From Deltaproteobacteria bacterium (lineage in GTDB: Bacteria > Desulfobacterota > Desulfarculia > Adiutricales > Adiutricaceae): DNA of 64,000 bases. The number at the start of each line of letters is the position of its first letter. The first letter of the stretch is position 1. The stretch is from assembly GCA_031264145.1 (NCBI GenBank), contig JAISEK010000127.1:37516-101515 (forward strand). The letters run 5' to 3'. The notes beneath the pieces are model-generated. The model worked only from the letters and a program-made list of their open reading frames with translations. It had not been told where the DNA came from and did no database searches. Made by a program: the position numbers and the translations under genes. Positions 1 through 64,000 of this stretch are shown here, piece by piece.

Positions 1-167
1 TCGTCATAGGCCCTCAGGGCCAGGGCCTCCTCGACGAAGATGTGCCTTGGGACGGCCCCCATGGCCTCGAGGACCCTGGGGTCGGATATGTCGCGGGCCT
101 TGAGCTGCCGCTCGACCATGTTGGCCCGGGGCCTGGCCATTTCCTTGGAGAAGTCAGGGAGAGCCAC
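1..167 (-). CDS. pcm: Protein-L-isoaspartate O-methyltransferase (5' part only)
   Basis: Cytosolic SAM-dependent repair enzyme that methylates isoaspartyl residues in damaged proteins. Only about the first 55 codons are in the window; the gene leaves through the left edge. The reverse-strand peptide [20 protein letters not shown] followed by [17 protein letters not shown] is the characteristic N-terminus of the family. I see no SAM-binding motif because it lies beyond the edge. The GTG at 167 starts just after the stop of the SprT-like gene, suggesting translational coupling. The ATGs at 140 and 119 are alternatives, and the recognised homology begins at the ATG at 119. The family call comes from the N-terminus alone. 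Confidence 0.8.
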
Positions 168-169
168 GG

Positions 170-1372
170 TCAGGCCCCTGGTCCCAGATAGCCGGAAACT
201 GAGCCGCCGCGGCCGCCATCCTGGCCGATGGGTGAATAGATGTCCAGCTCCTCCCCGGCCTTGCGGCCGGCGTTGGCGGAGTATGGGGCCCGGACAAGCC
301 TCGAGGGGCCCCTGGCTCGGGTCAGCTTCACGTAGTTGTAGTCGGCGAACCTCTGGAGGCCCTCGTCCCTCTGGAGGACGAGATCGCTCGTCAGTGGCCG
401 TCGGCCGCCGGCCAGGGGAGGGGATTCCCTCCCGCGGTCCCTGGCCGCCAGGCTGAGTTTCTGGTCGAGGCTGGACAGGAGGTTGGCGATGAAGGCCCCC
501 TTGGCCCCCCGCCCCTTCTCCCCGAGCGAGGCGGCCACGGGCCTGTGCCTGTCCCACAGGGTCTCGGTGCGCTCCGTCAGGTAGTGGAAGACGTGGCTGG
601 CCATGCCCAGGTTGATCGGGCGGCCCAGGAGGTCAAACGTGCGTACGGGCCTGTTGGTCGCGGCGTCGTATGAGCGGCTGAAGACCACCTTGGCGAAAAA
701 GTGGTTCTGTATGATGTTGGCGAGAAGGTGGGTCCTCCTGTCGAGCCTGTTGGACGGCAGGGGAATGCGCCAGAGCTCGAACTCCTCGGGGCCGCCAAGG
801 TCGTTGATCGCGTCGATGTTGTGGCGGGTCATCAGCTCGCTGGCCTTGGCCAGGGCCGCCTCGGCCTCGCGAGGCTCGGGTGAGCCGGAGAGGGCCAGCA
901 GCTTCTTGATCCTGGCCAGGAGGGGGTTTTCCTTGAGGTTGGCCTCCTGGGGCCCGAAGGGCGACGGCGGCGGGCCGTTCTCGGTCAGATCGATCCTGGC
1001 CTGGCGGAAGACGCGGTGGAGCCTGATTCTCTCGCAGAAGCTCTGGAAGCTGGGGCCGTGGGGAGGCTCGTTCCTGGCCGCTTGGGGCGAGAGGCTGGAG
1101 ACCAGCTCGTGGGCCACCTCATGGCCCAGGACGCCCAGGGCCACCTCCCAGGGATGTTTCAGGATGAGCTCGCTGTTTATGCCGATATGCCTGGTCTCCT
1201 GATTGAAGAACCCCCAGCAGGAGGAGCCGTCGAAGATATCGACGTGGCTCCACGGCCAGTCTCGTTCCCAGTCCACCAGATCAAGGAGTCTCTTGCGGGC
1301 GCGCATGAGCTCAATCGCCCAGTTGTCCCTGAGCCTTAACCTGATGTCCCGCATTCTTTGGTCGAAGTCCAT
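170..1372 (-). CDS. SprT-like zinc metalloprotease domain plus DUF2786 protein
   Basis: A 400-residue protein combining a putative zinc peptidase domain with a DUF2786 domain. The HEVAH motif (HExxH, about residues 84-88) is the expected zinc/catalytic helix of SprT/SprT-like proteins. Around residues 150-190 the stretch [20 protein letters not shown] followed by [11 protein letters not shown] is typical of DUF2786, a domain often found in phage-associated or mobile-DNA proteins. The ORF track starts at 1462, but I prefer the ATG at 1372 (MDFDQRMRD). It has a GAGAGG box upstream, and the 30 extra residues look non-coding. It sits directly upstream of pcm on the same strand. The substrate is unknown; peptidase activity is inferred from the motif only. 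Confidence 0.72.
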
Positions 1373-1496
1373 AAAAAGCGCCTCTCTTTTCTGGATGGCC
1401 AGGGGGAACCTGGGCGGCGTCCCGGAAAATGGACGGCTGGCCCAGGGCCTTACTTTGGGCACGCGGGGGAGGGGCCAGGCCGGAAGCCGGCAGGCC

Positions 1497-2198
1497 CTAG
1501 ACCAGGCGCCAGCGGAAGGGGTTCAGGCTCGTTCCGGCATCGACGGCGTCCAGGCCCTCGGCTTCCTTCAGCCGCCTGGAGAAATAAAGGGTGGCCGGCA
1601 GAAGGATTATCTCGAAGCCCACCTTGTAGACGTAGTTGGAGACGACCAGGGTCAGCCAGAGCCTTGCGTCGAGGAGCCCCAAAAACGCTATTGAGGCGAA
1701 AATCAGTGTATCGAGGCTCTGGCCGAAGATGGTGGAGACTACGAAGCGCCGGCCGGGGCCGTTGTCGCCCCTGGCCTTCATCCTGGAAAGGGTCATGGAG
1801 TTGGCGAACTCCCCGGCCAGATAGGCGACCAGGCTGGCCAGGGCAATCCGGGGCGTCAGGGCCAGGGCCTGGTCCCAGGCCTGGGAAGCCGCGTGTCCGG
1901 CCGGGGCAGGGAAGAGGGAGGCCACGAGGAGGCAGGCGGTGGCGACGAAAAGCGTCAGAAAGCCGGTCCAGATCACACGCCTGCTCCTGGCGAACCCGTA
2001 GACCTCGGTCAAAAGATCGCCGAATACGTAGGTCAGGGGGAACATCAGCGTCCCGGCGTCGAATTCCAGCGGCCCCATGGTGATGAGGCGGTTGGAGCAG
2101 ATGTTGGAGATGACGAGAAGCCCTGCAAAGAGCCCGGTTATGGGCTCAAGGAAGCGGGTGGGCGCTGGGGTGGCGGCTGAGGTCAAGGTCTTCTCCAT
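1497..2198 (-). CDS. yhhQ: Queuosine precursor transporter, YhhQ/VUT family (DUF165)
   Basis: Inner-membrane protein of about 233 residues, predicted to import queuosine precursors (preQ0/preQ1) for tRNA modification. The family signature is visible near the N-terminus (LVISNICSNRLITMGPLEFD, then LTYVFGDLLTEVYGFA), followed by several hydrophobic segments and the late FGQSLDTLIF region. I chose the ATG at 2198 (MEKTLTS) rather than 2264, because the extra 22 residues are polar, proline-rich and unlike the family. No strong Shine-Dalgarno is visible. It lies just upstream of the SprT-like gene on the same strand, but there is no functional link between them. Transport specificity is family knowledge, not shown here. 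Confidence 0.85.
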   Translation of the reverse strand: MEKTLTSAATPAPTRFLEPITGLFAGLLVISNICSNRLITMGPLEFDAGTLMFPLTYVFGDLLTEVYGFARSRRVIWTGFLTLFVATACLLVASLFPAPAGHAASQAWDQALALTPRIALASLVAYLAGEFANSMTLSRMKARGDNGPGRRFVVSTIFGQSLDTLIFASIAFLGLLDARLWLTLVVSNYVYKVGFEIILLPATLYFSRRLKEAEGLDAVDAGTSLNPFRWRLV

Positions 2199-2376
2199 TG
2201 GGGTTGGGCTAGCGGATGTCAGGCGGTCTGGGGAGGGGCCGGCGGCCCGGCCTGAAAGAATCATAATTATTTTTGGCCAAAAATCAAGGGCCAGGGCCGG
2301 AAAAACGTGATGCCAGGGGGGCCGCCGCGAGGGCCGAGGAGGCTCCCTCCCCCGGCCCTCCGGAGAAGGCGACGGT

Positions 2377-3639
2377 CTAGCCGGCCGGCCCCGGCGAGGC
2401 CTGTTCCCTGGGGCCGGCCGTCCCTCGCCGTATAAGGGCCCTGAGCATGAAAAGGCCGGGGAGGGTCATGAAGGCCCCCAGGAGGTAGAAGCAGGGCCAG
2501 CCCAGGTGGTCGACCAGCCAGCCCGAGGGGCTGGAGAGAAGGCTCCTGGGCAGGGCCATGAGGCTGGTCAGGAGGGCGTACTGGGTGGCCGTGTAGCTCA
2601 CGTTGGTCTGGGAGGCCAGGAAGGCCACGAAGACGGTCGACCCCGCCCCCACGACCAGGTGGTCGAGGGTGATGAAGAGGGCCAGCCAATAGCCTTTGGC
2701 CGGCAGAAGCCAAAGGGCCGTCAGGCAGGCGTTGTTGGCCAGCTGGAGCCAGCCGAAGCCCCAGAGGCAGGGGACCAGGCCCCTGAGCTTGACCATGTAG
2801 CCGGAAAGGGCGACCCCGGCCAGGGTGCCGGCCAGGCCGAAGGCCTTGACGATTAGGCCGATCTGGATCTTGGAGTAGCCGGCGGCCATGAAGAAGGTGG
2901 TGTTCAGGCTGCCGATGAGCTGCTCGCCGAACTTGTAGAAGAGGATGAAGGCCAGCAGGAGAAAGGGGTCTCTCTGGGAGAAGAAGTCCTTCATGGGCCC
3001 GGCCACGCTCTCCCGGATGGTCCTGGGGGGGCCATGGGGCACGTCCGGCTCGGGGCTGAAGAGAAGGGTCAGGGGCCCGACCAGGATGAGGCCGGCCGCG
3101 ATCCTGAAGGCCACGGCCCAGCCCAGCCGGTCGGCGACGACGAGGCCGCCGCCGGCCACGGCCACCATGCCCAGCCTGTAGCCCCAGATGTAGGCGGCCG
3201 AGCCGGCGGCCAGCTCGTGGTACAGGAGATCCTCACGCCGGTAGGCGTCGACGGCGATGTCCTGGGTGGCCGACCAAAAGCTGACCGAGGCGGCCAGGAG
3301 GACCACCCTGGGCACGTCCAGGGGGCTGGCCATCGAGAGGCCGACGAGGGACATGATGAGGCAGGCCTGGCTGATGACGAGCCAGCTCTGGCGCCGGCGG
3401 CCGAGGGGGGCGAAATAGTCCAGGTAGGGGGCCCACAGGACCTTCAGGCTGTAGGGGAGGCTGACCAGGGTCAGGAGGCCTATGGTCGTCAGATCCAGGC
3501 CGCCATCCTTGAGCCAGGCCTGGACTAGGGTGATGACCACCACCAGCGGGACCCCGGAGACGAAGCCCATCAGGAAGCTGGTGGCCAGGGGCCGGGTCCT
3601 GGCCCCGGCTAGTTCTTTACCGCGTCTTCCTTCAGCCAT
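2377..3639 (-). CDS. AmpG-like major facilitator permease
   Basis: A 420-residue polytopic inner-membrane protein of the major facilitator superfamily, most like AmpG muropeptide permeases, which bring cell-wall recycling products (anhydromuropeptides) into the cytoplasm. The N-terminus FLMGFVSGVPLVVVITLVQA followed by LVSLPYSLKVLWAPYLD matches the AmpG first helices and the loop after them, and about 12 hydrophobic segments follow. It overlaps the 3' end of the ExeA-like ATPase gene by about 30 nt, so the two are probably one transcript. The overlap with a protein that may contact the envelope fits a cell-wall theme. The substrate is inferred from the family; close relatives of AmpG can differ. 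Confidence 0.8.
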   Translation of the reverse strand: MAEGRRGKELAGARTRPLATSFLMGFVSGVPLVVVITLVQAWLKDGGLDLTTIGLLTLVSLPYSLKVLWAPYLDYFAPLGRRRQSWLVISQACLIMSLVGLSMASPLDVPRVVLLAASVSFWSATQDIAVDAYRREDLLYHELAAGSAAYIWGYRLGMVAVAGGGLVVADRLGWAVAFRIAAGLILVGPLTLLFSPEPDVPHGPPRTIRESVAGPMKDFFSQRDPFLLLAFILFYKFGEQLIGSLNTTFFMAAGYSKIQIGLIVKAFGLAGTLAGVALSGYMVKLRGLVPCLWGFGWLQLANNACLTALWLLPAKGYWLALFITLDHLVVGAGSTVFVAFLASQTNVSYTATQYALLTSLMALPRSLLSSPSGWLVDHLGWPCFYLLGAFMTLPGLFMLRALIRRGTAGPREQASPGPAG

Positions 3640-5372
3640 AGCTCAGCCACGATCAGCCACTCGTTGGAGCGGTTCTTTTCCAGGATAAGGGTTCTGAGGC
3701 CTATGTTGTGGCGGAGCTTCGAGTCGTACTTGAGGGTGAACACTGCCCAGGCCCGGCCATGGTCGGTGGGGTCGAGCATGATGAGGGGATCGGAGATGGC
3801 CAGCGTGACCTCGCCAGCGCCCATGGCCTCGGACTCCAGGGTGAGCCGGAAGTTCCGGCGGGAGATGGAGACCGGCTTGCGGCCTGGCTCGAAGAAGGAA
3901 AAGCTCTCGGCGTAGAGGGCGGCCATGTCCTCGGACCGCTTGAGCCTTTGGGCGACGGTCCATTTGTCCAAAAGCGCCGCAAGGCTGGAGGCGGGCCTCT
4001 GGGGCACCGGCTCGGCCAGGTCCTGGGGCCGGCCTATCACCAGGGGCAGGACGTCCTGGGGCAGCATCGACTCGACCTGCTGCCACAGCTTGTCGGCCGC
4101 GGCCTTGGGGACGTCGTTTTCCGGGGGATAGCGGAAGATGATGGGGGTCCGGCTCCTGGGACGGCCCACCAGGTAGAGGCCCGGCTCCCTGATGTCAGGG
4201 GCGGCTATCTCGGCCTTGAGGCCAGGGCCGGAGAGGCCTCCCTGCCAGAGGCGGGCCATCCTCTGCCCGCTCTCGACGACCAGGGCCACCGTGCTCTGGG
4301 GCAGCCGAAGGATGGTCGTCGGCAGCGACGGCAGGCCCATGGACCCCTCGTCGGCCGGGTCGGCCGCCGGGGTGGCCTCGGGGCCCACTGGCTGGGGCCC
4401 GGCATCGCGGATTTCCTCGGCGGCCACGGTCTCCTCGGCCCCGTCGGGGGACGGCCACAGGAGCCAGACCATGGCCCCGACGATCAGGACAGCGGCCATG
4501 AGGGGCGGCCAGGAGCGGCCGGCCGCATGGTGGCGCTCCCGGCCCGAGCCGGCGGCGACCTTGGCCGCCCTGGTGTCGACGGTCAGGGGGTTGTCCAGGC
4601 TGGCCTTGGCCTGGATGACGTGGTTGTTGGATATCTGGCTCTTGCCGGCCGCCCAGGCGGTCATGAGGGCCTTGTCGGCCAAGGCGTTTATTTGACCAGC
4701 CAGGCCGTGGCTGTAGCTCTGGAGGGTCGTCAGGGCCTCGGTGGAAAACAGGTCCCTAGTGGCCCCGGCGGCGCCCAGGCGGAAGCGGACATAGTCCATG
4801 GTCTCGTTGAGCCCGAAGGGGACCAGCTCCACAACCTGGCCCAGCCCCTGGAGCGCCGGCGGCGGCCAGTCCCCGGCCGGGCCGGCCAGCATCAGGGAAA
4901 CCCGCCCCCGCCAGCCGGGCTCGAGGCTGGCCAGGGCCATGAGGTCGGAAGTGGTCTCCCCGTCAAGGTCCTGGGCCTCGTCCACGGCCAGCACCAGGCC
5001 CAGGCCCTGGCCCACGTACTCGGAGACGGCGTTCTGGAAGAAGCCTATCAGCTCCTCCTCCCGGGCCGATGGAGGACACTTGAAGCCCAGGCCCAGGAAA
5101 TTCAGGGCCTCCCTCAGGATGTCGCCCAGCCTGGGGGAGGGGTCAAGGACCGGGGCCATCCTGGTCGCGTCCCTGACCGCCTGGGGCAGCCTCCTGACCA
5201 GGGTGCTCTTGCCAGAGCCCTGATGGCCCCTCAGGAGCAGAAGACCAGGCAGCCTGGGGCCGGAGAGGATTTGGCAGAGATTTTCAAAGACAGTCCCCCT
5301 GTAGAAGAATTTGGCTTCCAATGTGGCCTTGAAGGGACGATCGTTTAGCTTGAAAAACTCTTCGTAATCCAT
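3609..5372 (-). CDS. ExeA/GspA-like AAA ATPase with membrane anchor and C-terminal NTF2-like domain
   Basis: A 587-residue protein. The N-terminal AAA module carries a P-loop (GHQGSGKST, about residues 49-57) and Walker B (LAVDEAQD, about 128-135), as in ExeA/GspA ATPases that help install secretion or pilus machinery through the cell wall. A single transmembrane segment follows at about 289-307 (MAAVLIVGAMVWLLW), then an acidic/proline linker. The final roughly 130 residues (LLDKWTVAQRLKRSEDMAAL ... WAVFTLKYDS ... NEWLIVAELW) look like a periplasmic SnoaL/NTF2-type fold seen in Cds6-like proteins. The start is the ATG at 5372 (MDYEEFFKLNDRPF), where ExeA homology begins; the upstream ATG at 5435 has no ribosome-binding site. 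No secretin or pilus genes are nearby, so the partner is unknown. Confidence 0.75.
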   Translation of the reverse strand: MDYEEFFKLNDRPFKATLEAKFFYRGTVFENLCQILSGPRLPGLLLLRGHQGSGKSTLVRRLPQAVRDATRMAPVLDPSPRLGDILREALNFLGLGFKCPPSAREEELIGFFQNAVSEYVGQGLGLVLAVDEAQDLDGETTSDLMALASLEPGWRGRVSLMLAGPAGDWPPPALQGLGQVVELVPFGLNETMDYVRFRLGAAGATRDLFSTEALTTLQSYSHGLAGQINALADKALMTAWAAGKSQISNNHVIQAKASLDNPLTVDTRAAKVAAGSGRERHHAAGRSWPPLMAAVLIVGAMVWLLWPSPDGAEETVAAEEIRDAGPQPVGPEATPAADPADEGSMGLPSLPTTILRLPQSTVALVVESGQRMARLWQGGLSGPGLKAEIAAPDIREPGLYLVGRPRSRTPIIFRYPPENDVPKAAADKLWQQVESMLPQDVLPLVIGRPQDLAEPVPQRPASSLAALLDKWTVAQRLKRSEDMAALYAESFSFFEPGRKPVSISRRNFRLTLESEAMGAGEVTLAISDPLIMLDPTDHGRAWAVFTLKYDSKLRHNIGLRTLILEKNRSNEWLIVAELWLKEDAVKN

Positions 5373-5950
5373 CGGTTGTTTTCCATGGCGGCTTGGTTGG
5401 CCATAGTATTCGTTAAAATCGTTATATTTTAGCATGAATTAGAAGTCTTTTCAATTTTAGATTTAACACCACGGAAATTCTAAACATATGAAAAACTTTA
5501 TGTTTTTAGTTGGTTAAAAATGACCCACTATTTTTGGCGCCCATGGGCCAGATCCTGTCTTTTGGCAATGTCAACAACTTAAGCCAATCTTGGCATCCAG
5601 TCTCGGTATCAATTACAAAAAATCAGGCGTATTGCTCCACAGTTAGCTGACCATGGACGAGCACCTTTTTTTCATATCCGAGGGTTGGACACCTTAAGCT
5701 GTTGATATTGCGCCTCCAGCGGTTGACCTGGCGCGGACGATGACCCGGCCTTCGGCGTCAGGCTGGGCGACAATGGCGCCAAAGTCTCTTGGCCGCCCTA
5801 GCCTGGCTATGGGTGCCCCTGGCCTGGCCGCACATCTGCGGTGGCTGGTGGCCGTTCCCAGGGCGCTGGCCATGGTTTCCGGGCGACACTTCCAGGGGAA
5901 AGGCCGCCCGGCGTTTCCATTCCCGCCGGGCGGCCACTGGGGGTGGGCCG
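5373..5950. other. Intergenic region with AT-rich promoter-side DNA
   Basis: No gene recognised. The first roughly 130 bases upstream of the ExeA-like gene are AT-rich and probably hold its promoter. A short repeat element occupies 5561-5711. The GC-rich stretch 5715-5950 gives only overlapping shadow ORFs (105-111 aa on plus, 86-92 aa on minus) that resemble nothing I know. Confidence 0.5.
5561..5711. repeat. MITE-like short element, copy 1
   Basis: About 150 bp bounded by imperfect terminal inverted repeats: AATGTCAACAACTTAAG on the left and CTTAAGCTGTTGATATT on the right. A related element with the same termini and some shared interior (a TCTCGGT core) occurs at 43293-43440. There is no coding capacity. 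It could be a non-autonomous relative of an insertion sequence or a remnant of one. Confidence 0.55.
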
Positions 5951-6205
5951 TCAATCCGGCTGCGTCTCGGGATCCTGCCTGCCTTTGGCCTCGCGGAGCC
6001 GCTTCCGCGCCGACTTCTCCCGTCGCCTGGCGTCAATCTCGCGCAGCCAGGCCTTGACCGGGGCCTTCCACGGCTCGCTCCTGCTAGGGATGTTCTTGAT
6101 GAGGTTCCGGGGGTTCAGGCCTAGCCGTCTCGCCAAGGCCAGGTCATCCTCGTTGAGGCGGCACTTGCGCTTTGCCTCCTGCCAAAGTTCCTCGCTGTGG
6201 GCCAA
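5951..6205 (-). CDS. Small conserved basic protein (84 aa), TTG start
   Basis: An 84-residue charged protein of unknown function. The ORF track shows only its tail inside a longer 193-aa frame. The real start is probably the TTG at 6205, because GAGGAG lies 7-8 nt upstream and the sequence before it is low-complexity. The core ELWQEAKRKCRLNEDDLALA followed by RRLGLNPRNLIKNIP and EPWKAPVKAWLRE resembles a small uncharacterised family (LNE..I..A..LGLNP..L... EPWK pattern) found in diverse anaerobes. It follows the subtilase-N-like gene on the same strand after a 100-nt gap. I cannot assign a function. Confidence 0.6.
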   Translation of the reverse strand: MAHSEELWQEAKRKCRLNEDDLALARRLGLNPRNLIKNIPSRSEPWKAPVKAWLREIDARRREKSARKRLREAKGRQDPETQPD

Positions 6206-6305
6206 TAGTCTTACTCCTCGCGGCGAGTCCGGCCAGGACTGCGGTGCCCGGCCGCACTGTGGCGCAAATGGGATAACCCCTGTCGGGGACGGCCTGCAAA
6301 GGCTC

Positions 6306-7115
6306 TCAGGGAGCCTCGTCCCCGGCTGGCCCGCCGTCCCCCGGCGTCCTTTTCCGCGGGGCCGACGGTTTCCCGAATGGCCGCATCCTGGCAATACCGT
6401 CCACCCGGCGGACGAAGGTGAACCCGGCCAGCCTGGCCAGTCCGGCCCCCGGTCCCCTGACGGGCATGAACGAGCGGCCGTCGACGTCGACGGCGTACCC
6501 GTCGATGGCCTCGAATCCCTGGTCGGCGGCAAAGGACCTGAACTGGGCTAGCGGGAACCTGTCGTCGCGGCCGGGCATCAGATCGATGGCCACCTCGTGG
6601 CAAGTGCCGTCCAGATCCAGGCCGGGCCCGAGCTTTTCCTCCGGCTCCTCGACCCTGACGATCTCGACCGAGTTCGCCTGCCACAGGGCCTGGAGGCCCA
6701 GGCCGCCGACCAGCGCCTCCGCGCCGTCCAGGCTGGCCGCGTCGATGGCCCCGCTGACCGCGAGGAATTCCCTGGAGGCGCCGCCTGGGCCGGCCGCCCT
6801 GGGGATCCTTTCCAGGAGCCGGCTGCCCAGCCGGTTCAGCCCCAGATCCTTGAAAAGGGTCTCGGGGAAGAGGCCGGGGAACGGGCACTCCCTGGGCAGG
6901 ACGACCTCCAGCAGGGCCAGATTGCCTGGACAGGCCCCTGGCGGCAGGGTCAGTATCCTGGCCCTGGCCGCCAGGAGGTCCCCCCTGAGGATGCCTCTCG
7001 GCCGCTCGGGGTCGAAGTCAGGGCCAGGGGCTGGCGGGAAATCGGGGGTGATTTCCTCTGTCTCGGGCAGCAGGGTGGCCTGGCCAACGATGATGTCGCC
7101 TATCTTGTCGTCCAT
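6306..7115 (-). CDS. Stand-alone protein resembling the N-terminal domain of S8 (IetS-like) subtilases; protease domain absent
   Basis: A 269-residue protein starting at the ATG at 7115 (MDDKIGDIIVG), which has GAGGAG five nt upstream; the ORF-track start at 7439 lies inside the neighbouring gene. The order of motifs resembles the region that precedes the catalytic domain in subtilases paired with AAA ATPases (IetS type): FPETLFKDLGLNRLGSRLLE, then a middle section, then FMPVRGPGAGLARLAGFTF and VRRVDGIARMRPF. In those proteins this region leads straight into the Asp/His/Ser subtilase domain. Here the ORF ends 26 residues later, and I see no D-H-S motifs in any downstream frame. The protein is therefore either a truncated remnant or a separate regulatory domain. 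No ietA-like ATPase is adjacent; the upstream neighbour is a DUF1703 ATPase-like protein. Family assignment is from remembered pattern only. Confidence 0.5.
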   Translation of the reverse strand: MDDKIGDIIVGQATLLPETEEITPDFPPAPGPDFDPERPRGILRGDLLAARARILTLPPGACPGNLALLEVVLPRECPFPGLFPETLFKDLGLNRLGSRLLERIPRAAGPGGASREFLAVSGAIDAASLDGAEALVGGLGLQALWQANSVEIVRVEEPEEKLGPGLDLDGTCHEVAIDLMPGRDDRFPLAQFRSFAADQGFEAIDGYAVDVDGRSFMPVRGPGAGLARLAGFTFVRRVDGIARMRPFGKPSAPRKRTPGDGGPAGDEAP

Positions 7116-7182
7116 GGGCTCCTCGGGGAGGATGGGGGAAAACGTGTCCCGGCTGTCCCCGGGCAGGCGCGGCCAGGAGGCG

Positions 7183-8865
7183 TCACGTCCCTTGACGGTG
7201 CCTGGGGGATGGCCTGGCGGGCGGGGCCCATAGCCCCGAGACCGGCCGCCCGAAGGAAAGCTTGACCTGGTCGCGGCCGTAGATGGCCAGGCCGACAGGG
7301 AAAATCTCCTTGGCCTTGGCCAAGAACGGGCCAATGTAGCCCCGTCCCCTAATCTGTTCCAGAGCCTCCTCGACCGCTCCCAGCTGAAGCCGCCCCATCT
7401 CGCCGGGATCGAGGTCGGCCTTGCTCGTCCTTGGGACATACTTCAGCTCGATGACCGCGTAGACCTTGCCGGGCAACGAAAGGACCAAATCCGAACGGCC
7501 TTCGGCCGAGTTCGACTCCGAGGCCACGTCAAGATTCATGGAGAAAAGGAGGCCATGGATGGCCCCGTGGTAGAATGCCTCCGATGGCTGGTGAAGAAGG
7601 CTTGGGATTGAGGAGAGCAGTGAGTGGATGCAGGTCTCAAGCCACTCGGCGTCCCGATCCCGGAAGGCTTTGTTGAGTTTATTGGCCAAGTCCTTGTGCT
7701 CGGTGTTTTTGAAGCAAAAAAAATCTTTTTTTAGAGCTAAATTATAAGCTTTTCTGACTTCTTTGTTTGGCAATTTAAAATGGAAAGTTTTTTCATCGCC
7801 GTCATTGGTCACTTTGTCTATCGTGATGTAGCCGGTTTGGAATAACATGGGAGCGACATTTATATTGACGATATCAAGTTGCCTGAGCAGGGACTCGTCG
7901 TGCCCCGTCAACAGGACGTTCAGGAATTCCGATGGTTGCCTGTTCATCAGCTGCGACAAAAAAGTTGACGGTCCTGAGTCAAGCCAATAATTGTCAAATT
8001 TGCAGTAAGTGAAAAAGTTGATGATGGAAAACGGGTTCAGAACCTGCCGCCTGCCGCCAAAGTTGTACCCATCATACCAGTCAATGATCATTTTGCGCAA
8101 ACCGGCCACCGTCTTGGGCTGGTCATTGGAATCTCCCGATAGGTTCATGAGAGTTTCCTTGTAGCGGTCCGCGAAAAGCCGGTCAACGTCAGCCATGGTG
8201 AAGCCGCAGATTTCGGCAAAGGCGCGGTCCAGGGACAGGTCGACGAGGTTGCTGACGCTTTGGCCCATGGCTTTTCTGGCCAGCTGGGAGATTCCGGTGA
8301 CGAAGGAGAACTGGATGGCGCTGTCGACGTCCTTCAGGGAGCGGTAGAACCCGTGGAGTACCTCGAGATTGGCCTGGGCCTGGGCCGGTTGGGTGATTTT
8401 GTCCAAAATTGGGGCGTCATATTCATCAATAAGTATGACTACTTTATTTTTATGTTTCTTGTGAAGTTCGTTGATCAAAGATTTTAAAGCGCTTCCTGGC
8501 GTGGTTGTGTTAATTTTGATATTTTCAGAGTTAGAAATATAGCATAAATCATCAATAATAAGTTTTTTTAATATATTATGATCTGAAACATCATCATAGG
8601 CCATGCTAAGCTTAATAATAGGATATTTTATAAATTTATAGTCAGTAGAACCAATATAAAGATTATTAAAAAAGTTTTTATTGCCTAAAAAAACATGGTT
8701 CATGGTATCAAGTAATAGTGATTTGCCAAAACGGCGTGGGCGGCTTAAAAAATAAGTCTGTGGTTTTTTTAATAAATCGTATATAAATTTTGTCTTATCA
8801 GCATATATCATATTGTTATTAATTATTTTTTCAAAAGATTGGGTTATTGTTGTTAATTTTTTCAT
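7183..8865 (-). CDS. DUF1703 family: AAA-ATPase-like plus PD-(D/E)XK nuclease-like protein, copy 1
   Basis: A 560-residue protein with an N-terminal AAA-like P-loop (FLSRPRRFGKSLLLDT, about residues 39-54), a Walker B-like VVILIDEYDAPI, and a C-terminal PD-(D/E)XK signature (GRSDLVLSLPGKVYAVIELK). The family is widespread and amplified in anaerobes and gut bacteria. Its role is unproven, and mobile-element or defence roles have been suggested. The 5' two-fifths are strongly AT-rich (AAA/ATA/AAT codons), whereas the parts encoding the middle and C-terminus are GC-rich like the resident genes. Copy 2 (27310-28974) is a close paralogue with the same compositional split; copy 3 (40894-42756) is more distant. 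All visible motifs are intact, so it may be functional. Confidence 0.85.
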   Translation of the reverse strand: MKKLTTITQSFEKIINNNMIYADKTKFIYDLLKKPQTYFLSRPRRFGKSLLLDTMNHVFLGNKNFFNNLYIGSTDYKFIKYPIIKLSMAYDDVSDHNILKKLIIDDLCYISNSENIKINTTTPGSALKSLINELHKKHKNKVVILIDEYDAPILDKITQPAQAQANLEVLHGFYRSLKDVDSAIQFSFVTGISQLARKAMGQSVSNLVDLSLDRAFAEICGFTMADVDRLFADRYKETLMNLSGDSNDQPKTVAGLRKMIIDWYDGYNFGGRRQVLNPFSIINFFTYCKFDNYWLDSGPSTFLSQLMNRQPSEFLNVLLTGHDESLLRQLDIVNINVAPMLFQTGYITIDKVTNDGDEKTFHFKLPNKEVRKAYNLALKKDFFCFKNTEHKDLANKLNKAFRDRDAEWLETCIHSLLSSIPSLLHQPSEAFYHGAIHGLLFSMNLDVASESNSAEGRSDLVLSLPGKVYAVIELKYVPRTSKADLDPGEMGRLQLGAVEEALEQIRGRGYIGPFLAKAKEIFPVGLAIYGRDQVKLSFGRPVSGLWAPPARPSPRHRQGT

Positions 8866-9317
8866 GATATTTGCCGGATTACAGATAAAAAAATAAGTAC
8901 AGACAGGATGGCTTTGCGCAACGTGACGGCCAACTTCCTTGGTTCTTCCTTATGTCCCCTCGAACGAGGGGAACCGGGGGCAAGCCCTGGGCCCGGGGTG
9001 TCTTCCCTCGGCGCCCAATCCATCAGGCAGCCAAAGCCAGGCAGGCTCGTGTGGGACAGCATACCATCGGGGGCCGGAAAATGACAGGTTCCCCAGGCGT
9101 CCAGCGGCCATGTCCGGGACGGGGAGGCGGCGCCCTGGCCAGCGGCCCGATGAGGGGCCTGGGGACATGCCGCCGGGGACAAGGGGAGCGGGGTCGTCTT
9201 GCCTTGCTGGCGTCTTCTGGGGCGGGGAGGGGGAAATACTGGCCGGCTGGCTCTTCTCGCTGGCCCTGGCCGCCGTGGCCGGGCAGGGGGTTTTCGCGGG
9301 GCCCCTGGGAGCTGGGC
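8866..9317. other. Intergenic region, no gene recognised
   Basis: About 450 bases between two minus-strand genes. A short hairpin (CCCCTCGAACGAGGGG, 8957-8972) could end the radical SAM transcript. The overlapping ORFs on both strands (for example 8862-9182 minus) are G/P/R-rich shadows with no family resemblance. Confidence 0.45.
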
Positions 9318-10343
9318 TCAGAGCGCCCCCGACAGGGCGCATTCCCGGCAAGGGCCGGGGAGTCGGCCCCCGAGGTGCGCCGCCCGCAGGACGGAAAGCC
9401 CATCCGAGCCCCAGATGGACGCCACATCCAGGCTCGCGGCCGAGAGGCCCAGGAGGCCCTGGCCGTACCAGCTGCAGCAGGGCCAGGCCAGTCCCAGGTG
9501 GTCCAGGCCGAGCCGCTGCCAGGGCTGGGGGCAGACTGCCTGGCCGGGATTTGGGCCCGCCGGAGGGGGGCCTGTTGGTGGGGAAGGCTTTTCCAGCCTC
9601 GAGCCAGGGAACCAGATGGGCCGCTGGATGGCGACCATGTCGGCGGCCTGGCCCCAGCGCGCCAGAAAGAGGGGGAGCTGGCCCCGGTTGCCGGGCAGCT
9701 CCAGGAAGCTCAGGCGCAGGAGCGGCCACGTGAGGCCCCTGGCCGCCCGGCGCTCTAGAAAGAGGTCGATGGCCCCGGTTACCCGGGAAAACGACCCGCC
9801 CTGGCGGATCCCCTGGTAGGTCGCCCCGTCGGCGGCGTCGAGGGAGATTTCCAGGCGCGTCAGGCCGCTGTCGAGGATCTGGTCGATGGCCGGCCCGTCC
9901 AGGGCCTGGCCGTTGGTCCCCAGGCGGATGTCCATGATCCCGGCCCGGTCGGCCAGGGAGGCGTAGCGGGCGGCCGCGGGGTTCAGCAGGGGCTCGCTGG
10001 CCAGGCCCAGGGTCAGGGCCGGCAGGGCCCGCTCGCGGGCCTGGGCCATAAGGCCCAGGAACAGGCCCTCGTCCATGGGCTCGTAGCGGCGGGCCGCCGG
10101 CCTGGAGGGGAGGGGGCACATCAGGCAGGAAAGCTGGCAGCCGGAGTTGATGGCCAGATCGAGGCTCAGGGGAAAGGGGCCGGGATCCTGGCGCAGCGAG
10201 GCCCGGTCCCAGGCCGCCCGGTAGTCCAGGAAGCGCCGCCCGAAGCGGCCGGCGAGCAGATCGTGGTAGCGGCCTCGGTTCTCGAAGAGGCTGGCCTGGC
10301 CGCCGGGGGAACCGTGGACCAGGGCCAGGGGGCCTGGGCTCAT
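9318..10343 (-). CDS. Radical SAM protein with SPASM-like C-terminus
   Basis: A 341-residue cytosolic iron-sulfur enzyme. The radical SAM cluster motif is CQLSCLMCP (CxxxCxxC, about residues 69-76), followed by a TIM-barrel-like pattern (LTLGLASEPLLNP, LGTNGQALD, LEISLDAAD). The C-terminus has extra cysteines (AVCPQPW, WPCCSW, PCRECAL) consistent with a SPASM auxiliary cluster, which is typical of enzymes that modify peptides or of anaerobic sulfatase maturases. It overlaps the upstream LytR_C gene by 4 nt (ATGA), which implies coupled translation. No small precursor peptide gene is apparent next to it. The substrate is unknown; the coupled Pro/Ala-rich protein is one candidate partner. Confidence 0.8.
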   Translation of the reverse strand: MSPGPLALVHGSPGGQASLFENRGRYHDLLAGRFGRRFLDYRAAWDRASLRQDPGPFPLSLDLAINSGCQLSCLMCPLPSRPAARRYEPMDEGLFLGLMAQARERALPALTLGLASEPLLNPAAARYASLADRAGIMDIRLGTNGQALDGPAIDQILDSGLTRLEISLDAADGATYQGIRQGGSFSRVTGAIDLFLERRAARGLTWPLLRLSFLELPGNRGQLPLFLARWGQAADMVAIQRPIWFPGSRLEKPSPPTGPPPAGPNPGQAVCPQPWQRLGLDHLGLAWPCCSWYGQGLLGLSAASLDVASIWGSDGLSVLRAAHLGGRLPGPCRECALSGAL

Positions 10344-11824
10344 CTGATTATGACCACGGCGTCGGCGGGGAGGGGCTCCTGGCTGGCGACCAGCTGCCTG
10401 GTCCCGGGGAGGCGGCGGGCCAGGGCCCTGGCCTGGGCCTGGCGGCCGGCAGCGAAGGCGATGACGGTCTGGCCGGCGTTCCCGCTGGGCTGGCGGTCGG
10501 AGACGGACACGATCCTGTAGCCTATCTGGCTCAGGACAGCCCGATAGTCCTCGCCGACCTGGGGCCGCCCGGTCTCGTTGACCAGGGCCAGGCTCAGGCT
10601 GGGCCTGGCCGGGGCGGGCGCCTGGGCCTGGCTGGGGCCGCTGGCCTTACGGCTGCCCTGCCCTTGGCCTTTGGCGGCCTGGCCCGTGGCCGCGGTCCTC
10701 CTGCCCTCGGCCTTTTTGCCCGGCTGGCCTCTGGCTGGCCTGCCCGTCGCGTCCTGGCCCGGCGAGGTGTCCAGGATGGCCGCCGAGCCCACCTTGGGCC
10801 GCATGCCGTGCTCGGCCAGGAGGGCGCCGGCCCTGGCTATGGCCAGGCTCTCGCCAGGCTCGGCCGGGCCGGCAACCTCCACTGACGGTGGCGGCAGGGC
10901 CACTGCCGTCTGGGCGGCCGGGGGCGGCGGGGGGGACAGTGGCTCCCTCACGGAGGCGGGGGTGGCCGGAGGCGGGGACAGGGGGGCGTTGGCCGAGGCG
11001 GTGTTGGCCGGCGGTGGGGCCAAGACCCCGTTGGCCGTGGGTGAGGACGCCAAGGGCTCGGCCGGTTCCGGGGTCGGGGGAAGGAGATCCTGGAAGAGCT
11101 GTCTCACGGCCGCCCGCTCCTCGCTCTCGGCGGGCATGGCCGGCGGGGCGGCGGCGTCAGGCCCTGAGGCTGCCGAGTCCTGGGCCACGTCGGCCAGGGG
11201 GGCGTCCGGCAGGGAGTTGCGGGGCCGGTCGAACTGGCCCACCTCCATCTGCTGCCAGCGGCCCTGGCTGGGGTCAAAATCCGGCAGCGGCCCGCTGGCT
11301 GAGGGAGTGCCCGAGGACTCCCGCGACTCGCGGCGCCAGGGCGGGGGAGGAGGGGCCACCACCTGGCCCCGCAGGTCCGGGGAGGCTGGCGCGGCCAGGG
11401 CGTCCGGGGAGGCCTGGGCGGCGGGATCGGCCGCGTCGGCCCCGATGTCCATGGAATCCGGCGGGAAGGCCGGGCCACCGTCGCTCAGGTCCTCGAAGGG
11501 ATCGTCGAGGATCCCCTCGTCTGATTCATCCAGCGGGTCGGCGGCGGCCTGGGGCGTGGGAGCCAGCTCGTAGGGCGAGGACTGGCCGGCGGCAGCTCCC
11601 AGGCTGGACGGGGCCGGGAGGGTCCCTGGACCCTCGGCGGGCGGCGGGGGCGGCGCGGCCAGGGGCGGCGGCTGTGGCAGGGCAGACGGGCTGCTGGCCG
11701 CCCCGTCATCCTCGGAGTAGAGGGAGGTCAGATCGCTGTCGTCCTGGGCCGCCAGGGGCCTGGGCGCAAGGACGGCCAGGAGCAGGATGGCCAGGGCCAT
11801 GATTTTTGTCGGGAGTTTCGGCAT
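10340..11824 (-). CDS. Secreted Pro/Ala-rich protein with C-terminal LytR_C domain
   Basis: A 494-residue protein with a signal peptide (MALAILLLAVLAPRPLAAQ) and a very long low-complexity Pro/Ala/Ser/Asp-rich region (about residues 30-390). The C-terminal domain is of about 85 residues (SLSLALVNETGRPQVGEDYR ... AGRQAQARALARRLPG), matching the LytR_C / cell-envelope C-terminal domain that often follows peptidoglycan-associated modules. The start is the ATG at 11824, since the 28 residues before it in the ORF track are not signal-like. The low-complexity part probably spans the periplasm or wall. It is coupled by a 4-nt overlap to the radical SAM gene. It is likely exported and envelope-bound; no enzymatic motif is visible. 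Confidence 0.7.
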   Translation of the reverse strand: MPKLPTKIMALAILLLAVLAPRPLAAQDDSDLTSLYSEDDGAASSPSALPQPPPLAAPPPPPAEGPGTLPAPSSLGAAAGQSSPYELAPTPQAAADPLDESDEGILDDPFEDLSDGGPAFPPDSMDIGADAADPAAQASPDALAAPASPDLRGQVVAPPPPPWRRESRESSGTPSASGPLPDFDPSQGRWQQMEVGQFDRPRNSLPDAPLADVAQDSAASGPDAAAPPAMPAESEERAAVRQLFQDLLPPTPEPAEPLASSPTANGVLAPPPANTASANAPLSPPPATPASVREPLSPPPPPAAQTAVALPPPSVEVAGPAEPGESLAIARAGALLAEHGMRPKVGSAAILDTSPGQDATGRPARGQPGKKAEGRRTAATGQAAKGQGQGSRKASGPSQAQAPAPARPSLSLALVNETGRPQVGEDYRAVLSQIGYRIVSVSDRQPSGNAGQTVIAFAAGRQAQARALARRLPGTRQLVASQEPLPADAVVIIR

Positions 11825-11959
11825 CTGGTCCCCCGGTCCGGCCACGAAGGCGCCTTCGGCCGGCCGCTGCCAGGGCGCCGGCCGGAGGTCACTGGAGTCT
11901 TGGCCCATTTCGGCCAGGGAGTATTTCGCCCCGGCCAGTCGCTATCCGACGGCCAACCG

Positions 11960-12358
11960 CTACAGCAACATGATGAGCGAGTCGACGTCGACCACGGTGC
12001 CGTCCCAGTCCTTGTCGATTTCGCCGCTGATCTCGATGGTGTCCTCTGGGGTCACGTTGAGGCCTTGCCACCTGTGGTGGTCGATGTCGATGGCAATCTC
12101 CCCGGAAGAGTCCCTGAAAAGGTATTTATCGCCGCCTAGGTGGCGGACTATGTTGCCCCTCAGGGTGACCGGGGAGTCATCCCGCAGCCGGAGGGCCTGC
12201 CGGACGGTGGACGGCTCGATCCCTGGGCCGGAGAAGCCGCCTCCCGCCTGGCCCGCCGTGGGCTGCCCCTGGAAGCCGTCCTGGGCTGAGGCCGCCGCGT
12301 AAGGCCAAAAAAAGAGCGCGAAGGCCAGGAGCAAGGCTGAAATGATTGGATTTCTCAT
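11960..12358 (-). CDS. YgiW/YdeI family periplasmic OB-fold protein
   Basis: A 132-residue exported protein with a clear signal peptide (LLLAFALFFWPYAAASAQ) and a single OB-fold domain. The pattern VRQALRLRDDSPVTLRGNIV, then KYLFRDSSGEIAIDIDHHRW, then DTIEISGEIDKDWDGTVVDV is the bacterial OB-fold (BOF) family, which includes stress-tolerance proteins YgiW and YdeI. Length is normal for the family. It lies about 135 bases upstream of the LytR_C gene on the same strand and may share its transcript. Stress function is family knowledge; the ligand is unknown. Confidence 0.85.
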   Translation of the reverse strand: MRNPIISALLLAFALFFWPYAAASAQDGFQGQPTAGQAGGGFSGPGIEPSTVRQALRLRDDSPVTLRGNIVRHLGGDKYLFRDSSGEIAIDIDHHRWQGLNVTPEDTIEISGEIDKDWDGTVVDVDSLIMLL

Positions 12359-13377
12359 GTTGGTTGTCCTCAGTTTAAGGGCCGTCGGGCCGTCCCTCGG
12401 TCAAAGCTGGTGATAACGCAAGATTCGGGCCGTCTTTTCCTGGCCGCCGGCGGGCAGGACCGGCCATGGGCCGTGGAAGAGAATCATTTTCGGCGACTTA
12501 AGGGGGGCCAATGGGCACGGTGCCAAAAATGAAACGAGATGGACTGACAAAAAATTAATAATTTCTGATATTTATATAATATATATGGCTAATATTAATG
12601 ATTATACGTTATATATCTTGATAATTGTTTAATCAATGCAGTAAATGTGAAATAAAAATTATAAATTAAGGCAAATAAAATATTTAATAGCCAAATTTAT
12701 GTTTTTATATTTAATGAGTTTAAGATGGGAATCTGGCTTCCCTGGACATCCTTTTTGGCGAGAGGTGATGGGGAACCAGCCGGCAGAACCCTGTCTGGCC
12801 GTTGAAAAACGTGGCCCCAACAAACCCCCCTGATAGCCTCGCTTTCCATGGCCAAGAGCGCGGTTTGGATCTAGTTTTGGCGCTCGCCCCTGAAGAGGGG
12901 GGTGAACTTGCCAAGCTTCTTTCCCATTTGGTTCCCCGAGGTCGACTTCCGGGGCGACTTTGGGAGAAACGGAGCAATGGGTGATATCAGAGAGCCGGGT
13001 GGTCCTTGCCTGGAGTCTTTTATGGGCAGGCCTTTACCCGCGGCGGTCAGTTCCATGGCGCCGCCAGCCTTGGTGTCATGGCCGGCGGCCAGACCATATG
13101 CGGTATCCAGGAGCCAAGGCTGTTGCCTCGGTCACATATATTGAGCAGCGTGGCGCTCCCCCCAATAGTACAATTATGCATATCGCGGGAGTTCATGCCA
13201 AGTTCAAAAAGTTGGCGGGCGGTTTTATTTGAGCTGGTCGCAATCATGGCCGTTTTTGGACGCCATTATGCTGGTGATGGAATTGGGGATGATTGGGTTG
13301 CCTCTAATTCGAGTCGCCATGGCCCATCAAGCCTGGGTGACATGCGTGGCCGGGCACCCAGCGAGCATGGCCCTGAA
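12359..13377. other. Intergenic region: AT-rich block then degenerate GC-rich DNA
   Basis: 12540-12720 is very AT-rich and likely contains the promoter of the YgiW-like gene. 12720-13377 has overlapping ORFs on both strands (for example 13047-13247 minus and 13006-13746 plus) without signal, motif or consistent codon bias. It may be decayed coding DNA, but I recognise nothing. Confidence 0.4.
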
Positions 13378-13842
13378 TCACATTCCCTTGAATGGCCTCT
13401 GGGCGGCGCCGGTGGCCAGAATTTGCCCGTCGGGCCCGACGGCGGTGATCTTGAACACGTAGTCGTGGGTCGAATTTCGGGGAGGATATGGGCCTTTGTA
13501 TCTTCTTGTCAGGGCCCCGGCCGGGATAGTCGCCTCGCCCTGGAGCTCATAGACGCCGCCGCCATGCCTAAAGTTAGGCTTATTGAGGTCGCTGAGCTCG
13601 GCCTCGAGTCTGGCGGTGCCGTCAGGGATGCCCTTGACCATGATCGCCGGGCTTGGGCCCCTGGGGCCCCTGTTCCCTGGCCCGAACTCGAAAGACACCT
13701 CCAGCGCCGGGTTCTCGGCCGCGGCAAGCCCCGAGGGATGGCCTAGGAGTATGGCGGGGCCGAGGATGGCAAGGATGGCGGCCATGGACAGAAGGAGTCC
13801 GGGCGCTGGCCGGACGGCTTTGGGAGGAACCCTGTCTGGCAT
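13378..13842 (-). CDS. Exported PEBP-like (phosphatidylethanolamine-binding/YbhB-like) protein
   Basis: A 154-residue protein. The start is the ATG at 13842, preceded by a perfect AGGAGG with 8 nt spacing; the ORF-track start at 13980 is upstream of this. A signal peptide follows (LLLSMAAILAILGPAILLG). The mature part contains SFEFGPGNRGPRGPSPAI, then VKGIPDGTARLEAELSDLNK, NFRHGGGVYE, IPAGALTRRYKGPYPP and YVFKITAVGPDGQIL. This order matches PEBP/YbhB-like folds, in which a ligand pocket is framed by D/H residues. It is a single gene transcribed away from the NhaD-like gene region. The role is unknown; PEBP proteins bind lipids or small ligands. Confidence 0.65.
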   Translation of the reverse strand: MPDRVPPKAVRPAPGLLLSMAAILAILGPAILLGHPSGLAAAENPALEVSFEFGPGNRGPRGPSPAIMVKGIPDGTARLEAELSDLNKPNFRHGGGVYELQGEATIPAGALTRRYKGPYPPRNSTHDYVFKITAVGPDGQILATGAAQRPFKGM

Positions 13843-14099
13843 GTGAAAACCTCCTGTAAGATGAGAGAGTAGAGTGGATGCGCCCAACAGAAGCGGGAAT
13901 GATAGGCCGTGGCCTATCAACCGAGACAAGAAAGGCTGTCCAATAAGATTGGCCCGAGGTCTCTTCACCGGCCAAAACAAGGAAAAACAAAGCCCCAGCG
14001 TCCTGTCAAGCGGCCAATTGCGCCCTGCGATGGCTCATTCTGGCACCCCCGCTCGCGGTTCCAGACGCGTCAACTCATAGTTGGCCGCTCGACACGATC

Positions 14100-15596
14100 T
14101 TAGAAGAAAACCAGGGACAGGACCACGAACAGGGGCACCAATATGCCGCACGACCACAGGAGGTAGCCAAAGAAGCTGGGCATCCTGACCCCCCTCTCCT
14201 CGGCGATGGAGCGGACCATGAAGTTTGGGGCATTGCCGATGTAGCTGTTGGCCCCCATGAAGACGGCCCCGCAGCTGATGGCGGCCAGGGTCTGGGGGAC
14301 CTGCCCCATCATGAAGGCGGCCGGCCCGGCGTTGTTGCCCACGGCCGTGTTGAAGAAGACCAGGTAGGTCGGCGCGTTGTCCAGGAAGCTCGACAGGGCC
14401 CCGGTCAGCCAGAAGTAGGCCATGTTGACGGGCGAGCCGTCGGCTGAGTTGGTCACCAGGGAGATGACGGGGGCCAGGGTCCCGTCGGTGCCGGCCCTCA
14501 GGATGGCTATGGCCGGGATCATGGTTATGAAGATGCCGAAGAAAATCTTGGCCACCTCCTTGATCGGTCCCCAGGTGAAGTTGTTGCCGGCCCTGGTGGA
14601 CCTTGGCGTGATGATGACCGTCAGGAGGGTGAGGGCCAGGAGGCCCAGGTCCCTGGCCAGGTCGGAGAAGAGGTAGCTGATGTCCCCCCAGACGCGGATC
14701 TGGCCCTGGCTGTGCCAGAGGCCGCTCAGGAGGACCAGCCCGACCACGGCCAGGAGGAGGAAGAAGTTGCGCGAGCCCTCAAGGCCCAGCTTTTCCGTGG
14801 AGGGGACGGTCGGCCGGCCCTCCCTGGCGTAAAGGAGCGTGTCAACGACGTAGTGGATGGCCAGAAGGGCCGCCGCCATGCTTAGTGTCTGGGGCCAGAT
14901 GTTGGCGGTGGTCCAGAAGAAGTCGATGCCCTTCAGGAAGCCCAGGAACAGGGGAGGGTCGCCCAGGGGGGTCAGGGAGCCGCCGATGTTGGAGACCAGG
15001 AAGATGAAGAAGACGATGGTGTGGACCCTGTGGCGGCGGTGGGCCGAGGCTGAGATGTAGGGCCTTATCAGAAGCATCGAGGCCCCGGTGGTCCCCATGA
15101 CGCTGGCCAGGACCGTCCCGATGGCCAGGAAGGCCAGGTTCATGCCCGGGGTGCCGCTCAGGCTGCCCTTGACCCTTATGCCCCCGGCGATTGCGAAGAG
15201 GGCCAGCAGGAGAATGATGAAGGGCACGTATTCGGACACGATGGTGTGGACGACCGAGTACAAGGACAAAAGTGTCCCCAGAGCGAGGACCGAGGGGACG
15301 ACGAAGGCCAGGGCCCAGAAGATGGCCACCTTGCCGAAGTGCCGCTCCCAGAAGTGGGGCGCCAGGAGGGGGAACAGGGCGATCGACAGGAGCATGCCCA
15401 CGAAGGGGAGGACCCACTGTATGCCCAGCGAGGCACCGTCGATGTGGGGCGGCCCGCCCCCGTGGGTGCCGGCGGCCGTCTCCAGGGCCATGGCCGGGCA
15501 GCTCTTTGACAGGACGGCCAGGAAGGCGGCCCCGGCCAGACAAAGGGCGACCTTGACGGGGGCGGCAGGGAAATGTGGACGGATTATGGGCGGCAT
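14100..15596 (-). CDS. Sodium:proton antiporter, NhaD/CitMHS-like (ion transporter superfamily)
   Basis: A 498-residue polytopic inner-membrane protein with about 12 hydrophobic segments. Features typical of this ion-transporter family are visible: GTVLASVMGTTGASMLLIRP, then VFFIFLVSNIGGSLTPLGDP with PLFLGFLKG after it, and near the C-terminus SFLDNAPTYLVFFN and GANSYIGNAPNFMV. These pairs of short re-entrant motifs (GGSLTPLGDPP and DNAP...GNAPN) are hallmarks of sodium/proton or citrate-type exchangers. An AGGTG box precedes the ATG at 15596. The gene stands alone. It probably supports sodium or pH homeostasis; the exact ion is inferred. Confidence 0.85.
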   Translation of the reverse strand: MPPIIRPHFPAAPVKVALCLAGAAFLAVLSKSCPAMALETAAGTHGGGPPHIDGASLGIQWVLPFVGMLLSIALFPLLAPHFWERHFGKVAIFWALAFVVPSVLALGTLLSLYSVVHTIVSEYVPFIILLLALFAIAGGIRVKGSLSGTPGMNLAFLAIGTVLASVMGTTGASMLLIRPYISASAHRRHRVHTIVFFIFLVSNIGGSLTPLGDPPLFLGFLKGIDFFWTTANIWPQTLSMAAALLAIHYVVDTLLYAREGRPTVPSTEKLGLEGSRNFFLLLAVVGLVLLSGLWHSQGQIRVWGDISYLFSDLARDLGLLALTLLTVIITPRSTRAGNNFTWGPIKEVAKIFFGIFITMIPAIAILRAGTDGTLAPVISLVTNSADGSPVNMAYFWLTGALSSFLDNAPTYLVFFNTAVGNNAGPAAFMMGQVPQTLAAISCGAVFMGANSYIGNAPNFMVRSIAEERGVRMPSFFGYLLWSCGILVPLFVVLSLVFF

Positions 15597-15709
15597 TGGG
15601 GCACCTGGCGGCCGAAGGGCCGCATTGTAGTTTTTTGGGCGCTGAAGGCCAAGTCAGGAAACGTGGTCGCGGCCCGACGGTGTCTGGCCGGTCTTCCGGG
15701 AGGGGCCGG

Positions 15710-17053
15710 TCAGCGGGCCGGGCCGGCCTGGGCCCCCGGCAGGGGGGCGGTGACGCCGAACAGGGCCTCCCGGGCCATCTCCAGCGTTGCCGGCTGGTTG
15801 AAGGGCTGCCTGAGAAAGTCCATGAACCTGGGGTAGTAGGCGATCGACTGGTCGACCTCGGGGCTGGAGCCCTTCTGGTAGGCGCCTATGTTTATCATGT
15901 CCTCGTTGTGCTGGTAGACCGACAGGATGTCCTTGAACCTGGCGGCCGCCGACAGCTGGGAGTCGTCGGCCAGGTCGACCATCAGGCGGCTTATGCTGGA
16001 GAGGACGTCCAGGGCCGGGTACTGGTTCCTGGCGGCCAGCTCCCTCCTCAGGACCAGGTGTCCGTCCAGGATGGAGCGCATGGCGTCGGCCACTGGCTCG
16101 TTCATGTCGTCGCCCTCCACCAGGACGGTGTACAGGCCCGTGATGCTGCCCCCCGGCCAGGCCCCGGCCCTCTCCAGGAGCTGGGGCAGCATGGCGAAGA
16201 CCGACGGGGTGTAGCCCCTGGTGGTGGCCGGCTCGCCTATGGACAGGCCAACCTCCCTGGCGGCGTAGGCGAAGCGGGTGGCCGAGTCCATCATGAGGAT
16301 CACGTTGTGGCCCCGATCGCGGAAGTACTCGGCGATTGACGTGCCCACGTAGGCCCCCCTCATGCGGACCAGGGCCGGCTGCTCGGAGGTGGCGGCCACG
16401 ACCACGCTTCTGGCAAGGCCCTCGGGCCCCAGATCCTTCTCTATGAACTCCCTGACCTCGCGGCCTCGCTCGCCGATTAGGGCGATGACGTTGACGTCGG
16501 CCTTCATGTGCCTGGCGATCATGCCCATGAGGGTGCTCTTGCCGACCCCGCTGCCGGCGAAGATGCCCACCCTCTGGCCCTGGCCCAGGGTCAGCAGCGC
16601 GTTTATGGCCCGCACGCCCACGTCGATGGGCTTGGAGATGCGCTGGCGGGTCAGGGGGTTGCCGGGGCGGGTCTTGAGGGGGTAGCTGGCCTCGATCTCG
16701 ACTGGCGGCTTCTGGTCCATGGGCATGCCCCGCCCGTCCAGGACCCGGCCCAAGAGGCCCGGCCCGACGTCCACGGTGGGCTGGCGGCCGCTGGCCATGA
16801 TCCGGCTGCCCGGGGTGAGGCCAGTCATGTCCCCAATGGGCATCAGCTGGATGGTCTTGTCCCTGAAGCCGACCACCTCGGCCTCCAGCCAGGCGTCGTC
16901 TGGAAGCTGGATGCGGCAGACCTCGCCCACGGAGGCCGCTGGCCCGTCGCCCTCGATGACCAGGCCGGAGACCTTGGTGACGCGGCCCTCCAGGGCCAGG
17001 GGCGGGGCCTTCCTCAGGGCCGCAAGGAGGTTTTTGAAGTTCTGGCTCTGCAT
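15710..17053 (-). CDS. fliI: Flagellar export ATPase FliI (orphan copy)
   Basis: A 447-residue F1-beta-like ATPase that energises flagellar type III export. Diagnostic features are LVIEGDGPAASVGEVCRI near the N-terminus, then LKTRPGNPLTRQRISKPIDV, Walker A GIFAGSGVGKSTLMGM, VIALIGERGREVREFIE, Walker B VILMMDSATRFAYAAREVGL and a family-typical C-terminus. Length and motifs are complete. The choice of FliI over a virulence-type SctN ATPase rests on the N-terminal sequence and LTRQRISKPI, and is likely but not certain. No other flagellar gene (fliH, fliJ, fliF, fliG) lies in the window. The neighbours are a pseudouridine synthase and an antiporter, so it seems to be outside its usual operon. Confidence 0.88.
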   Translation of the reverse strand: MQSQNFKNLLAALRKAPPLALEGRVTKVSGLVIEGDGPAASVGEVCRIQLPDDAWLEAEVVGFRDKTIQLMPIGDMTGLTPGSRIMASGRQPTVDVGPGLLGRVLDGRGMPMDQKPPVEIEASYPLKTRPGNPLTRQRISKPIDVGVRAINALLTLGQGQRVGIFAGSGVGKSTLMGMIARHMKADVNVIALIGERGREVREFIEKDLGPEGLARSVVVAATSEQPALVRMRGAYVGTSIAEYFRDRGHNVILMMDSATRFAYAAREVGLSIGEPATTRGYTPSVFAMLPQLLERAGAWPGGSITGLYTVLVEGDDMNEPVADAMRSILDGHLVLRRELAARNQYPALDVLSSISRLMVDLADDSQLSAAARFKDILSVYQHNEDMINIGAYQKGSSPEVDQSIAYYPRFMDFLRQPFNQPATLEMAREALFGVTAPLPGAQAGPAR

Positions 17054-17234
17054 CTATTTTGGTCTTCCAGGAAAAAAGAAATAAAGTGATTTTATGGGCC
17101 TATGAGCAAAAATATATTGGTGATGTTCATCGCCTCCAGGGCGGCCTGGCCTTATTATATAGGCGTGGGCATCCTTAAGCAACCTGGCCACCTGCCCCGG
17201 TGGGCGGTCCCAGCCCGGCCGGGCCAAATGGCCC

Positions 17235-17990
17235 TCAGGGCGTTTGGGCCCCGGCCGGGCCCAGGCCGACCGCGTTCCTTAGCCTGTCGACCTGGGCCCT
17301 GGTGAGCTGGCGGATTTGGCCCCAGGGGAGGTCCCCTGGGAGGGCGATGCCGCAGTAGGCCACCCTCTTGAGCCTGACCACCTTGTGGCCGATGGCCGAG
17401 CACATGCGCTTGACCTGTCGGTGGCGGCCCTCGGTCAGGGTCAGCTCCAGCCAGCCCCTGTCGGGGCCCGAGGCCAAGATTTGGGCCTTGGCCGGGGCGG
17501 CCGGCCTGTGGTCGATTATGAGGCGGCCCCGGCGCATCCTCTCGAGGTCCCCCTCGTCGGGGACGCCCTGGACCAGGACCCGGTAGACCTTGGGGATCAG
17601 GGACGAGGGGTGCATGAGCCTTTTTCCCAGCTCCCCGTCGTTGGTGAGGATCAAGAGGCCCGAGACGTCCATGTCCAGACGGCCCACCGGGAAGACCCTG
17701 ACCGTCAGGCCCTCCAGGAACGGCCTGACTGTCGGGCGGCCCTGGGGGTCGTGGAAGGAGGTCAGGAAGCCGGCCGGCTTGTGGAACATGAAGTAGCGCA
17801 GATCCTGGATCCCGGCCACCGTCCGGCCGTCAACCTCCACCCTGGCCTTGTCCGGGTCAATCTTGCGGCCCACGTCCAGGGCGGGAACCCCATCGACCAG
17901 GACCCGTCCCTGGCGCATCATGTCCTCGGCCGCCCTCCTGGAGCAGACGCCGGCGGCGGAGAGGAATTTCTGGAGCCTCACCTCAGACAT
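17235..17990 (-). CDS. rluB: Pseudouridine synthase, RluB/RsuA family
   Basis: A 251-residue cytosolic enzyme that isomerises a uridine in ribosomal RNA (23S for RluB). It has an N-terminal S4 RNA-binding domain (MSEVRLQKFLSAAGVCSRRA) and the catalytic motif GRLDMDVSGLLILTNDGEL with the conserved Asp. The later motif LTLTEGRHRQVKRMCSAIGH is also family-typical. The short linker FMFHKPAGFLTS and overall length fit RluB better than RsuA, but the exact subfamily is uncertain. A 180-base gap separates it from fliI on the same strand. Confidence 0.87.
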   Translation of the reverse strand: MSEVRLQKFLSAAGVCSRRAAEDMMRQGRVLVDGVPALDVGRKIDPDKARVEVDGRTVAGIQDLRYFMFHKPAGFLTSFHDPQGRPTVRPFLEGLTVRVFPVGRLDMDVSGLLILTNDGELGKRLMHPSSLIPKVYRVLVQGVPDEGDLERMRRGRLIIDHRPAAPAKAQILASGPDRGWLELTLTEGRHRQVKRMCSAIGHKVVRLKRVAYCGIALPGDLPWGQIRQLTRAQVDRLRNAVGLGPAGAQTP

Positions 17991-18347
17991 GTTTCCTGGG
18001 CGCCCCAGGCGGGGTCGAAGCGATCATGTGGTTTGGGCCTCGTAGGGAAAGGCGAGAGTCATTTGCCAATATCCGGTGCCTGGCGTCTTGGTGCCATTCG
18101 CGAGAGTAGGCTATGTTATATGTTTAGGTATTAATGACTCTGCCATGGCATGTTTAAGCGTGTTTATATTAGGCAAATATAGCTAATTTATAGGACTATG
18201 GCCCTGCCTTCATCTTGGGCCGGGGCCCCTTCCAGCCGGGCCATGGGCCTTGGCGAGAAGGCCGGGGCCCCGCCGGGGCCGGCTCGACACGTGGCCGCGC
18301 CGGCGGCAGCCTCGCCGGGGGGCCTTGCCCCATGGGGGCCAGGCGGC
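17991..18347. other. Intergenic region, no gene seen
   Basis: About 350 bases. The part near 18100-18190 is AT-rich and could hold a promoter for the rluB transcript on the minus strand. The rest is GC-rich DNA downstream of recO with no convincing ORF or strong terminator. Confidence 0.4.
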
Positions 18348-19154
18348 TCATCTCCCTGCCAGGAGCTCGTAGAGGACCTTCCTGCTCTTGAAGGCGCGGC
18401 CGGCATGGAGGCTGGCCAGGCTCTGGAAGAAAAGCTCGGCCGCCAGGAGCTGGGCCTCGTCCAGCTGCGGGCAGCCGTCGTGGGCGCTGGTTGCCCTCAG
18501 GGCGGCCAGGAGCCCCTCCGGCATCCTGGCCGTGCCCCGGTTCATCATGTCCTGGCAGTCCTGGCAGACGACGCCGCCGATGACCGGGTCCCAGTGCCAG
18601 ATGTCCGAGGACGTCCGGCCGCACAGGTGGCAGACGTCCAGGGACGGGGCGAAGCCGGACAGCTCCAGGTAGCACTTGGAGAAGCCGAGGGAGAGCCTCC
18701 GGGGCTCCAGGGCCGGCGGTCTGAAGTCGGCTGTCCTGGCCAGGGCCGCCAGGTGCCTGAGGAGGAGGCTGACGGAGGCCGAGGCCGGGTTCCCGTGGAC
18801 CTCGAAGGCCCTGGCCAGCTCCAGGGCCCAGGCGGCCAGGGCAGAGCAGATTGGGTCGGAGGGCAGGGCCGGGGAGAGGGGGTTGGCCTCGCCCCGCTCG
18901 ACGAAGGCCAGATCCCGGCCTGGCCTCTGGCGGAAATAGTACCAGGCGGCCATGCCGGGGCTCAGGAGGTTGCCGCCGAAGCGGCGTACGCTCTGGCGGG
19001 CGTTCTTGGCCAAGGCCGTGATCAGGCCCTGATCCCTGGTAAGGAAGGTGACCACCAGGTCAGAATCCCCCCGGCTGGCCCGGGACAGGACCACGGCCCC
19101 CAGGCGGCTGGGGGGCGGCTGGCCGGGACGGGTGAGGGATTTCCGGCGCCTCAT
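18348..19154 (-). CDS. recO: DNA repair protein RecO
   Basis: A 268-residue recombination mediator that loads RecA with RecR in RecFOR repair. The N-terminal OB-fold pattern reads RLGAVVLSRASRGDSDLVVT, then FLTRDQGLITALAKNARQSV and LSPGMAAWYYF. The C-terminal zinc finger is CHLCG ... CQDCQ. The ORF track extends the frame to 20057 through the radical SAM gene; the true start is the ATG at 19154 (MRRRKSL). It overlaps the stop of the radical SAM gene by 4 nt (ATGA), which indicates coupled translation. Confidence 0.88.
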   Translation of the reverse strand: MRRRKSLTRPGQPPPSRLGAVVLSRASRGDSDLVVTFLTRDQGLITALAKNARQSVRRFGGNLLSPGMAAWYYFRQRPGRDLAFVERGEANPLSPALPSDPICSALAAWALELARAFEVHGNPASASVSLLLRHLAALARTADFRPPALEPRRLSLGFSKCYLELSGFAPSLDVCHLCGRTSSDIWHWDPVIGGVVCQDCQDMMNRGTARMPEGLLAALRATSAHDGCPQLDEAQLLAAELFFQSLASLHAGRAFKSRKVLYELLAGR

Positions 19155-20218
19155 ATGAAATCGCGGGTCCTGAGGCGCTCCAGGTTCCCCAGGAGCCGGT
19201 TGTACTTGGTCATGCGGCACTGGGGGCAGTGGCTGAGGCAGTACTCGCCCCTGGCGGCCAGCCTGGCCTGGGCCAGGCGCCTGGTCCCCCGCCAGACCTC
19301 CCTGAAAGGGGCCTCGATGATGTTGCCCATGCTGCCGGTGGCCGGGTCGTCGTTCAGGCGGCCGCAGAGAAAGACCGAGCCGTCGGCCGTTATGACCGCC
19401 GAGAGGCTGTGGGCCAGGCAGGGCAGGCCGTCGTTGCCCTGTCCCTTGTTGTCGGTGAGGGCCCCGGAGTTGACCGAGAAGGAGCCGGTCTCCAGGCCGG
19501 AGAGATCGGCGGGCGGCCTGTGGCTGGACATCTCCGGGTGGTCGACAACGGGCCTCAGGTGGAGGTAGTCGGCCCCCAGGTCCCGGACCCTGGCGGCCAG
19601 GTCGCGGAGGGCCGCTGGGTCGTCGTTGAGCGACGTGAGGACGTAGCCAACCCCCAGGGTCGGGGCCGGTCTGAGGGAGGCCAGGGCCGAGAGGCCTTCC
19701 AGGACCCGGCCGAAAAAGTCTCCCCCCTTCAGCTCCCGGTACTGGCCGGGGCCGGTGGCGTCCAGGCTGAGCCTTATCCACTGGAAGATGGAGTAGAACC
19801 CCGGGTCGATGGACGGGGGGAAGAGGTTGGTGCCGTTGGTTATCAGGCCGACCGAGAGGCCGTTGGCGACGGCCAGCCTGGACGCCTCGGCGAAGTCCGG
19901 CCACAGGGTCGGCTCCCCGCCGCCCTCTATGGTCACCCCCCTGGTGCCGCCGGCGGCCAGGTCCCGGAAGAGCCCGTCCAGGACGCCGAGATCGAGCCTG
20001 TCCCGGCACAGGGCCCGGGACTTGAGATCCGAGCACCAACGGCAGGCGATGTTGCACGCGCTGGTAAGGCTCAGCTCCACCGAGACCGGGTAGAGGCCGT
20101 CGACCCCCAGGCGGTTGTCCCCCAGGCCGGCCAATTTCTCGGGGAAGAGGAGGATCTTCTCCAGGCCTATCTCGTCTGGCCCCCTGGAGGGGCCAGGGAT
20201 CGGGGTCGCGGCGGGCAT
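19151..20218 (-). CDS. Radical SAM/SPASM domain protein
   Basis: A 355-residue iron-sulfur protein. The cluster motif is CNIACRWCS (CxxxCxxC, about residues 57-64). It is followed by GVTIEGGGEPTLWPDF, LITNGTNLF and IRLSLDATGPGQYRELKGGD, all typical of radical SAM barrels. The C-terminus has the SPASM-like run VITADGSVFLCGRLND ... GEYCLSHCPQC. The start is the ATG at 20218, because the preceding 27 residues in the ORF track overlap the Sel1 gene and are not conserved-looking. It sits between a Sel1 protein and recO with an ATGA overlap to recO. The substrate is unknown. Confidence 0.8.
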   Translation of the reverse strand: MPAATPIPGPSRGPDEIGLEKILLFPEKLAGLGDNRLGVDGLYPVSVELSLTSACNIACRWCSDLKSRALCRDRLDLGVLDGLFRDLAAGGTRGVTIEGGGEPTLWPDFAEASRLAVANGLSVGLITNGTNLFPPSIDPGFYSIFQWIRLSLDATGPGQYRELKGGDFFGRVLEGLSALASLRPAPTLGVGYVLTSLNDDPAALRDLAARVRDLGADYLHLRPVVDHPEMSSHRPPADLSGLETGSFSVNSGALTDNKGQGNDGLPCLAHSLSAVITADGSVFLCGRLNDDPATGSMGNIIEAPFREVWRGTRRLAQARLAARGEYCLSHCPQCRMTKYNRLLGNLERLRTRDFI

Positions 20219-20225
20219 GGTCTCT

Positions 20226-20882
20226 TCAGGCGGGCACGGGGGGGTGGAGCTTGGCCATGTCGCCGTAGTATTCGGCCATGCGCTTGGCCAGGAGGTCAAA
20301 GGCCTCCTGGGCCGAGATGCGGCCCAGGTTCAGGGAGAGCCAGGTGTCGAATTCCCTGTGGTCGTCCCCGTTCCGGGCCGGATCCAGGAAATTCGGGATG
20401 AAGCGGTGCTGCCGTCGGGTCAGCCGCCGCCGGAGGTCCTTTTCCTGGTCCTCCAGGGCCCTCGAGAGGTTGGGGTAGATCCGGATGAGCTCGGACTTCA
20501 GCTTCCGCCTCAGCTCCAGGGCCTCGGGGAGGACGGCCACGTCCCGGCGGGAGAGCAGGCAGTGGGCCAGGGACCAGTCCTTCTCGACCCCCAGGCCCTG
20601 GGCGTAGATCTGGGCCAGGTAGTAGGCGGCCAGCTGGTCCCCCTGGTCGGAGGCCAGGGTGAGCCATTTGCGGGCCAGGGCGAAGTCCTTGGGCAGGATG
20701 TCGCCGTCGAGGTACATGACCCCAAGCAGCCGCTGGGCCGGCGAATAGCCCAGGGCGGCGGATTTCCCGAAGTACTCCAGGGCCAGGGCCGGATCCATCT
20801 CCCGTCCCGGGCCTGACACGTAGAACCGCTTGCCCATCTCAAAAAGGCTTTGGGCCGATTCACCCGGATTGGCAGAGGACAT
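20226..20882 (-). CDS. Sel1-like repeat protein
   Basis: A 218-residue protein with Sel1-type alpha-helical repeats in its first half: ALALEYFGKSAALGYSPAQR, then LGVMYLDGD, then KWLTLASDQGDQLAAYYLAQ and IYAQGLGVEKDWSLA. Such repeats mediate protein-protein contacts. The second half is charged and helical (RRKLKSELIRIYP ... RRRLTRRQHRFIPNF) without a known domain. No signal peptide is visible, so it is probably cytosolic. It lies 8 bases upstream of the radical SAM gene on the same strand, implying one operon with that gene and recO. Confidence 0.75.
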   Translation of the reverse strand: MSSANPGESAQSLFEMGKRFYVSGPGREMDPALALEYFGKSAALGYSPAQRLLGVMYLDGDILPKDFALARKWLTLASDQGDQLAAYYLAQIYAQGLGVEKDWSLAHCLLSRRDVAVLPEALELRRKLKSELIRIYPNLSRALEDQEKDLRRRLTRRQHRFIPNFLDPARNGDDHREFDTWLSLNLGRISAQEAFDLLAKRMAEYYGDMAKLHPPVPA

Positions 20883-20989
20883 GGCGATGATACCTTATGG
20901 GCGGGGGCCTGGGCCGTCCGCGCCCCTGATTTGACTTCGTTGCCGGGGGCCGGCGGGAAAGGCAAGGCCGGCCCCGCCTGGCCCCGGCG

Positions 20990-21754
20990 TCAGGACAGCG
21001 TGAGGATGTCCGCCCCGTCGCCCGTGACGGCCAGGGTATGCTCGAACTGGGCCGAGAGCTTGCCGTCGGCGGTGACCGTCGTCCAGCCGTCGGGCAGTAT
21101 GTCGATGCCGAAGACGCCCTCGTTGATCATCGGCTCCACGGTGAAGACCATGCCGCTGCGGATCCTTTGGCCCCGGCCCCTCTGCCCATAGTGGGGGACG
21201 CAGGGGTCCTCGTGGAAATGGATGCCCACCCCGTGGCCCACGAAATAGCGGACCACGGAGAAGCCCTGGGCCTCGACGTGGGTCTGGATGGCATGGCCCA
21301 CGTCGCCCAGCCTGGACCCGTCCCTGACCTCCTTGATGCCCAGGTACATGGACTCCTCGGTGGCCTTGCACAGGCGGACCCCCACCTCGGGGACCTGGCC
21401 GACCAGGAAGGAGCGGGCCGTGTCGCCGAAGAAGCCGTCAAGGATGGTGGTGACGTCGATTTTCACCAGGTCCCCGTCGTTGACGACCCTCCCGTTGGGG
21501 ATGCCGTGGACGACCACCTCGTTTATGGAGATGCAGCAGCTGGCCGGAAAGGGGATGGTCCCCTTGGAGCCCTTGTAGCCCAGGGTGGCCGGGATGGCCC
21601 CGTGCTTGAGGATGAAGTCGTGGACCAGGTCGTCGAGTCGCTTCGTCGTCACCCCGGGCCTTAGGTGCTCGGAGACCATGTCTAGGGTTCTGGAGGCCAA
21701 TTGGCCGCTTTTCCTGATTTTCTCAATCTGCTGGGCGTTTTTGATGTAGATCAC
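20990..21754 (-). CDS. map: Type I methionine aminopeptidase
   Basis: A 254-residue metalloenzyme that removes initiator methionine. All metal ligand contexts are present: VKIDVTTILDGFFGDTARSF (two Asp), YFVGHGVGIHFHEDP (His), MVFTVEPMI (Glu) and AQFEHTLAV (Glu). SINEVVVHGIPNGRVVNDGD is the usual upstream motif. The start is a GTG at 21754 with AGGAAAAA just upstream; the first residues IYIKNAQQIEKIRKSG are typical. About 100 bases separate it from the Sel1 gene on the same strand. Confidence 0.93.
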   Translation of the reverse strand: MIYIKNAQQIEKIRKSGQLASRTLDMVSEHLRPGVTTKRLDDLVHDFILKHGAIPATLGYKGSKGTIPFPASCCISINEVVVHGIPNGRVVNDGDLVKIDVTTILDGFFGDTARSFLVGQVPEVGVRLCKATEESMYLGIKEVRDGSRLGDVGHAIQTHVEAQGFSVVRYFVGHGVGIHFHEDPCVPHYGQRGRGQRIRSGMVFTVEPMINEGVFGIDILPDGWTTVTADGKLSAQFEHTLAVTGDGADILTLS

Positions 21755-21793
21755 TTTTTCCTGGGACCTCTAGCTTTCGATTGCCAGCCTGGG

Positions 21794-22225
21794 TCAGTAC
21801 CCGGCAAGGGGCCGGGCGATGGTGACGAGGCGGGTGGCCTTCAGGCCGCGCTCCCTCTTGGCCAGGGCCGTGAACTCGAAGGTCCCCGTGGCCCCGGGGT
21901 TCAGGTAGGTCGGGGCCACGTAGGACTCGCCGAAGGCTATCGGGGCGCCATTCTGGTCGTGGAGGGTGGCGTACAGGCTGACGCCCTGGATGGGGACCCC
22001 GGAATTGTTGACCACGTTGCCGGAGACGCGGATGTGGGTGTTGCCGGTCAGATAGCTCCAGCTGTAGTCGGTCACGTCGACCTTCAGGCTCCCCGGGCCG
22101 GTCTCGGCCACGTCGACGGACGTTGGGGCCTGCCTCTCGCCGGGCACGGTCACGCAGCCGGCCACCAAGAGGGCGGCCGCCGCCAGCAGGAGCAGCGCCA
22201 GGGCGCGATAGGACTGTCTGTTCAT
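21794..22225 (-). CDS. FxLYD-type lipoprotein
   Basis: A 143-residue lipoprotein. The ATG at 22225 (MNRQSYRAL) gives a signal peptide ending in a lipobox (LLVAGC), whereas the longer ORF-track start has no signal. The mature domain (VDVTDYSWSYLTGNTHIRVS, GNVVNNSGVPIQGVSLYATL, PGATGTFEFTAL) looks like the FxLYD/NEAT-like immunoglobulin-type domain often described for cell-surface lipoproteins. It is located just upstream of map on the same strand. Function unknown; probably anchored in the envelope. Confidence 0.68.
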   Translation of the reverse strand: MNRQSYRALALLLLAAAALLVAGCVTVPGERQAPTSVDVAETGPGSLKVDVTDYSWSYLTGNTHIRVSGNVVNNSGVPIQGVSLYATLHDQNGAPIAFGESYVAPTYLNPGATGTFEFTALAKRERGLKATRLVTIARPLAGY

Positions 22226-22974
22226 TTCTCGCTCTTCCATCCGCCAGTCGGGCCACATACACCGTATCGGCCAGATACGGCCAAGGGATGAGCCCGGTAA
22301 ACAGGCTGGCTTGTTTTTGGGTCGGGGCCACGCCGGGGCCCTGGGCTGGCCGTGCCCTGGATCGGGCACACTTGCCTTCAATCTTTAAATTTCCATCTAA
22401 GGCTGACTAATAGAATCAATTGATAGTACTTTATTTAACCAATTTAACATTATAGCCCATGACCCATTGACTTTCAAGGGCCGGGAAAAGCTAAAAACAG
22501 GGTCCAGACCTAAGGGACGGACGACGTCTGAAGAAGCAGAAAGATAAATATAGACCTACGCAATTGGGAGCACTCGACGATTTTGATGAACGAACTTTGT
22601 AGACTTGGTTTCAGTTCTGACTACACTACGGCACAAAATCTATCTTTAACAAAGCATTATTTTTCAATCAATTAACTAGCAATAAGATAGTTATTTATAA
22701 ATATATTAAGTTTAAAACAAATATAAATACATTTTAAATAATAAATTATAATAATTATTATGATTTAATCTAAGTAATATAATTAAAGATGCATAAGATC
22801 GCATTTTTGAACAAGTCTCACCAGCCAAGGTCCTTCCGCTATACAGGACAAGCCCAAGAATCCATCCTGGGTTACCCAACATTTGAATAGAAAAATCATT
22901 GTGTTAGAAAAATATATTGCCCAACTCGGTTTCCGCATCTATAATATTTGGATCGTTACTTTCAAGGAGACCGT
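22226..22974. other. AT-rich divergent intergenic region
   Basis: About 750 bases between the divergent lipoprotein/map and hisI operons. 22640-22800 is almost pure A/T. Promoters for both operons are expected here, but I cannot place one with confidence. The short frame starting at 22883 runs into hisI and is not a gene. Confidence 0.45.
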
Positions 22975-23343
22975 ATGTCCGAGACCGCCAAGACAGAGAA
23001 GATGGAGCCGGATTTCGACAAGTCCGGCGGACTGCTGCCGACCGTGGCACAGGACGCCGAGACGGGGGAGATCCTCATGCTGGCCTACATGAACCGCGAG
23101 TCCTTCCAAAAGACCCTGGAGACCGGCCAGGTCCATTACTGGAGCCGTTCCCGGAAGGAACTCTGGCACAAGGGCGATGGCTCGGGCCATGTACAGATCG
23201 TCAAGAGTATCTATCTAGACTGCGATCAGGATGCCATAGTGGTAAAGATTGAGCAGGTGGGTGGGGTGGCCTGCCATACCGGACAAAGATCCTGCTTCCA
23301 TTTCAGGCACGTCTCGGGGAACGACTATGAAGTCATCGACTAG
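22975..23343 (+). CDS. hisI: Phosphoribosyl-AMP cyclohydrolase
   Basis: A 122-residue cytosolic enzyme of histidine synthesis that opens the purine ring of PR-AMP. Motifs are [56 protein letters not shown] (metal-binding DCDQD) and [14 protein letters not shown]. The start is the ATG at 22975, with a perfect AAGGAG seven nt upstream. The domain is monofunctional (no HisE fusion). It overlaps hisG by 17 nt, so the two are co-translated. Confidence 0.95.
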
Positions 23344-24352
23344 CAAGCCCAAGGCAGCGGCCGCCCCCAAAAAGTCAGCCAGTGGTGTGGCCCCCAAGTC
23401 GGCCTCCAAGCCGGCCCCCAGGAAGGTCACCAAGCCTGCCCAAGGGGCGAAGGCTGGCCGGGCTGGTCATGGGAACACCAGGGGGATTCTGCGGTTGGGC
23501 CTCCCGAAGGGTTCCCTGGAGCAGTACACGCTGGGACTATTCGCCCGCTCCGGCTGGCGCATCAACATAGGCTCCCGAAACTACTTTCCCGGCATCGACG
23601 ACCCCGAGATAGAGTGCACCCTTTCCCGGTCCCAGGAGATGAGCCGCTACGTGGAGCAGGGCGTCCTGGACTGCGGGCTGGCCGGCAAGGACTGGCGGCT
23701 GGAGAACCAGAGCCGGGTCGAGGTCGTCTCCGAGCTGGTCTACTCCAAGGCCACCCCGACCAGCGCCCGCTGGGTCCTGGCCGTGGCCGGCGACGGCCCC
23801 TACGCCAGGGCCGAGGACCTGGAAGGGAAGAAGGTGGCCACGGAGCTTCCCGGGGTCACCAGGCGCTGGTTCGAGGAAAGGGGCATCAAGGTCGACGTGG
23901 AGTTTTCCTGGGGGGCCACCGAGGCCAAGGTCGTTTCCGGGCTGGCCGACGCCATCGTCGAGGTCACCGAGACCGGCAGCACCATCAGGGCCCATGGCCT
24001 GAAGATCATTGACGAGATTCTGGTCACCCATACCGAGCTGATCGCGAACTCGAAGGCCCTGGCCGATCCCTTCAAGAAGGGCAAGATCGGGCAGCTGGCC
24101 CTCCTCCTCAGGGGAGCCCTGGACGCCGAGGGCCTGGTGGGCCTCAAGATGAACGTGAGGGAAGGGGACGTGGAGAAAGTCGTCGGGATACTGCCGAGCC
24201 TGAACGCCCCGACCGTCGCCCACCTGTACAATTCCAGCTGGCTCAGCGTGGAGACGGTCGTCTCCTCCAAGATGGTCAGGGATCTTATCCCGCGCCTTCT
24301 GGAAAACGGGGCCGAGGGCATCATCGAATATCCGCTCAACAAGGTCATATAA
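23327..24352 (+). CDS. hisG: ATP phosphoribosyltransferase, long form, with basic N-terminal tail
   Basis: A 341-residue first enzyme of histidine biosynthesis. Catalytic domain features are [42 protein letters not shown] and the PRPP loop region [19 protein letters not shown]. The C-terminal part ([20 protein letters not shown] ... [13 protein letters not shown]) is the regulatory domain of the long HisG form. The start at 23327 has a GGGGAA box and lies inside hisI. The first roughly 50 residues are a Lys/Ala/Pro/Ser-rich low-complexity extension ([15 protein letters not shown]) that I do not expect in HisG; the enzyme proper begins near [10 protein letters not shown]. Confidence 0.93.
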
Positions 24353-24498
24353 GTGTTTATGACGCTTCCATGGGCCGGCCAGCCTGTCCCTCTTATCTCG
24401 TGCCGTGGCCGCCTTTGGGCCCATGGCGTCTTCTGGCCGTCCTATGCCTGGGCCGCTTCCCCATCCAGGGACACGGCCCCATCCCGGAGGTACTCCCC

Positions 24499-25287
24499 AT
24501 GAGCTGCCGCATTCCCCTTAGGCTGAGCCTGATGCTGGTGGGATTGGTTTGGCTTTTCGGCTGCGGTGTCGGCCAAGAGTCCGGCGACATCCGCCCCGGC
24601 ACCCCGGAGCAGCAGTTGGAGGCCTTCACCAACCTGGGACGGGTTCTGCTGCTTCAGAATGAGGTGGCCGGGGCCCTCTCGGAGCTCTCCAAGGCCGAGC
24701 AGATCGATCCCAACAACGTCGAGGTCCTGACCTATCTCGGCCTGGCCTACTACAGCCGCCAGGACTATCCCAAGGCCGCCGCCTATTACCAGAAGGCCTT
24801 GTCCATCGAGCCTTCCAAGACCGACATCCACAACAACCTGGGCCTGGTCTACATGGATCAGCAGCAGTATGCCCTGGCCAAGGCGGAGTTTGAGATCTGC
24901 CTCAACGATCCCACCTACGCCAGGCCATGGCTGCCGCAATTCAACCTTGGGGTCATCGAGCAGCTTCAGGGTCACGACAAGGAGGCCGAGGCCATCTACC
25001 AAAGGCTCCTGACCCTAAGCCCGCAGTATTCGCCCACCTATTACAGGCTGGGGCAGATATATTTCGATGGTGGCGACTCCCAGAAGGCCGTCGATTACCT
25101 CATGAGCGCCGTCCGGCTCGATCCCAGCTACTCCGACGCCTACTTTCTCCTTGGCCAGGCCTACGAGAAGGTTGGGAACAAGGACGAGGCCGCCGAGGCC
25201 TTCGGGCAGGTGGTCGTCCTGAGCCCCAACACCCCCAGGGCCATCGAGGCCCAGAGAAGGGCCAGGCAGGTCCTTGGGTTCGAATGA
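24499..25287 (+). CDS. TPR lipoprotein, PilF/PilW-like
   Basis: A 262-residue lipoprotein. The ATG at 24499 has GGAGG about 7 nt upstream; a signal peptide ending in the lipobox LFGC follows (LVGLVWLFGC). Five to six tetratricopeptide repeats follow (LTYLGLAYYSRQDYPKAAAY, NNLGLVYMDQQQYALAKAEF, FNLGVIEQLQGHDKEAEAIY and others). This resembles PilF/PilW pilotins that assist type IV pilus secretin assembly, but no pilus genes are nearby, so the function is uncertain. Its stop overlaps the aminotransferase start by 4 nt (ATGA). Confidence 0.75.
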   Translation: MSCRIPLRLSLMLVGLVWLFGCGVGQESGDIRPGTPEQQLEAFTNLGRVLLLQNEVAGALSELSKAEQIDPNNVEVLTYLGLAYYSRQDYPKAAAYYQKALSIEPSKTDIHNNLGLVYMDQQQYALAKAEFEICLNDPTYARPWLPQFNLGVIEQLQGHDKEAEAIYQRLLTLSPQYSPTYYRLGQIYFDGGDSQKAVDYLMSAVRLDPSYSDAYFLLGQAYEKVGNKDEAAEAFGQVVVLSPNTPRAIEAQRRARQVLGFE

Positions 25288-26474
25288 TGCCGCGAAGCCA
25301 GGAATCGTCGGGCCTTGGTCTGGCCGGCCGGGCACTTTCCGTCTCGCCGTTCATGGTCATGGAGGTCATGGACGCCGCCCAGCGTCTGGAGGCCGCCGGC
25401 CGGCACGTCATCCACATGGAGGTCGGCGAGCCGGATTTCAGGACCCCGGCGGTCATCGTCGAGGCCATGGGCAGGGCCCTGGCCGACGGTGCCTTCAAGT
25501 ACGGGCACTCCCAGGGCGATCCCGCCCTGAGGGAGTCACTTTCCTGGCACTACAGGACCCGCTACGGGGTCGACGTCCACCCGGACCGCTTCCTGGTCTG
25601 CCCTGGGACCTCCCCTGGCCTCCTTTTGCTGTTCGGGGCCATGCTGGAGCCAGGGGACGGGGTCCTGATGGCCAACCCGTCCTACAGCTGCTACCCCAAC
25701 CTGGTCCGCTTCTTTGGCGGCCGGCCTGTCTATACCCCGGTCAGGGAAAGCGAGGGCTTCCGCCTGTGCCCCGATGAGCTCAGGGGCCGGCTTGGCCCCG
25801 AGATCAAGGCCATCCTGATCAATTCCCCGGCCAACCCCACGGGGGCGGTCCTGGGCCCGGATCGCCTGGAAGGCCTGGCCGGGTTGGGGAAGACCATCGT
25901 CTCCGACGAGATCTACCATGGCCTGAGCTACCGCCCGGAGCGGGACCACACGATTCTGGAGTACACCGACAGGGCCGTGGTCGTAGGCGGCTTTTCCAAG
26001 GCCTTCGCCATGACCGGCTGGCGGGTTGGTTTCCTGATCCTGCCCCCGGACATGGTCCGCCCGCTCCTGAGCATGTCCCAGAACTTCGTCATCTCCGTCA
26101 ACGCCGCCGCCCAGAAGGCCGCTTCCGTGGCCCTTATGGAAGCCTGGCCCGAGGTCGAGGCCATGAGGGCCGTCTACGACCGCCGCCGGAGGCTCCTCAT
26201 AGACGGCCTTAGGGCCCTGGGCCTGGGCATAATGGCCGAGCCGGACGGGGCCTTCTACGTCCTGGCCAGGGCCTCCCACCTGAACCAGGATTCCAGGGCC
26301 CTGGTCTTCGAGATTCTTGAGGAGGCCGGGGTGGGCCTGGCCCCGGGCATCGAGTTCGGCAGCGGGGCCGAGGGCTTCCTCCGCTTTTCCTACGCCACCA
26401 GCGAGGAGAACATCTCCGAGGGCCTCGGCAGGCTCTCCGCCTTCATAGCCCGCCGCTCCCAGCGGGGCGGCTGA
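25284..26474 (+). CDS. Class I/II PLP-dependent aminotransferase
   Basis: A 396-residue fold-type I aminotransferase (aspartate aminotransferase-like superfamily). Visible motifs are MEVGEPDFRTPAVIVEAM, SWHYRTRYGVDV, LINSPANPTGAVL, VSDEIYHGLSY and the PLP-lysine segment VGGFSKAFAMTGWRVGFLI. Near the C-terminus FLRFSYATSEENI carries the substrate-binding Arg. The ORF track starts upstream at 24927 inside the lipoprotein gene; I take the ATG at 25284, which overlaps the previous stop. Substrate specificity cannot be read from the sequence; the position between a TPR lipoprotein and engB gives no hint. Confidence 0.88.
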   Translation: MMPRSQESSGLGLAGRALSVSPFMVMEVMDAAQRLEAAGRHVIHMEVGEPDFRTPAVIVEAMGRALADGAFKYGHSQGDPALRESLSWHYRTRYGVDVHPDRFLVCPGTSPGLLLLFGAMLEPGDGVLMANPSYSCYPNLVRFFGGRPVYTPVRESEGFRLCPDELRGRLGPEIKAILINSPANPTGAVLGPDRLEGLAGLGKTIVSDEIYHGLSYRPERDHTILEYTDRAVVVGGFSKAFAMTGWRVGFLILPPDMVRPLLSMSQNFVISVNAAAQKAASVALMEAWPEVEAMRAVYDRRRRLLIDGLRALGLGIMAEPDGAFYVLARASHLNQDSRALVFEILEEAGVGLAPGIEFGSGAEGFLRFSYATSEENISEGLGRLSAFIARRSQRGG

Positions 26475-27112
26475 TGGCCGTCCACGGATCCCCCCCGGCC
26501 ATCGAGGCTTCCTTCGTCCTGTCGGCGGCCAAGGCCAGCCAGTTCCCCGAGCCCCTTGGCCTGGAGGTGGCCCTTGTTGGACGCTCCAACTGCGGCAAGT
26601 CCTCGCTCATAAACCGCTGGCTGGGCCGCAGGGCCCTGGCCAGGGTCGGGGCCAGCCCGGGACGGACCAGGCTGGTGAACTTCTTCAGGGTCGTCTGGCG
26701 CCCCATGGCCGAGCCCATGACCGTGGTCGATCTGCCCGGCTACGGCTACGCCGCCGCTCCCAAGGCCATGGTCGAGGGCTGGAAATTCCTGGTCGGCCAA
26801 TACCTGGAGGCCGAAAGGCCAAACCGCCTGGCCCTGCTGCTGATGGACATACGGAGGGGCGCCCAAAGGGAGGAGGAGGATCTGGCCCGCTGGTTTGGCG
26901 GCCTCGGCTTTCCCTTCCAGGTCATCGCCACCAAGGCCGACAAGATCGTGGCTGGCCGGGCCAAGGGGGTCCTGGATGCGCTGTGGAGAACCCTAGGGGG
27001 CCTGGGGCGGCCCATGCCTTTTTCATCCCTCACCGGCCAAGGGCGCGAAGAGCTGATTGCCTTCGTGGCCCAGCGGCAGCTTGGGGTCCAAGGTCCCCAG
27101 GGAGAACCCTAA
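26474..27112 (+). CDS. engB: Ribosome biogenesis GTPase EngB/YsxC
   Basis: A 212-residue GTPase needed for 50S assembly. GTP-binding motifs are all visible: G1 VGRSNCGKSSLIN, G2 region SPGRTRLVNFF, G3 DLPGYGYAAAP, G4 IATKADKI and G5 SSLTGQG. The ATG at 26474 overlaps the preceding TGA (TGATG), so it is translationally coupled to the aminotransferase. No oddities. Confidence 0.95.
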   Translation: MAVHGSPPAIEASFVLSAAKASQFPEPLGLEVALVGRSNCGKSSLINRWLGRRALARVGASPGRTRLVNFFRVVWRPMAEPMTVVDLPGYGYAAAPKAMVEGWKFLVGQYLEAERPNRLALLLMDIRRGAQREEEDLARWFGGLGFPFQVIATKADKIVAGRAKGVLDALWRTLGGLGRPMPFSSLTGQGREELIAFVAQRQLGVQGPQGEP

Positions 27113-27309
27113 AATTAGTACTGCGTGGGATCATTTTTGCCCGTATAATTTATGGTCACCTGTATAAGGTAAAATTGCTAGCATTGAACTGCCATTATTT
27201 TTATTGTTTTTGGTAAATAAGATTTTTTGTATGCATATATAGAATATCAGATTTTTTATAATGTTATATTTTGGTAATATTTATTTGTAATAAATCGAGG
27301 TAAAATAAT

Positions 27310-28974
27310 ATGAAAAAAATTACATCAATAACACAAGTTTTTAGTAATATAATAAATACAAATATGTTATATGCTGATAAAACAAAATTTATATATAATT
27401 TGCTTAAAGAACCGCAGACTTATTTTTTAAGCCGTCCAAGACGTTTTGGTAAATCGCTCTTACTTGATACTTTAAATGAAGTTTTTTTAGGTAATAAAGA
27501 ACTTTTTAGAGATCTTTTTATAGGTAAATCAGATTATAATTTTACTAAATATCCAATTATTAGATTAAATATGGATTATGATAAAGTTTCAGATCCAATT
27601 ATTATCGAAAAGCTTATTATTGATGATTTGAATCATATAGCTACTTGTGAAAATATAAATATAAGTACTATTACTCCAGGAAATGCTTTAAAATCATTAA
27701 TTATTAAACTTTATAATAAATATAATGCCAAAGTTGTTATACTTATTGATGAATATGATGCCCCAATTTTGGATAAAATTAGTGATCCTGCTTTAGCCCA
27801 GGCCAATCTTGAAGTGCTTCATGGCTTTTACCGCTCCCTCAAGGGAGTGGAGAACGAGATACAGTTCTCCTTCATCACCGGAATCTCCCAGTTGGCCCGG
27901 AAAGCCATGGGCCAAAGCGTCAGCAACCTCGTGGACCTGTCGCTGAGGCCCGCCTATGCCGAGATATGCGGCTTCACCATGGCCGATGTTGACCGACTGT
28001 TTGAAGACCGCTATGAGGGGACTCTTAAAAACATATCAGGCGATTACAAAGAGAAGCTGAAAACAGTTGATGATTTGCGCCAAATGATTCTGGACTGGTA
28101 TGACGGGTACAATTTTGGCGGCCAGGATCGGGTCCTGAATCCGTTTTCGATTATTAATTTTTTTACGAACAATGAATTTGATAATTATTGGCTTGATTCC
28201 GGACCATCCAGGTTTTTGTCAACACTCATCCAAAAACAACCAACTCAATTTTTAAACGTTCTGCTGACAGGGCATAATGAGTATCTGATTAAGCAAAATG
28301 ATATAAATAATATAAATATCGTGCCAATGCTATATCAAACAGGATATGTCACTATTGATAAAATTGTTAATTTTAACGATGAGAAATATTATTTTTTTAA
28401 ATTGCCTAATAAAGAAGTGAAAAAGGCTTATGCTTTAACTGTTAGAACTGATTTTTTTAGTATCGAAAATCCTGACAGCCTGGCCTTGGTCAACAATCTC
28501 CAAAAAGCTCTCCTAGGGCGGGACGCCGAGTGGCTGGGGATATGCGTCCACTCTCTTCTGGCTTCGATTCCCTATTTTCTTCACCAGGGCTCCGAGTCAT
28601 TTTACCACGGGGCCATTCATGGGCTTTTTTTCTGCTTGGACTTCGAGGTCAGGTCCGAGGCTCTTTCCGCCAAGGGCCGTTCGGATTTGGCACTCCCTTT
28701 GCCTGGTCAGGTCTACGCTGTGATTGAGCTGAAATATGTCGGGGCGACGGCCAAGGCCGATGGCGATCCCGCCGAGGTGGCCCGGCTCCTTGACAAGGCC
28801 ACCCAGGGGGCATTGGGACAGATCCTGGAGACAGGCTACCTTGATCCATACCTGGCCAAGGCCAAAGAGATATGGCCTATCGGTTTGGCGGTTTACGGGC
28901 GTGACCAGGTGAAGGTCTCATTCGGCCAGCCTGTGCCTGGTCTCAACGCCGCTACCGCCGGCCATTCGTCCTGA
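27310..28974 (+). CDS. DUF1703 family: AAA-ATPase-like plus PD-(D/E)XK nuclease-like protein, copy 2
   Basis: A 554-residue close paralogue of the gene at 7183-8865. It keeps the P-loop FLSRPRRFGKSLLLDT, Walker B VVILIDEYDAPIL, the FSFITGISQLARKAMGQSVS block and the nuclease-like GRSDLALPLPGQVYAVIELK. The first roughly 480 bases are extremely AT-rich. The middle and the last 500 bases are GC-rich, with another AT-rich patch near 28290-28450. It is preceded by a 200-base AT-rich spacer with an AGGTAAAATA box. It is isolated between engB and rpsU. The alternation of composition suggests recombination between copies of different origin, or strong local selection. Confidence 0.85.
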   Translation: MKKITSITQVFSNIINTNMLYADKTKFIYNLLKEPQTYFLSRPRRFGKSLLLDTLNEVFLGNKELFRDLFIGKSDYNFTKYPIIRLNMDYDKVSDPIIIEKLIIDDLNHIATCENINISTITPGNALKSLIIKLYNKYNAKVVILIDEYDAPILDKISDPALAQANLEVLHGFYRSLKGVENEIQFSFITGISQLARKAMGQSVSNLVDLSLRPAYAEICGFTMADVDRLFEDRYEGTLKNISGDYKEKLKTVDDLRQMILDWYDGYNFGGQDRVLNPFSIINFFTNNEFDNYWLDSGPSRFLSTLIQKQPTQFLNVLLTGHNEYLIKQNDINNINIVPMLYQTGYVTIDKIVNFNDEKYYFFKLPNKEVKKAYALTVRTDFFSIENPDSLALVNNLQKALLGRDAEWLGICVHSLLASIPYFLHQGSESFYHGAIHGLFFCLDFEVRSEALSAKGRSDLALPLPGQVYAVIELKYVGATAKADGDPAEVARLLDKATQGALGQILETGYLDPYLAKAKEIWPIGLAVYGRDQVKVSFGQPVPGLNAATAGHSS

Positions 28975-29276
28975 CGTCGGCCCGCAACCTCGCATTCATG
29001 CCTGGGGGAGCTTTTTGCCAGGGCCGCTGGCCTGGTGGCTGTTATCTGGCCTCTGTTTTGATCTGAGGGGAACTTCGACGTCATCCCCTGGGCCCGGGCT
29101 ACTTTTTACCGGATGGCCCAAGGGACCTGGAAGAGAAAAAAACAAGGCCCAGGCCCTTGACTTCCGCTCCTTTTTTTTGCTAATTTATGGCTGGCTTCGA
29201 TGATGGGAAAGGTTTCGCCAAGCTGGTCAAGCCTTGCTCCTTGCGAATATAGAGCCGGACAGGCAGGTGATACAGT
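28975..29276. other. Intergenic region upstream of rpsU
   Basis: About 300 bases holding the presumed rpsU promoter. No ORF here is convincing; the 62-63 aa frames on both strands have no family resemblance. Confidence 0.4.
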
Positions 29277-29504
29277 TTGAGCAGCAATAGCACAGGCATT
29301 GAGGTCTCGGTCCGCGACAATGACGTGGAGCAGGCCATCAAGGCTTTGAAGCGTAAGATTGCCCGCGATGGATTGCTTAAACAGCTGAAAAGCAAAAAGG
29401 CTTATGAGAAGCCCAGCGAACGTCGCAAGCGCAAGGAGCGCGAGTCAAAGCGCCGTCTACGCAAGGCCATGGCCAGGCGCGCCCGCAGGACTCCCAGGAG
29501 TTGA
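29277..29504 (+). CDS. rpsU: 30S ribosomal protein S21 (TTG start)
   Basis: A 75-residue small ribosomal subunit protein. It shows IEVSVRDNDVEQAIKALKRK, then KSKKAYEKPSERRKRKERES and a strongly basic tail, all typical of bS21. There is no ATG; translation probably begins at the TTG at 29277 after a GCAGGTGA box. A strong rho-independent terminator follows at 29553, so this looks like a monocistronic transcript. Confidence 0.95.
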   Translation: MSSNSTGIEVSVRDNDVEQAIKALKRKIARDGLLKQLKSKKAYEKPSERRKRKERESKRRLRKAMARRARRTPRS

Positions 29505-29552
29505 GCGCAACCAGCCCGGTCTGGTGCCTAATATGATGCCTGCATCATTGAG

Positions 29553-29592
29553 AAGGGGTGACCGTCAATCGACGGTCACCCCTTCTTGTTTT
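29553..29592 (+). terminator. Rho-independent terminator after rpsU
   Basis: A perfect 14-bp stem (AAGGGGTGACCGTC / GACGGTCACCCCTT) with an AATC loop is followed by CTTGTTTT. It lies about 50 nt after the rpsU stop. A small palindrome (ATGATGCCTGCATCAT, 29533-29548) precedes it. Confidence 0.93.
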
Positions 29593-30120
29593 CCGCGGCC
29601 GCGAAGGAAAGGAAAGCGACAGGATGCTGGTCTGGCTTGATTACTGGGACAACGGGAAAACGATGCGTCTTATTTCCCTGGCCCACAATGACTACCTAAA
29701 AGACTATGGGCTAAGAAGTAAAATAGTTTTTACTGGTCGCTGGCTTCCATGAAAATAGGCTGCCCATGGAAATGAACTTTGCCGGGCCACGGCGGGAGGC
29801 GGGCCTGGAGAGCCGCCGATGCCTGGGCGATCGGCCCAGCACCAAGGAGGTCTGGGCTTGAGATGGCTTTCGTTAGCCGGGCAAGGCACCGTCTTGCCCT
29901 GTCAAGCGCCTCAGTGCCTCCCTTCGGGCTGGACGTTGGCCAAGGTTGTGGTAGAATGTGGGCATGGCACCGAAATAGTTTTTGTCTCATCCAGGCTTAG
30001 TGACTTTCGCTGAACCCTTCCACCCAGACCCCTTGCCGGCGAATCCGGGCCAGGGAGCCCGCCAGCCAGGCTGACCGGACGCAGCGCCAGGGGGCGTTGG
30101 CTACCACTCTGGAGGCATCA
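29593..30120. other. Intergenic region upstream of fbp
   Basis: About 530 bases. A short frame at 29624-29752 (MLVWLDYWDNGKTMRL...) lacks a good ribosome-binding site and family resemblance, so I do not call it. Other ORFs here are shadows on the opposite strand. Confidence 0.4.
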
Positions 30121-31155
30121 ATGAGCGAGAACGTCGGCATCACCATATCCAACCACTTTCTGTTGAACCAGCAGCTTACCCATGGGGCCACCGGCTCGTT
30201 CACCCGCCTCTTGCAGGCCATGGTCTTGGCCTGCAAGATTATCCAGCGGGACGTGGGCAAGGCCGGCCTGGTGGACGTCCTGGGCCGGGTAGGGGTCACC
30301 AATGTCCAGGGCGAGGAGGTCCAGAAGCTCGACGAGCTGGCCAACACCACGGTCAAGAGACGCCTTTCGGCCTCCGGCGAGGTGTGCGCCCTGGTTTCCG
30401 AGGAGGAGGCCGACATCATAGAGATCCCCCGGCAATATCCCCAGGGAAACTACATCGTCCACTTCGATCCCCTCGACGGCAGCTCCAACATCGCCGCCAA
30501 CGTCTCCATCGGGACGATCTTTTCCATCTACAGGCGGCTGTCGCCCAGCGAGGGCGAGAGCACCATGAAGGACGCCCTGCAGCCCGGCGCCAGGCAGGTC
30601 GGGGCCGGCTACATCATCTACGGCTCCTCTTGCGTTCTGGTCTTCTCCACCGGCCAGGGCGTCAACGGGTTCACCCTCGACCCCTCCATCGGCGAGTTCC
30701 TCCTGTCCCACCCCAACATCAAGACCCCGGCCAAGGGCAAGATCTACTCGGTCAACGAGGGCAACTACAGCTTCTGGGACGAGGGCACAAGGGGCTACAT
30801 CGATTGGGTCAAGCACGGGCACTCCGAGCACGGCATCAACTACACCAGCCGCTACATCGGCTCCCTGGTGGCCGACTTCCACCGTAACCTCCTCTACGGC
30901 GGCATCTTCCTCTACCCGGCCGACTTCAAGGACCCCTTGAAGCCCAAGGGCAAGCTCAGGCTCATGTGCGAGGCCAACCCCCTGGCCTACATCATCGAGC
31001 AGGCGGGAGGCCTGGCCACCACCGGCACCGAGCGCATCCTTGACGTCGAGCCGAACTACATCCACCAAAGGGTGCCCCTTATCATCGGCTCGCCGGAGGA
31101 CGTGATGATTTACCAGGATTTCGTCCAGGGCAAGAGGACCTACAGGAGGGCCTGA
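30121..31155 (+). CDS. fbp: Class I fructose-1,6-bisphosphatase
   Basis: A 344-residue gluconeogenic enzyme converting fructose-1,6-bisphosphate to fructose-6-phosphate. The metal-binding motif VHFDPLDGSSNIAANVSIGT is intact, as are EVCALVSEEEADIIE, YIIYGSSCVLVFST, YIGSLVADFHRNLLYGG and KLRLMCEANPLAYIIEQAGG. The start is the ATG at 30121 with TGGAGG seven nt upstream; the ORF-track start at 30097 adds 8 unlikely residues. The AbrB-type gene follows after 14 bases. Confidence 0.95.
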   Translation: MSENVGITISNHFLLNQQLTHGATGSFTRLLQAMVLACKIIQRDVGKAGLVDVLGRVGVTNVQGEEVQKLDELANTTVKRRLSASGEVCALVSEEEADIIEIPRQYPQGNYIVHFDPLDGSSNIAANVSIGTIFSIYRRLSPSEGESTMKDALQPGARQVGAGYIIYGSSCVLVFSTGQGVNGFTLDPSIGEFLLSHPNIKTPAKGKIYSVNEGNYSFWDEGTRGYIDWVKHGHSEHGINYTSRYIGSLVADFHRNLLYGGIFLYPADFKDPLKPKGKLRLMCEANPLAYIIEQAGGLATTGTERILDVEPNYIHQRVPLIIGSPEDVMIYQDFVQGKRTYRRA

Positions 31156-31169
31156 GGAACTCCGGCAAA

Positions 31170-32255
31170 GTGCGCGCCAAAATAACAGACTGGCTTCTCC
31201 TGGCCGGGTCGTCCGTTGTCCTCGTCTTCCTGTTGGGGACCATTGGCTGCCCGGCCTCCCATTTCCTGGGGCCCATGGTCTCGGGCCTAATCATGTCCCT
31301 TTTGGGCCGGACGCCCAGGGTCCCGGCCTGGTCCTTTCCTCTGGCCAAGAGTTTCATCGGGGCCATGGTGGCCAGGGGCATCAGCCAGGGCTTCTGGGCC
31401 ATCCTGGCCGGCTCCTGGCCCTTCCTCGTGGCCGGGACGCTGTGGGCCCTCTTGCTGGGAGCCCTCATGTCCCTGGTCCTCTTGCGCCTGGGGGTCATGG
31501 GTAAGGAATCGGCCTTCTGGTGCCTCTCCCCGGGGGGCGCGTCCGTCATGGTGATGATGGCCGGCCAGTACGGCGGTGACATGGGCGTGGTGGCCTTCGC
31601 CCAGTATTTCAGGGTCCTGGTGATTTCCCTGGCCGCCATCATGGTCTCCAGCCTCCTCATGGATGCCGGCCCAGCGCGGGCCGCCGGCCCCGGGCTGTTC
31701 CCGCCCGTGCCCTGGGCAGACCTGGCCCTGACGCTCGTGGCGGTCGCCGTGGGCCTCCTGGTGGCCCGGCTCTTCCCCAGGTTCCCCGGCGGGCAGCTCT
31801 TGCTGCCGATGATCTTCGCCGGCCTCTCCAAGACCTTCCTGGGCCACTCCGTGTTCCTGCCCCCCTGGCTGCTTTACCCCTGCTACGCCCTGATGGGCTG
31901 GCGCATCGGCCTCAGCTTCTCCAGGGACAGCCTAAGTGCGATCGGCAGGATGATCCCGGGGCTCTTCGGCGGGATCATGGCCATGTTCCTGGGCTGCGCC
32001 GCCTTCGGCTGGCTCATGTCCGTGGGGGCCGGCATCGAGCCCCTGACAGCCTATCTGGCCTCCTGCCCAGGGGGCCTGGACGCCGTGACCATCATCGCGG
32101 CCAGCTCGGGGGCGGATCTGCCCTTCATCACGGCCATGCAGGCCATGCGTCTCATTCTGGTGATTAGCCTGGGGCCGTGGGTCTACGGCATGCTGACGAG
32201 GTTTTTTGGTGGGCGGCCTGATGGCGGCCCGGCCGGTGGTAAGGGAGGGGCATAG
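31170..32255 (+). CDS. AbrB-type (PF05145) integral membrane protein
   Basis: A 361-residue protein with about 10 transmembrane segments arranged as two similar halves. Each half has a short conserved loop: FLGPMVSGLIMSLLG and AKSFIGAMVARGISQ with LSPGGASVMVMMAGQYGGDM in the first, and LLPMIFAGLSKTFLG, SCPGGLDAVTIIAASSGADL in the second. This matches the AbrB duplication family (once labelled ammonia monooxygenase-like), whose transport role is unknown. The start is a GTG at 31170, 14 bases after the fbp stop, so it is probably co-transcribed with fbp. Confidence 0.8.
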   Translation: MRAKITDWLLLAGSSVVLVFLLGTIGCPASHFLGPMVSGLIMSLLGRTPRVPAWSFPLAKSFIGAMVARGISQGFWAILAGSWPFLVAGTLWALLLGALMSLVLLRLGVMGKESAFWCLSPGGASVMVMMAGQYGGDMGVVAFAQYFRVLVISLAAIMVSSLLMDAGPARAAGPGLFPPVPWADLALTLVAVAVGLLVARLFPRFPGGQLLLPMIFAGLSKTFLGHSVFLPPWLLYPCYALMGWRIGLSFSRDSLSAIGRMIPGLFGGIMAMFLGCAAFGWLMSVGAGIEPLTAYLASCPGGLDAVTIIAASSGADLPFITAMQAMRLILVISLGPWVYGMLTRFFGGRPDGGPAGGKGGA

Positions 32256-32485
32256 GGACGAGGCGTGCCAGAGGGCTCGAGGAGACCTGGCCACCCGGCG
32301 GCGTTCTGTCTATCAGGTTAGTATTTTTGGTCATCGCTGGAGACGGAGAGGGCTTTCGGGCCTGTTCCTGCCGGTCGCCATGAGAAGGAAGGCCCTGCGT
32401 CGAGGTTGGACGTGACCTGGACGACGATCACGTCTTGACCTGGATTCAGTCAATTGACCACAGGTCTTTTGACACAGGCCGCTCA

Positions 32486-32517
32486 ATTAGCTTTCACTGA
32501 AAACAAATTAAAATTGA
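32486..32517. repeat. Palindromic repeat, degenerate copy
   Basis: TTAGCTTTCACTGAAAACAA begins here, matching one arm of the palindromes at 32631 and 32876. The second arm (AATTAAAATTGA) has decayed. Confidence 0.6.
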
Positions 32518-32630
32518 GAGTTTTCTTTTTATTGATTTTATTTCTATAATGATGAAAGTTTAAATTAAGGATGCAATTACACATTGTTTTATGTAATCCT
32601 ATCTCGTGGCCTGGCCACCGGCAGTGCCAG

Positions 32631-32661
32631 TTAACTTTCACTGAAAACAAGTGAAAGTTAA
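32631..32661. repeat. 31-bp palindromic repeat, copy 1
   Basis: A perfect inverted repeat with 12-nt arms TTAACTTTCACT / AGTGAAAGTTAA around GAAAACA. It could form a hairpin or bind a dimeric protein. An almost identical copy lies 245 bases downstream. Confidence 0.85.
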
Positions 32662-32875
32662 CTGAATTTTCCTTAGCATGCTGAAAGGTAAGGCAACGGT
32701 GCAAGTTCAAGTCTTGGGTATTTTTTTGCTGAACGCTCATGTCGTAGGTTGAACAGGGTTCAGGTTATTTTTTTACAGATTGCAAATAAAATATAGATAA
32801 AAATTATAGTTAAAGATGTTGATTTAATGTTCTTTGTCGCCTGCGAGTCTCACGGCTTTGACGCCGACCACTTAA

Positions 32876-32906
32876 TTAACTTTCACTGAAAATAAGTGAA
32901 AGTTAA
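32876..32906. repeat. 31-bp palindromic repeat, copy 2
   Basis: The same arms as copy 1 (TTAACTTTCACT / AGTGAAAGTTAA) with the spacer GAAAATA. It lies about 70 bases upstream of the broken COG2865 gene. Confidence 0.85.
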
Positions 32907-32976
32907 TCAAAAGCCACCTTGAATGCTGAAAACATGCCCCAATGACGAAAATCCAAATTCCGAGGGTTGGCCAAAG

Positions 32977-34299
32977 CTGTTTTCCGAGAGCGTGAATTGC
33001 GAGCTTAAGCTCCAATACACGGATGGGCATAAAAAGAACCGCCGTCGCGTTTGCCAACACTGAGGGCGGCAAATATATGTCGGCATTGACGACGATGGCA
33101 CCGTTGCCGGGCTGGACTACCCTGACGCTGTGGCGCGCCAGGTCAGCGACAGCATCCGTGACTCCATCAAGCCCGACATCATGCGCTGTATGCGCGTAGA
33201 CATCGATGAGTACGACGGCGTCAAGGTCGTAGTGGTCACGATCGAGCGTGGCGTTTACGTTCCATATTACATCGCCGATCGTGGATTGAAGCCATCCGGC
33301 GTGTTTGTGCGTGTCGGCTCGGAAACTGTTCCCGCCAGTGATGCGCATATCCGCCAGATGATAAAGGATGCCGACGGGGAACGCTACATTGCCAGTCGTT
33401 CAGTCGTTCTTTAATTCAAGAATTTACCTTCACCCGGACGTCAAGAGAGTTCGCCGATAAGAACCTGGCCTTTGATTTCCCACAGCATATGAGCCTCGGA
33501 ATTGTCGGTGAAAATGGCATATATTCTAACCTGGGCTTGCTTCTTTCAGAGCAATGCCAACATACTGTTAAAGTCGCCGTGTTTGAGGGAACTAACAAGT
33601 CCATTTTCAAGAGCCGCAAGGAGTTCGGCGGATCTTTAATTCTACAGCTGTATGAAGTCATTGAATACTTGGACTATTTAAACCTCATTGAGGCTAAAAT
33701 TGGTAAAGTCAGGCGTATTGAGCGACGTGACTATCCGATCGGCGCTATCCGCGAGGCTGTCCTCAATCTACTGGTGCACCGAGAATATGCGCTGTCGGCA
33801 AGCTAATTCGTCAACGTGTATGATGACCGAATGGAATTTTTGTCCGTTGGGGGACTTGCGCCCGGCATCTCGCTTGACGCGGTTATGTCAGGCGTGTCGC
33901 ATACCCGAAACGAGGGTCTCGCCAACGTATTCTACCATCTCGAGTTGGTCGAGGCTTATGGCACGGGGATAGCCCGGATTATGAGCGAACTATGCCGATT
34001 GTGCCAGCAAGCCGGAAATCAAAGTCACCGACACCAGTTTCTTGTTGGTTCTCCCAAAGTCGCGTCGTGGGCCGGCGAACGTCCGGCTGAGCGATAAGGA
34101 GCGGGTCGTCATGGCGATGATTGGCCGCGACGGATTCGCGACGGCGAAAACCGTCGCGAAGGAACTCGGTCTTGGAGCGACTCAGGGACACAACATACTT
34201 AAGCGAATGCTTCTCTCCGGCTGGCTTGTCTCCAGCCGCAACGGTCGCAGGATGGAGTACAGGGCGGATCCGCCCCAGGGGAAAGTGGCTGGGCGGTGA
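32977..34299 (+). pseudogene. Broken AlbA_2/COG2865 (Schlafen-type putative ATP-binding, wHTH) gene
   Basis: Fragments in successive frames spell one protein of the AlbA_2/COG2865 family. They are LFSESVNCELKLQYTDG, then in another frame IKRTAVAFANTEGG, then (33075-33413) IYVGIDDDGTVAGLDYPDAV ... IRDSIKPDI, then (33416-33806) LAFDFPQHMSLGIVGENGIY ... IGAIREAVLNLLVHREY. An in-frame TAA at 33804 follows, then (33807-34040) FVNVYDDRMEFLSVGGLAPG ... ANVFYHLELVEAYGTGI, and finally a winged-helix tail (34100-34290) RVVMAMIGRDGFATAKTVAK. At least three frameshifts plus one nonsense codon rule out expression as one protein. Intact relatives often act as regulators or accessory defence/mobile proteins; here only a relic remains. 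Confidence 0.85.
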
Positions 34300-34438
34300 G
34301 GAGGGCGGATCCGGCCTTCAATCCCTATGCGGTCCATTAGGCTCATCCTGGCCGTTGGCCTGGGCCCGTGGTCCCACGGCTTGGCTGAAGGTGGCTTCGG
34401 CTGGCGGCGGTCGGCTGGCCCGACCCAGGTGGCGGGGC

Positions 34439-35383
34439 CTAAGGACAAAGCCTGTCTATGGGGTTGAAGAGGCCGGGCTTACGGAGGACTTCCCGGTAGC
34501 CCTGGGTGGACTTGGGGTGGCCGCTGGAGCCGGAGAGGGACTCCAGGCTGGAAAGGACCCGGGCCTGTGCCTGTCGGTCCCGCAAGGCCGCCCAGAGATA
34601 GAAGGCCCTGTCGAGGCTGGCGGCGGCCAGGAGCGGCCGTCCTGTCTTGGCCTGGATCCCGGCCAGGGTCTCCAGGTCCTGGGCCAGACCCCGCTGGTTC
34701 TCGTTCTTGCGGTCCAGTTCCAGGGCCAGGTCCAGGAAGCGCTCGGCCTGGCCCTCGTCACCGTCCTCCAGGGCCGAAATGGCGGCCAGGTTGTAGGCGT
34801 CGGCCACGGCCGACTCTGGCGCGCCGGGCTCAGCGGCCTCGGCCAGAGCCTGGGCGGCGTATTCCTTCCAGGCGGCGTTCCCGGCGGCCATCTCCAGCCT
34901 GGCCAGATTGCAGTGGTAAAGAATCGGGCCAAGACCCTTGGCCGTGGCCTCCTGGGCCGCCTGGCCCCACATCTCCCTGGCGTCGTCCGCTCGGCCGGCC
35001 CGGAGGGCCAGGAGGCCTAGGTTCCCGAGGACGCTGTCGAGTTCGGGCCTCGCGTCAAGGGAGACCGAAAGCTCCAGGGCCCGCTCCAGGACCAGTGCCG
35101 CCCCGTCCAGGTCATCCTGGGACATCAGGGCCGCTCCCCTTGCGTTCAGCGACTTGACTATCAGGGGCACGTCGTCGGCCAGTCTGGCCTGCTCCAGGCC
35201 AAGCTCGAAATAGCGGTCGGCCTCGGCGGGGCAGCCCCTCTGGAACCAGTGGTTGCCCCTGCCCAGGGCATCCTTGGCCTGGGCCAGATGGAATGGGTCC
35301 TGGGGCGGCATGGGGCCGCAGCCGCCGGCGAGAATGGCCAAAGACAGTCCGATTAGGGCCAGGCAAGTTGTTGTAGTGCTCAT
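34439..35383 (-). CDS. Tetratricopeptide repeat lipoprotein
   Basis: A 314-residue lipoprotein with a signal peptide ending in the lipobox LAGGC (residues 18-22) and TPR-like repeats throughout: ALGRGNHWFQRGCPAEADRY, LNARGAALMSQDDLDGAALV, LGNLGLLALRAGRADDAREM, YNLAAISALEDGDEGQAERF. It is probably an outer-membrane-anchored scaffold. The AT-rich region upstream (35384-35719) likely contains its promoter. It is not in an obvious operon. The specific function is unknown. Confidence 0.78.
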   Translation of the reverse strand: MSTTTTCLALIGLSLAILAGGCGPMPPQDPFHLAQAKDALGRGNHWFQRGCPAEADRYFELGLEQARLADDVPLIVKSLNARGAALMSQDDLDGAALVLERALELSVSLDARPELDSVLGNLGLLALRAGRADDAREMWGQAAQEATAKGLGPILYHCNLARLEMAAGNAAWKEYAAQALAEAAEPGAPESAVADAYNLAAISALEDGDEGQAERFLDLALELDRKNENQRGLAQDLETLAGIQAKTGRPLLAAASLDRAFYLWAALRDRQAQARVLSSLESLSGSSGHPKSTQGYREVLRKPGLFNPIDRLCP

Positions 35384-35719
35384 TTTATTACTTTTACTAA
35401 ATAAAACAATTATTTACTTTTTTGCGAATTTAAACCAATAATATTAAAATATTATGATGTTTTTCAAGTCTTAGGCCAGTAAAAGATATGCTTAATTGTT
35501 TGTTGAAAGCTAAAAGTGTTATTTTAAATGTATTAATAGTTCTAATTTTTCATCTCTTTAGTTAATATTTTATATAAGCAAGTAAATTTAATGAAAATTA
35601 AATATAACTAGCATAAAATTTTATATAACACTTGTTTGCATGTAATTTAAATTGTTAGAAAGTTGATTATGCTGTAAAAAATATAAAAAGACATCAATAA
35701 AGATCAGTCTTTATATCTA
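35384..35719. other. AT-rich spacer
   Basis: About 335 bases of strongly AT-rich DNA between two minus-strand genes. It must carry the promoter of the TPR lipoprotein gene. No ORF, repeat or strong hairpin is seen. Confidence 0.5.
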
Positions 35720-36631
35720 TTATCTGTCCCTGGCCGGGAGCGTCAAGGCGTCCGGCGGCAGGTCCGGGGAAAGGTTACCCCGGATCAGGAAGTTGCGCTT
35801 GACCGAGTCCAGAACCTGGTTGACGTCCCTGAGCCCTTCCCTGGCCCCCCTGGCCACCTCGGGGAAGGAGCTGGTGCCTGACTCGACCTGGCTGAGGATT
35901 CTGTCGATCTTGGCGGTCATGCTGGGCAGATCCCGGCCAAGGATGGCGGCCGAGGAGTTGAGGCTCTCGCTGACGCCCCTCAGTTCCTTAAGGAGGGCCA
36001 GAATCTCGTTGTAGGCGTCGTCGGTGGTGAAGAGCTGGCCCACCAGGCCCTCGCCGGAGGCCACCTGGCCGGTTATGCGCTGGAGGTTGCCCATGGTCCC
36101 CAGGATTGGCCCCTGGGAGTCCTGGAGCTGGAAGGTGAGGCTGGTCAGGTTGGCCATGATCTCCTCGAACTGCTCCAGCTTGTCCCGCAACTGCAGAGTG
36201 GCCAGGACGTCGTCCACGGTGGTCGGGTCCTCGGCCGGGATCTGGCCGTTCCTCGGGATGGGCAGGCTGGCCTTGCTGCCAGGGGTGATCTCGATGTACT
36301 CCTTCCCGATGAGGGTCGGGCTCTTGATGTTGGCCTGGCTGTCGCCCTTGATCCTCTCGGCGTACTCGCTCTGGATGATGAGGCGCATGATGACGTTGTT
36401 GGTCTTGGTGATCTCCAGGCTTTTGACCCGCCCGACGTCGATTTGGAGGAACCGTACCTTGACCCCGGGCAGGATGCCGTAGCCTTCATGGTAGAGGACG
36501 AAGTAGTCCGTGTAGCTTTGGAACCAGTCCCGCCCAACGCCGACTATGACCATGACCGTCAAGAGGAAGCCAAAGCAGCAGAACAGGATGAGCCCGGCTA
36601 TTTTCTCAGCCGTTGAGTATGGAAGTTTCAT
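35720..36631 (-). CDS. MlaD-type MCE domain protein
   Basis: A 303-residue periplasmic substrate-binding subunit of an Mla-type lipid ABC transporter. An N-terminal transmembrane anchor (IAGLILFCCFGFLLTVMVIV) is followed by the MCE domain (DYFVLYHEGYGILPGVKVRF, LQIDVGRVKSLEITKTNNVI, SPTLIGKEYIEITPGS). A long alpha-helical tail follows with a repeated-leucine pattern, typical of MCE proteins that form a conduit. The start is the ATG at 36631 (MKLPYS); a GTG at 36640 is possible. The gene overlaps the ATPase-like gene by about 26 nt and completes a permease-ATPase-MCE block. Confidence 0.85.
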   Translation of the reverse strand: MKLPYSTAEKIAGLILFCCFGFLLTVMVIVGVGRDWFQSYTDYFVLYHEGYGILPGVKVRFLQIDVGRVKSLEITKTNNVIMRLIIQSEYAERIKGDSQANIKSPTLIGKEYIEITPGSKASLPIPRNGQIPAEDPTTVDDVLATLQLRDKLEQFEEIMANLTSLTFQLQDSQGPILGTMGNLQRITGQVASGEGLVGQLFTTDDAYNEILALLKELRGVSESLNSSAAILGRDLPSMTAKIDRILSQVESGTSSFPEVARGAREGLRDVNQVLDSVKRNFLIRGNLSPDLPPDALTLPARDR

Positions 36632-37325
36632 CGTTTCCACGCCATGATTTTGAGGGGATGGCCTCCAGGCTGAGGATGCGGTCGAACTGCCCCTCAGGGT
36701 AGCCGGCGGCCAGGCGTCCTAGGACCAGGACGGCCCCTACGGAGGCGGCCTTCTCCTTCATGGCGCCGAGGACGCGGCCCAGGAGCCCTGGGCCCAGGAG
36801 GTCCAGGGGCCTCTCAAGGACGAAAAGGGTGGGCCGGCGGGAAATGGCCAGGGCGGCCTGGGCGGCGTAGCTGTCCGGCCCCGACAGGCCCGCCGGATCC
36901 AGGCTGGCCAGGGCGGTAAGGCCCAGGGCCTCCAGGCAGCCCATGGCCAGCCTCCCGGCCTGACCGGGGAAGGCGCCCTGGTTGTATTCCAGGTCCAGGC
37001 ACATGCTCTGGAAGAGCGTCGCGTTTGGGAGGAGCCCGCTACTGGGACCGACCAGGGCCAGCCGGCGGGCAAACCGCAGCCGTCCCTGGAAATCGCACTC
37101 GTCGGGAAGTCCCCGGCCCTGCCAGAGGAGTTCCCCCTGGGGCTCGGCCTGTCCAGCGGCAAGGAGGGCCAGGGCGGCCAGGATCTCCTGATCGGGGTGG
37201 AGGGCCAGCAGGGCCTGGCCGGGCCAGACGGCCAGGTCGGGGAGGGGGATGGCCGGACGGCCTGCCTGGCCGAGAAGGAGGCCCCGCCAGGAAAAGACCG
37301 ATGCCCCAGGGCCGCCGTCAGCCAT
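36606..37325 (-). CDS. Degenerate MlaF-like ABC protein lacking Walker A
   Basis: A 239-residue protein in the position of the Mla ATPase. ABC-domain landmarks can be followed but are eroded. Where the P-loop GxxGxGKS should be, it reads WPGQALLALHPDQEILAALA, with no Gly-rich loop and no Lys-Ser. The Q-loop region reads GPSSGLLPNATLFQSMCLDL, with a normal topology. The signature is AGLSGPDSYAAQAALAISRR (LSGPD instead of LSGGQ), and Walker B reads PTLFVLERPLDLL, with Glu in place of Asp at its usual end. ATP binding and hydrolysis are therefore doubtful. The gene overlaps mlaE by 8 nt and mlaD by about 26 nt. Alternative readings (frame errors) are unlikely because the frame stays open and in phase with the ABC fold throughout. 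Confidence 0.72.
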   Translation of the reverse strand: MADGGPGASVFSWRGLLLGQAGRPAIPLPDLAVWPGQALLALHPDQEILAALALLAAGQAEPQGELLWQGRGLPDECDFQGRLRFARRLALVGPSSGLLPNATLFQSMCLDLEYNQGAFPGQAGRLAMGCLEALGLTALASLDPAGLSGPDSYAAQAALAISRRPTLFVLERPLDLLGPGLLGRVLGAMKEKAASVGAVLVLGRLAAGYPEGQFDRILSLEAIPSKSWRGNDETSILNG

Positions 37326-38211
37326 AGAAGACCGTCACCAGGACGCCGGCCAGCGTGGCGTAGAAGAAGGCCTCGGTCATGGCCCTCCTGGTCAGGCCCG
37401 TCAACCGCCGGAAGGCCCCGACGGGGATCTGGAAGGCGTTGTAGAGGCAGAAGAAGCCCAGGGCCGAGCTTATCAGGAGGATCTTCACCAGGAGCATGAA
37501 CATCATGTAGGGCTCCATGGCCAGGAAAAGGTCCGAGGCGTACTCGACCAGCGGCAGGTCGATGGCCTGGGTTATGCCCCAGAAGGCCCCCAGCATGGAG
37601 GCCAGGTTGATTATGAGCATGAGGCCGGGGAAGGCCAGGATCAGGGCGATGATGCGGGGAAAGGCCAGGACATGCTCCGGGGGGATGCCCATGAGCACCA
37701 GGGGCCTGAACTCGCCCGAGCATTTCGACAGCGACACCTCAAGGGCCATGGGCCCGCCGTAGGTCATGATTAGGGCCATGGTCGCCAGGATGGGGGTGAT
37801 TTCCTGGAGGTGGACGGTTATGAGGAGCCCGGAGAGCATCGTCGGGCCAGGCACGTTCTCCAGGACACCGAACCAGATGACCGTCCACAGGACGCCCATC
37901 ATCAGGCCGAAGATGGACAGGAGCAGGAACGACCTCCAGAATATCTCCAGCACCTGGGCCAGCATGAGGCGGCGGACCATCCTCCTCCGGGAGGCGGGGC
38001 CTAGCAATCCCCCTGCGGCCAGAAAGACAAGGCGGCCGGCGAAGGCGGCCTGGTCCTGGCGTCGCCTGACCCACTGCCCGGAAAAACGGCCCAGGCCCCC
38101 CAGAAGGGCCCAAGGCCGCGACTCGCGTCCCGGGCCCCCTCCACGGGGAAGGCCGTCCTGCCCGCCGGCCCGCGGATCAGAGCGGGATCTCGATATCGCG
38201 CTGGCCGGCAC
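37318..38211 (-). CDS. MlaE-type ABC transporter permease
   Basis: An integral membrane subunit of an Mla lipid transporter, 297 residues in the track frame. Family landmarks are RRMVRRLMLAQVLEIFWRSF, then LEVSLSKCSGEFRPLVLMGI, PPEHVLAFPRIIALILAFPG, and the C-terminal VGAFRRLTGLTRRAMTEAFF. There are about five transmembrane segments. The N-terminal 40 residues are low-complexity and overlap the lipoprotein gene, so the true start may be downstream; I could not find a better-supported start codon. Next to a P-loop-less ATPase, its energy source is unclear. Confidence 0.82.
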   Translation of the reverse strand: MPASAISRSRSDPRAGGQDGLPRGGGPGRESRPWALLGGLGRFSGQWVRRRQDQAAFAGRLVFLAAGGLLGPASRRRMVRRLMLAQVLEIFWRSFLLLSIFGLMMGVLWTVIWFGVLENVPGPTMLSGLLITVHLQEITPILATMALIMTYGGPMALEVSLSKCSGEFRPLVLMGIPPEHVLAFPRIIALILAFPGLMLIINLASMLGAFWGITQAIDLPLVEYASDLFLAMEPYMMFMLLVKILLISSALGFFCLYNAFQIPVGAFRRLTGLTRRAMTEAFFYATLAGVLVTVFYG

Positions 38212-38905
38212 CGGTCTTGAACGTAAGGTTGAGCTTGGACGGCTTGCCGGCCTCGGACGGGAAGTACAGGAGGCCGTTGCCCGTCTGCCCGGCGGCCACG
38301 GTGGCGTGGTCGATGTCCCTGGTCGAGAAGTCCCTCTGGATCTGGGCGTCGGTGTCGGAGTCCATCCCGCTCTGGCCGATGGAGGAGACTATGCCTATGG
38401 CCGCCCCGGCCGCGGCCCCCTTGGCCGCCCCTGTGGCCACGGAGGTGCCGGTGACCACGCCGACAGCCGCCCCCAGGATGCCGCCTGCCAGGCCCCACAG
38501 GAGGGAACGCCTGACCCCCTGCTCACCCGTGAGGCCGCCCGAGGTGTGCTCGTCGATGCGCCGGTGGACCACGTCGGAGGGCAGCACCTCCCACAGAAGC
38601 CCCTCGTCATCCTGCATGGTGGCCCTGGAGAGGACCAGGGATGCCTCGGGCTGGTCGTTCTCCACGGCCAGCTGGACCGGGATGACGCCGGCCCTGGTGA
38701 CGTCGAAGCCGAAGAAGCGGGCCGCCTCCTTGCTGTCGTAGAGGGCATGGGCCCCGACGCGGCCCTCGGGGAACTGGGCCTTGTTGGCGTACCCGTCCAT
38801 CGAGCGGATCGGGATTGGCTTGAACTCATAGCGCGGGGCGCAGGACATGGACACCATGGCCACGGCTAACAACACGATGACTGGAATGGTCTTTAGATGA
38901 CGCAT
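38177..38905 (-). CDS. Glycine-zipper lipoprotein
   Basis: A 242-residue lipoprotein with a signal peptide and lipobox (VAMVSMSC). The middle has a glycine-zipper-like hydrophobic run (LLWGLAGGILGAAVGVVTGT, then GAAKGAAAGAAIGIV) that may insert in or against a membrane. The rest is soluble, including VDVTR-like FGFDVTRAGVIPVQLAVEND and a C-terminal beta-rich part. It is the first gene of the mla-type block and overlaps the permease gene by 35 nt in the track frame, so it may be a transporter partner. Specific role unknown. Confidence 0.68.
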   Translation of the reverse strand: MRHLKTIPVIVLLAVAMVSMSCAPRYEFKPIPIRSMDGYANKAQFPEGRVGAHALYDSKEAARFFGFDVTRAGVIPVQLAVENDQPEASLVLSRATMQDDEGLLWEVLPSDVVHRRIDEHTSGGLTGEQGVRRSLLWGLAGGILGAAVGVVTGTSVATGAAKGAAAGAAIGIVSSIGQSGMDSDTDAQIQRDFSTRDIDHATVAAGQTGNGLLYFPSEAGKPSKLNLTFKTGAGQRDIEIPL

Positions 38906-39148
38906 GATTCAGGGTAGGCTCCAAAATAGGGAAGGGGGTTGGCCAGGTGCCAGGTGATGACGCCCGGGCATGGCATTGTCCAGGGTGCAAAGGCCTGGGG
39001 GCTGGAAGGCCCCAAGGTTCCCCTGGGCCTTCCCGTATTGGCGGCCTCGGGGCCCCTTTTCGTGCGAAGCCGGAAAAATGCCGGCAGGCAAAGTGTTGCT
39101 GTCGCGGCGGATGGGCAAGAAGAGCGCGACGCGCGCCTGACGCCGGGA

Positions 39149-39652
39149 CTACATGGCCCCCAGTTCCTCGGCCGAGAGGACGAAATCGATGTTCAGGAGA
39201 ATTTTGACGCCGTCGTTGGTCTTGGCCATACCCAGGATGAAATTGATGTCGATGGTCGAGCCGAAGGCCGGGGCCGGCTCGATGTCGTGGGCTTGGATGT
39301 TGATGACCTCGGAGACTGTGTCCACGACGATGCCGATAGGGATGTTGTTCGTGAGACCCTTGACCTCGACCACGATGATGGAGGTGCGCTCGGTGTACTC
39401 CTCCTCGGGCAGCCCGAACTTCAGCCTCAGATCGACCACCGGGATGACTTGGCCGCGCAGGTTGATGACTCCCTTCAGGAAGGACGGGGTCTGGGGCACG
39501 GGGGTCACCGGTAGCATGCCGATAATCTCCCTGACCTTGAGGATGCCGATGCCGTAACCTTCCTCGGCCAGCTGGAAGGTGAGGTATTTGCCGTCGTTCT
39601 CGGTGGGGGCGTTCTGGAAATCGGTCTTGTGAACCTGTTCAGCTTCGGACAG
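39149..39652 (-). CDS. cheW: Chemotaxis coupling protein CheW (apparent CTG start)
   Basis: CheW is a cytosolic adaptor that links chemoreceptors to the kinase CheA. The ORF track gives only 122 residues from an internal ATG; reading further upstream in frame restores the missing N-terminal half: KYLTFQLAEEGYGIGILKVR, then EIIGMLPVTPVPQTPSFLKG, VINLRGQVIPVVDLRLKFGL and KILLNIDFVLSAEELGAM. The extended frame has no ATG, GTG or TTG before the upstream stop. The best candidate is CTG at 39652 (encoding MSEAEQVHKTDFQ...), with GGAG about 7 nt upstream, giving 167 residues, the normal CheW length. No other chemotaxis genes are nearby. Confidence 0.85.
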   Translation of the reverse strand: MSEAEQVHKTDFQNAPTENDGKYLTFQLAEEGYGIGILKVREIIGMLPVTPVPQTPSFLKGVINLRGQVIPVVDLRLKFGLPEEEYTERTSIIVVEVKGLTNNIPIGIVVDTVSEVINIQAHDIEPAPAFGSTIDINFILGMAKTNDGVKILLNIDFVLSAEELGAM

Positions 39653-40893
39653 GTGGGACTCCAGCCGGTTGCGTCTGAGATTGGTTGGAAAATGAAGTCG
39701 GCCTAATTTAAGGCATAATTATCTTACTAAACAAAAACAATAATGTCCAGTTCGAGAACGGGGTCCGAAAAATAGCAAAATCCATGTCTTTTGGGTCTAA
39801 AACCAGAAACCAGGGCGGTCTTTCCGAGGCCAGCCAACATAGCTCTGCGTCTCCTGGCAGGGCGGGAGGTGGCCGCCTCTGGGGCGGACTATGGCGGACA
39901 TTAACCGAGACCAAGGGTTGATGCTCATGTAAAACCAGCCACCACTTGAGAACAAGGGTGGCCGACCAACCGTTTCTAAATGGAGAAAAATATCTCGCTA
40001 TTAATAATATTTTGTTTAAACATATCATTTCTAGCGGATAAAAATTTTTTATATGATAATTTACAAGTAAAATAATTATTATATTGCCAATATTAAAATT
40101 AATAATAAAAAATATATTTAGCTATCTGTTGCTATTATATAATTGATATATTGTAAAAAAATAAAATAATAAGTGACAAAACAAATTAATAACACAAAAT
40201 ATTTAGTCTTGTCAGGTAATAAGTCAGGAAAGTATCTTTACTATGATGGCATGTACTAGATTAATGATCAATAATACTATGATATGACTATTATTGTATT
40301 ATTTTGATTGATTATACTGCTAATTTTAGTATTTATTCTTGATATAAGTGTCAGTCAGTGAAATAAAATACCTCAAGACATAAAATAGTCGCTATAAAGC
40401 GAGAGGGTATGTGGCTAAGTATTTATACAGAAGCGATAACATATTTTTATATTGCATAAGTTACAAAAACAAAAAAACAAAAAACTAATACTGAATTATG
40501 ATAATAAATATATATTCAATTAATATATAAATATTATATAAATATTATTCTTAAAGCCTATATATAAATTTATCTAATAAAATTGACATAATAATTAAAC
40601 AAATAACAATATAAACTAATTATTATATTTCTATAACTACAGAAACAATATTGCTATATATATGATGATATTTTAGCTATATAAGAGAAAATATAACCGA
40701 TCAAATGATCGCCGACTATATATAAAATCAAGGTAGCGACTTAGATTATAACTTTAAAATTGACTAAATATCTCTCATGCGGCTTAAGCCGAATGACGTC
40801 TTCTGTCTTTAAGACCACCGGCTTCAGCCGGTGGTAAGGAATGACACTCTTTTGAGCGGTATTAGTAGCTTATATATTTTGAAGCCACCAGCT
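39653..40893. other. Long AT-rich accessory spacer with hairpins
   Basis: More than 1.2 kb. 39720-40000 is mixed-composition DNA without a credible gene (the 106-aa minus frame has no motif). 40000-40760 is extremely AT-rich with no ORF. 40780-40905 holds three palindromes listed separately. Confidence 0.55.
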
Positions 40894-40905
40894 TTAGCTG
40901 GCGGT
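40780..40905. repeat. Cluster of three hairpins, IS200/IS605-like or REP-like
   Basis: Three palindromes lie within 125 bases: CGGCTTAAGCCG (40780-40791), ACCACCGGCTTCAGCCGGTG... (40814-40835, perfect 10-bp arms around TC) and CCACCAGCTTTAGCTGGCGG (40885-40904, one mismatch). Short palindromes of this composition occur at the ends of IS200/IS605 elements. No transposase gene remains. The last hairpin contains the stop codon of DUF1703 copy 3. Confidence 0.6.
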
Positions 40906-42756
40906 CGTGCGCTCAAGTAAAAAATGGTGTTTAAAGTTAATATTTTCGGTTTTTCCTTCTTTAATAAAGCAGCAAGCGGCAACATTTCTCAAATCCTGGG
41001 CCACTGCCAAGGACACGAGGATTGGGTTTTTATACGGTTTGGCGTAGCCGATATCCATAATCTGTTTTATTCCATTTTTGGCAGCTGCCTCGGCAAGCGA
41101 AGCCTTCTCGACTACCTTGGTCTCGATAACGTAGATTTTTTCCTTGTGGTCCACGACCAGATCGCAGCGGCCCTTGCTGGAGTGGATCTCGGAGTAGGCT
41201 TTCAGGCCAGCCCCCAAAAGAAAGGAGTGGAGAATCGCCCGATAGAAGCTCTCGCTAAGCTTTAAAATTATTTCGTTCGCCAGGCCGCTCTTTTCTATAA
41301 GCGAATTCATGATTGAATATGCTTCCTCAAATTTATTTTTGTCGAATGCCTCCGACATTTTGTAAATTTCCTTTACTATGGCGGCTTTTCCCCATGCGGG
41401 TTCCATAAGGCGCTTGACCTCTGCCTGCTTGTCCCTGGGAATGGCCATGTACATGGAAAGGCACTTGGCCGCCGCATGATCGTCATAGGCGATTGTGGAG
41501 TAGAGAACCACTATGTCATCCACTATGGCCGGAATATCTCCGTCTTTGACGTGCTGTTCCAGCTCGATTGCGGCTTTGCCCGCCTCGACGATGGATGGGA
41601 ATAAATTATCCATGTACAGTCGCGACATGGATGACAAGACTTCAAAGTTGGGGTAGTCCAGCCTGAAGGAAGACTCGGCGTCTTTGCGAAGCGTGAGATA
41701 GCCTGCCTGGTAAAGGAATCCTTCTGGCGGGACAGCGTCAATTTCCCCTGGGAAACGGATAAAATCCATGTTCACCTGGCAATTCTCAAACTGCTGCGCA
41801 GTGAGCCCTTTGTCTTTCAGCATTTTTCGGATCAGCGTGTTGGATCCGGATTCCATCCAGTAATTATTGAATTTCATATTGACAAAGAAATTCATCGTGG
41901 AGAAAGGGTTGTAGAGCTTGGTTTCCCCGTCAAATGAAAAACCATCATAGTAAGCCTTAATCTTATCCAACAGCTCTGTTTCTTTAAGGCAAAGCCTGTC
42001 AGCCGTCCTCTTGATGAAAGGCTTGAAATTTAGTTCCAGTTCCTCATGGGTGAAGCCAATAAAGGAGGCAAACTCAGGTAAGAGGGAAATATCAGTTAGA
42101 TTATTCAGGGTAGAAAAAACGCCCATGCGGGAAAATTTTGTGACACCGGTTATAAAAACGAAGTCTAGATACTCATCGGCAGATTTGACCTTGCTGTAAA
42201 AATTAGACATAATTGAGCGAGTATCTTCAATTAAATTTTTGATTTTAGATAATACTGGATCCTGTATAGTTTTTATGACCGGCGCATCGTACTCATCTAT
42301 CAAAAGGACGACCTTTTGGGAATAACTTGCTTGTATATCCTCTATCAGGCTTAAAAAAATATCAGCGGAATCGCCTTCCTGTAAAGAAACATTGTGGCGC
42401 TTGGCACTCTTTTTAAGTTCTTTAATTATTTTTGCTTCTAGCTTTTCTTTGCTTACTGCCCAACTGGGGGCGCTCATGTCCAGGCGAATGACAGGCTTTG
42501 AGGCGAAGCCAGGAGAATTCATGTATTCCTGGATGGCCAACCCCTCAAAAAGTTTTTTTTCGCCCGAGTAGAAGGAATCCAGGGTGGAGACGGTCAGCGA
42601 TTTTCCAAAACGCCTGGGTCTGGAGAGGAAGATGACCTCGCCATATTTCTTTAGTTCAGGGAGATACTGGGTCTTATCCACATATGCTTTCCCATCGTCT
42701 CTGATTTTTTTGAAAATGCTCGTGCCTACAGGCAAAAGAGGAAGATCATTTTCCAC
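40894..42756 (-). CDS. DUF1703 family: AAA-ATPase-like plus PD-(D/E)XK nuclease-like protein, copy 3
   Basis: A 620-residue, more distant paralogue. The start is a GTG at 42756 (MENDLPLLPVG), with a strong AGAGGAGG box six nt upstream; the track start at 42822 has none. Motifs are VIFLSRPRRFGKSLTVSTLD (P-loop-like), KVVLLIDEYDAPVIKTI (Walker B-like), FVFITGVTKFSRMGVFSTLN and a C-terminal nuclease-like GRCDLVVDHKEKIYVIETK. The composition is moderate and more even than in copies 1 and 2. The last codons (TTAS, stop) lie in a hairpin resembling an IS200/IS605 end, so the original C-terminus may have been replaced. Confidence 0.85.
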   Translation of the reverse strand: MENDLPLLPVGTSIFKKIRDDGKAYVDKTQYLPELKKYGEVIFLSRPRRFGKSLTVSTLDSFYSGEKKLFEGLAIQEYMNSPGFASKPVIRLDMSAPSWAVSKEKLEAKIIKELKKSAKRHNVSLQEGDSADIFLSLIEDIQASYSQKVVLLIDEYDAPVIKTIQDPVLSKIKNLIEDTRSIMSNFYSKVKSADEYLDFVFITGVTKFSRMGVFSTLNNLTDISLLPEFASFIGFTHEELELNFKPFIKRTADRLCLKETELLDKIKAYYDGFSFDGETKLYNPFSTMNFFVNMKFNNYWMESGSNTLIRKMLKDKGLTAQQFENCQVNMDFIRFPGEIDAVPPEGFLYQAGYLTLRKDAESSFRLDYPNFEVLSSMSRLYMDNLFPSIVEAGKAAIELEQHVKDGDIPAIVDDIVVLYSTIAYDDHAAAKCLSMYMAIPRDKQAEVKRLMEPAWGKAAIVKEIYKMSEAFDKNKFEEAYSIMNSLIEKSGLANEIILKLSESFYRAILHSFLLGAGLKAYSEIHSSKGRCDLVVDHKEKIYVIETKVVEKASLAEAAAKNGIKQIMDIGYAKPYKNPILVSLAVAQDLRNVAACCFIKEGKTENINFKHHFLLERTTAS

Positions 42757-43237
42757 CGAAGCCTCCTCTGGGCTGAGGCAAATCATGAACGGCTCAGCCA
42801 GAAAAAGTAGTATTAAGTTCAAGTATAAAATAAATATGTGACTAAGTTCAATGCTGGCAATGTGTTCTGCCAGGACAAATGCACCCAGATTTCGACCTGT
42901 GCAAGTGGTTGCCTGAGGCCTTTAGGGAGCTTTAGCCAGAACAGGAACTGGCTTCACCCTATAACGAACAAACAGTCCAGAATAAGTATGTCAATTTCAT
43001 AACATAACGTGAATTGAATAAGTGGAGCTTTGGTAATTATATGCAATATTATAGTCTTTACAATGGCATAGTTACGAATAATTTAGTTTATCATTTTTAT
43101 TAATTAAATATTTAATATAAAATAAATTATAAATATAAAATAAATTATAGATAATACTACTATAATTATTAACTAATATATGATAAATAATCAACACGAT
43201 GGCGTATGAATGATGCTTGTCATGTTCCTGGTGGCAA

Positions 43238-43286
43238 CAGGGTCATGCTGGGGATAGACGAGAGCATGACCCTGTGCCCTCTTTTT
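43238..43286 (+). terminator. Orphan terminator-like hairpin
   Basis: CAGGGTCATGCT pairs perfectly with AGCATGACCCTG across a 13-nt loop and is followed by TGCCCTCTTTTTT. No gene with this terminator is visible upstream, so it may end a small RNA or be part of the adjacent repeat element. Confidence 0.6.
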
Positions 43287-43292
43287 TCATAC

Positions 43293-43440
43293 CCCCTTGG
43301 CAATGTCAACAACTTAAAGCTATTATAGCCCACAGCACGCAATTCCCATGTCTCGGTTCCCTGCTTAACATCTTGAATTGACAGGAATTTTGAAAATGCC
43401 TGAAGTCAGCGGATCTCTTAAGTTGTTGACATTGACCCCC
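43293..43440. repeat. MITE-like short element, copy 2
   Basis: About 145 bp bounded by AATGTCAACAACTTAAA (left) and TTAAGTTGTTGACATT (right). The outer flanks match as well (CCCCTTGG... and ...GACCCCCTTGG). It is related to the element at 5561-5711. It has no coding capacity. Confidence 0.6.
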
Positions 43441-44407
43441 TTGGTGATGCCAGCCACTTGCAACATTGAAGAGTTTTTCAAAAATGCCGGTATAGATATT
43501 ATGTGATATTTAATTAATATACCTCCGTATTCTATTATTTAGTAAGTTTTAAAAAATATTTATAAATAAATTAGATAAAAATAATTATTATAGCAGTCTA
43601 AATAGTAATTATTATTATTGATATAATTTATCTATATTATGGCTAAACAACATAAATTATTGTTAAATATAATACGTACTTAAATAAAATTATATTTTAT
43701 GAGTAAAATTATTATTTATAAAAGTAGGCAAATTATTGCCGTTTCCATTTTGGTCAAAAGCCATGGGGGCAGGGCTGGATTGGAAGACCGGCGTGAGGTG
43801 AAGCCGGTCAATTTGAGAGGTCGGGACTCCCCCAGACCAGCAGTCCTCCGCCCTAGGCTTTGATGGTGAGGATGTCAATCATTGCCCTTTTGTGGGATAA
43901 TGGCCCCAGTCCTTTGGCCTTTTGGTCTTGGGGAAGGGTGGCCGGGGTTGGCTGTCTTGGCCGAGGGAGGGTGTCTTGCCCGATGGCCGGATGCGCCGGC
44001 TACCCATGCCTGGAGTCAAAAGAGGCAATGGCCCGCTGTCCAGGGGAAGCCGGATCAGAGCCGCCGCGTTAGGGGGCCAACGACAGGATGTCTTCTTTTG
44101 GTCCTGCCCTCCAGAAGCCTCGGCCGGTGGCAGACAAGAAACTGGCCGTGACCTGGCCATGGATGGCAACACCACTTCGAGGAGTCGTAACGTGGCCGCT
44201 AAAAATCATGTTACCTCCAAAAGAACCAAGGCTGACATGTATTATCAAGACTTAATTTTGCAAGGATTCCCAATGGCCATCTCTCAGCGGTTTGATCGGC
44301 CCCAATCAGAGCCGTAGGGTTGCCGCCAATCCGGCCCTCTTCCCGACAAAGGCGAGAGGGCCATTCCTCCCCTGGCCCAAGGAAGGGGTTTTCCGGCGAG
44401 GAGAAGC

Positions 44408-45886
44408 ATGACTGGAGAAAAAGGCCGCGGGGTGCCTTGGCCCTCGCGGGCTGCCTGGCTGGGAGGCCTTTGGGCCTTGTCCCTTTCCTGCGCCTCGGTT
44501 TTCCTAGCCGGTCCCCTGGCCTGGGCCCTGGAAGGTGATCAGGGTGGGCCGGGCCAGCCTGGCCGGCTGTCCCTTTGGTGGGCGGCCCTGGACCCCCTCG
44601 GGCGGTCCTGTCTCGTCGCCGGGGCCATCATGGTCCTCGTCCTGGCGGTGGCCCTGGTCTCGGCCCTGGTCTTCCGCGGGCGGGCCCAGGCCCTGGGGAG
44701 GGCGGGGGCGGACGCGCCGGTGGCCAGGGCGGGATCGCCGGGGGGCGGCCTGGGCGGCGTCCCAGACCCGCCCAGGGGGATTTTCCCAAGCCAGTGGCTG
44801 GCCGGCGCGGACGAGGGGAAACTGGGGCCGCTTCTGGCCAAGGCCAGGGACGAGGCGGCCAGGGCCTTCTTTGACGGCCTGGGCCCCCTGGACGATGGGG
44901 CCGGGCGTCCGCCCGATCCGGGGGCGATCGAGGCGGCCGCGGGCAAGATGGCCTTCTCCCTAAGACAGTCCCTGGCCTCCCCAGGGGTCCTGGGGGCCCT
45001 CTCAGGGGGAGGCGGGCTCGGGCGTAAGGAGACGGCCCTCCTGATCCTCCATCTGGGCCGGCTCCTGCCCCCGGTCAAGGCGCCCCGGCCGGAGGCCCAG
45101 CCAGGGGAGATAAGGCCCCTGGCCGTGGCCCTGGTGGCCCTGGCCGGGTCAGCGGTCTGCTCGCTGGCCGGCGGGACGGTGAGATTCCTGGGCCTGCCCG
45201 CGGAGACCGGCCATTTCGTCGGCTCGGCCCTGGGGGCTGGCCTGGGGGCCCTGGTGGCCATGTTTTTGTCCCAAAACGAGCGCTGCCGCCGCTGGCTCAT
45301 GGCCGCCGTGGGTGGGCTGGCCTTCCTGGACGCCTTGTCCGCCATCGTCGGGGGGGCCCTTTTGCCTGGCTTCCTTTCCTCTGGCCGGGGGTCGCTGGCC
45401 AAGCGGCTTCTATTCTACCTTGGGGCCATGCTGGTCCTGGCCCTGGTCAAGGGCGGGAAGGGCTTCGACCGGGAGCGCCTGCGGAGGGACGTCGAGGAAC
45501 GGGCCGGCGACTATCTGAGGGACAGCCTCCCCCTCTTGGCCGTCCTGATGTTTCGTGTCGGCGGCGAGGGCCAGGGGCCGGCCCTCGGGACCCAGCCTGG
45601 GGAGGCCCTGGCCGCTGACGTGGCCGCGCTGGTCCGCCGCCTGAGGGGCCGCGGGTGGGCCGGGGACGATCCGGTCATGGACGAGCTGGCCCGGAGGCTG
45701 GCCAGGGACGGCTACGACACGGAGCCCCGGGCCGGCGTCCGGCGGAGGCTGGCCTGGGAGGATGGCCTGGGAAACCTTTACGAGACCTTTGGCCTGATTG
45801 GTAAGGACCAGATGGTCGTCATAGAGGAGGAACCTGTCCTGAGGGAAGGCAAGGTGGTCCAGAAGGGCCTGGCCGTGCCGGAATAG
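44408..45886 (+). CDS. Membrane protein with GrpE-like C-terminal tail, partner of the Hsp70-like protein
   Basis: A 492-residue membrane protein of unknown function. It has an N-terminal hydrophobic region (WALSLSCASVFLAGPLAWAL and SCLVAGAIMVLVLAVALVSA), a Gly/Ala-rich soluble part, and a central cluster of three to four further membrane segments (ALVALAGSAVCSLAGG, LGAGLGALVAMF, LMAAVGGLAFLDALSAIVGG, LFYLGAMLVLALV). The C-terminus (LYETFGLIGKDQMVVIEEEP followed by VLREGKVVQKGLAVPE) resembles the beta-domain end of GrpE-type nucleotide exchange factors and related uncharacterised Hsp70-associated proteins. The next gene, 35-61 bases downstream, is an Hsp70-like protein, which supports a functional pair. 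The GrpE comparison is my inference, not a clear family match. Confidence 0.6.
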   Translation: MTGEKGRGVPWPSRAAWLGGLWALSLSCASVFLAGPLAWALEGDQGGPGQPGRLSLWWAALDPLGRSCLVAGAIMVLVLAVALVSALVFRGRAQALGRAGADAPVARAGSPGGGLGGVPDPPRGIFPSQWLAGADEGKLGPLLAKARDEAARAFFDGLGPLDDGAGRPPDPGAIEAAAGKMAFSLRQSLASPGVLGALSGGGGLGRKETALLILHLGRLLPPVKAPRPEAQPGEIRPLAVALVALAGSAVCSLAGGTVRFLGLPAETGHFVGSALGAGLGALVAMFLSQNERCRRWLMAAVGGLAFLDALSAIVGGALLPGFLSSGRGSLAKRLLFYLGAMLVLALVKGGKGFDRERLRRDVEERAGDYLRDSLPLLAVLMFRVGGEGQGPALGTQPGEALAADVAALVRRLRGRGWAGDDPVMDELARRLARDGYDTEPRAGVRRRLAWEDGLGNLYETFGLIGKDQMVVIEEEPVLREGKVVQKGLAVPE

Positions 45887-45947
45887 GGCAATCGCGGCCA
45901 GGGCCCGCCGGCCCGGGGCCATGGGAATGACGCTTCAGGGGGCGGGC

Positions 45948-47942
45948 ATGGCAGGCAAGACCAGGGCAAACGTGATAGGCATCGACTTCGGGACCAGCAA
46001 CACCTATCTGACCATTTGCCCCTATGGGACGAAAAACAAGTTTCCACTCCACATCGGTGGCCGCTCCCCGGCCATAGACACGGCCATCCTGTATGCGGAC
46101 GATCCTGGCCCCGACCCGGGCCTCTTCCCCCTGGTTGGCGAGCGGGCCACGGCCACCTTCGGCCAGGCCGACCTGGAGACCAGGGCCCGCAGGGGTTACC
46201 GCTACCACGCCAACTTCAAGCCGGAGATCGTCGGGCACGAGGTGGCCAGGAAGTGCGCGGCCGATTTCCTCGGGGCCATAAGGCGCGAGGCCCAGATTGT
46301 CGGCGTCGGGCTGGACCAAGGGGAGGGCTCGGTCATAATTGGCGCCCCCAGCGAGGCGGGCCCCGCATTCAGGGAGACGCTCAGGGCCGTGGTGGGCGAG
46401 GCCGGCCTGGGGGCGGCGGAGGTGGTCGACGAGCCCAAGGGGGTCCTCCTGACGGATCTGGGTTACAACCGCTTCCCGCTGGGCGACATCCTAGATGGCT
46501 ACCTGGTGGTGGACTTTGGCGGCGGGACCTGCGACTTCGCCCTTATGAGCCGCGGCGAGGTCGTGGCCAGCTGGGGCGACATGGAGCTGGGCGGCCGGCT
46601 TTTCGACGACCTCTTCTTCCAGTGGTTCCTGGAGCAGAATCCAGGGGCGGAGGAGGCCCTGGCCAGGGAGCGCCGCGAGTTCTATGTCTGGTCCTACTGC
46701 TGCCGGCGCCTCAAGGAGGATTTCTCCGAGACCGTGGCCAGGGACAGAAGGGGCCGGGTGACGGCCGAGGTCGGGCGCTTCGGCGTGGTCAGGGAACTGG
46801 ACCTGGAGACGTTCCTGGCCAGGGCCTCCGCCTACACCCCCTCCGAGGCCTTCGCCAGTTTCGGCCGGACCATGGGGGTCCGGCTGTCCCCGCGCCTTCT
46901 TGGGGGCGGGATTGATCTCATCGCCTGGTTCAGGGACCTGCTCCTGGGCGGCCTGGGGGCTTCCCGGGTCAGGGCGGTCTCGCTCTCCGGGGGGAGCTCC
47001 AGGTGGTTCTTCGTCATGGACCTGTGCCTTTCCGCCCTTGGGCTGCGGCCGGGGAGGATCCTGGGCAGCCCCAATCCCTTCGGGGCCATCTCCGAGGGCC
47101 TGGCGATCCTTCCGGCGGTCAAGATGGAGCTGGAGGCGGCGAAGGAAAAAATGTTGGCCGACAAGGAGGGCTTCATCGTTTCCGAGCTGATGCCCCTGGT
47201 CGAGGAAAACCTGGGAGGTTCCGCCGAGTGCCTGGCCGGCCGGATAACGGCCGAGCTCTTTGACGGCCAGATCGTGCCCCTGTTAAGGCGGGCTGGCGAC
47301 GAGGGCCTAAGGATAGCCGACGTCGAGGCCGGCATCCAGGGATGCGTGGACCAATACCGGGAGCGGCTGGAGGAACTGGCCGACGAGGAGATAGGCTCGG
47401 GCATCCTGGCAACCAGGACCATCCTCCAGGACAAGGTGCAGGCCTGGCTTGACTCCTATGGCCTCAGGCTCGAGGGGAGGCTGCCAGCGGGCGCCGGGCC
47501 GTCCGGCCTGGTCGAGATTGGGCGGCCCACGATCGGCGACCAGCTGTCCAGGCCCCTGGTCACGGTCTCCGCCGGCCTGGTGGCCACCTGGACTGGCCTC
47601 ATCCTCGCCTCCCTGTGCGGGGGCGGCGGGGTGGCCCTGCTGGCCGCCGGGCCCCTTGGTCTCGTCCTGGGGGGGCTGGGCGGATTTGGCCTTGGCCATC
47701 TCGGCTTGAGGCCATGGCGGGGGCGGATCGAGCGGATGGCCAAGGACGTCAGGTTGCCGGCCGCAATAGCCAGGGCCATCGTCTCCGAGAAGAACGTCCG
47801 GAGAGCCAGGGAGGGGTTCAGGAGCGATCTCGTCGCCAAGGTCAACGAAGCCTACGGGGGCATCTCTGGGAAGCTCCCGGCCGAGCTTGACGCCGTGATC
47901 GCGGGGGAGATCAACCAGTTGGGCATAATCAATGTGTTCTAG
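45948..47942 (+). CDS. Hsp70-family ATPase with C-terminal membrane hairpin
   Basis: A 664-residue actin-fold ATPase of the Hsp70 family. Phosphate-1 NVIGIDFGTSNTYLTICPYG is intact, connect-1 region GYLVVDFGGGTCDFALMSRG is present, VVDEPKGVLL is the usual middle motif, and RAVSLSGGSSRWFFVMD corresponds to the adenosine motif. Instead of a peptide-binding domain, the C-terminus has helices and a hydrophobic hairpin (VTVSAGLVATWTGLILASLC, then VALLAAGPLGLVLGGLGGFG) followed by a charged tail, so it is probably membrane-attached. I chose the ATG at 45948 (GGGGGCGGGC just before it); 45921 is possible. It is adjacent to the GrpE-like membrane protein. The client and role are unknown. Confidence 0.78.
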   Translation: MAGKTRANVIGIDFGTSNTYLTICPYGTKNKFPLHIGGRSPAIDTAILYADDPGPDPGLFPLVGERATATFGQADLETRARRGYRYHANFKPEIVGHEVARKCAADFLGAIRREAQIVGVGLDQGEGSVIIGAPSEAGPAFRETLRAVVGEAGLGAAEVVDEPKGVLLTDLGYNRFPLGDILDGYLVVDFGGGTCDFALMSRGEVVASWGDMELGGRLFDDLFFQWFLEQNPGAEEALARERREFYVWSYCCRRLKEDFSETVARDRRGRVTAEVGRFGVVRELDLETFLARASAYTPSEAFASFGRTMGVRLSPRLLGGGIDLIAWFRDLLLGGLGASRVRAVSLSGGSSRWFFVMDLCLSALGLRPGRILGSPNPFGAISEGLAILPAVKMELEAAKEKMLADKEGFIVSELMPLVEENLGGSAECLAGRITAELFDGQIVPLLRRAGDEGLRIADVEAGIQGCVDQYRERLEELADEEIGSGILATRTILQDKVQAWLDSYGLRLEGRLPAGAGPSGLVEIGRPTIGDQLSRPLVTVSAGLVATWTGLILASLCGGGGVALLAAGPLGLVLGGLGGFGLGHLGLRPWRGRIERMAKDVRLPAAIARAIVSEKNVRRAREGFRSDLVAKVNEAYGGISGKLPAELDAVIAGEINQLGIINVF

Positions 47943-48053
47943 GCCCCCAGGGTACGGCCGGTAGACGCCGCCGGTCAGCCCACGGGCCTGTGCCGGCACG
48001 GTAGAAATCTGCCATGTCATGCTGCCATTTCTCCATGTCGGTCGCTGACGAAG

Positions 48054-48176
48054 TTGCAAACCATTTTGTCCATCATCATAGCGATTTCTATTTTCCCGCT
48101 TATTTGGGCACTGGCGTCAGGGGTGGTTTTCGTGGCCGTTGTCTTGTTCTTGTTTTTATGTCAAAAATTGGCATAA
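48054..48176 (+). CDS. Possible 40-aa hydrophobic peptide
   Basis: A frame beginning at TTG 48054 would encode a 40-residue peptide dominated by a transmembrane stretch (LSIIIAISIFPLIWALASGV and VFVAVVLFLFL), ending in CQKLA. It lies about 110 bases after the Hsp70-like gene. There is no convincing Shine-Dalgarno and no ATG, so this is only a possibility. It could be a small membrane partner of the Hsp70 pair, a toxin-like peptide, or chance. Confidence 0.22.
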   Translation: MQTILSIIIAISIFPLIWALASGVVFVAVVLFLFLCQKLA

Positions 48177-48496
48177 TTTTGCTATAATATTTGTGATATA
48201 AGTCTCATATATGTTTATATATAATATATAAAAGATCTATAAAAATAAGAAGATAGCAAATAATAAAAATATTATTTATGTGTGATTCAAAAACTTTCTG
48301 CTGATATAATATGTGTTTTTGATATATTGGTCTGTGATCTTAAAATCAATGGTCCAGAACGAACTAACTGGCCAAATTATTTGTCATTAAAAGGCAAGCA
48401 CAAGACATGCGCCATTGTTATTTGAACACGACCCAGACCACCTATATCGTGGCCTGGGTCGTGGCCGATGGGCCATGCGGTCATCGGGGGTACGTT
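48177..48496. other. AT-rich spacer
   Basis: About 320 bases, extremely AT-rich from 48160 to 48350. It probably held the promoter of the broken XRE gene. No ORF or repeat is seen. Confidence 0.45.
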
Positions 48497-48877
48497 ATGT
48501 CGGCACGCATGAAAAAAGTGATTGACGGGGAATCGGTTGAACTATCGTTTCCGTTATCGTGTCGGCTCATGGATACAGGCGACTTGAGGAAGCCTTGAGA
48601 GGAGTTTTGGCTCTAGCCGGCCATGAGATCAGGCCAGCCAACGATGAGGGCGAGGAGCTTTTCTACGCCGAAGAAGTTTTCCCCACCTCCCACATCCCGT
48701 GATCCGTCTGCGCGGCCTCAGAGGGCGAGCGGGATTGAGCCAGAGGTCCATGGCTGAGCGACTTGGCATACGGCAGCATCACATATCTGAAATGGAGAAG
48801 GGGCTCGGGCTATTTCCGTTGAGATGGCCAGGAAAATTGGCAGGACTCTTGATATCTCATATGAAGTTTTTTTATAA
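48497..48877 (+). pseudogene. Frameshifted XRE-family antitoxin
   Basis: Reading across three frames restores one HTH antitoxin of about 125 residues. 48497-48595: MKKVIDGESVELSFPLSC ... LMD. Next frame: LEEALRGVLALAGHEIRPAN and GEELFYAEEVFPTSHIP. Next frame (48699 on): RLRGLRGRAGLSQRSMAERL and GIRQHHISEMEKG, the helix-turn-helix. The final frame gives ISVEMARKIGRTLDISYEVF and stops at 48877. The motif order matches XRE antitoxins with an N-terminal 'VIDG' beta strand and a C-terminal HTH. At least three frame disruptions make it non-functional. No matching toxin gene is visible on either side. Confidence 0.75.
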
Positions 48878-49001
48878 ATGGGTCTGAACTGGCTGCGGCT
48901 AAGTTCTTGCACCCATGACCCGAATGGGTTGCCAAATTTGTCAGCAATAGGTACTGCGTTTGCAGCGTGACTTGGCCTATATTTTGGGTATTGGGTATAT
49001 A

Positions 49002-49053
49002 AGGAAAGCCGGCGACCGAGGCCCTGTGGGGGGCTTCGGCCGCCGGCTTTCCT
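49002..49053 (-). terminator. Hairpin downstream of the RRM gene
   Basis: AGGAAAGCCGGCG (49002-49014) pairs with CGCCGGCTTTCCT (49041-49053) in a perfect 13-bp stem, located about 55 nt after the RRM gene stop on the minus strand. The downstream side is only moderately T-rich (TTATATACCC), so termination is likely but not certain. Confidence 0.7.
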
Positions 49054-49106
49054 GGAATTATGGGGCTATCTCGCCTTGGGGTCCGGCTGGACGGTGTTCA
49101 GTTCCG

Positions 49107-49400
49107 TTACTCGCGGCGGAAGGAGCCACCCGAGGAAGGGCCGCGGTTGCCTCGATCCTCGCGGCCGCGGGCCTCGTTGACCCTCAGGCTGCGTCCGCCG
49201 AGATCGCTGCCGTTAAGGGCCTCGATGGCGGCCAGGGCCTGTTCCGGATCCATCTCGACGAAGCCAAAGCCGCGGGGACGGCCAGTCTCCCTGTCGCTGA
49301 TCAGGTTGACGGAATGGACGGTGCCGAAACGGCTGAAGAGGTCGCTGATCTCGGCCGGGGTGGAGCTGAAAGGCAAATTCCCAACATAAATCGTTTTCAT
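49107..49400 (-). CDS. RNA-recognition-motif (RRM) RNA-binding protein
   Basis: A 97-residue single-RRM protein, the cold-shock-associated type common in bacteria. RNP2 is TIYVGNLPFSS and RNP1 is RGFGFVEM; after the domain comes a Gly/Arg-rich tail (GREDRGNRGPSSGGSF). The start is the ATG at 49400 with GGAGAA upstream; the track start at 49445 adds 15 unlikely residues. A hairpin terminator follows at 49002-49053. Function is probably RNA chaperoning. Confidence 0.9.
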   Translation of the reverse strand: MKTIYVGNLPFSSTPAEISDLFSRFGTVHSVNLISDRETGRPRGFGFVEMDPEQALAAIEALNGSDLGGRSLRVNEARGREDRGNRGPSSGGSFRRE

Positions 49401-50801
49401 GAGTGAGTTTCTCCGTGAAGCGAACGCGCCCAGGACAGGGCGCATGAAATCAAACTGGCCCTGTCAGGTCGGACCAAAATCACCTATATGGAAAGACAAA
49501 ACCAGAACAGACTCCATTAATTCCGAACCATGGGATTCAGAGAAAGGGGCGGTCGGATGGAGTCGCCAAAATTTGTCGTGGGGGTAGAACAAAAACGGCG
49601 GCTGACTTATTTGATTTTGATTGGGAATAAACGTGTAGTTGTCCAACTAGGATGCCCCGGAATTGGTCAGCAGCTGGAAAATCCCGGGATGAAGCAGGCG
49701 GGATTACAACGCTTGAAACTGACTAGACTTCGACAGGTGAACCGTTAAACCAACATAATCAAAGGCTTATGCTGCCAAGTTACTTCAATTGCAAAAATGG
49801 GCGGGACCCATTTCCGCAATCACGTTGGAACTCTATCACAAGGCCGACGGTAATATCAAGAAAAAAAAGCAAGTTTGGGTTAATTTTCTTGGGCCTATCT
49901 AGGGTTAAGCCATCCTTCCAGTTTATTTGGTTCAAAAAAAGGATATGGAAGCCAGGTTTTTGCAATAAAGAATTTTAGCCAAAAATAAACCGATATCTTC
50001 CAATGTGGGAGATAGCAACGTTTGAAAAAATAATATTTACTGGTAATGGTGTTGTTGTAATAGTGATATAGATAATTATTTAATAACTACATAACAATAT
50101 AAAATGCGACTTAAATAAGAATACTTATAGATCTGTCATGCAGTTACTGGCACCAGTTTGTCTGTGGAACAGCTGCCCCATCGACATCCCAGCCCGCCCA
50201 TGGCCGGTTGGAACCATGGCGCCGGAGACGTTGGCGCCGCTGGACTCCCCGGCGGGTTCCCGCCTCATCTGCGGAGCCGAGCCCGATCCTCCTGGTTCCA
50301 GGTCTGCCCAGGGATATAGTCGCCGCGAAAAATCCGTCCATGGCAGTCGTCTGGCAATTTGTTGGCCCGATGGCCACAGATGGCTGTGATTTTAATGAGA
50401 ATCTGGAAAAATGGCGTTGTCCTGCCTGGCCGCCGATACCCCAATGATGCGCGGCAGGGTCGGGGTCACCCCCAGGGCCGCATTCAGGGCGTCCAAATCT
50501 GGTTTCGCGATTTCCAGCCTGCCCTGTGGCCGCGGGCAAGGCGTTTTGGGCTGGCGGCGGGGCATTGGCCGGCGGCCGACTCTATCGGCCACCCTGGCCC
50601 TGGAGCGCCTTGGCGCTTTTCTCCCGGGCCCCCAGGAGCCACGCCGACCGCGGGACGCGAGGCTGGCCATGGGATCCTGCGCAGTGGCGATGGCGAGGTT
50701 TTTGACGATGCCGGTGGCGTCCCGTTGGGAAAGACCGGGGAGGCCCCCCTGGCTATTTCGCCTGGGGCCGCGGCTTATATCTCCGACATGGAGCTCGCTT
50801 T
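49401..50801. other. Intergenic/accessory region
   Basis: About 1.4 kb. 49450-50130 is AT-rich with short frames of no known family. 50140-50800 is GC-rich with overlapping frames on both strands (50411-50821 plus, 50392-50811 minus), none with a recognisable domain. It may be decayed DNA downstream of the glutamine amidotransferase gene. Confidence 0.4.
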
Positions 50802-51563
50802 TTAGCGGCACCTTTGGATAAAGTTCCTCAACAAGACCTGGGCGTGGTTAGTCCCCATCGGCTCCCGTCCCAGGCAGAGACCGGCCGGCCGGCCAGGCGG
50901 GGCCCTGTGGCCGGAGAGCTCGGCGATGAAGGCGTCCATGACCAGGGCGGAGAACTCGGGATGGAACTGGCAGGACAGCAGGCCAGGCCCGTAGTCCAGG
51001 ATCTGGTGGGCGTCGTGGCGGGAGGAGGCCAGGATCCTGGCCCGGGCCGGTGGCCTCAGGACGGTCTGGCTGTGGGCCAGGCGGGCCGGGAACCTGGCGG
51101 GGAGATCCTTCAGGAGGGGATGTCCCCCGGCTCCGGGGGCGAGGACTATCTGGTGGCAGCCCAGCTCCAGGCCCCCCGGATGGAAGCCGACCTGGCCGCC
51201 GAAGATCATGGCCATCAGGTGGTGGCCGTAGCAGACGCCCAGGATGGGCAGACCCCTGATAGCCGCCGCGCCGAGCCACCCCATGGCCCTTTGGGTCCAG
51301 GGGGGCAGGTCGGTGGCCATCCCCAGGGAGCCAGTGACGATGATCCCGGAGAAGTCCTCGGGCCTGGGGGCCGGCGGCCCCTCGACCGCGTTGACCACAA
51401 CCGCCTCCCCCGGGCACAGGTGGCCGGCCTCCAGGAACATGGCCCCGAACCCCTGGAAAAGGCCGGCCCTGGCGAAGGCGACTCCCCCGCATTCCAGGAT
51501 CAGGAGAGGGCGATCGCTTGCCGGGCGGCCAGGTTCCCCTCGATCCCTCGTCCCGCCGCTCAT
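50802..51563 (-). CDS. Class I glutamine amidotransferase (GMP-synthase-like domain)
   Basis: A 253-residue stand-alone glutaminase domain. The catalytic triad contexts are ILGVCYGHHLMAM (Cys nucleophile) and LSCQFHPEFSALVMDAF (His-Pro-Glu). GIIVTGSLGMATDLPPW is the loop typical of YfeJ/GMP-synthase-like amidotransferases that act on unknown acceptors. The start is the ATG at 51563 with GGGGGAT seven nt upstream. It stands apart from hisH, which has its own amidotransferase, so it does not belong to the histidine pathway. Acceptor unknown. Confidence 0.82.
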   Translation of the reverse strand: MSGGTRDRGEPGRPASDRPLLILECGGVAFARAGLFQGFGAMFLEAGHLCPGEAVVVNAVEGPPAPRPEDFSGIIVTGSLGMATDLPPWTQRAMGWLGAAAIRGLPILGVCYGHHLMAMIFGGQVGFHPGGLELGCHQIVLAPGAGGHPLLKDLPARFPARLAHSQTVLRPPARARILASSRHDAHQILDYGPGLLSCQFHPEFSALVMDAFIAELSGHRAPPGRPAGLCLGREPMGTNHAQVLLRNFIQRCR

Positions 51564-51784
51564 CGCATCCCCCTGGGGCCCTGAAGGGCCGGAGAAGAAA
51601 TGACCAATTGATGGCCAGGCGACTTTCGGGCGCCTGGCCATGCCCTGGCGTTCGCCGCTGGCGCCTTCCAGGCCGGCCAGGAAGGCGCCAGCGGGGGCCC
51701 AAGCCCTGCGCCATCGCGTCGGTGGCCCATTCCATGCCCGGTCCGGCCATGGCCGGCGGGAAAACTGTCGGTATCGGCCATGGC

Positions 51785-52561
51785 CTAGACCATTCTGACC
51801 GGGAGGCCGCGCTGCCTCAAAAATTCCTTCAGGTCCTTGATGCTGTGCCGGTTGTAGTGGACGATGGAGGCGACCAGCACGGCTGAGGCGTGCCCATCGG
51901 ACAGGGCCTGGAAGAGATGCTCTGGCCGGCCCGCCCCGCCCGAGGCGATGACGGGTATGCGCACGTTCTGGGCGACCATCCTGGTCACGTCAAGCTCATA
52001 GCCGTCCTGGGTCCCGTCGGCGTCTATGGAGTTTAGGCAGATTTCCCCGGCCCCCAGTTCCTCGGCCTTCCTGGCCCAGGCCAGGGCGTCTAGGCCGGTG
52101 GGCACCCGGCCGCCGTTGATGACCACCTCGTAGCCAGACGGGATGTGGGCCGTGGGACCGACCCTTCTGGCGTCCAGGCCCAGGACCACGGCCTGCGAGC
52201 CGAAGGCCTCGGCCCCTTGGGCGATGAGCCGGGGGTCGCGGACCGCGGCCGAGTTGAGGGATATCTTCTCCGCCCCCGCCAGGAGCACGTCCCGCATCTG
52301 GGACACCGAGGAGAGCCCCCCGCCCACGCTGAAGGGGATGAAGATGGCCTCGGCCACCCTCTCGACCACGCCCAGGAAGATGCCCCGGCCTTCGGCCGAG
52401 GCCGTGATGTCGTAGAATACTATCTCGTCGGCCCCTTCCTCGTAGTAGCGCCTGGCCGCCTCGACGGGGTCGCCCAGATCCAGGTTCTCCCTGAACCTTA
52501 CCCCCTTGGTCAAAAGGCCGTCGCGGACGTCCAGGCAGGGGATGACGCGCTTACTGAGCAT
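51785..52561 (-). CDS. hisF: Imidazole glycerol phosphate synthase cyclase subunit
   Basis: A 258-residue TIM-barrel enzyme of histidine biosynthesis, forming the synthase with HisH. Motifs are [68 protein letters not shown] and [16 protein letters not shown]. The N-terminus ([18 protein letters not shown]) matches the variant common in deltaproteobacteria. It overlaps hisH by 11 nt. The other his genes here (hisI-hisG) lie 28 kb away. Confidence 0.94.
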
Positions 52562-53195
52562 GGTTCCCGGCCTCCCGGCAGTAGCGGTAGAAGTTACTCA
52601 GGATTGCCAGCCCCGGCCGCCCGCTCTTCTCTGGATGGAACTGGAGGGCCCAGAGGCCCTCCCGGCCGTAGACGGAGCAAAAGTCCTGGCCATGCCAGGT
52701 CAGGCCCAGAACCAGTTCCTCGGCCGGGCTGGGGTAGAAGCTGTGGACGAAGTAGAACTGGTCGTCGGGCCGGAGGCCGGCCCAGAGGGGGCTCCTTTTC
52801 CTGAAGCGGACGGTGTTCCAGCCCATGTGGGGGACTCGGATGGGCCGGCCGTCATGGTCGTCGAGCCCATCGGGGAACCTGACCGTCCGGCCTGGCAGGA
52901 GGCCCAGGGTCCTGGTCTGGTTCTCCTCGCTGCTCTCCAGCATTATCTGGCAGCCAAGGCAGATGCCCAGCATGGGCCGCCCGCCAGCGGCCAGCCGCCT
53001 CATGGCCTGGTCCAGGCCGGTGGAGGAGATGACCCGCATGGCCTGGCCGGCAGCCCCCACCCCTGGAAATATGAGGCCCTCCGCCCGCTCCAGGACATCA
53101 GGGTCGCTGGCTATCTCGGACGGGATCCCCAGGTGGTCCAGGGCCCTCTTGACGCTGGTCTGGTTGCCGGCCCGGTAGTCTATTATGGCGAGCAT
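52551..53195 (-). CDS. hisH: Imidazole glycerol phosphate synthase glutaminase subunit
   Basis: A 214-residue class I amidotransferase supplying ammonia to HisF. Cys triad context [20 protein letters not shown], His-Glu in [20 protein letters not shown], and GIPHMGW-like IRVPHMGWN are intact, and the N-terminus [19 protein letters not shown] is typical. GGGGGAG precedes the ATG. It overlaps hisF by 11 nt and follows the UPF0104 gene on the same strand. Confidence 0.94.
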
Positions 53196-53237
53196 AGTCT
53201 CCCCCTTATCGGCGATGTGCCTTTCGCGGGGGAAGGC

Positions 53238-54176
53238 CTAAGGCCTGGGCCCCTGCGGGGCCGTCTTCCTGCGGCGCATGAGGGCGGACAGGTAAAGCCA
53301 GCCCCAGAGCCCCAGGAAGGCCAGCATGGACACGGCGGTTAGGCGGTTGAGGGCCTGGGCCGAGAGGGCCTGGGCCGGGGTGAACTCCATGACGTCGGAG
53401 GCGTAGACGCTGAAGGCCTCGACCACCCCCAGGCCGGCCGGGGTGAGGTTGACGATCGTGGTGTGGATCTGGCCCCCGCAGAAGAAAAAGACCTCGGCCA
53501 GACTCAGCCTGACCCCGAAGGCGGCCAGGGAGAGCCAGTTGCAGAGCGCCCAGGACAGGAAATAGACGATCTGGAGGAAGGCCAGGCGAGCCATGAGGCC
53601 CGTGGCGGACCTCAGGCCGTCCCAGCCCTGGGCCAGGGCCCGCAGCCTCTTGGGAAGCCGGAAGGGGAGGCGCCCCAGGAACAGGACCGAGGCCAGGCCG
53701 AGAAGGAAGGTTCCCCCGAAGTAGGCCATGAGGACGGGACTGGGGGAGCGTCCCTGGGCCCAGATGGCGGCCAGCCCCCCAAAGGCGAAGAGGGAGGCGG
53801 TCGAGAGGGTCATCGTGGTGACCGAGACGAGCTGGGCCACGTAGTCGGTCACGGCCAGGCCCCGGCCGGCGGCGATGTAAAGGCCCCTTAGCCCTGAGCC
53901 GCTTTTGAGGGGAATCAGGTAGTTGACGGCTGTGGTGGCCGCTGTCAGGGCCAGGCCCTCCAGGAAGGAGAGCCTGAGGCCGAAGGCCGTCATGGGCCAG
54001 CGCAGGAGCTCGCTGTTGCTGACGATCATCAGCAGCCAGGCCACCGGCATCAGGGCCAGGATGGACTTGGGGATGGGCTTGGCCCACAGTTCCCTGAACT
54101 CCCCGATGTGGCCATGGACGAACCAGGCTATGGCCCCGACGAGACAGGCCGTCAACGCCAGGCTCAGGGCCATCAT
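53238..54176 (-). CDS. UPF0104/AglD-like integral membrane protein
   Basis: A 312-residue polytopic protein (about eight transmembrane segments) of the lysylphosphatidylglycerol-synthetase-TM / UPF0104 family. Landmarks are LRWPMTAFGLRLSFLEGLAL, AVNYLIPLKSGSGLRGLYIA and TPAGLGVVEAFSVYASDVME. Start codon choice: ATG at 54176 (MMALSLALTACLV) where homology begins; a TTG about 65 nt further upstream, at the stop of the aminotransferase gene, is an alternative. The family includes proteins that move lipids or flip glycolipids, but the substrate is unknown. Confidence 0.78.
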   Translation of the reverse strand: MMALSLALTACLVGAIAWFVHGHIGEFRELWAKPIPKSILALMPVAWLLMIVSNSELLRWPMTAFGLRLSFLEGLALTAATTAVNYLIPLKSGSGLRGLYIAAGRGLAVTDYVAQLVSVTTMTLSTASLFAFGGLAAIWAQGRSPSPVLMAYFGGTFLLGLASVLFLGRLPFRLPKRLRALAQGWDGLRSATGLMARLAFLQIVYFLSWALCNWLSLAAFGVRLSLAEVFFFCGGQIHTTIVNLTPAGLGVVEAFSVYASDVMEFTPAQALSAQALNRLTAVSMLAFLGLWGWLYLSALMRRRKTAPQGPRP

Positions 54177-54237
54177 CAGGGGGCGTCGCCTGGGGCCAGG
54201 AGGGCCGGCCGCCCCGCCGCCGGGGGCCTCGGCCGGG

Positions 54238-55221
54238 CTAGGCAAGACTGGTGACGTGCGGCCCGTCCCCGTTGATTTCCGCCTCAACCAGCCGCAAAAG
54301 TTCCCTGGCCACCGGGCCGGTCCCCCCGTGGCCGACCGGCTGGCCGTCCCACAGGGAGACGCCCAAGACATCGAAGGAGGTGGTGGTCAGAAAGACCTCG
54401 GCCGCCTGTCCCTTGGCCTCCTTCTCGGTCAGATCAGCGTTTCTGACGCTTTTCAGGAGACCCCTTTCCACAAGGCCGGCGGCCAGGGCCATGACCCTCA
54501 TGAGGGTGACGCCCTTGAGTATCCTGGAAAATGACGGGACGCACATGTCCCCGTCCCTGGTCACGACGACCACGTTCTCCGTGGCCCCCTCGGTCAGGAA
54601 GCCCTCCTGGTCAAAGCTGACCACGTAGTCGGCGCCTTTGTCCAGGGCCGACTTCTTGGCCAAGACGTTGTGGAGGTAGTCGCAGGTCTTGATGATCGCG
54701 TACTCGCTTTTGGCCGGGAAGGGGGCCGTGGCCAGGCTGACCCCGGCCTCGTAGACCGACTGGGCCGGCCTCCTGAGCTTTTGGGTAATCAGGTAGAGCT
54801 GGCTCCCGCCCTTGGAGTCGTAAGGGCTGACCGAGAAGCTGCCTGGGCCCCTGGAGACGGTCAGCCTGACCACGAAGTCCTCCAGGCCGCCCAGACGGTA
54901 GGCCTGCCCTAGGATGTCACGTATGTGGGCGAACTCTGCCGGCATGGCCAGCCCCAGGGCCTCGGCGGACACGCACAGGCGTTCCAGGTGCTCGTTGAGG
55001 CAATAGGCCCGCCCACGCACGACCTTGAACGTCTCAAAGACGGCATCGCCACGGTGGGCCATGTGGTCGTCCGGGGGAACGCCCCAAACGGCCGGGTCGG
55101 CGGAGAAGCCGCCCCACAGGCTGGAGAACATGACGAGGTAGTTTTCGTGCCAGGGGCAGTCTTTTTCCTGCATCGCCTTCAGGAGCGCCAAGGGGGAATA
55201 CGAGGGCCAGTTTTTAGCCAT
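54238..55221 (-). CDS. Class IV PLP-dependent aminotransferase (BCAT / aminodeoxychorismate lyase-like)
   Basis: A 327-residue fold-type IV PLP enzyme. Landmarks are MAHRGDAVFETFKVVRGRAY, LRLTVSRG-like VVRLTVSRGPGS, the PLP-lysine context YAIIKTCDYLHNVLAKKSA, YVVSFDQEGFLTEGATENVV and LTTTSFDVLGVSLWDG. This family includes branched-chain aminotransferase, D-alanine aminotransferase and 4-amino-4-deoxychorismate lyase; I cannot tell which. The ATG at 55221 is chosen over 55302 because the residues before it are not family-like. Confidence 0.83.
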   Translation of the reverse strand: MAKNWPSYSPLALLKAMQEKDCPWHENYLVMFSSLWGGFSADPAVWGVPPDDHMAHRGDAVFETFKVVRGRAYCLNEHLERLCVSAEALGLAMPAEFAHIRDILGQAYRLGGLEDFVVRLTVSRGPGSFSVSPYDSKGGSQLYLITQKLRRPAQSVYEAGVSLATAPFPAKSEYAIIKTCDYLHNVLAKKSALDKGADYVVSFDQEGFLTEGATENVVVVTRDGDMCVPSFSRILKGVTLMRVMALAAGLVERGLLKSVRNADLTEKEAKGQAAEVFLTTTSFDVLGVSLWDGQPVGHGGTGPVARELLRLVEAEINGDGPHVTSLA

Positions 55222-55276
55222 GGTGCTGTGACTCCGAGGGGGGAAAGATGGTGTTCGACGCCGGGCCGGGCCATTG

Positions 55277-55942
55277 TCACTGCCCGTGGCCTTGGGCCAC
55301 ACGCCTAAGCTGGGTCACGGCCTTGGCGTAGTCCGGGCTCCGGAAGAGGTGGGAGCCGCTGACCATGACCGTGGCCCCGGCCGCGGCAAGGCTGGCGGCG
55401 TTGCGGTCGCTCACGCCCCCATCGATCTCGATGGGGGTGGGGAGGCCAGACTGGGCCAACAGGGCGCTGAGTCTCCTGGTCTTCTCGACAGTCGAGGGGA
55501 TGAAGGGCTGGCCGCTGAAGCCCGGGTTCACGCCCATCACGACTATGAGCTCGACCAGGTCCAGGCAGCTGTCGAGGGCGGATAGGGCCGTGGCCGGGTT
55601 GATGGCCACCCCCGGCCGGGCCCCGGCCTCGGCGATGGAGGCCAGGGCCCTGTTCAGGTGGGCGGAGGCCTCCAGGTGGACCGTCACGTAGTCGGCCCCG
55701 GCGCGGGCGAAGACGGGCGCGTACCTTAGGGGGTCGGAGACCATGAGGTGGGCGTCCAGGGGCAGGCTGGTGGCCTTGCGGGCCATCTCCACCACCCAGG
55801 GGCCAAAGGTGATGTTGGGCACGAAATGGCCGTCCATCACGTCGATGTGTATCCAGTCGGCCCCGGCCGCCTCCATGGCCTTGATTTCCTCGGCCAGGCG
55901 CCCGTGGTCGGCTGAAAGGATGGAAGGGGCAACCTTGATCAT
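55277..55942 (-). CDS. rpe: Ribulose-phosphate 3-epimerase
   Basis: A 221-residue TIM-barrel enzyme of the pentose phosphate pathway. VAPSILSADHGRLAEEIKAM, WIHIDVMDGHFVPNITFGPW, VMGVNPGFSGQPFIPSTVEK and IEIDGGVSDRNAASLAAAGA cover the metal-binding and catalytic residues. The start is the ATG at 55942 (MIKVAPS). It lies 55 nt upstream of the class IV aminotransferase on the same strand. Confidence 0.94.
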   Translation of the reverse strand: MIKVAPSILSADHGRLAEEIKAMEAAGADWIHIDVMDGHFVPNITFGPWVVEMARKATSLPLDAHLMVSDPLRYAPVFARAGADYVTVHLEASAHLNRALASIAEAGARPGVAINPATALSALDSCLDLVELIVVMGVNPGFSGQPFIPSTVEKTRRLSALLAQSGLPTPIEIDGGVSDRNAASLAAAGATVMVSGSHLFRSPDYAKAVTQLRRVAQGHGQ

Positions 55943-56162
55943 GGTCAAAACCAAAGAGGCCTGGCCGTCGGCCAGGCCGGCTTCATGTCTCGGCGAGGCC
56001 GGGAGGCCTGGCGCTTTTTCGGGGGGCCGGGCCCGGCGGCGGGGCGGCCTCGGCTTTTGGGCAATATTATAGAAACGCGGGCCAAATTACAAGTTTCGGG
56101 AGCGCGGCCCACCGGCGCCGGGAGGGCTTGCCCCGGCAGGCGGCCGGAGCTAAAATGGACCC

Positions 56163-57287
56163 ATGGAAGTGCCCATCCTGAAAATTCCCTTCGACGCCGG
56201 TGACGCCGCCGAGATTTGCCGTGAGCTGTCCGACCTTCTCCTGGGGGGACGCCTGGCCATGGGGCGGAATGTCAGAGAGTTCGAGGACTCCTTCCGGGAT
56301 TTCGCCGGCGCCGGCTTCGCCTGCGGCTGCTCCAGCGGGACGGCGGCCCTGGAGCTCATCTTCCGGGCCCTGGGCCCAGGCGGGGGCTCGGTGGCCGTGC
56401 CGGCCAACACCTTCATGGCCACAGCCCTTGCCCCCTTGGCCGCAGGGCACAGGATAATCCTGATCGACAACGACCCGGTCTATTTCCAGATGTGCCCCGA
56501 CGACCTGGCCAGAAAGATAAGGGACGACACCAGGGCGGTGGTGCTGGTCCACATCGGCGGCTTCATCTCACCCAGATGGGAGGAGGTGAAGGCCCTGGCC
56601 GAGGAGAGGGGCGCTGCCTTCGTCGAGGACGCCGCCCACGCCCATGGGGCCGAGGCGTGTGGGCGGACGGCGGGGACGCTGGGCCTGGCGGCCGCCTTTT
56701 CTTTTTACCCGACCAAGGTCCTGACCACGGCCGAGGGGGGCATGGTGACCACCTCCGACGAGGGGCTCTTCCGAAGGATCCTGGCCCTCCGCCAGCACGG
56801 CCAGGAGCGGCCAGGATCCAACGTCCACGATGGTTTCGGCCTGAACTACCGCCCCTCGGAGATCCACGCCCTCCTGGGGCTCAGGATGATGGCCAAGGCC
56901 GGGTGGATCCTGGCCGAGCGGCGCCAGGCCGCGGCCGTCTATGACCGGCTTCTGGCCGGTGGCCCCGTGAGGCCAGTGCTGCCTCCGGAGGGCCACAGGC
57001 CGTCCTACTACAAGTACATGGCCCTCCTGCCGGAAAAGAGCCGGCGGGGCGAGATAAAGCGGAGGCTCCTGGAGGAACACGGGGTTAGCCTGGCCGGCGA
57101 GGTCTACGCCACGCCGGGCCACCGGCAGCCCATCTGGGCCAAGCACCCGGAGTATCTGGCCAGGGGGATAGAGCCACTCCCCAACGCCGAGTACTGCGCC
57201 GAACACCAGGTCTGCCTGCCAATCTGGCCCGGCCTGACGCCCGAGGCCCAGGAGCACGTGGTCTGGGCCCTATCCAGGGTCCTCTGA
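56163..57287 (+). CDS. DegT/DnrJ/EryC1/StrS family sugar aminotransferase
   Basis: A 374-residue PLP enzyme of the family that aminates nucleotide sugars for lipopolysaccharide, capsule or secondary metabolites. Motifs are CSSGTAALELIFRALGPGGG, VPANTFMATALAPLAAGHRI, VEDAAHAHGAEACG, the PLP-lysine context FSFYPTKVLTTAEGGMVTTS and NYRPSEIHALLGLRMM. The sugar substrate is unknown. The last 120 bases plus the downstream leader are duplicated at 60521-60755, so this gene was the left border of the island insertion. Confidence 0.9.
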   Translation: MEVPILKIPFDAGDAAEICRELSDLLLGGRLAMGRNVREFEDSFRDFAGAGFACGCSSGTAALELIFRALGPGGGSVAVPANTFMATALAPLAAGHRIILIDNDPVYFQMCPDDLARKIRDDTRAVVLVHIGGFISPRWEEVKALAEERGAAFVEDAAHAHGAEACGRTAGTLGLAAAFSFYPTKVLTTAEGGMVTTSDEGLFRRILALRQHGQERPGSNVHDGFGLNYRPSEIHALLGLRMMAKAGWILAERRQAAAVYDRLLAGGPVRPVLPPEGHRPSYYKYMALLPEKSRRGEIKRRLLEEHGVSLAGEVYATPGHRQPIWAKHPEYLARGIEPLPNAEYCAEHQVCLPIWPGLTPEAQEHVVWALSRVL

Positions 57288-57385
57288 GGCAAGGCGTTCC
57301 CGCGGTGCTCTGGGACAAGGGAAATCTTAGCCCCCCTCGGTGGGGGAAAAAATGAAGATTGACGTTATTCTGAGGAGCCCACGCC
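57165..57385. repeat. Outer direct repeat, left copy (end of DegT gene plus start of a reductase gene)
   Basis: About 220 bases nearly identical to 60521-60755. It covers the last roughly 40 codons of the DegT aminotransferase gene, its downstream leader (GCGGTGC.C..GGGACAA) and the first codons of an FMN reductase gene (ATGAAGATTGACGTTATTCT). In this copy the reductase frame runs only to 57438 and diverges after SPR. Confidence 0.9.
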
Positions 57386-57528
57386 AGAATTATAACCATA
57401 TCGAAAAACTCTCTCCAAAAGAATATATTGGCCGATGAGTATAGTCAATCTGACCTCTATTCTTACCCGAATAATATCGGCTAGCGGCCAAGCTTCTCGC
57501 GGCCCTGAAGGGTCACGAAGATTTCCGC

Positions 57529-57557
57529 TTGACACCCGGCCAGACTCGCATTAAATT
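57529..57557 (+). promoter_or_regulatory. Sigma70-like promoter for a putative antisense RNA
   Basis: TTGACA (57529-57534) followed after 17 nt by TAAATT (57552-57557). Transcription would start near 57564 and run into the terminator at 57624-57663. Confidence 0.6.
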
Positions 57558-57563
57558 AAAAAT

Positions 57564-57663
57564 GTCGTGGGAAGCGCAAACTAGCCATCGGCAGGGGCAA
57601 CCCTCCTTATTATGGATAAATTAGCCCCCGCATGGACCTCTAATCCCTGCGGGGGCCTTCTTC
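57564..57663 (+). ncRNA. Putative antisense RNA (type I antitoxin candidate)
   Basis: About 100 nt from the promoter at 57529 to a hairpin terminator. No ORF of note lies inside. Its 3' part (57640-57663) is complementary to the end of the minus-strand 41-codon gene and to the 3' end of its mRNA, the layout of Fst/TxpA-type antitoxin RNAs. Evidence is positional only. Confidence 0.45.
57624..57663 (+). terminator. Bidirectional terminator hairpin
   Basis: GCCCCCGCA (57624-57632) pairs with TGCGGGGGC (57648-57656), followed by CTTCTTCT on the plus strand. On the minus strand the same stem follows the last codons of the small gene, whose stop codon lies in the loop. Confidence 0.8.
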
Positions 57664-57765
57664 TATACACGCAAGCGCCGGTTGGTGCTTAAAGACGCCT
57701 TTTAACAAGTCGACCACGAACGAGCCCGCTACAAACGAAAGCGTGTTCCACAAGAAAGCTCTCAT
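57640..57765 (-). CDS. Putative type I toxin, 41-residue membrane peptide
   Basis: Not in the ORF track because of its length. The peptide starts MRAFLWNTLSFVAGSFVV, continues DLLKGVFKHQPALACIEE and ends GPRRD. One amphipathic/hydrophobic helix of about 20 residues is followed by a charged tail, as in Fst/Ldr/TxpA toxins. AAGGAGGT lies exactly 6 nt before the ATG, an unusually strong ribosome-binding site. That site is the 3' arm of a 7-bp hairpin, so translation would be blocked until the hairpin opens. An antisense RNA candidate overlaps its 3' end. No similarity to a named toxin is claimed; toxicity is inferred from architecture. Confidence 0.6.
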   Translation of the reverse strand: MRAFLWNTLSFVAGSFVVDLLKGVFKHQPALACIEEGPRRD

Positions 57766-57821
57766 GGGGACACCTCCTTCCAGGAGGTTGCCTTACCGGG
57801 TATCCTACAAACCGTCCCCAT
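57764..57821 (-). promoter_or_regulatory. Structured leader sequestering the toxin ribosome-binding site
   Basis: On the minus strand, ACCTCCT and AGGAGGT (57772-57788) form a 7-bp hairpin that hides the Shine-Dalgarno. Further out, ATGGGGAC (57814-57821) can pair with GTCCCCAT (57764-57771), enclosing that hairpin and part of the start codon. The outer stem exists only if transcription starts upstream of 57821. Confidence 0.6.
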
Positions 57822-57830
57822 AAGGATCAA
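57802..57830 (-). promoter_or_regulatory. Possible sigma70-like promoter of the toxin gene
   Basis: On the minus strand TTGATC (57830-57825) is followed after 17 nt by TAGGAT (57807-57802). This is a weak match; transcription would begin near 57795, 30 nt before the start codon. Confidence 0.4.
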
Positions 57831-57850
57831 TCCTTGCGCTAAGGCCACGA

Positions 57851-57929
57851 AAGGGGCCTTACCCTATCGGTCCAGCATCTCCTCGCCCACTCCCTCAGGT
57901 GGAACTTGTCCAGGCAGGGGCGGTCCAGG
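57851..57929. repeat. Inner direct repeat, left copy
   Basis: About 80 bases matching 60283-60361 with scattered differences; both contain CTATCGGTCCAGC and CAGGTGGAACTTGTCCAGG. Only one arm of the long hairpin at 60257-60308 is kept here. A short AAGGCC...GGCCTT hairpin precedes it. Confidence 0.85.
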
Positions 57930-58140
57930 TTTGCAGGCCGGAGTGGCCATTAGGCCGCCGATGGCCCGCAGCAAGCCTGGCAAAACGGATCAAGAAAAAA
58001 ACTTGACAATGATTGCAGACTTTCATAATATAAAAGGCAGGAAATTGCAGATTACACACTTGTAATGGAAATATAAGAAATTATATTAATTGTTTTTATC
58101 GTTAATAACTCCAAAAGCCTAGCCGTTTCTCGGGGATGCC

Positions 58141-59367
58141 GTGAAAAATGACCGGGGACCCTCGGGCCGGAAGATGATGAAAATTACCCATATCGATTGT
58201 TTTAGCGGGCCTGGAGGAATCTGTGCGGGATTTTGCGCAGCGGGAATAGACACGCTTGTCGCGATCGAGCACGTAAAAAGCTGCGTGGACACGTATTCGG
58301 CGAACCATCCGCAAGTCCACGTTATCCACTCGGACATAAAAGAAGTCGCCTCCGACCAAATATTGCCTTTCATTCCTAGCCGTGGCGTCGATCTTGTTTC
58401 TTCAGGGATGCCATGCGAGACTTTTTCGACGGCTGGAAACAAATCTCGTTCATTTTATGATGATAGACAATTTCTTTTCCGAGAAGGAATCAGAATTGCC
58501 AAATTATCAAAAGCAAAATTAATTTTGTTTGAAAATGTTCCTGCTATTTCAACAAAAAAAGTCTCAAAAAATTCTTCTAAGCTTATAGTAGATTTAATAA
58601 TAGAAGAATTAGCACAGGAAGGTTATGAAAACTGCATTAAAGTTGTATTAAATTCAACGCAGTATGGCATTCCTCAACGACGAAGCAGGTTTTTTATTTT
58701 AGCCTGCAGATTCGCTGATTGGAAGCTTTCTTATCCTTTGCCGACTTTTTCGGGAGAGATCGACGTATCCGCAGCGTTTTCGGGTCTGCCCAAGGTGACC
58801 CCAAATACTGGGAAAGAAGCAGACGAATACACGTCGAAAAGTTCCCAATATGCGGACCTCTTGCGGGACGATAAATTTTGGCGACGAGGAACAAAAAAAT
58901 GCGACACCGTGTCCTATCAAATGCCGATGCGGCATCGGGACTGCACGTTGGAACGGTTTTCGTTGCTGAGGCCTGGGGAAAGCCTAAAAAACCTATTTGA
59001 AAGATACATAGACGAAGAACGAGTAACGTTACAATCAAGGCGCGTATTGCCCAACAAGATGTTCATTAAGCGGAATTACCGCTTAAAGCTAAACGAGCCT
59101 TCTCCCACCGTCACAAGCCATTGCCTGGATGAATTCGTCCATCCTGTCCATAACAGGGCTTTGACGGTACGGGAGTGCGCACGGCTGCAATCATTCCCTG
59201 ACTCGTACGATTTTCGCGGCGGTCCATATATCGTTCCGCATATAGATCGCGAGGTCCAGGACAAATACGAGCAGATAGGAGATGCCGTTCCGCCTCTTTT
59301 GGCATATGCCTGGGGAAAAACGATTCATCAGATATTAATGGAAAATAATAATGCCTCAGATAATTAA
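58141..59367 (+). CDS. DNA (cytosine-5) methyltransferase of a type II restriction-modification system
   Basis: A 408-residue C5-methyltransferase. Motif I IDCFSGPGGICAGFCAAGID, motif IV SSGMPCETFSTAG with the catalytic Cys, motif VI LILFENVPAIS, motif VIII YGIPQRRSRFFILACRF and the C-terminal motif X-like EQIGDAVPPLLAYAWG are all present. A variable target-recognition region lies between about residues 220 and 300. The GTG at 58141 has GGGGA nearby; ATGs at 58174/58177 (MMKITHID) fit the family length better. Codon use is much less GC-biased than the resident genes, a sign of transfer. It overlaps the endonuclease gene by 17 nt. Confidence 0.92.
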   Translation: MKNDRGPSGRKMMKITHIDCFSGPGGICAGFCAAGIDTLVAIEHVKSCVDTYSANHPQVHVIHSDIKEVASDQILPFIPSRGVDLVSSGMPCETFSTAGNKSRSFYDDRQFLFREGIRIAKLSKAKLILFENVPAISTKKVSKNSSKLIVDLIIEELAQEGYENCIKVVLNSTQYGIPQRRSRFFILACRFADWKLSYPLPTFSGEIDVSAAFSGLPKVTPNTGKEADEYTSKSSQYADLLRDDKFWRRGTKKCDTVSYQMPMRHRDCTLERFSLLRPGESLKNLFERYIDEERVTLQSRRVLPNKMFIKRNYRLKLNEPSPTVTSHCLDEFVHPVHNRALTVRECARLQSFPDSYDFRGGPYIVPHIDREVQDKYEQIGDAVPPLLAYAWGKTIHQILMENNNASDN

Positions 59368-60212
59368 AGACTATTGTCATAAAATATATATAAAAACATA
59401 TTTATCAGAAATAAAACGGCTTTCAGATACCATAAAAACGTCTAATATGGCATTAAGTAATAATAAAAGAGATGAAATTGAAACAGCCGCTCAAAAAGAA
59501 GCAATAAAATGTGCCACTCTTGAAGGCATGCGCGCCTTCGCCGAGGAAGATCCCGCTTCGATCTGGAATATGGTCTACGGCATCCACGTGCACAGAAAAA
59601 GCGGCGTAAAAGATACGGACACTATCGCCAAAATTATCGCCGCTGACCAAAGCTGGAAAAAATCAAGCGGGCATGCGTTTGAGGAAATGGTAAAATTTTT
59701 GGGCTCGGAGGCTTTGAGGAGCGAAGGAATTGAGATAGTTTTGCAAAGAGATTTAAGTTTGATCATAAAAAATAACCAATTAAACAATGAAACACGTGAT
59801 ATATCTTGGCTTAAAGGCCAAAAAAGCAATTTTGACTTGTTCGCAATTGTCCACAAGGATAACAACAATTTCTGTTTTGGTTGCCTCCAATGCAAGACAA
59901 GCATACGTGATAGGGTATCCCGCGATAGAGAACCATCCATCCATGCAGGCAATGAATAATTTTTTTTGGAGCGCGGCTATCGTTTTAAACGGCGATTTCC
60001 TTAAATTGCCAAAGTTCATTTCAATGGTCAATGGAAACGATAATCAAAAAAACGGTTGGCACGGCATGTATGTTTTTTCAAATTTACCTACACAAGGACG
60101 CATATACCCAATTGACTATAATTTTGAAAAATTCAAAAATCATGCCATTAGCGCATCATATCATTGGCTGACGCAGCGTCAGTGGATTGATTATAGCTGG
60201 GCCCCTGAATGA
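59351..60212 (+). pseudogene. BsaWI-like type II restriction endonuclease, frameshifted at a tetranucleotide repeat
   Basis: The two overlapping ORFs 59351-59959 and 59787-60212 are one gene of about 286 codons. The first part ends in FDLFAIVHKDNNNFCFGCLQ followed by CKTSIRDRVSRDREPS, a PD-(D/E)XK-type core with CKTS as the catalytic Lys region. The second part continues MQAMNNFFWSAAIVLNGDFL, then LPKFISMVNGNDNQKNGWHG and MYVFSNLPTQGRIYPIDYN. The block resembles the BsaWI/AgeI family (W/A/RCCGG-type sites), from memory. The break falls at (CCAT)3, 59933-59944; two copies would restore the frame (EPS then MQAM). In this sequence the enzyme is switched off or dead. It overlaps the methyltransferase by 17 nt and ends near a 24-bp hairpin. 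Confidence 0.78.
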
Positions 60213-60233
60213 GCCTGAAGAAGACTATGTCCG

Positions 60234-60434
60234 TTATGTATAGCTGACATTCTCCAGCTGGACCGATAGAGAAAGGCCCCAGAAGGGGCCTTTCTCTATC
60301 GGTCCAGCGTCTCTTCGGCCCCGCTCCATCAGGTGGAACTTGTCCAGGCTGGAGCGGTCCAGGGCCTCCCTGAGCCCCAGCACGTACTCGGCCAGGTCCT
60401 CGTTGGTCCGCCCGGACATGACCGGCCCCGGCAC
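60234..60434 (-). CDS. Small ORF in the island right arm, doubtful
   Basis: A 66-codon minus frame (GTG at 60434 or ATG at 60419; MSGRTNEDLAEYVLGLREAL with DRSSLDKFHLMERGRRD after it). The first 35 residues look like a normal helical protein; the tail is translated hairpin DNA (60257-60308). The left inner repeat (57851) carries only a fragment of it. It may be a truncated gene; no family recognised. Confidence 0.3.
   Translation of the reverse strand: MPGPVMSGRTNEDLAEYVLGLREALDRSSLDKFHLMERGRRDAGPIEKGPFWGLSLSVQLENVSYT
60257..60308. terminator. Perfect 24-bp inverted repeat (bidirectional terminator-like)
   Basis: GCTGGACCGATAGAGAAAGG with CCCC, loop AGAA, then the exact reverse complement. 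It lies 45 nt after the restriction endonuclease stop. T-rich tracts are absent, so it may be a transcription barrier, a repeat end or a recombination site. Confidence 0.7.
60283..60361. repeat. Inner direct repeat, right copy
   Basis: Matches 57851-57929, including TCTATCGGTCCAGCGTCTC and CAGGTGGAACTTGTCCAGG. With the left copy it brackets the restriction-modification genes. Confidence 0.85.
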
Positions 60435-60520
60435 ATCCTGGAGGTAAACCGTCGGGGGAAGGCACGGCGCGGCGACCGCTGCGGGCCTACCGGCACAGTT
60501 CGCCTGTCAAAAACGGAATA

Positions 60521-60755
60521 GGGATAGAGCCTCTTCCCAACGCCGAGTACTGCGCCGAACACCAGGTCTGCCTGCCAATCCTGGCCCGGCCTGACGCCCG
60601 AGGCCCAGGAGCACGTGGTCTGGGCCCTGTCCAGGGTCCCCTGAGGCAGGGCACTCCCGCGGTGCCAGGGGACAAAGGAAATCCTAGACCCCCTCGGTGG
60701 GGGAAAAAAGTGGGGGAAAAAATGAAGATTGCCGTTATTCTGGGGAGCCCGCGCC
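60521..60755. repeat. Outer direct repeat, right copy
   Basis: About 235 bases repeating 57165-57385: the last codons of the DegT gene (now a frameshifted, disconnected remnant), the leader and the first codons of the FMN reductase. A 12-base insertion duplicates GTGGGGGAAAAA. Here the reductase continues as an intact gene. Confidence 0.9.
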
Positions 60756-61282
60756 TGGAGTCAAACTCCGGGAAGCTGGCCCAGGCCGCCGTCTCGGCCC
60801 TGTCAGGGAGGAACCCGGAGGTCGAGACCTTCAGGCTCAACGACCTGCGCTATCGCGGCTGCCAGGGCTGCTTTGGCTGCAAGACCAAGGCCGCCTTCTG
60901 CGTCCTCAAGGATGACCTGGCCAGGGTCCTGTCGGCTGTGGCTGCGGCCGACCTGGCCATAGTGGCCTCGCCGGTCTACATCGGCGAGATAACGGCCCAG
61001 CTCAAGGGCTTCATCGACCGTTCCTTTTCCTGGTACAAGCCAGATTTCAAGTCCAGTTCCGAGCCTAGCCGCCTGGACCCCGGCAAGAAGCTCATCTTCG
61101 TCCTTACCCAGGGCAACCCCGACAGGGAGGCTTACGGGCGGGCCCTGGACGCCTACCTGGCCTATTTCGGGTCCCACGGCTTCAAGGCCGTCCCGTTCGT
61201 CGCCACCGTCGGGACAGACGATCTGGCCTCCGCCCATCCGGGGCTCCTCGAAGAGATCGCCGCTCTGGCCAGGGACCTGTGA
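60722..61282 (+). CDS. NAD(P)H-dependent FMN reductase / flavodoxin-fold oxidoreductase
   Basis: A 186-residue flavodoxin-fold flavin reductase. MKIAVILGSPRLESNSGKLA is the FMN phosphate loop, LNDLRYRGCQGCFGCKTKAA carries conserved Cys residues typical of iron-sulfur flavoprotein-related reductases, and ASPVYIGEITAQLKGFIDRS is the family middle motif. The track start at 60662 lies in the duplicated leader; the ATG at 60722 is preferred. An incomplete second start (first 11 codons) exists at 57352 in the left outer repeat. The gene would be restored downstream of the island by the duplication. Confidence 0.88.
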   Translation: MKIAVILGSPRLESNSGKLAQAAVSALSGRNPEVETFRLNDLRYRGCQGCFGCKTKAAFCVLKDDLARVLSAVAAADLAIVASPVYIGEITAQLKGFIDRSFSWYKPDFKSSSEPSRLDPGKKLIFVLTQGNPDREAYGRALDAYLAYFGSHGFKAVPFVATVGTDDLASAHPGLLEEIAALARDL

Positions 61283-61343
61283 AAAGAGCCTGGGCGGCCG
61301 GGGGAGGGGCCGAGGCGTCCCTTCCCCAGGGCCTTTTGGCGTC

Positions 61344-62066
61344 CTATTTTTTGGCCAGGCGGGATTTCGGATACCTCATGAAGTCGAGGATCCTGGAGTA
61401 GAAGGTCTGGGACAGGTAGAAGGCGGCCGCCGGGTTGTGCCCCAGGACACGGTCCTTGACCACCAGCGTGGTCACTGGGGCCTGGCTGCTCTGGCTGAAG
61501 AGGCAGTCGTGGCCCACGCAAAGGCCCATGACCACGTTGAGGTCCGAGCCCCAGTCGTTTAGGGCCCTGGCCTGGAGGACTGGGTTGCAGGAGGCCTCCT
61601 TGTGCCCTGGCAGGAGCTTCATCCCGTCGGGGACGCCCAGCTCCCCCTTGTCTATGGAGCCGATCTTGCAGATGACCGCCCGGGGCTCCAGGTCCGCCGA
61701 GCGGAGGCATTCGGCCAGGATGGTCGACTCGTTCATCAGGGCCAGGCAGGAGGCGATGCCTATCTTGCGGAAGCCCATCTTCCTGGCCAGGGTCACCGTC
61801 TCCTCGACCCTGGTCATCCGGCCGTAGAACTCGGCTTCTATCTCCCCGGCCGCCTTGAGCAGCTTGGCCTCCGGGGAGTCCGAGGAATAAAGCTCCCTGG
61901 TCTCGTCCGCGCCCTTCTTGTTGGCCAGGGTCAGGCAGAAGGAAGGGTACTTGTGGTCGTTCCGGTAGCAGCTCCTGTCGGGGCAGTCGGAGCAGCTTGA
62001 CGTATCTTTGGCCTTGGCCGTCTTTTCCGGCTTCAGGCCATTTTCCTCGGGGTTGGTCTTGGCCAT
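61344..62066 (-). CDS. DUF1847 domain protein
   Basis: A 240-residue cysteine-rich protein of the DUF1847 family, common in strict anaerobes. The N-terminus carries DTSSCSDCPDRSCYR, a likely metal-binding Cys cluster. The family core is FYGRMTRVEETVTLARKMGF, RKIGIASCLALMNESTILAE, EASCNPVLQARALNDWGSDL and VMGLCVGHDCLFSQSSQAPV. The start is the ATG at 62066 with GGGAGA upstream; the track start at 62279 is not supported. It is transcribed convergently with the FMN reductase. Function unknown; likely a redox or metal role. Confidence 0.85.
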   Translation of the reverse strand: MAKTNPEENGLKPEKTAKAKDTSSCSDCPDRSCYRNDHKYPSFCLTLANKKGADETRELYSSDSPEAKLLKAAGEIEAEFYGRMTRVEETVTLARKMGFRKIGIASCLALMNESTILAECLRSADLEPRAVICKIGSIDKGELGVPDGMKLLPGHKEASCNPVLQARALNDWGSDLNVVMGLCVGHDCLFSQSSQAPVTTLVVKDRVLGHNPAAAFYLSQTFYSRILDFMRYPKSRLAKK

Positions 62067-62465
62067 GTGATCTCCCACTGGTCTGGGCCGGCTTCGCCGG
62101 CTCCCATGGAAAGGCCAGCCTTCCGGCTGGCTCGCGGAAGGTGCCAGTCCCCGTTCCTGGCGGGGGCGGCATCCCGCGATGGCGGCCCCTGGCGACCAGG
62201 GGCCGGAAGGTGCCGGTTTGCCCCGCCGTTCCAGGGCTGGTATGACGTCAGGACGTGTTCGTGCCGGGCCTGAGGACATGGTACTACACCAAGGGGGGAA
62301 AAGACAAAGGCCAAAAAACAGCGGATACCGGGTCAGATGGGCCCCAAAGAAAAAGGGCCACGGACTTTACGCTGGTGTCACTGACATAACGAGTGCTGAG
62401 ATTGGTGTTCGAATGGCCATTGGTGGCAGGCGACGTGGTATTGTGAATCTCAGTTAAGGTGTAGA
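62067..62465. other. Intergenic region
   Basis: About 400 bases with no recognised gene; short frames on both strands lack motifs. GTTAAGGTGTAGA ... TCTACACCTTAAC (62453-62496) is an inverted repeat overlapping the start of the decayed transposase. Confidence 0.4.
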
Positions 62466-63050
62466 ACTGAAGGCTTGGTTTGGTCTACACCTTAACCGTG
62501 GCCGGCAGAGCAAGGAAATCAATTTCGTCTGCCGAGCAACGGACAAAATGGAGGAAAACTATGCCATGTCGGAGAATCTCGATGTCCTCGAGAAAGAGGG
62601 AAAACCGGCGGAAGGGGAAGAGCCCAGGTCCCACGTCATCGTCGGCCAGGTCGCCAGGTTGGCTGGCAAGAGGGCCAGTTATGATTACCCGGAATAACTG
62701 CTGGTCGTCTCATATTTGATCCACGAGAAGAAAGGAAACGGGCGCATAAGCCGCAAGGCCAGGTTCTTCATTGACAACCTCAGGCTGTCAGCTTCCATGA
62801 TCGCCAATATATACAAGTCAAGATGTAAAATTGAGGCTTTCTTTAAGCTCATATGGTAGAACCTCGAAATCAAGAGCTTCCTTGACACGAGCCATGACGC
62901 CGTGAAGACCCAAGTATACGTGGACTTGATCGCCGTCCTAATCCTGATGCATCTGCGGGCTAGCCTCAAGGTCCAGTGGCACGTCCCGCACATGTTGGCC
63001 ACAATCCGCTTGATTCTCCACCTTCATGAAAGTTTGCCTGGCTGGCCTGA
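62466..63050 (+). pseudogene. Decayed IS4-family (DUF4372-type) transposase fragment
   Basis: One reading frame shows INFVCRATDKMEENYAMSEN, then ISRKARFFIDNLRLSASMIA and NIYKSRCKIEAFFKLIW, a stop, then NLEIKSFLDTSHDAVKTQVY and VDLIAVLILMHLRASLKVQW. This is the C-terminal catalytic part (DDE-type YKSR...EAFFK...IK.F.GTS..AVKTQ) of an IS4-like transposase. In-frame stops at 62695 (TAA) and 62857 (TAG), and no N-terminal part, mark it as dead. Confidence 0.78.
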
Positions 63051-63837
63051 CCGTGACCATGGCGCCTCTCCCCGTTCTCCTCGCGGTAGACGCAGGCCGC
63101 AGGCGGAGCTGCGGGAACGGCCAGCCAGCCAGCCGGCTAGGACCAGCGGCCAGGGCGGTGCTGTCGTGGATCTGGTTGGGGTAGGCCCAATTTGTTGGAC
63201 AGCAGATCAAGGAATCCCAGGACAGGGCATGATTGAGGAAATAAGCAATATGATTGCCTAAAACCAGTACCATAAGGCCATTGACAGGAAATGGCATCCT
63301 TCCCAGGAAACCCATGGGTGCCCTGGCGAGGTCCTGTCCCCTGGACAGCATCCGGCCGGTGATCCAGGGTGGATTCTCAAACCGACTTTTTGGGCCGATA
63401 TGGGGTACTGTTTTGGGCGGTTTTAGTCGTGTTCCCAGATTTTCTTGGACAGCTGTGGTAATGAATATATTAAAAGTTTCCCAATTCGCCGGACTATAGA
63501 AAACAGCTGAAGCCATTTAATTCGCTACCCTTAATGGTCGCTGCCCGCATTCAGCATGGGAATATTTGCAATTTTAGACCATAAATGTCGTTGTTTTGGG
63601 CGTTTCGCTATCTAGATATGTATCCGTTCACCGGGGGGTAGGCAAGGGCAGCCAGGACAGCCTTATTCCTCTGATGATGCTTATTCCCTCTTTCTCTCAG
63701 TCCCCCCCCTATATATATCTCCTCTCCCTGTACCCGCCTCCTGAGCGGATACTGGATTCTTTCCAAATCGCCATAATAAAATACTTGATATATAGTCCTA
63801 ATTTTTATAAAATGGACTATATAAATGAGGCTTTTTT
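63051..63837. other. Intergenic region leading to an insertion element
   Basis: About 790 bases without a recognised gene. 63789-63822 contains a palindrome (ATATAGTCC ... GGACTATAT) just upstream of the transposase start; it may be the insertion element end or its promoter region. Confidence 0.45.
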
Positions 63838-64000
63838 ATGGCCGTCCCAGAAAGCATCCGCATGGTCGAAAGGCCCGTGAACACAATAGTCGATGACAAC
63901 GGTAGAGACGGACCGTTTCGGTATGCCGTCCGTGAGAGGGCCGGCACAAAGTATGTCGCGGGCGGAAACCCGCGACCGAGCAACGGGCACGTCATCGGAC
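63838..64000 (+). CDS. IS1634-type transposase, N-terminal part (runs off the window)
   Basis: At least 54 codons of a transposase. The N-terminus MAVPESIRMVERPVNTIVDD followed by NGRDGPFRYAVRERAGTKYV and AGGNPRPSNGHVIG matches IS1634-group transposases. GAGG lies 7-8 nt before the ATG. The right edge cuts the gene, so integrity cannot be judged. Confidence 0.75.
   Translation, partial: MAVPESIRMVERPVNTIVDDNGRDGPFRYAVRERAGTKYVAGGNPRPSNGHVIG

Follow-up and report, generated by a model that had tools for sequence, protein, structure and literature searches.

A C5-cytosine DNA methyltransferase gene and a broken restriction endonuclease gene of the BsaWI family lie side by side in the window, by which we mean the whole stretch of 64,000 nucleotides that was analyzed; the features of the locus are collected in Table 1. 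The methylase product is 397 aa long when counted from its ATG, and a GTG at 58141 is a possible earlier start of the open reading frame. The 5′ part of the endonuclease gene overlaps the end of the methylase gene by 17 nt. A promoter-like site stands upstream of the restriction-modification (R-M) pair, although the consensus scan, which returned 10 sites with 5.0 expected in the region, makes this weak evidence. Past the endonuclease gene lies a perfect inverted repeat with the look of a terminator, which was not among the sites listed by the terminator scan. Base composition sets the two genes apart from their surroundings, with a G+C content of 0.37-0.49 across the methylase and endonuclease genes and of 0.65-0.70 in the flanks.

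Table 1. Coordinates of the features at the R-M locus, as positions in the window.
Feature	Position	Strand	Basis
Left long direct repeat: degT 3′ end, gap, start of reductase gene	57165..57396	+	repeat search
Promoter-like site TTGACA, 17 nt, TAATAT, upstream of the R-M pair	58003..58031	+	consensus scan, 10/12 matches
C5-cytosine DNA methyltransferase gene, intact	58174..59367	+	PF00145, E 7.7e-54, full profile
BsaWI-family endonuclease gene, 5′ part, frame 1	59351..59959	+	PF18643, E 3.3e-9; 202 aa, early stop
CCATCCATCCAT, frame-break site; its codons belong to the conserved REPS-M/I motif	59933..59944	+	sequence; homologue alignment
Endonuclease gene, 3′ part, other frame	59943..60212	+	~89 residues; aligns to BsaWI C-terminus
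Perfect 24-bp inverted repeat, 4-nt loop, terminator-like, past the endonuclease gene	60257..60308	.	repeat search
Right long direct repeat, continuing into complete reductase gene	60521..60766	+	repeat search

An earlier note on this DNA had described a BsaWI-like restriction endonuclease gene that is split into two frames exactly at a CCAT repeat and becomes continuous when one copy is removed, and all of this was borne out, with the tract and both frames found where the note had placed them. Frame 1 ends ...DREPSIHAGNE*, and the second frame, shifted onward by one base, has no stop before the end of the gene (...PSMQAMNNFFW...); beyond the 4-bp change, neither part is interrupted. Omitting one CCAT, for searches only, gave a 285-aa reading that matched BsaWI (PDB 4zsf) with an E value of 3.5e-88 over query residues 44-283. 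The match ran through the junction unbroken, with '...RDREPSMQAMNNFFW' in the query aligned to '...RDREPSMKAMEAFFW' in BsaWI. The N-terminal piece by itself clears the Pfam cut-off for RE_BsaWI (PF18643), and the two pieces are the only endonuclease matches in this genome. The homology to BsaWI covers the catalytic domain once the frames are joined, and one complete open reading frame is lacking; the endonuclease is a member of the BsaWI family as a disrupted gene only.

The position of the break bears on what the remaining product could do. In BsaWI, the active site is made up of E92, D145, K165, and D175, the residues R169-D170-R171 have been proposed to recognize CCGG, and the W262A mutant is inactive (PMC4652773). 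The corresponding active-site residues are present in the window as E111, D162, K182, and D192, and the R-D-R motif is present as R186-D187-R188; all of these are invariant in a 20-row alignment and all lie upstream of the break, which falls between Ser179 and Met180 (BsaWI numbering), directly past the active-site Asp. W277, the counterpart of W262, lies downstream. The truncated product carries six altered residues (IHAGNE) after Ser196 and is missing ~89 C-terminal residues of the family. We infer that this 202-aa product, which keeps its active-site residues but lacks its C-terminal third, should not cleave.

The earlier note had also proposed an alignment to intact BsaWI-like proteins. 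The homologue set consisted of 28 loci, 25 from GTDB genomes and three from viral contigs, and in 28/28 the motif is read through in a single frame with fixed spacing. Among the 25 GTDB loci, the motif codons differ freely (e.g., CCC TCT ATG, CCT TCA ATT, and CCG TCT TTA), and none of the 25 interrupts the frame there. The CCAT copies encode Pro-Ser-Met or Pro-Ser-Ile-His, and one homologue (L023) has the codons CCA TCC ATC CAT, which amount to three CCAT copies that leave its gene unbroken and in frame. An expanded CCAT tract was seen in none of the homologues, nor do they keep the tract as a repeat of varying copy number. A caveat concerns the locus of a Ruminococcus draft genome (L007), in which the motif is open, but the endonuclease N-terminus (~4149) appears to be one base out of frame, as does the methylase (~3248-3253, at an A8 run), through either decay or assembly error. 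On viral contig L073, a pair of genes for BsaWI-like endonucleases is separated by 1.6 kb (3001-3849 and 5484-6332); their identities to the query are 43% and 35%, and the second is without the EPS motif (RDRAFSENAM).

The explanation that we favor, and hold to be probable, is that one tandem duplication of 4 bp disabled the BsaWI-family endonuclease of a horizontally acquired type II R-M pair; such an event would be enough to account for the locus. A type II pair of the BsaWI family would have been acquired horizontally, and one slipped tandem duplication of 4 bp would then have taken the CCAT copies from two to three inside the R-D-R-E-P-S-M codons. Loss of the frame would have silenced restriction and left the intact methylase solitary, and the loss of the endonuclease would be tolerated because modification persists. 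A one-off mutation was the fallback of the earlier note and is the better reading, given that every homologous locus reads through and that L007 spells the motif in a two-copy form. As for the exact join, two alternative 4-base omissions preserve the length, one of a CCAT (PSMQAM) and the other of four bases past the tract (PSIHAM); the second form, PSIHAMNNFFW in the window, is the sequence of many Bacteroidales homologues. The CCAT omission, though not strictly unique, is preferred as the better-supported join because it corresponds to a perfect tandem duplication, because the nearest relatives in the tree (L005 and L007; support 88/86, tree drawn open) both read PSMQAM, and because of the spelling in L007. 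There the codons are GAA CCA TCC ATG CAG GCT ATG, with two CCAT copies in frame, and are otherwise one base off those in the window.

With no further disabling change in the gene, the sequence fits a recent frame break, possibly with slightly relaxed constraint. Branch lengths are 0.89 for the endonuclease and 0.57 for the methylase. The resulting ratio of 1.6 was considered as a sign of old decay and rejected, since it falls inside the range of intact homologues (unbroken L015 has a ratio of 2.2). The window endonuclease deviates at 7 of 88 columns that are invariant in the others, whereas other rows deviate at 0-6; counted against a recent single duplication, these columns could reflect relaxed constraint of longer standing.

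Three other accounts were weighed against a single duplication. The gene may really be intact and appear broken through an assembly or sequencing error or the collapse of two strains, for which one can point to a draft genome in 198 contigs, to the openness of the remainder of the gene, and to the one-base breaks in the draft genome L007, themselves possibly errors. Short-read and homopolymer errors do not usually take the form of a clean tandem gain of 4 bp, however, and we consider this account unlikely. The main claim of the earlier note, that a (CCAT)n repeat sets the frame and may make the gene phase-variable, is not supported by the comparison with homologues. Slipped-strand changes in CCAT would toggle restriction while the methylase is constantly on, and the presence of a tetranucleotide repeat exactly at the break, a break that is a multiple of the repeat unit, and two endonuclease halves that are otherwise intact would all agree with this. 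Yet the tract has only three copies, where the PhasomeIt cut-off for tetranucleotides, derived from tracts shown to vary, is five (PMC6321876), and it consists of conserved codons that homologues do not retain as a repeat and that L023 reads in frame. Three-copy tetranucleotide tracts are also unremarkable here because 306 kb of this genome contains them at ~29 per Mb and the window has three with 1.75 expected; in the 2.2-kb R-M stretch alone, 0.06 would be expected. The same 306 kb contains one four-copy tract and none of at least five copies, and at the genome's three other CCATx3 sites an inspection of open frames showed no comparable split. Phase variation of the endonuclease is thus quite improbable. 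We would expect a three-copy CCAT tract to slip only rarely, and the idea of a slow reversible restriction switch, in which a codon-derived tract within the RDREPSM motif of BsaWI-type enzymes operates while methylation stays on, is likewise improbable. Elsewhere in the genus, congener G003 has a (GGCA)7 tract (within L116-L135), and in the sequence sampled from four genomes no other tetranucleotide tract reaches five copies. Finally, a split working enzyme, assembled from pieces after a restart at ATG 59943 or 59952 by the stop at 59957-59959 or made by ribosomal frameshifting, has in its favor two in-frame ATGs 5-14 nt ahead of the stop and a division of active-site residues (N-part) from oligomer contacts (C-part), but it is the least credible proposal of all, with no homologue split or frameshifted at the motif, a cut within helix H7, which bears the recognition and catalytic residues, and no strong ribosome-binding site apparent.

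With a single duplication as the preferred cause, the likely outcome at the locus is a solitary C5-methylase, which would probably still mark the site WCCGGW, provided that its specificity follows BsaWI. Avoidance of WCCGGW was considered as a trace of past restriction and set aside: the observed/expected ratio is 0.53 in the window, but the scarcity extends to congeners without the enzyme. Over this genome the ratio is 0.75, compared with 0.78, 0.63, and 0.92 in three congeners in which no endonuclease homologue was found. The scarcity is not tied to the enzyme because it is also present where the endonuclease homologue is absent, and it lends no support to cleavage at W/CCGGW.

Evidence for the origin of the pair comes from its flanks and its relatives. 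Long direct repeats of ~230-245 bp, each covering the junction of degT and an FMN reductase gene (PF01041 and PF03358), stand on both sides of the island and align with 93% identity over 189 bp, plus a further block of 43/46 bp. In five congeners, with no endonuclease homologue, degT and the reductase gene are adjacent without an R-M system and 71-1882 bp apart. Two of the five gaps contain 1.4-1.9 kb of other DNA, and G002, G003, and G005 show the empty site most clearly. The island thus has on either side a long direct copy of a target that is single in insert-less relatives. The gap between degT and the reductase is variable in the genus, with an AAA ATPase gene (PF00004) there in G001 (L063, 1667-2686) and 1.4 kb of extra DNA in G004 (L064). 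A second, inner repeat pair surrounds the two genes (57841-57929 and 60273-60363), and a longer copy of the inner repeat (83%) was found on contig C117 of G000 (2404-2643; L068) among transposase-like frames, as judged by eye. Debris of a mobile element may therefore have arrived together with the island. Neither the 97 sampled relatives nor 394 other genomes across the phylum yielded an endonuclease homologue, and the closest relatives of the enzyme occur in Oscillospiraceae and other bacteria distant from the host. Because of this distribution, the R-M island was likely acquired by transfer. A phage search with the methylase returned distant C5-methylases only (30% identity).

If the preferred explanation is right, this locus would be a clean example of a type II pair decaying to a solitary methylase by way of a single slipped 4-bp duplication. 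It also carries a warning that short repeats at frame breaks may be codon coincidences, as an unbroken homologue contains the same 12 bases in frame. With its flanking duplication, the locus also adds to the cases of insertion with long target duplication, a pattern named for R-M systems by Nobusato et al. (2000), as cited in PMC3031569.

Comparison with known systems places the locus among several precedents. Measured against that insertion pattern, the window is alike in that long, directly repeated copies of a chromosomal junction enclose its island and in having congeners whose flanking genes are adjacent without the R-M system; it is unlike in that its repeats are several per cent diverged and a second, inner repeat pair is present. 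The tetranucleotide phase-variable R-M genes, e.g., mod of Haemophilus influenzae, share with the window a tetranucleotide repeat at the frame break, but they have long tracts and are type I/III methylases, whereas here three copies made of conserved codons lie in the endonuclease of a type II pair. BsaWI itself (W/CCGGW; CCGG family, PD-(D/E)xK) aligns with the joined frames over nearly the full length and shares the active-site and R-D-R recognition residues, while the window frame breaks past the Ser179 counterpart without a full-length product. Gut Bacteroidales, Oscillospiraceae, and others also harbor BsaWI-like R-M pairs (L005-L029), which have the same order of methylase then endonuclease. 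Their methylases are 65-71% identical to that of the window (to 77% in the pieces from L007) and their endonucleases 47-64%, and they differ from the window in keeping the endonuclease frame intact at the motif.
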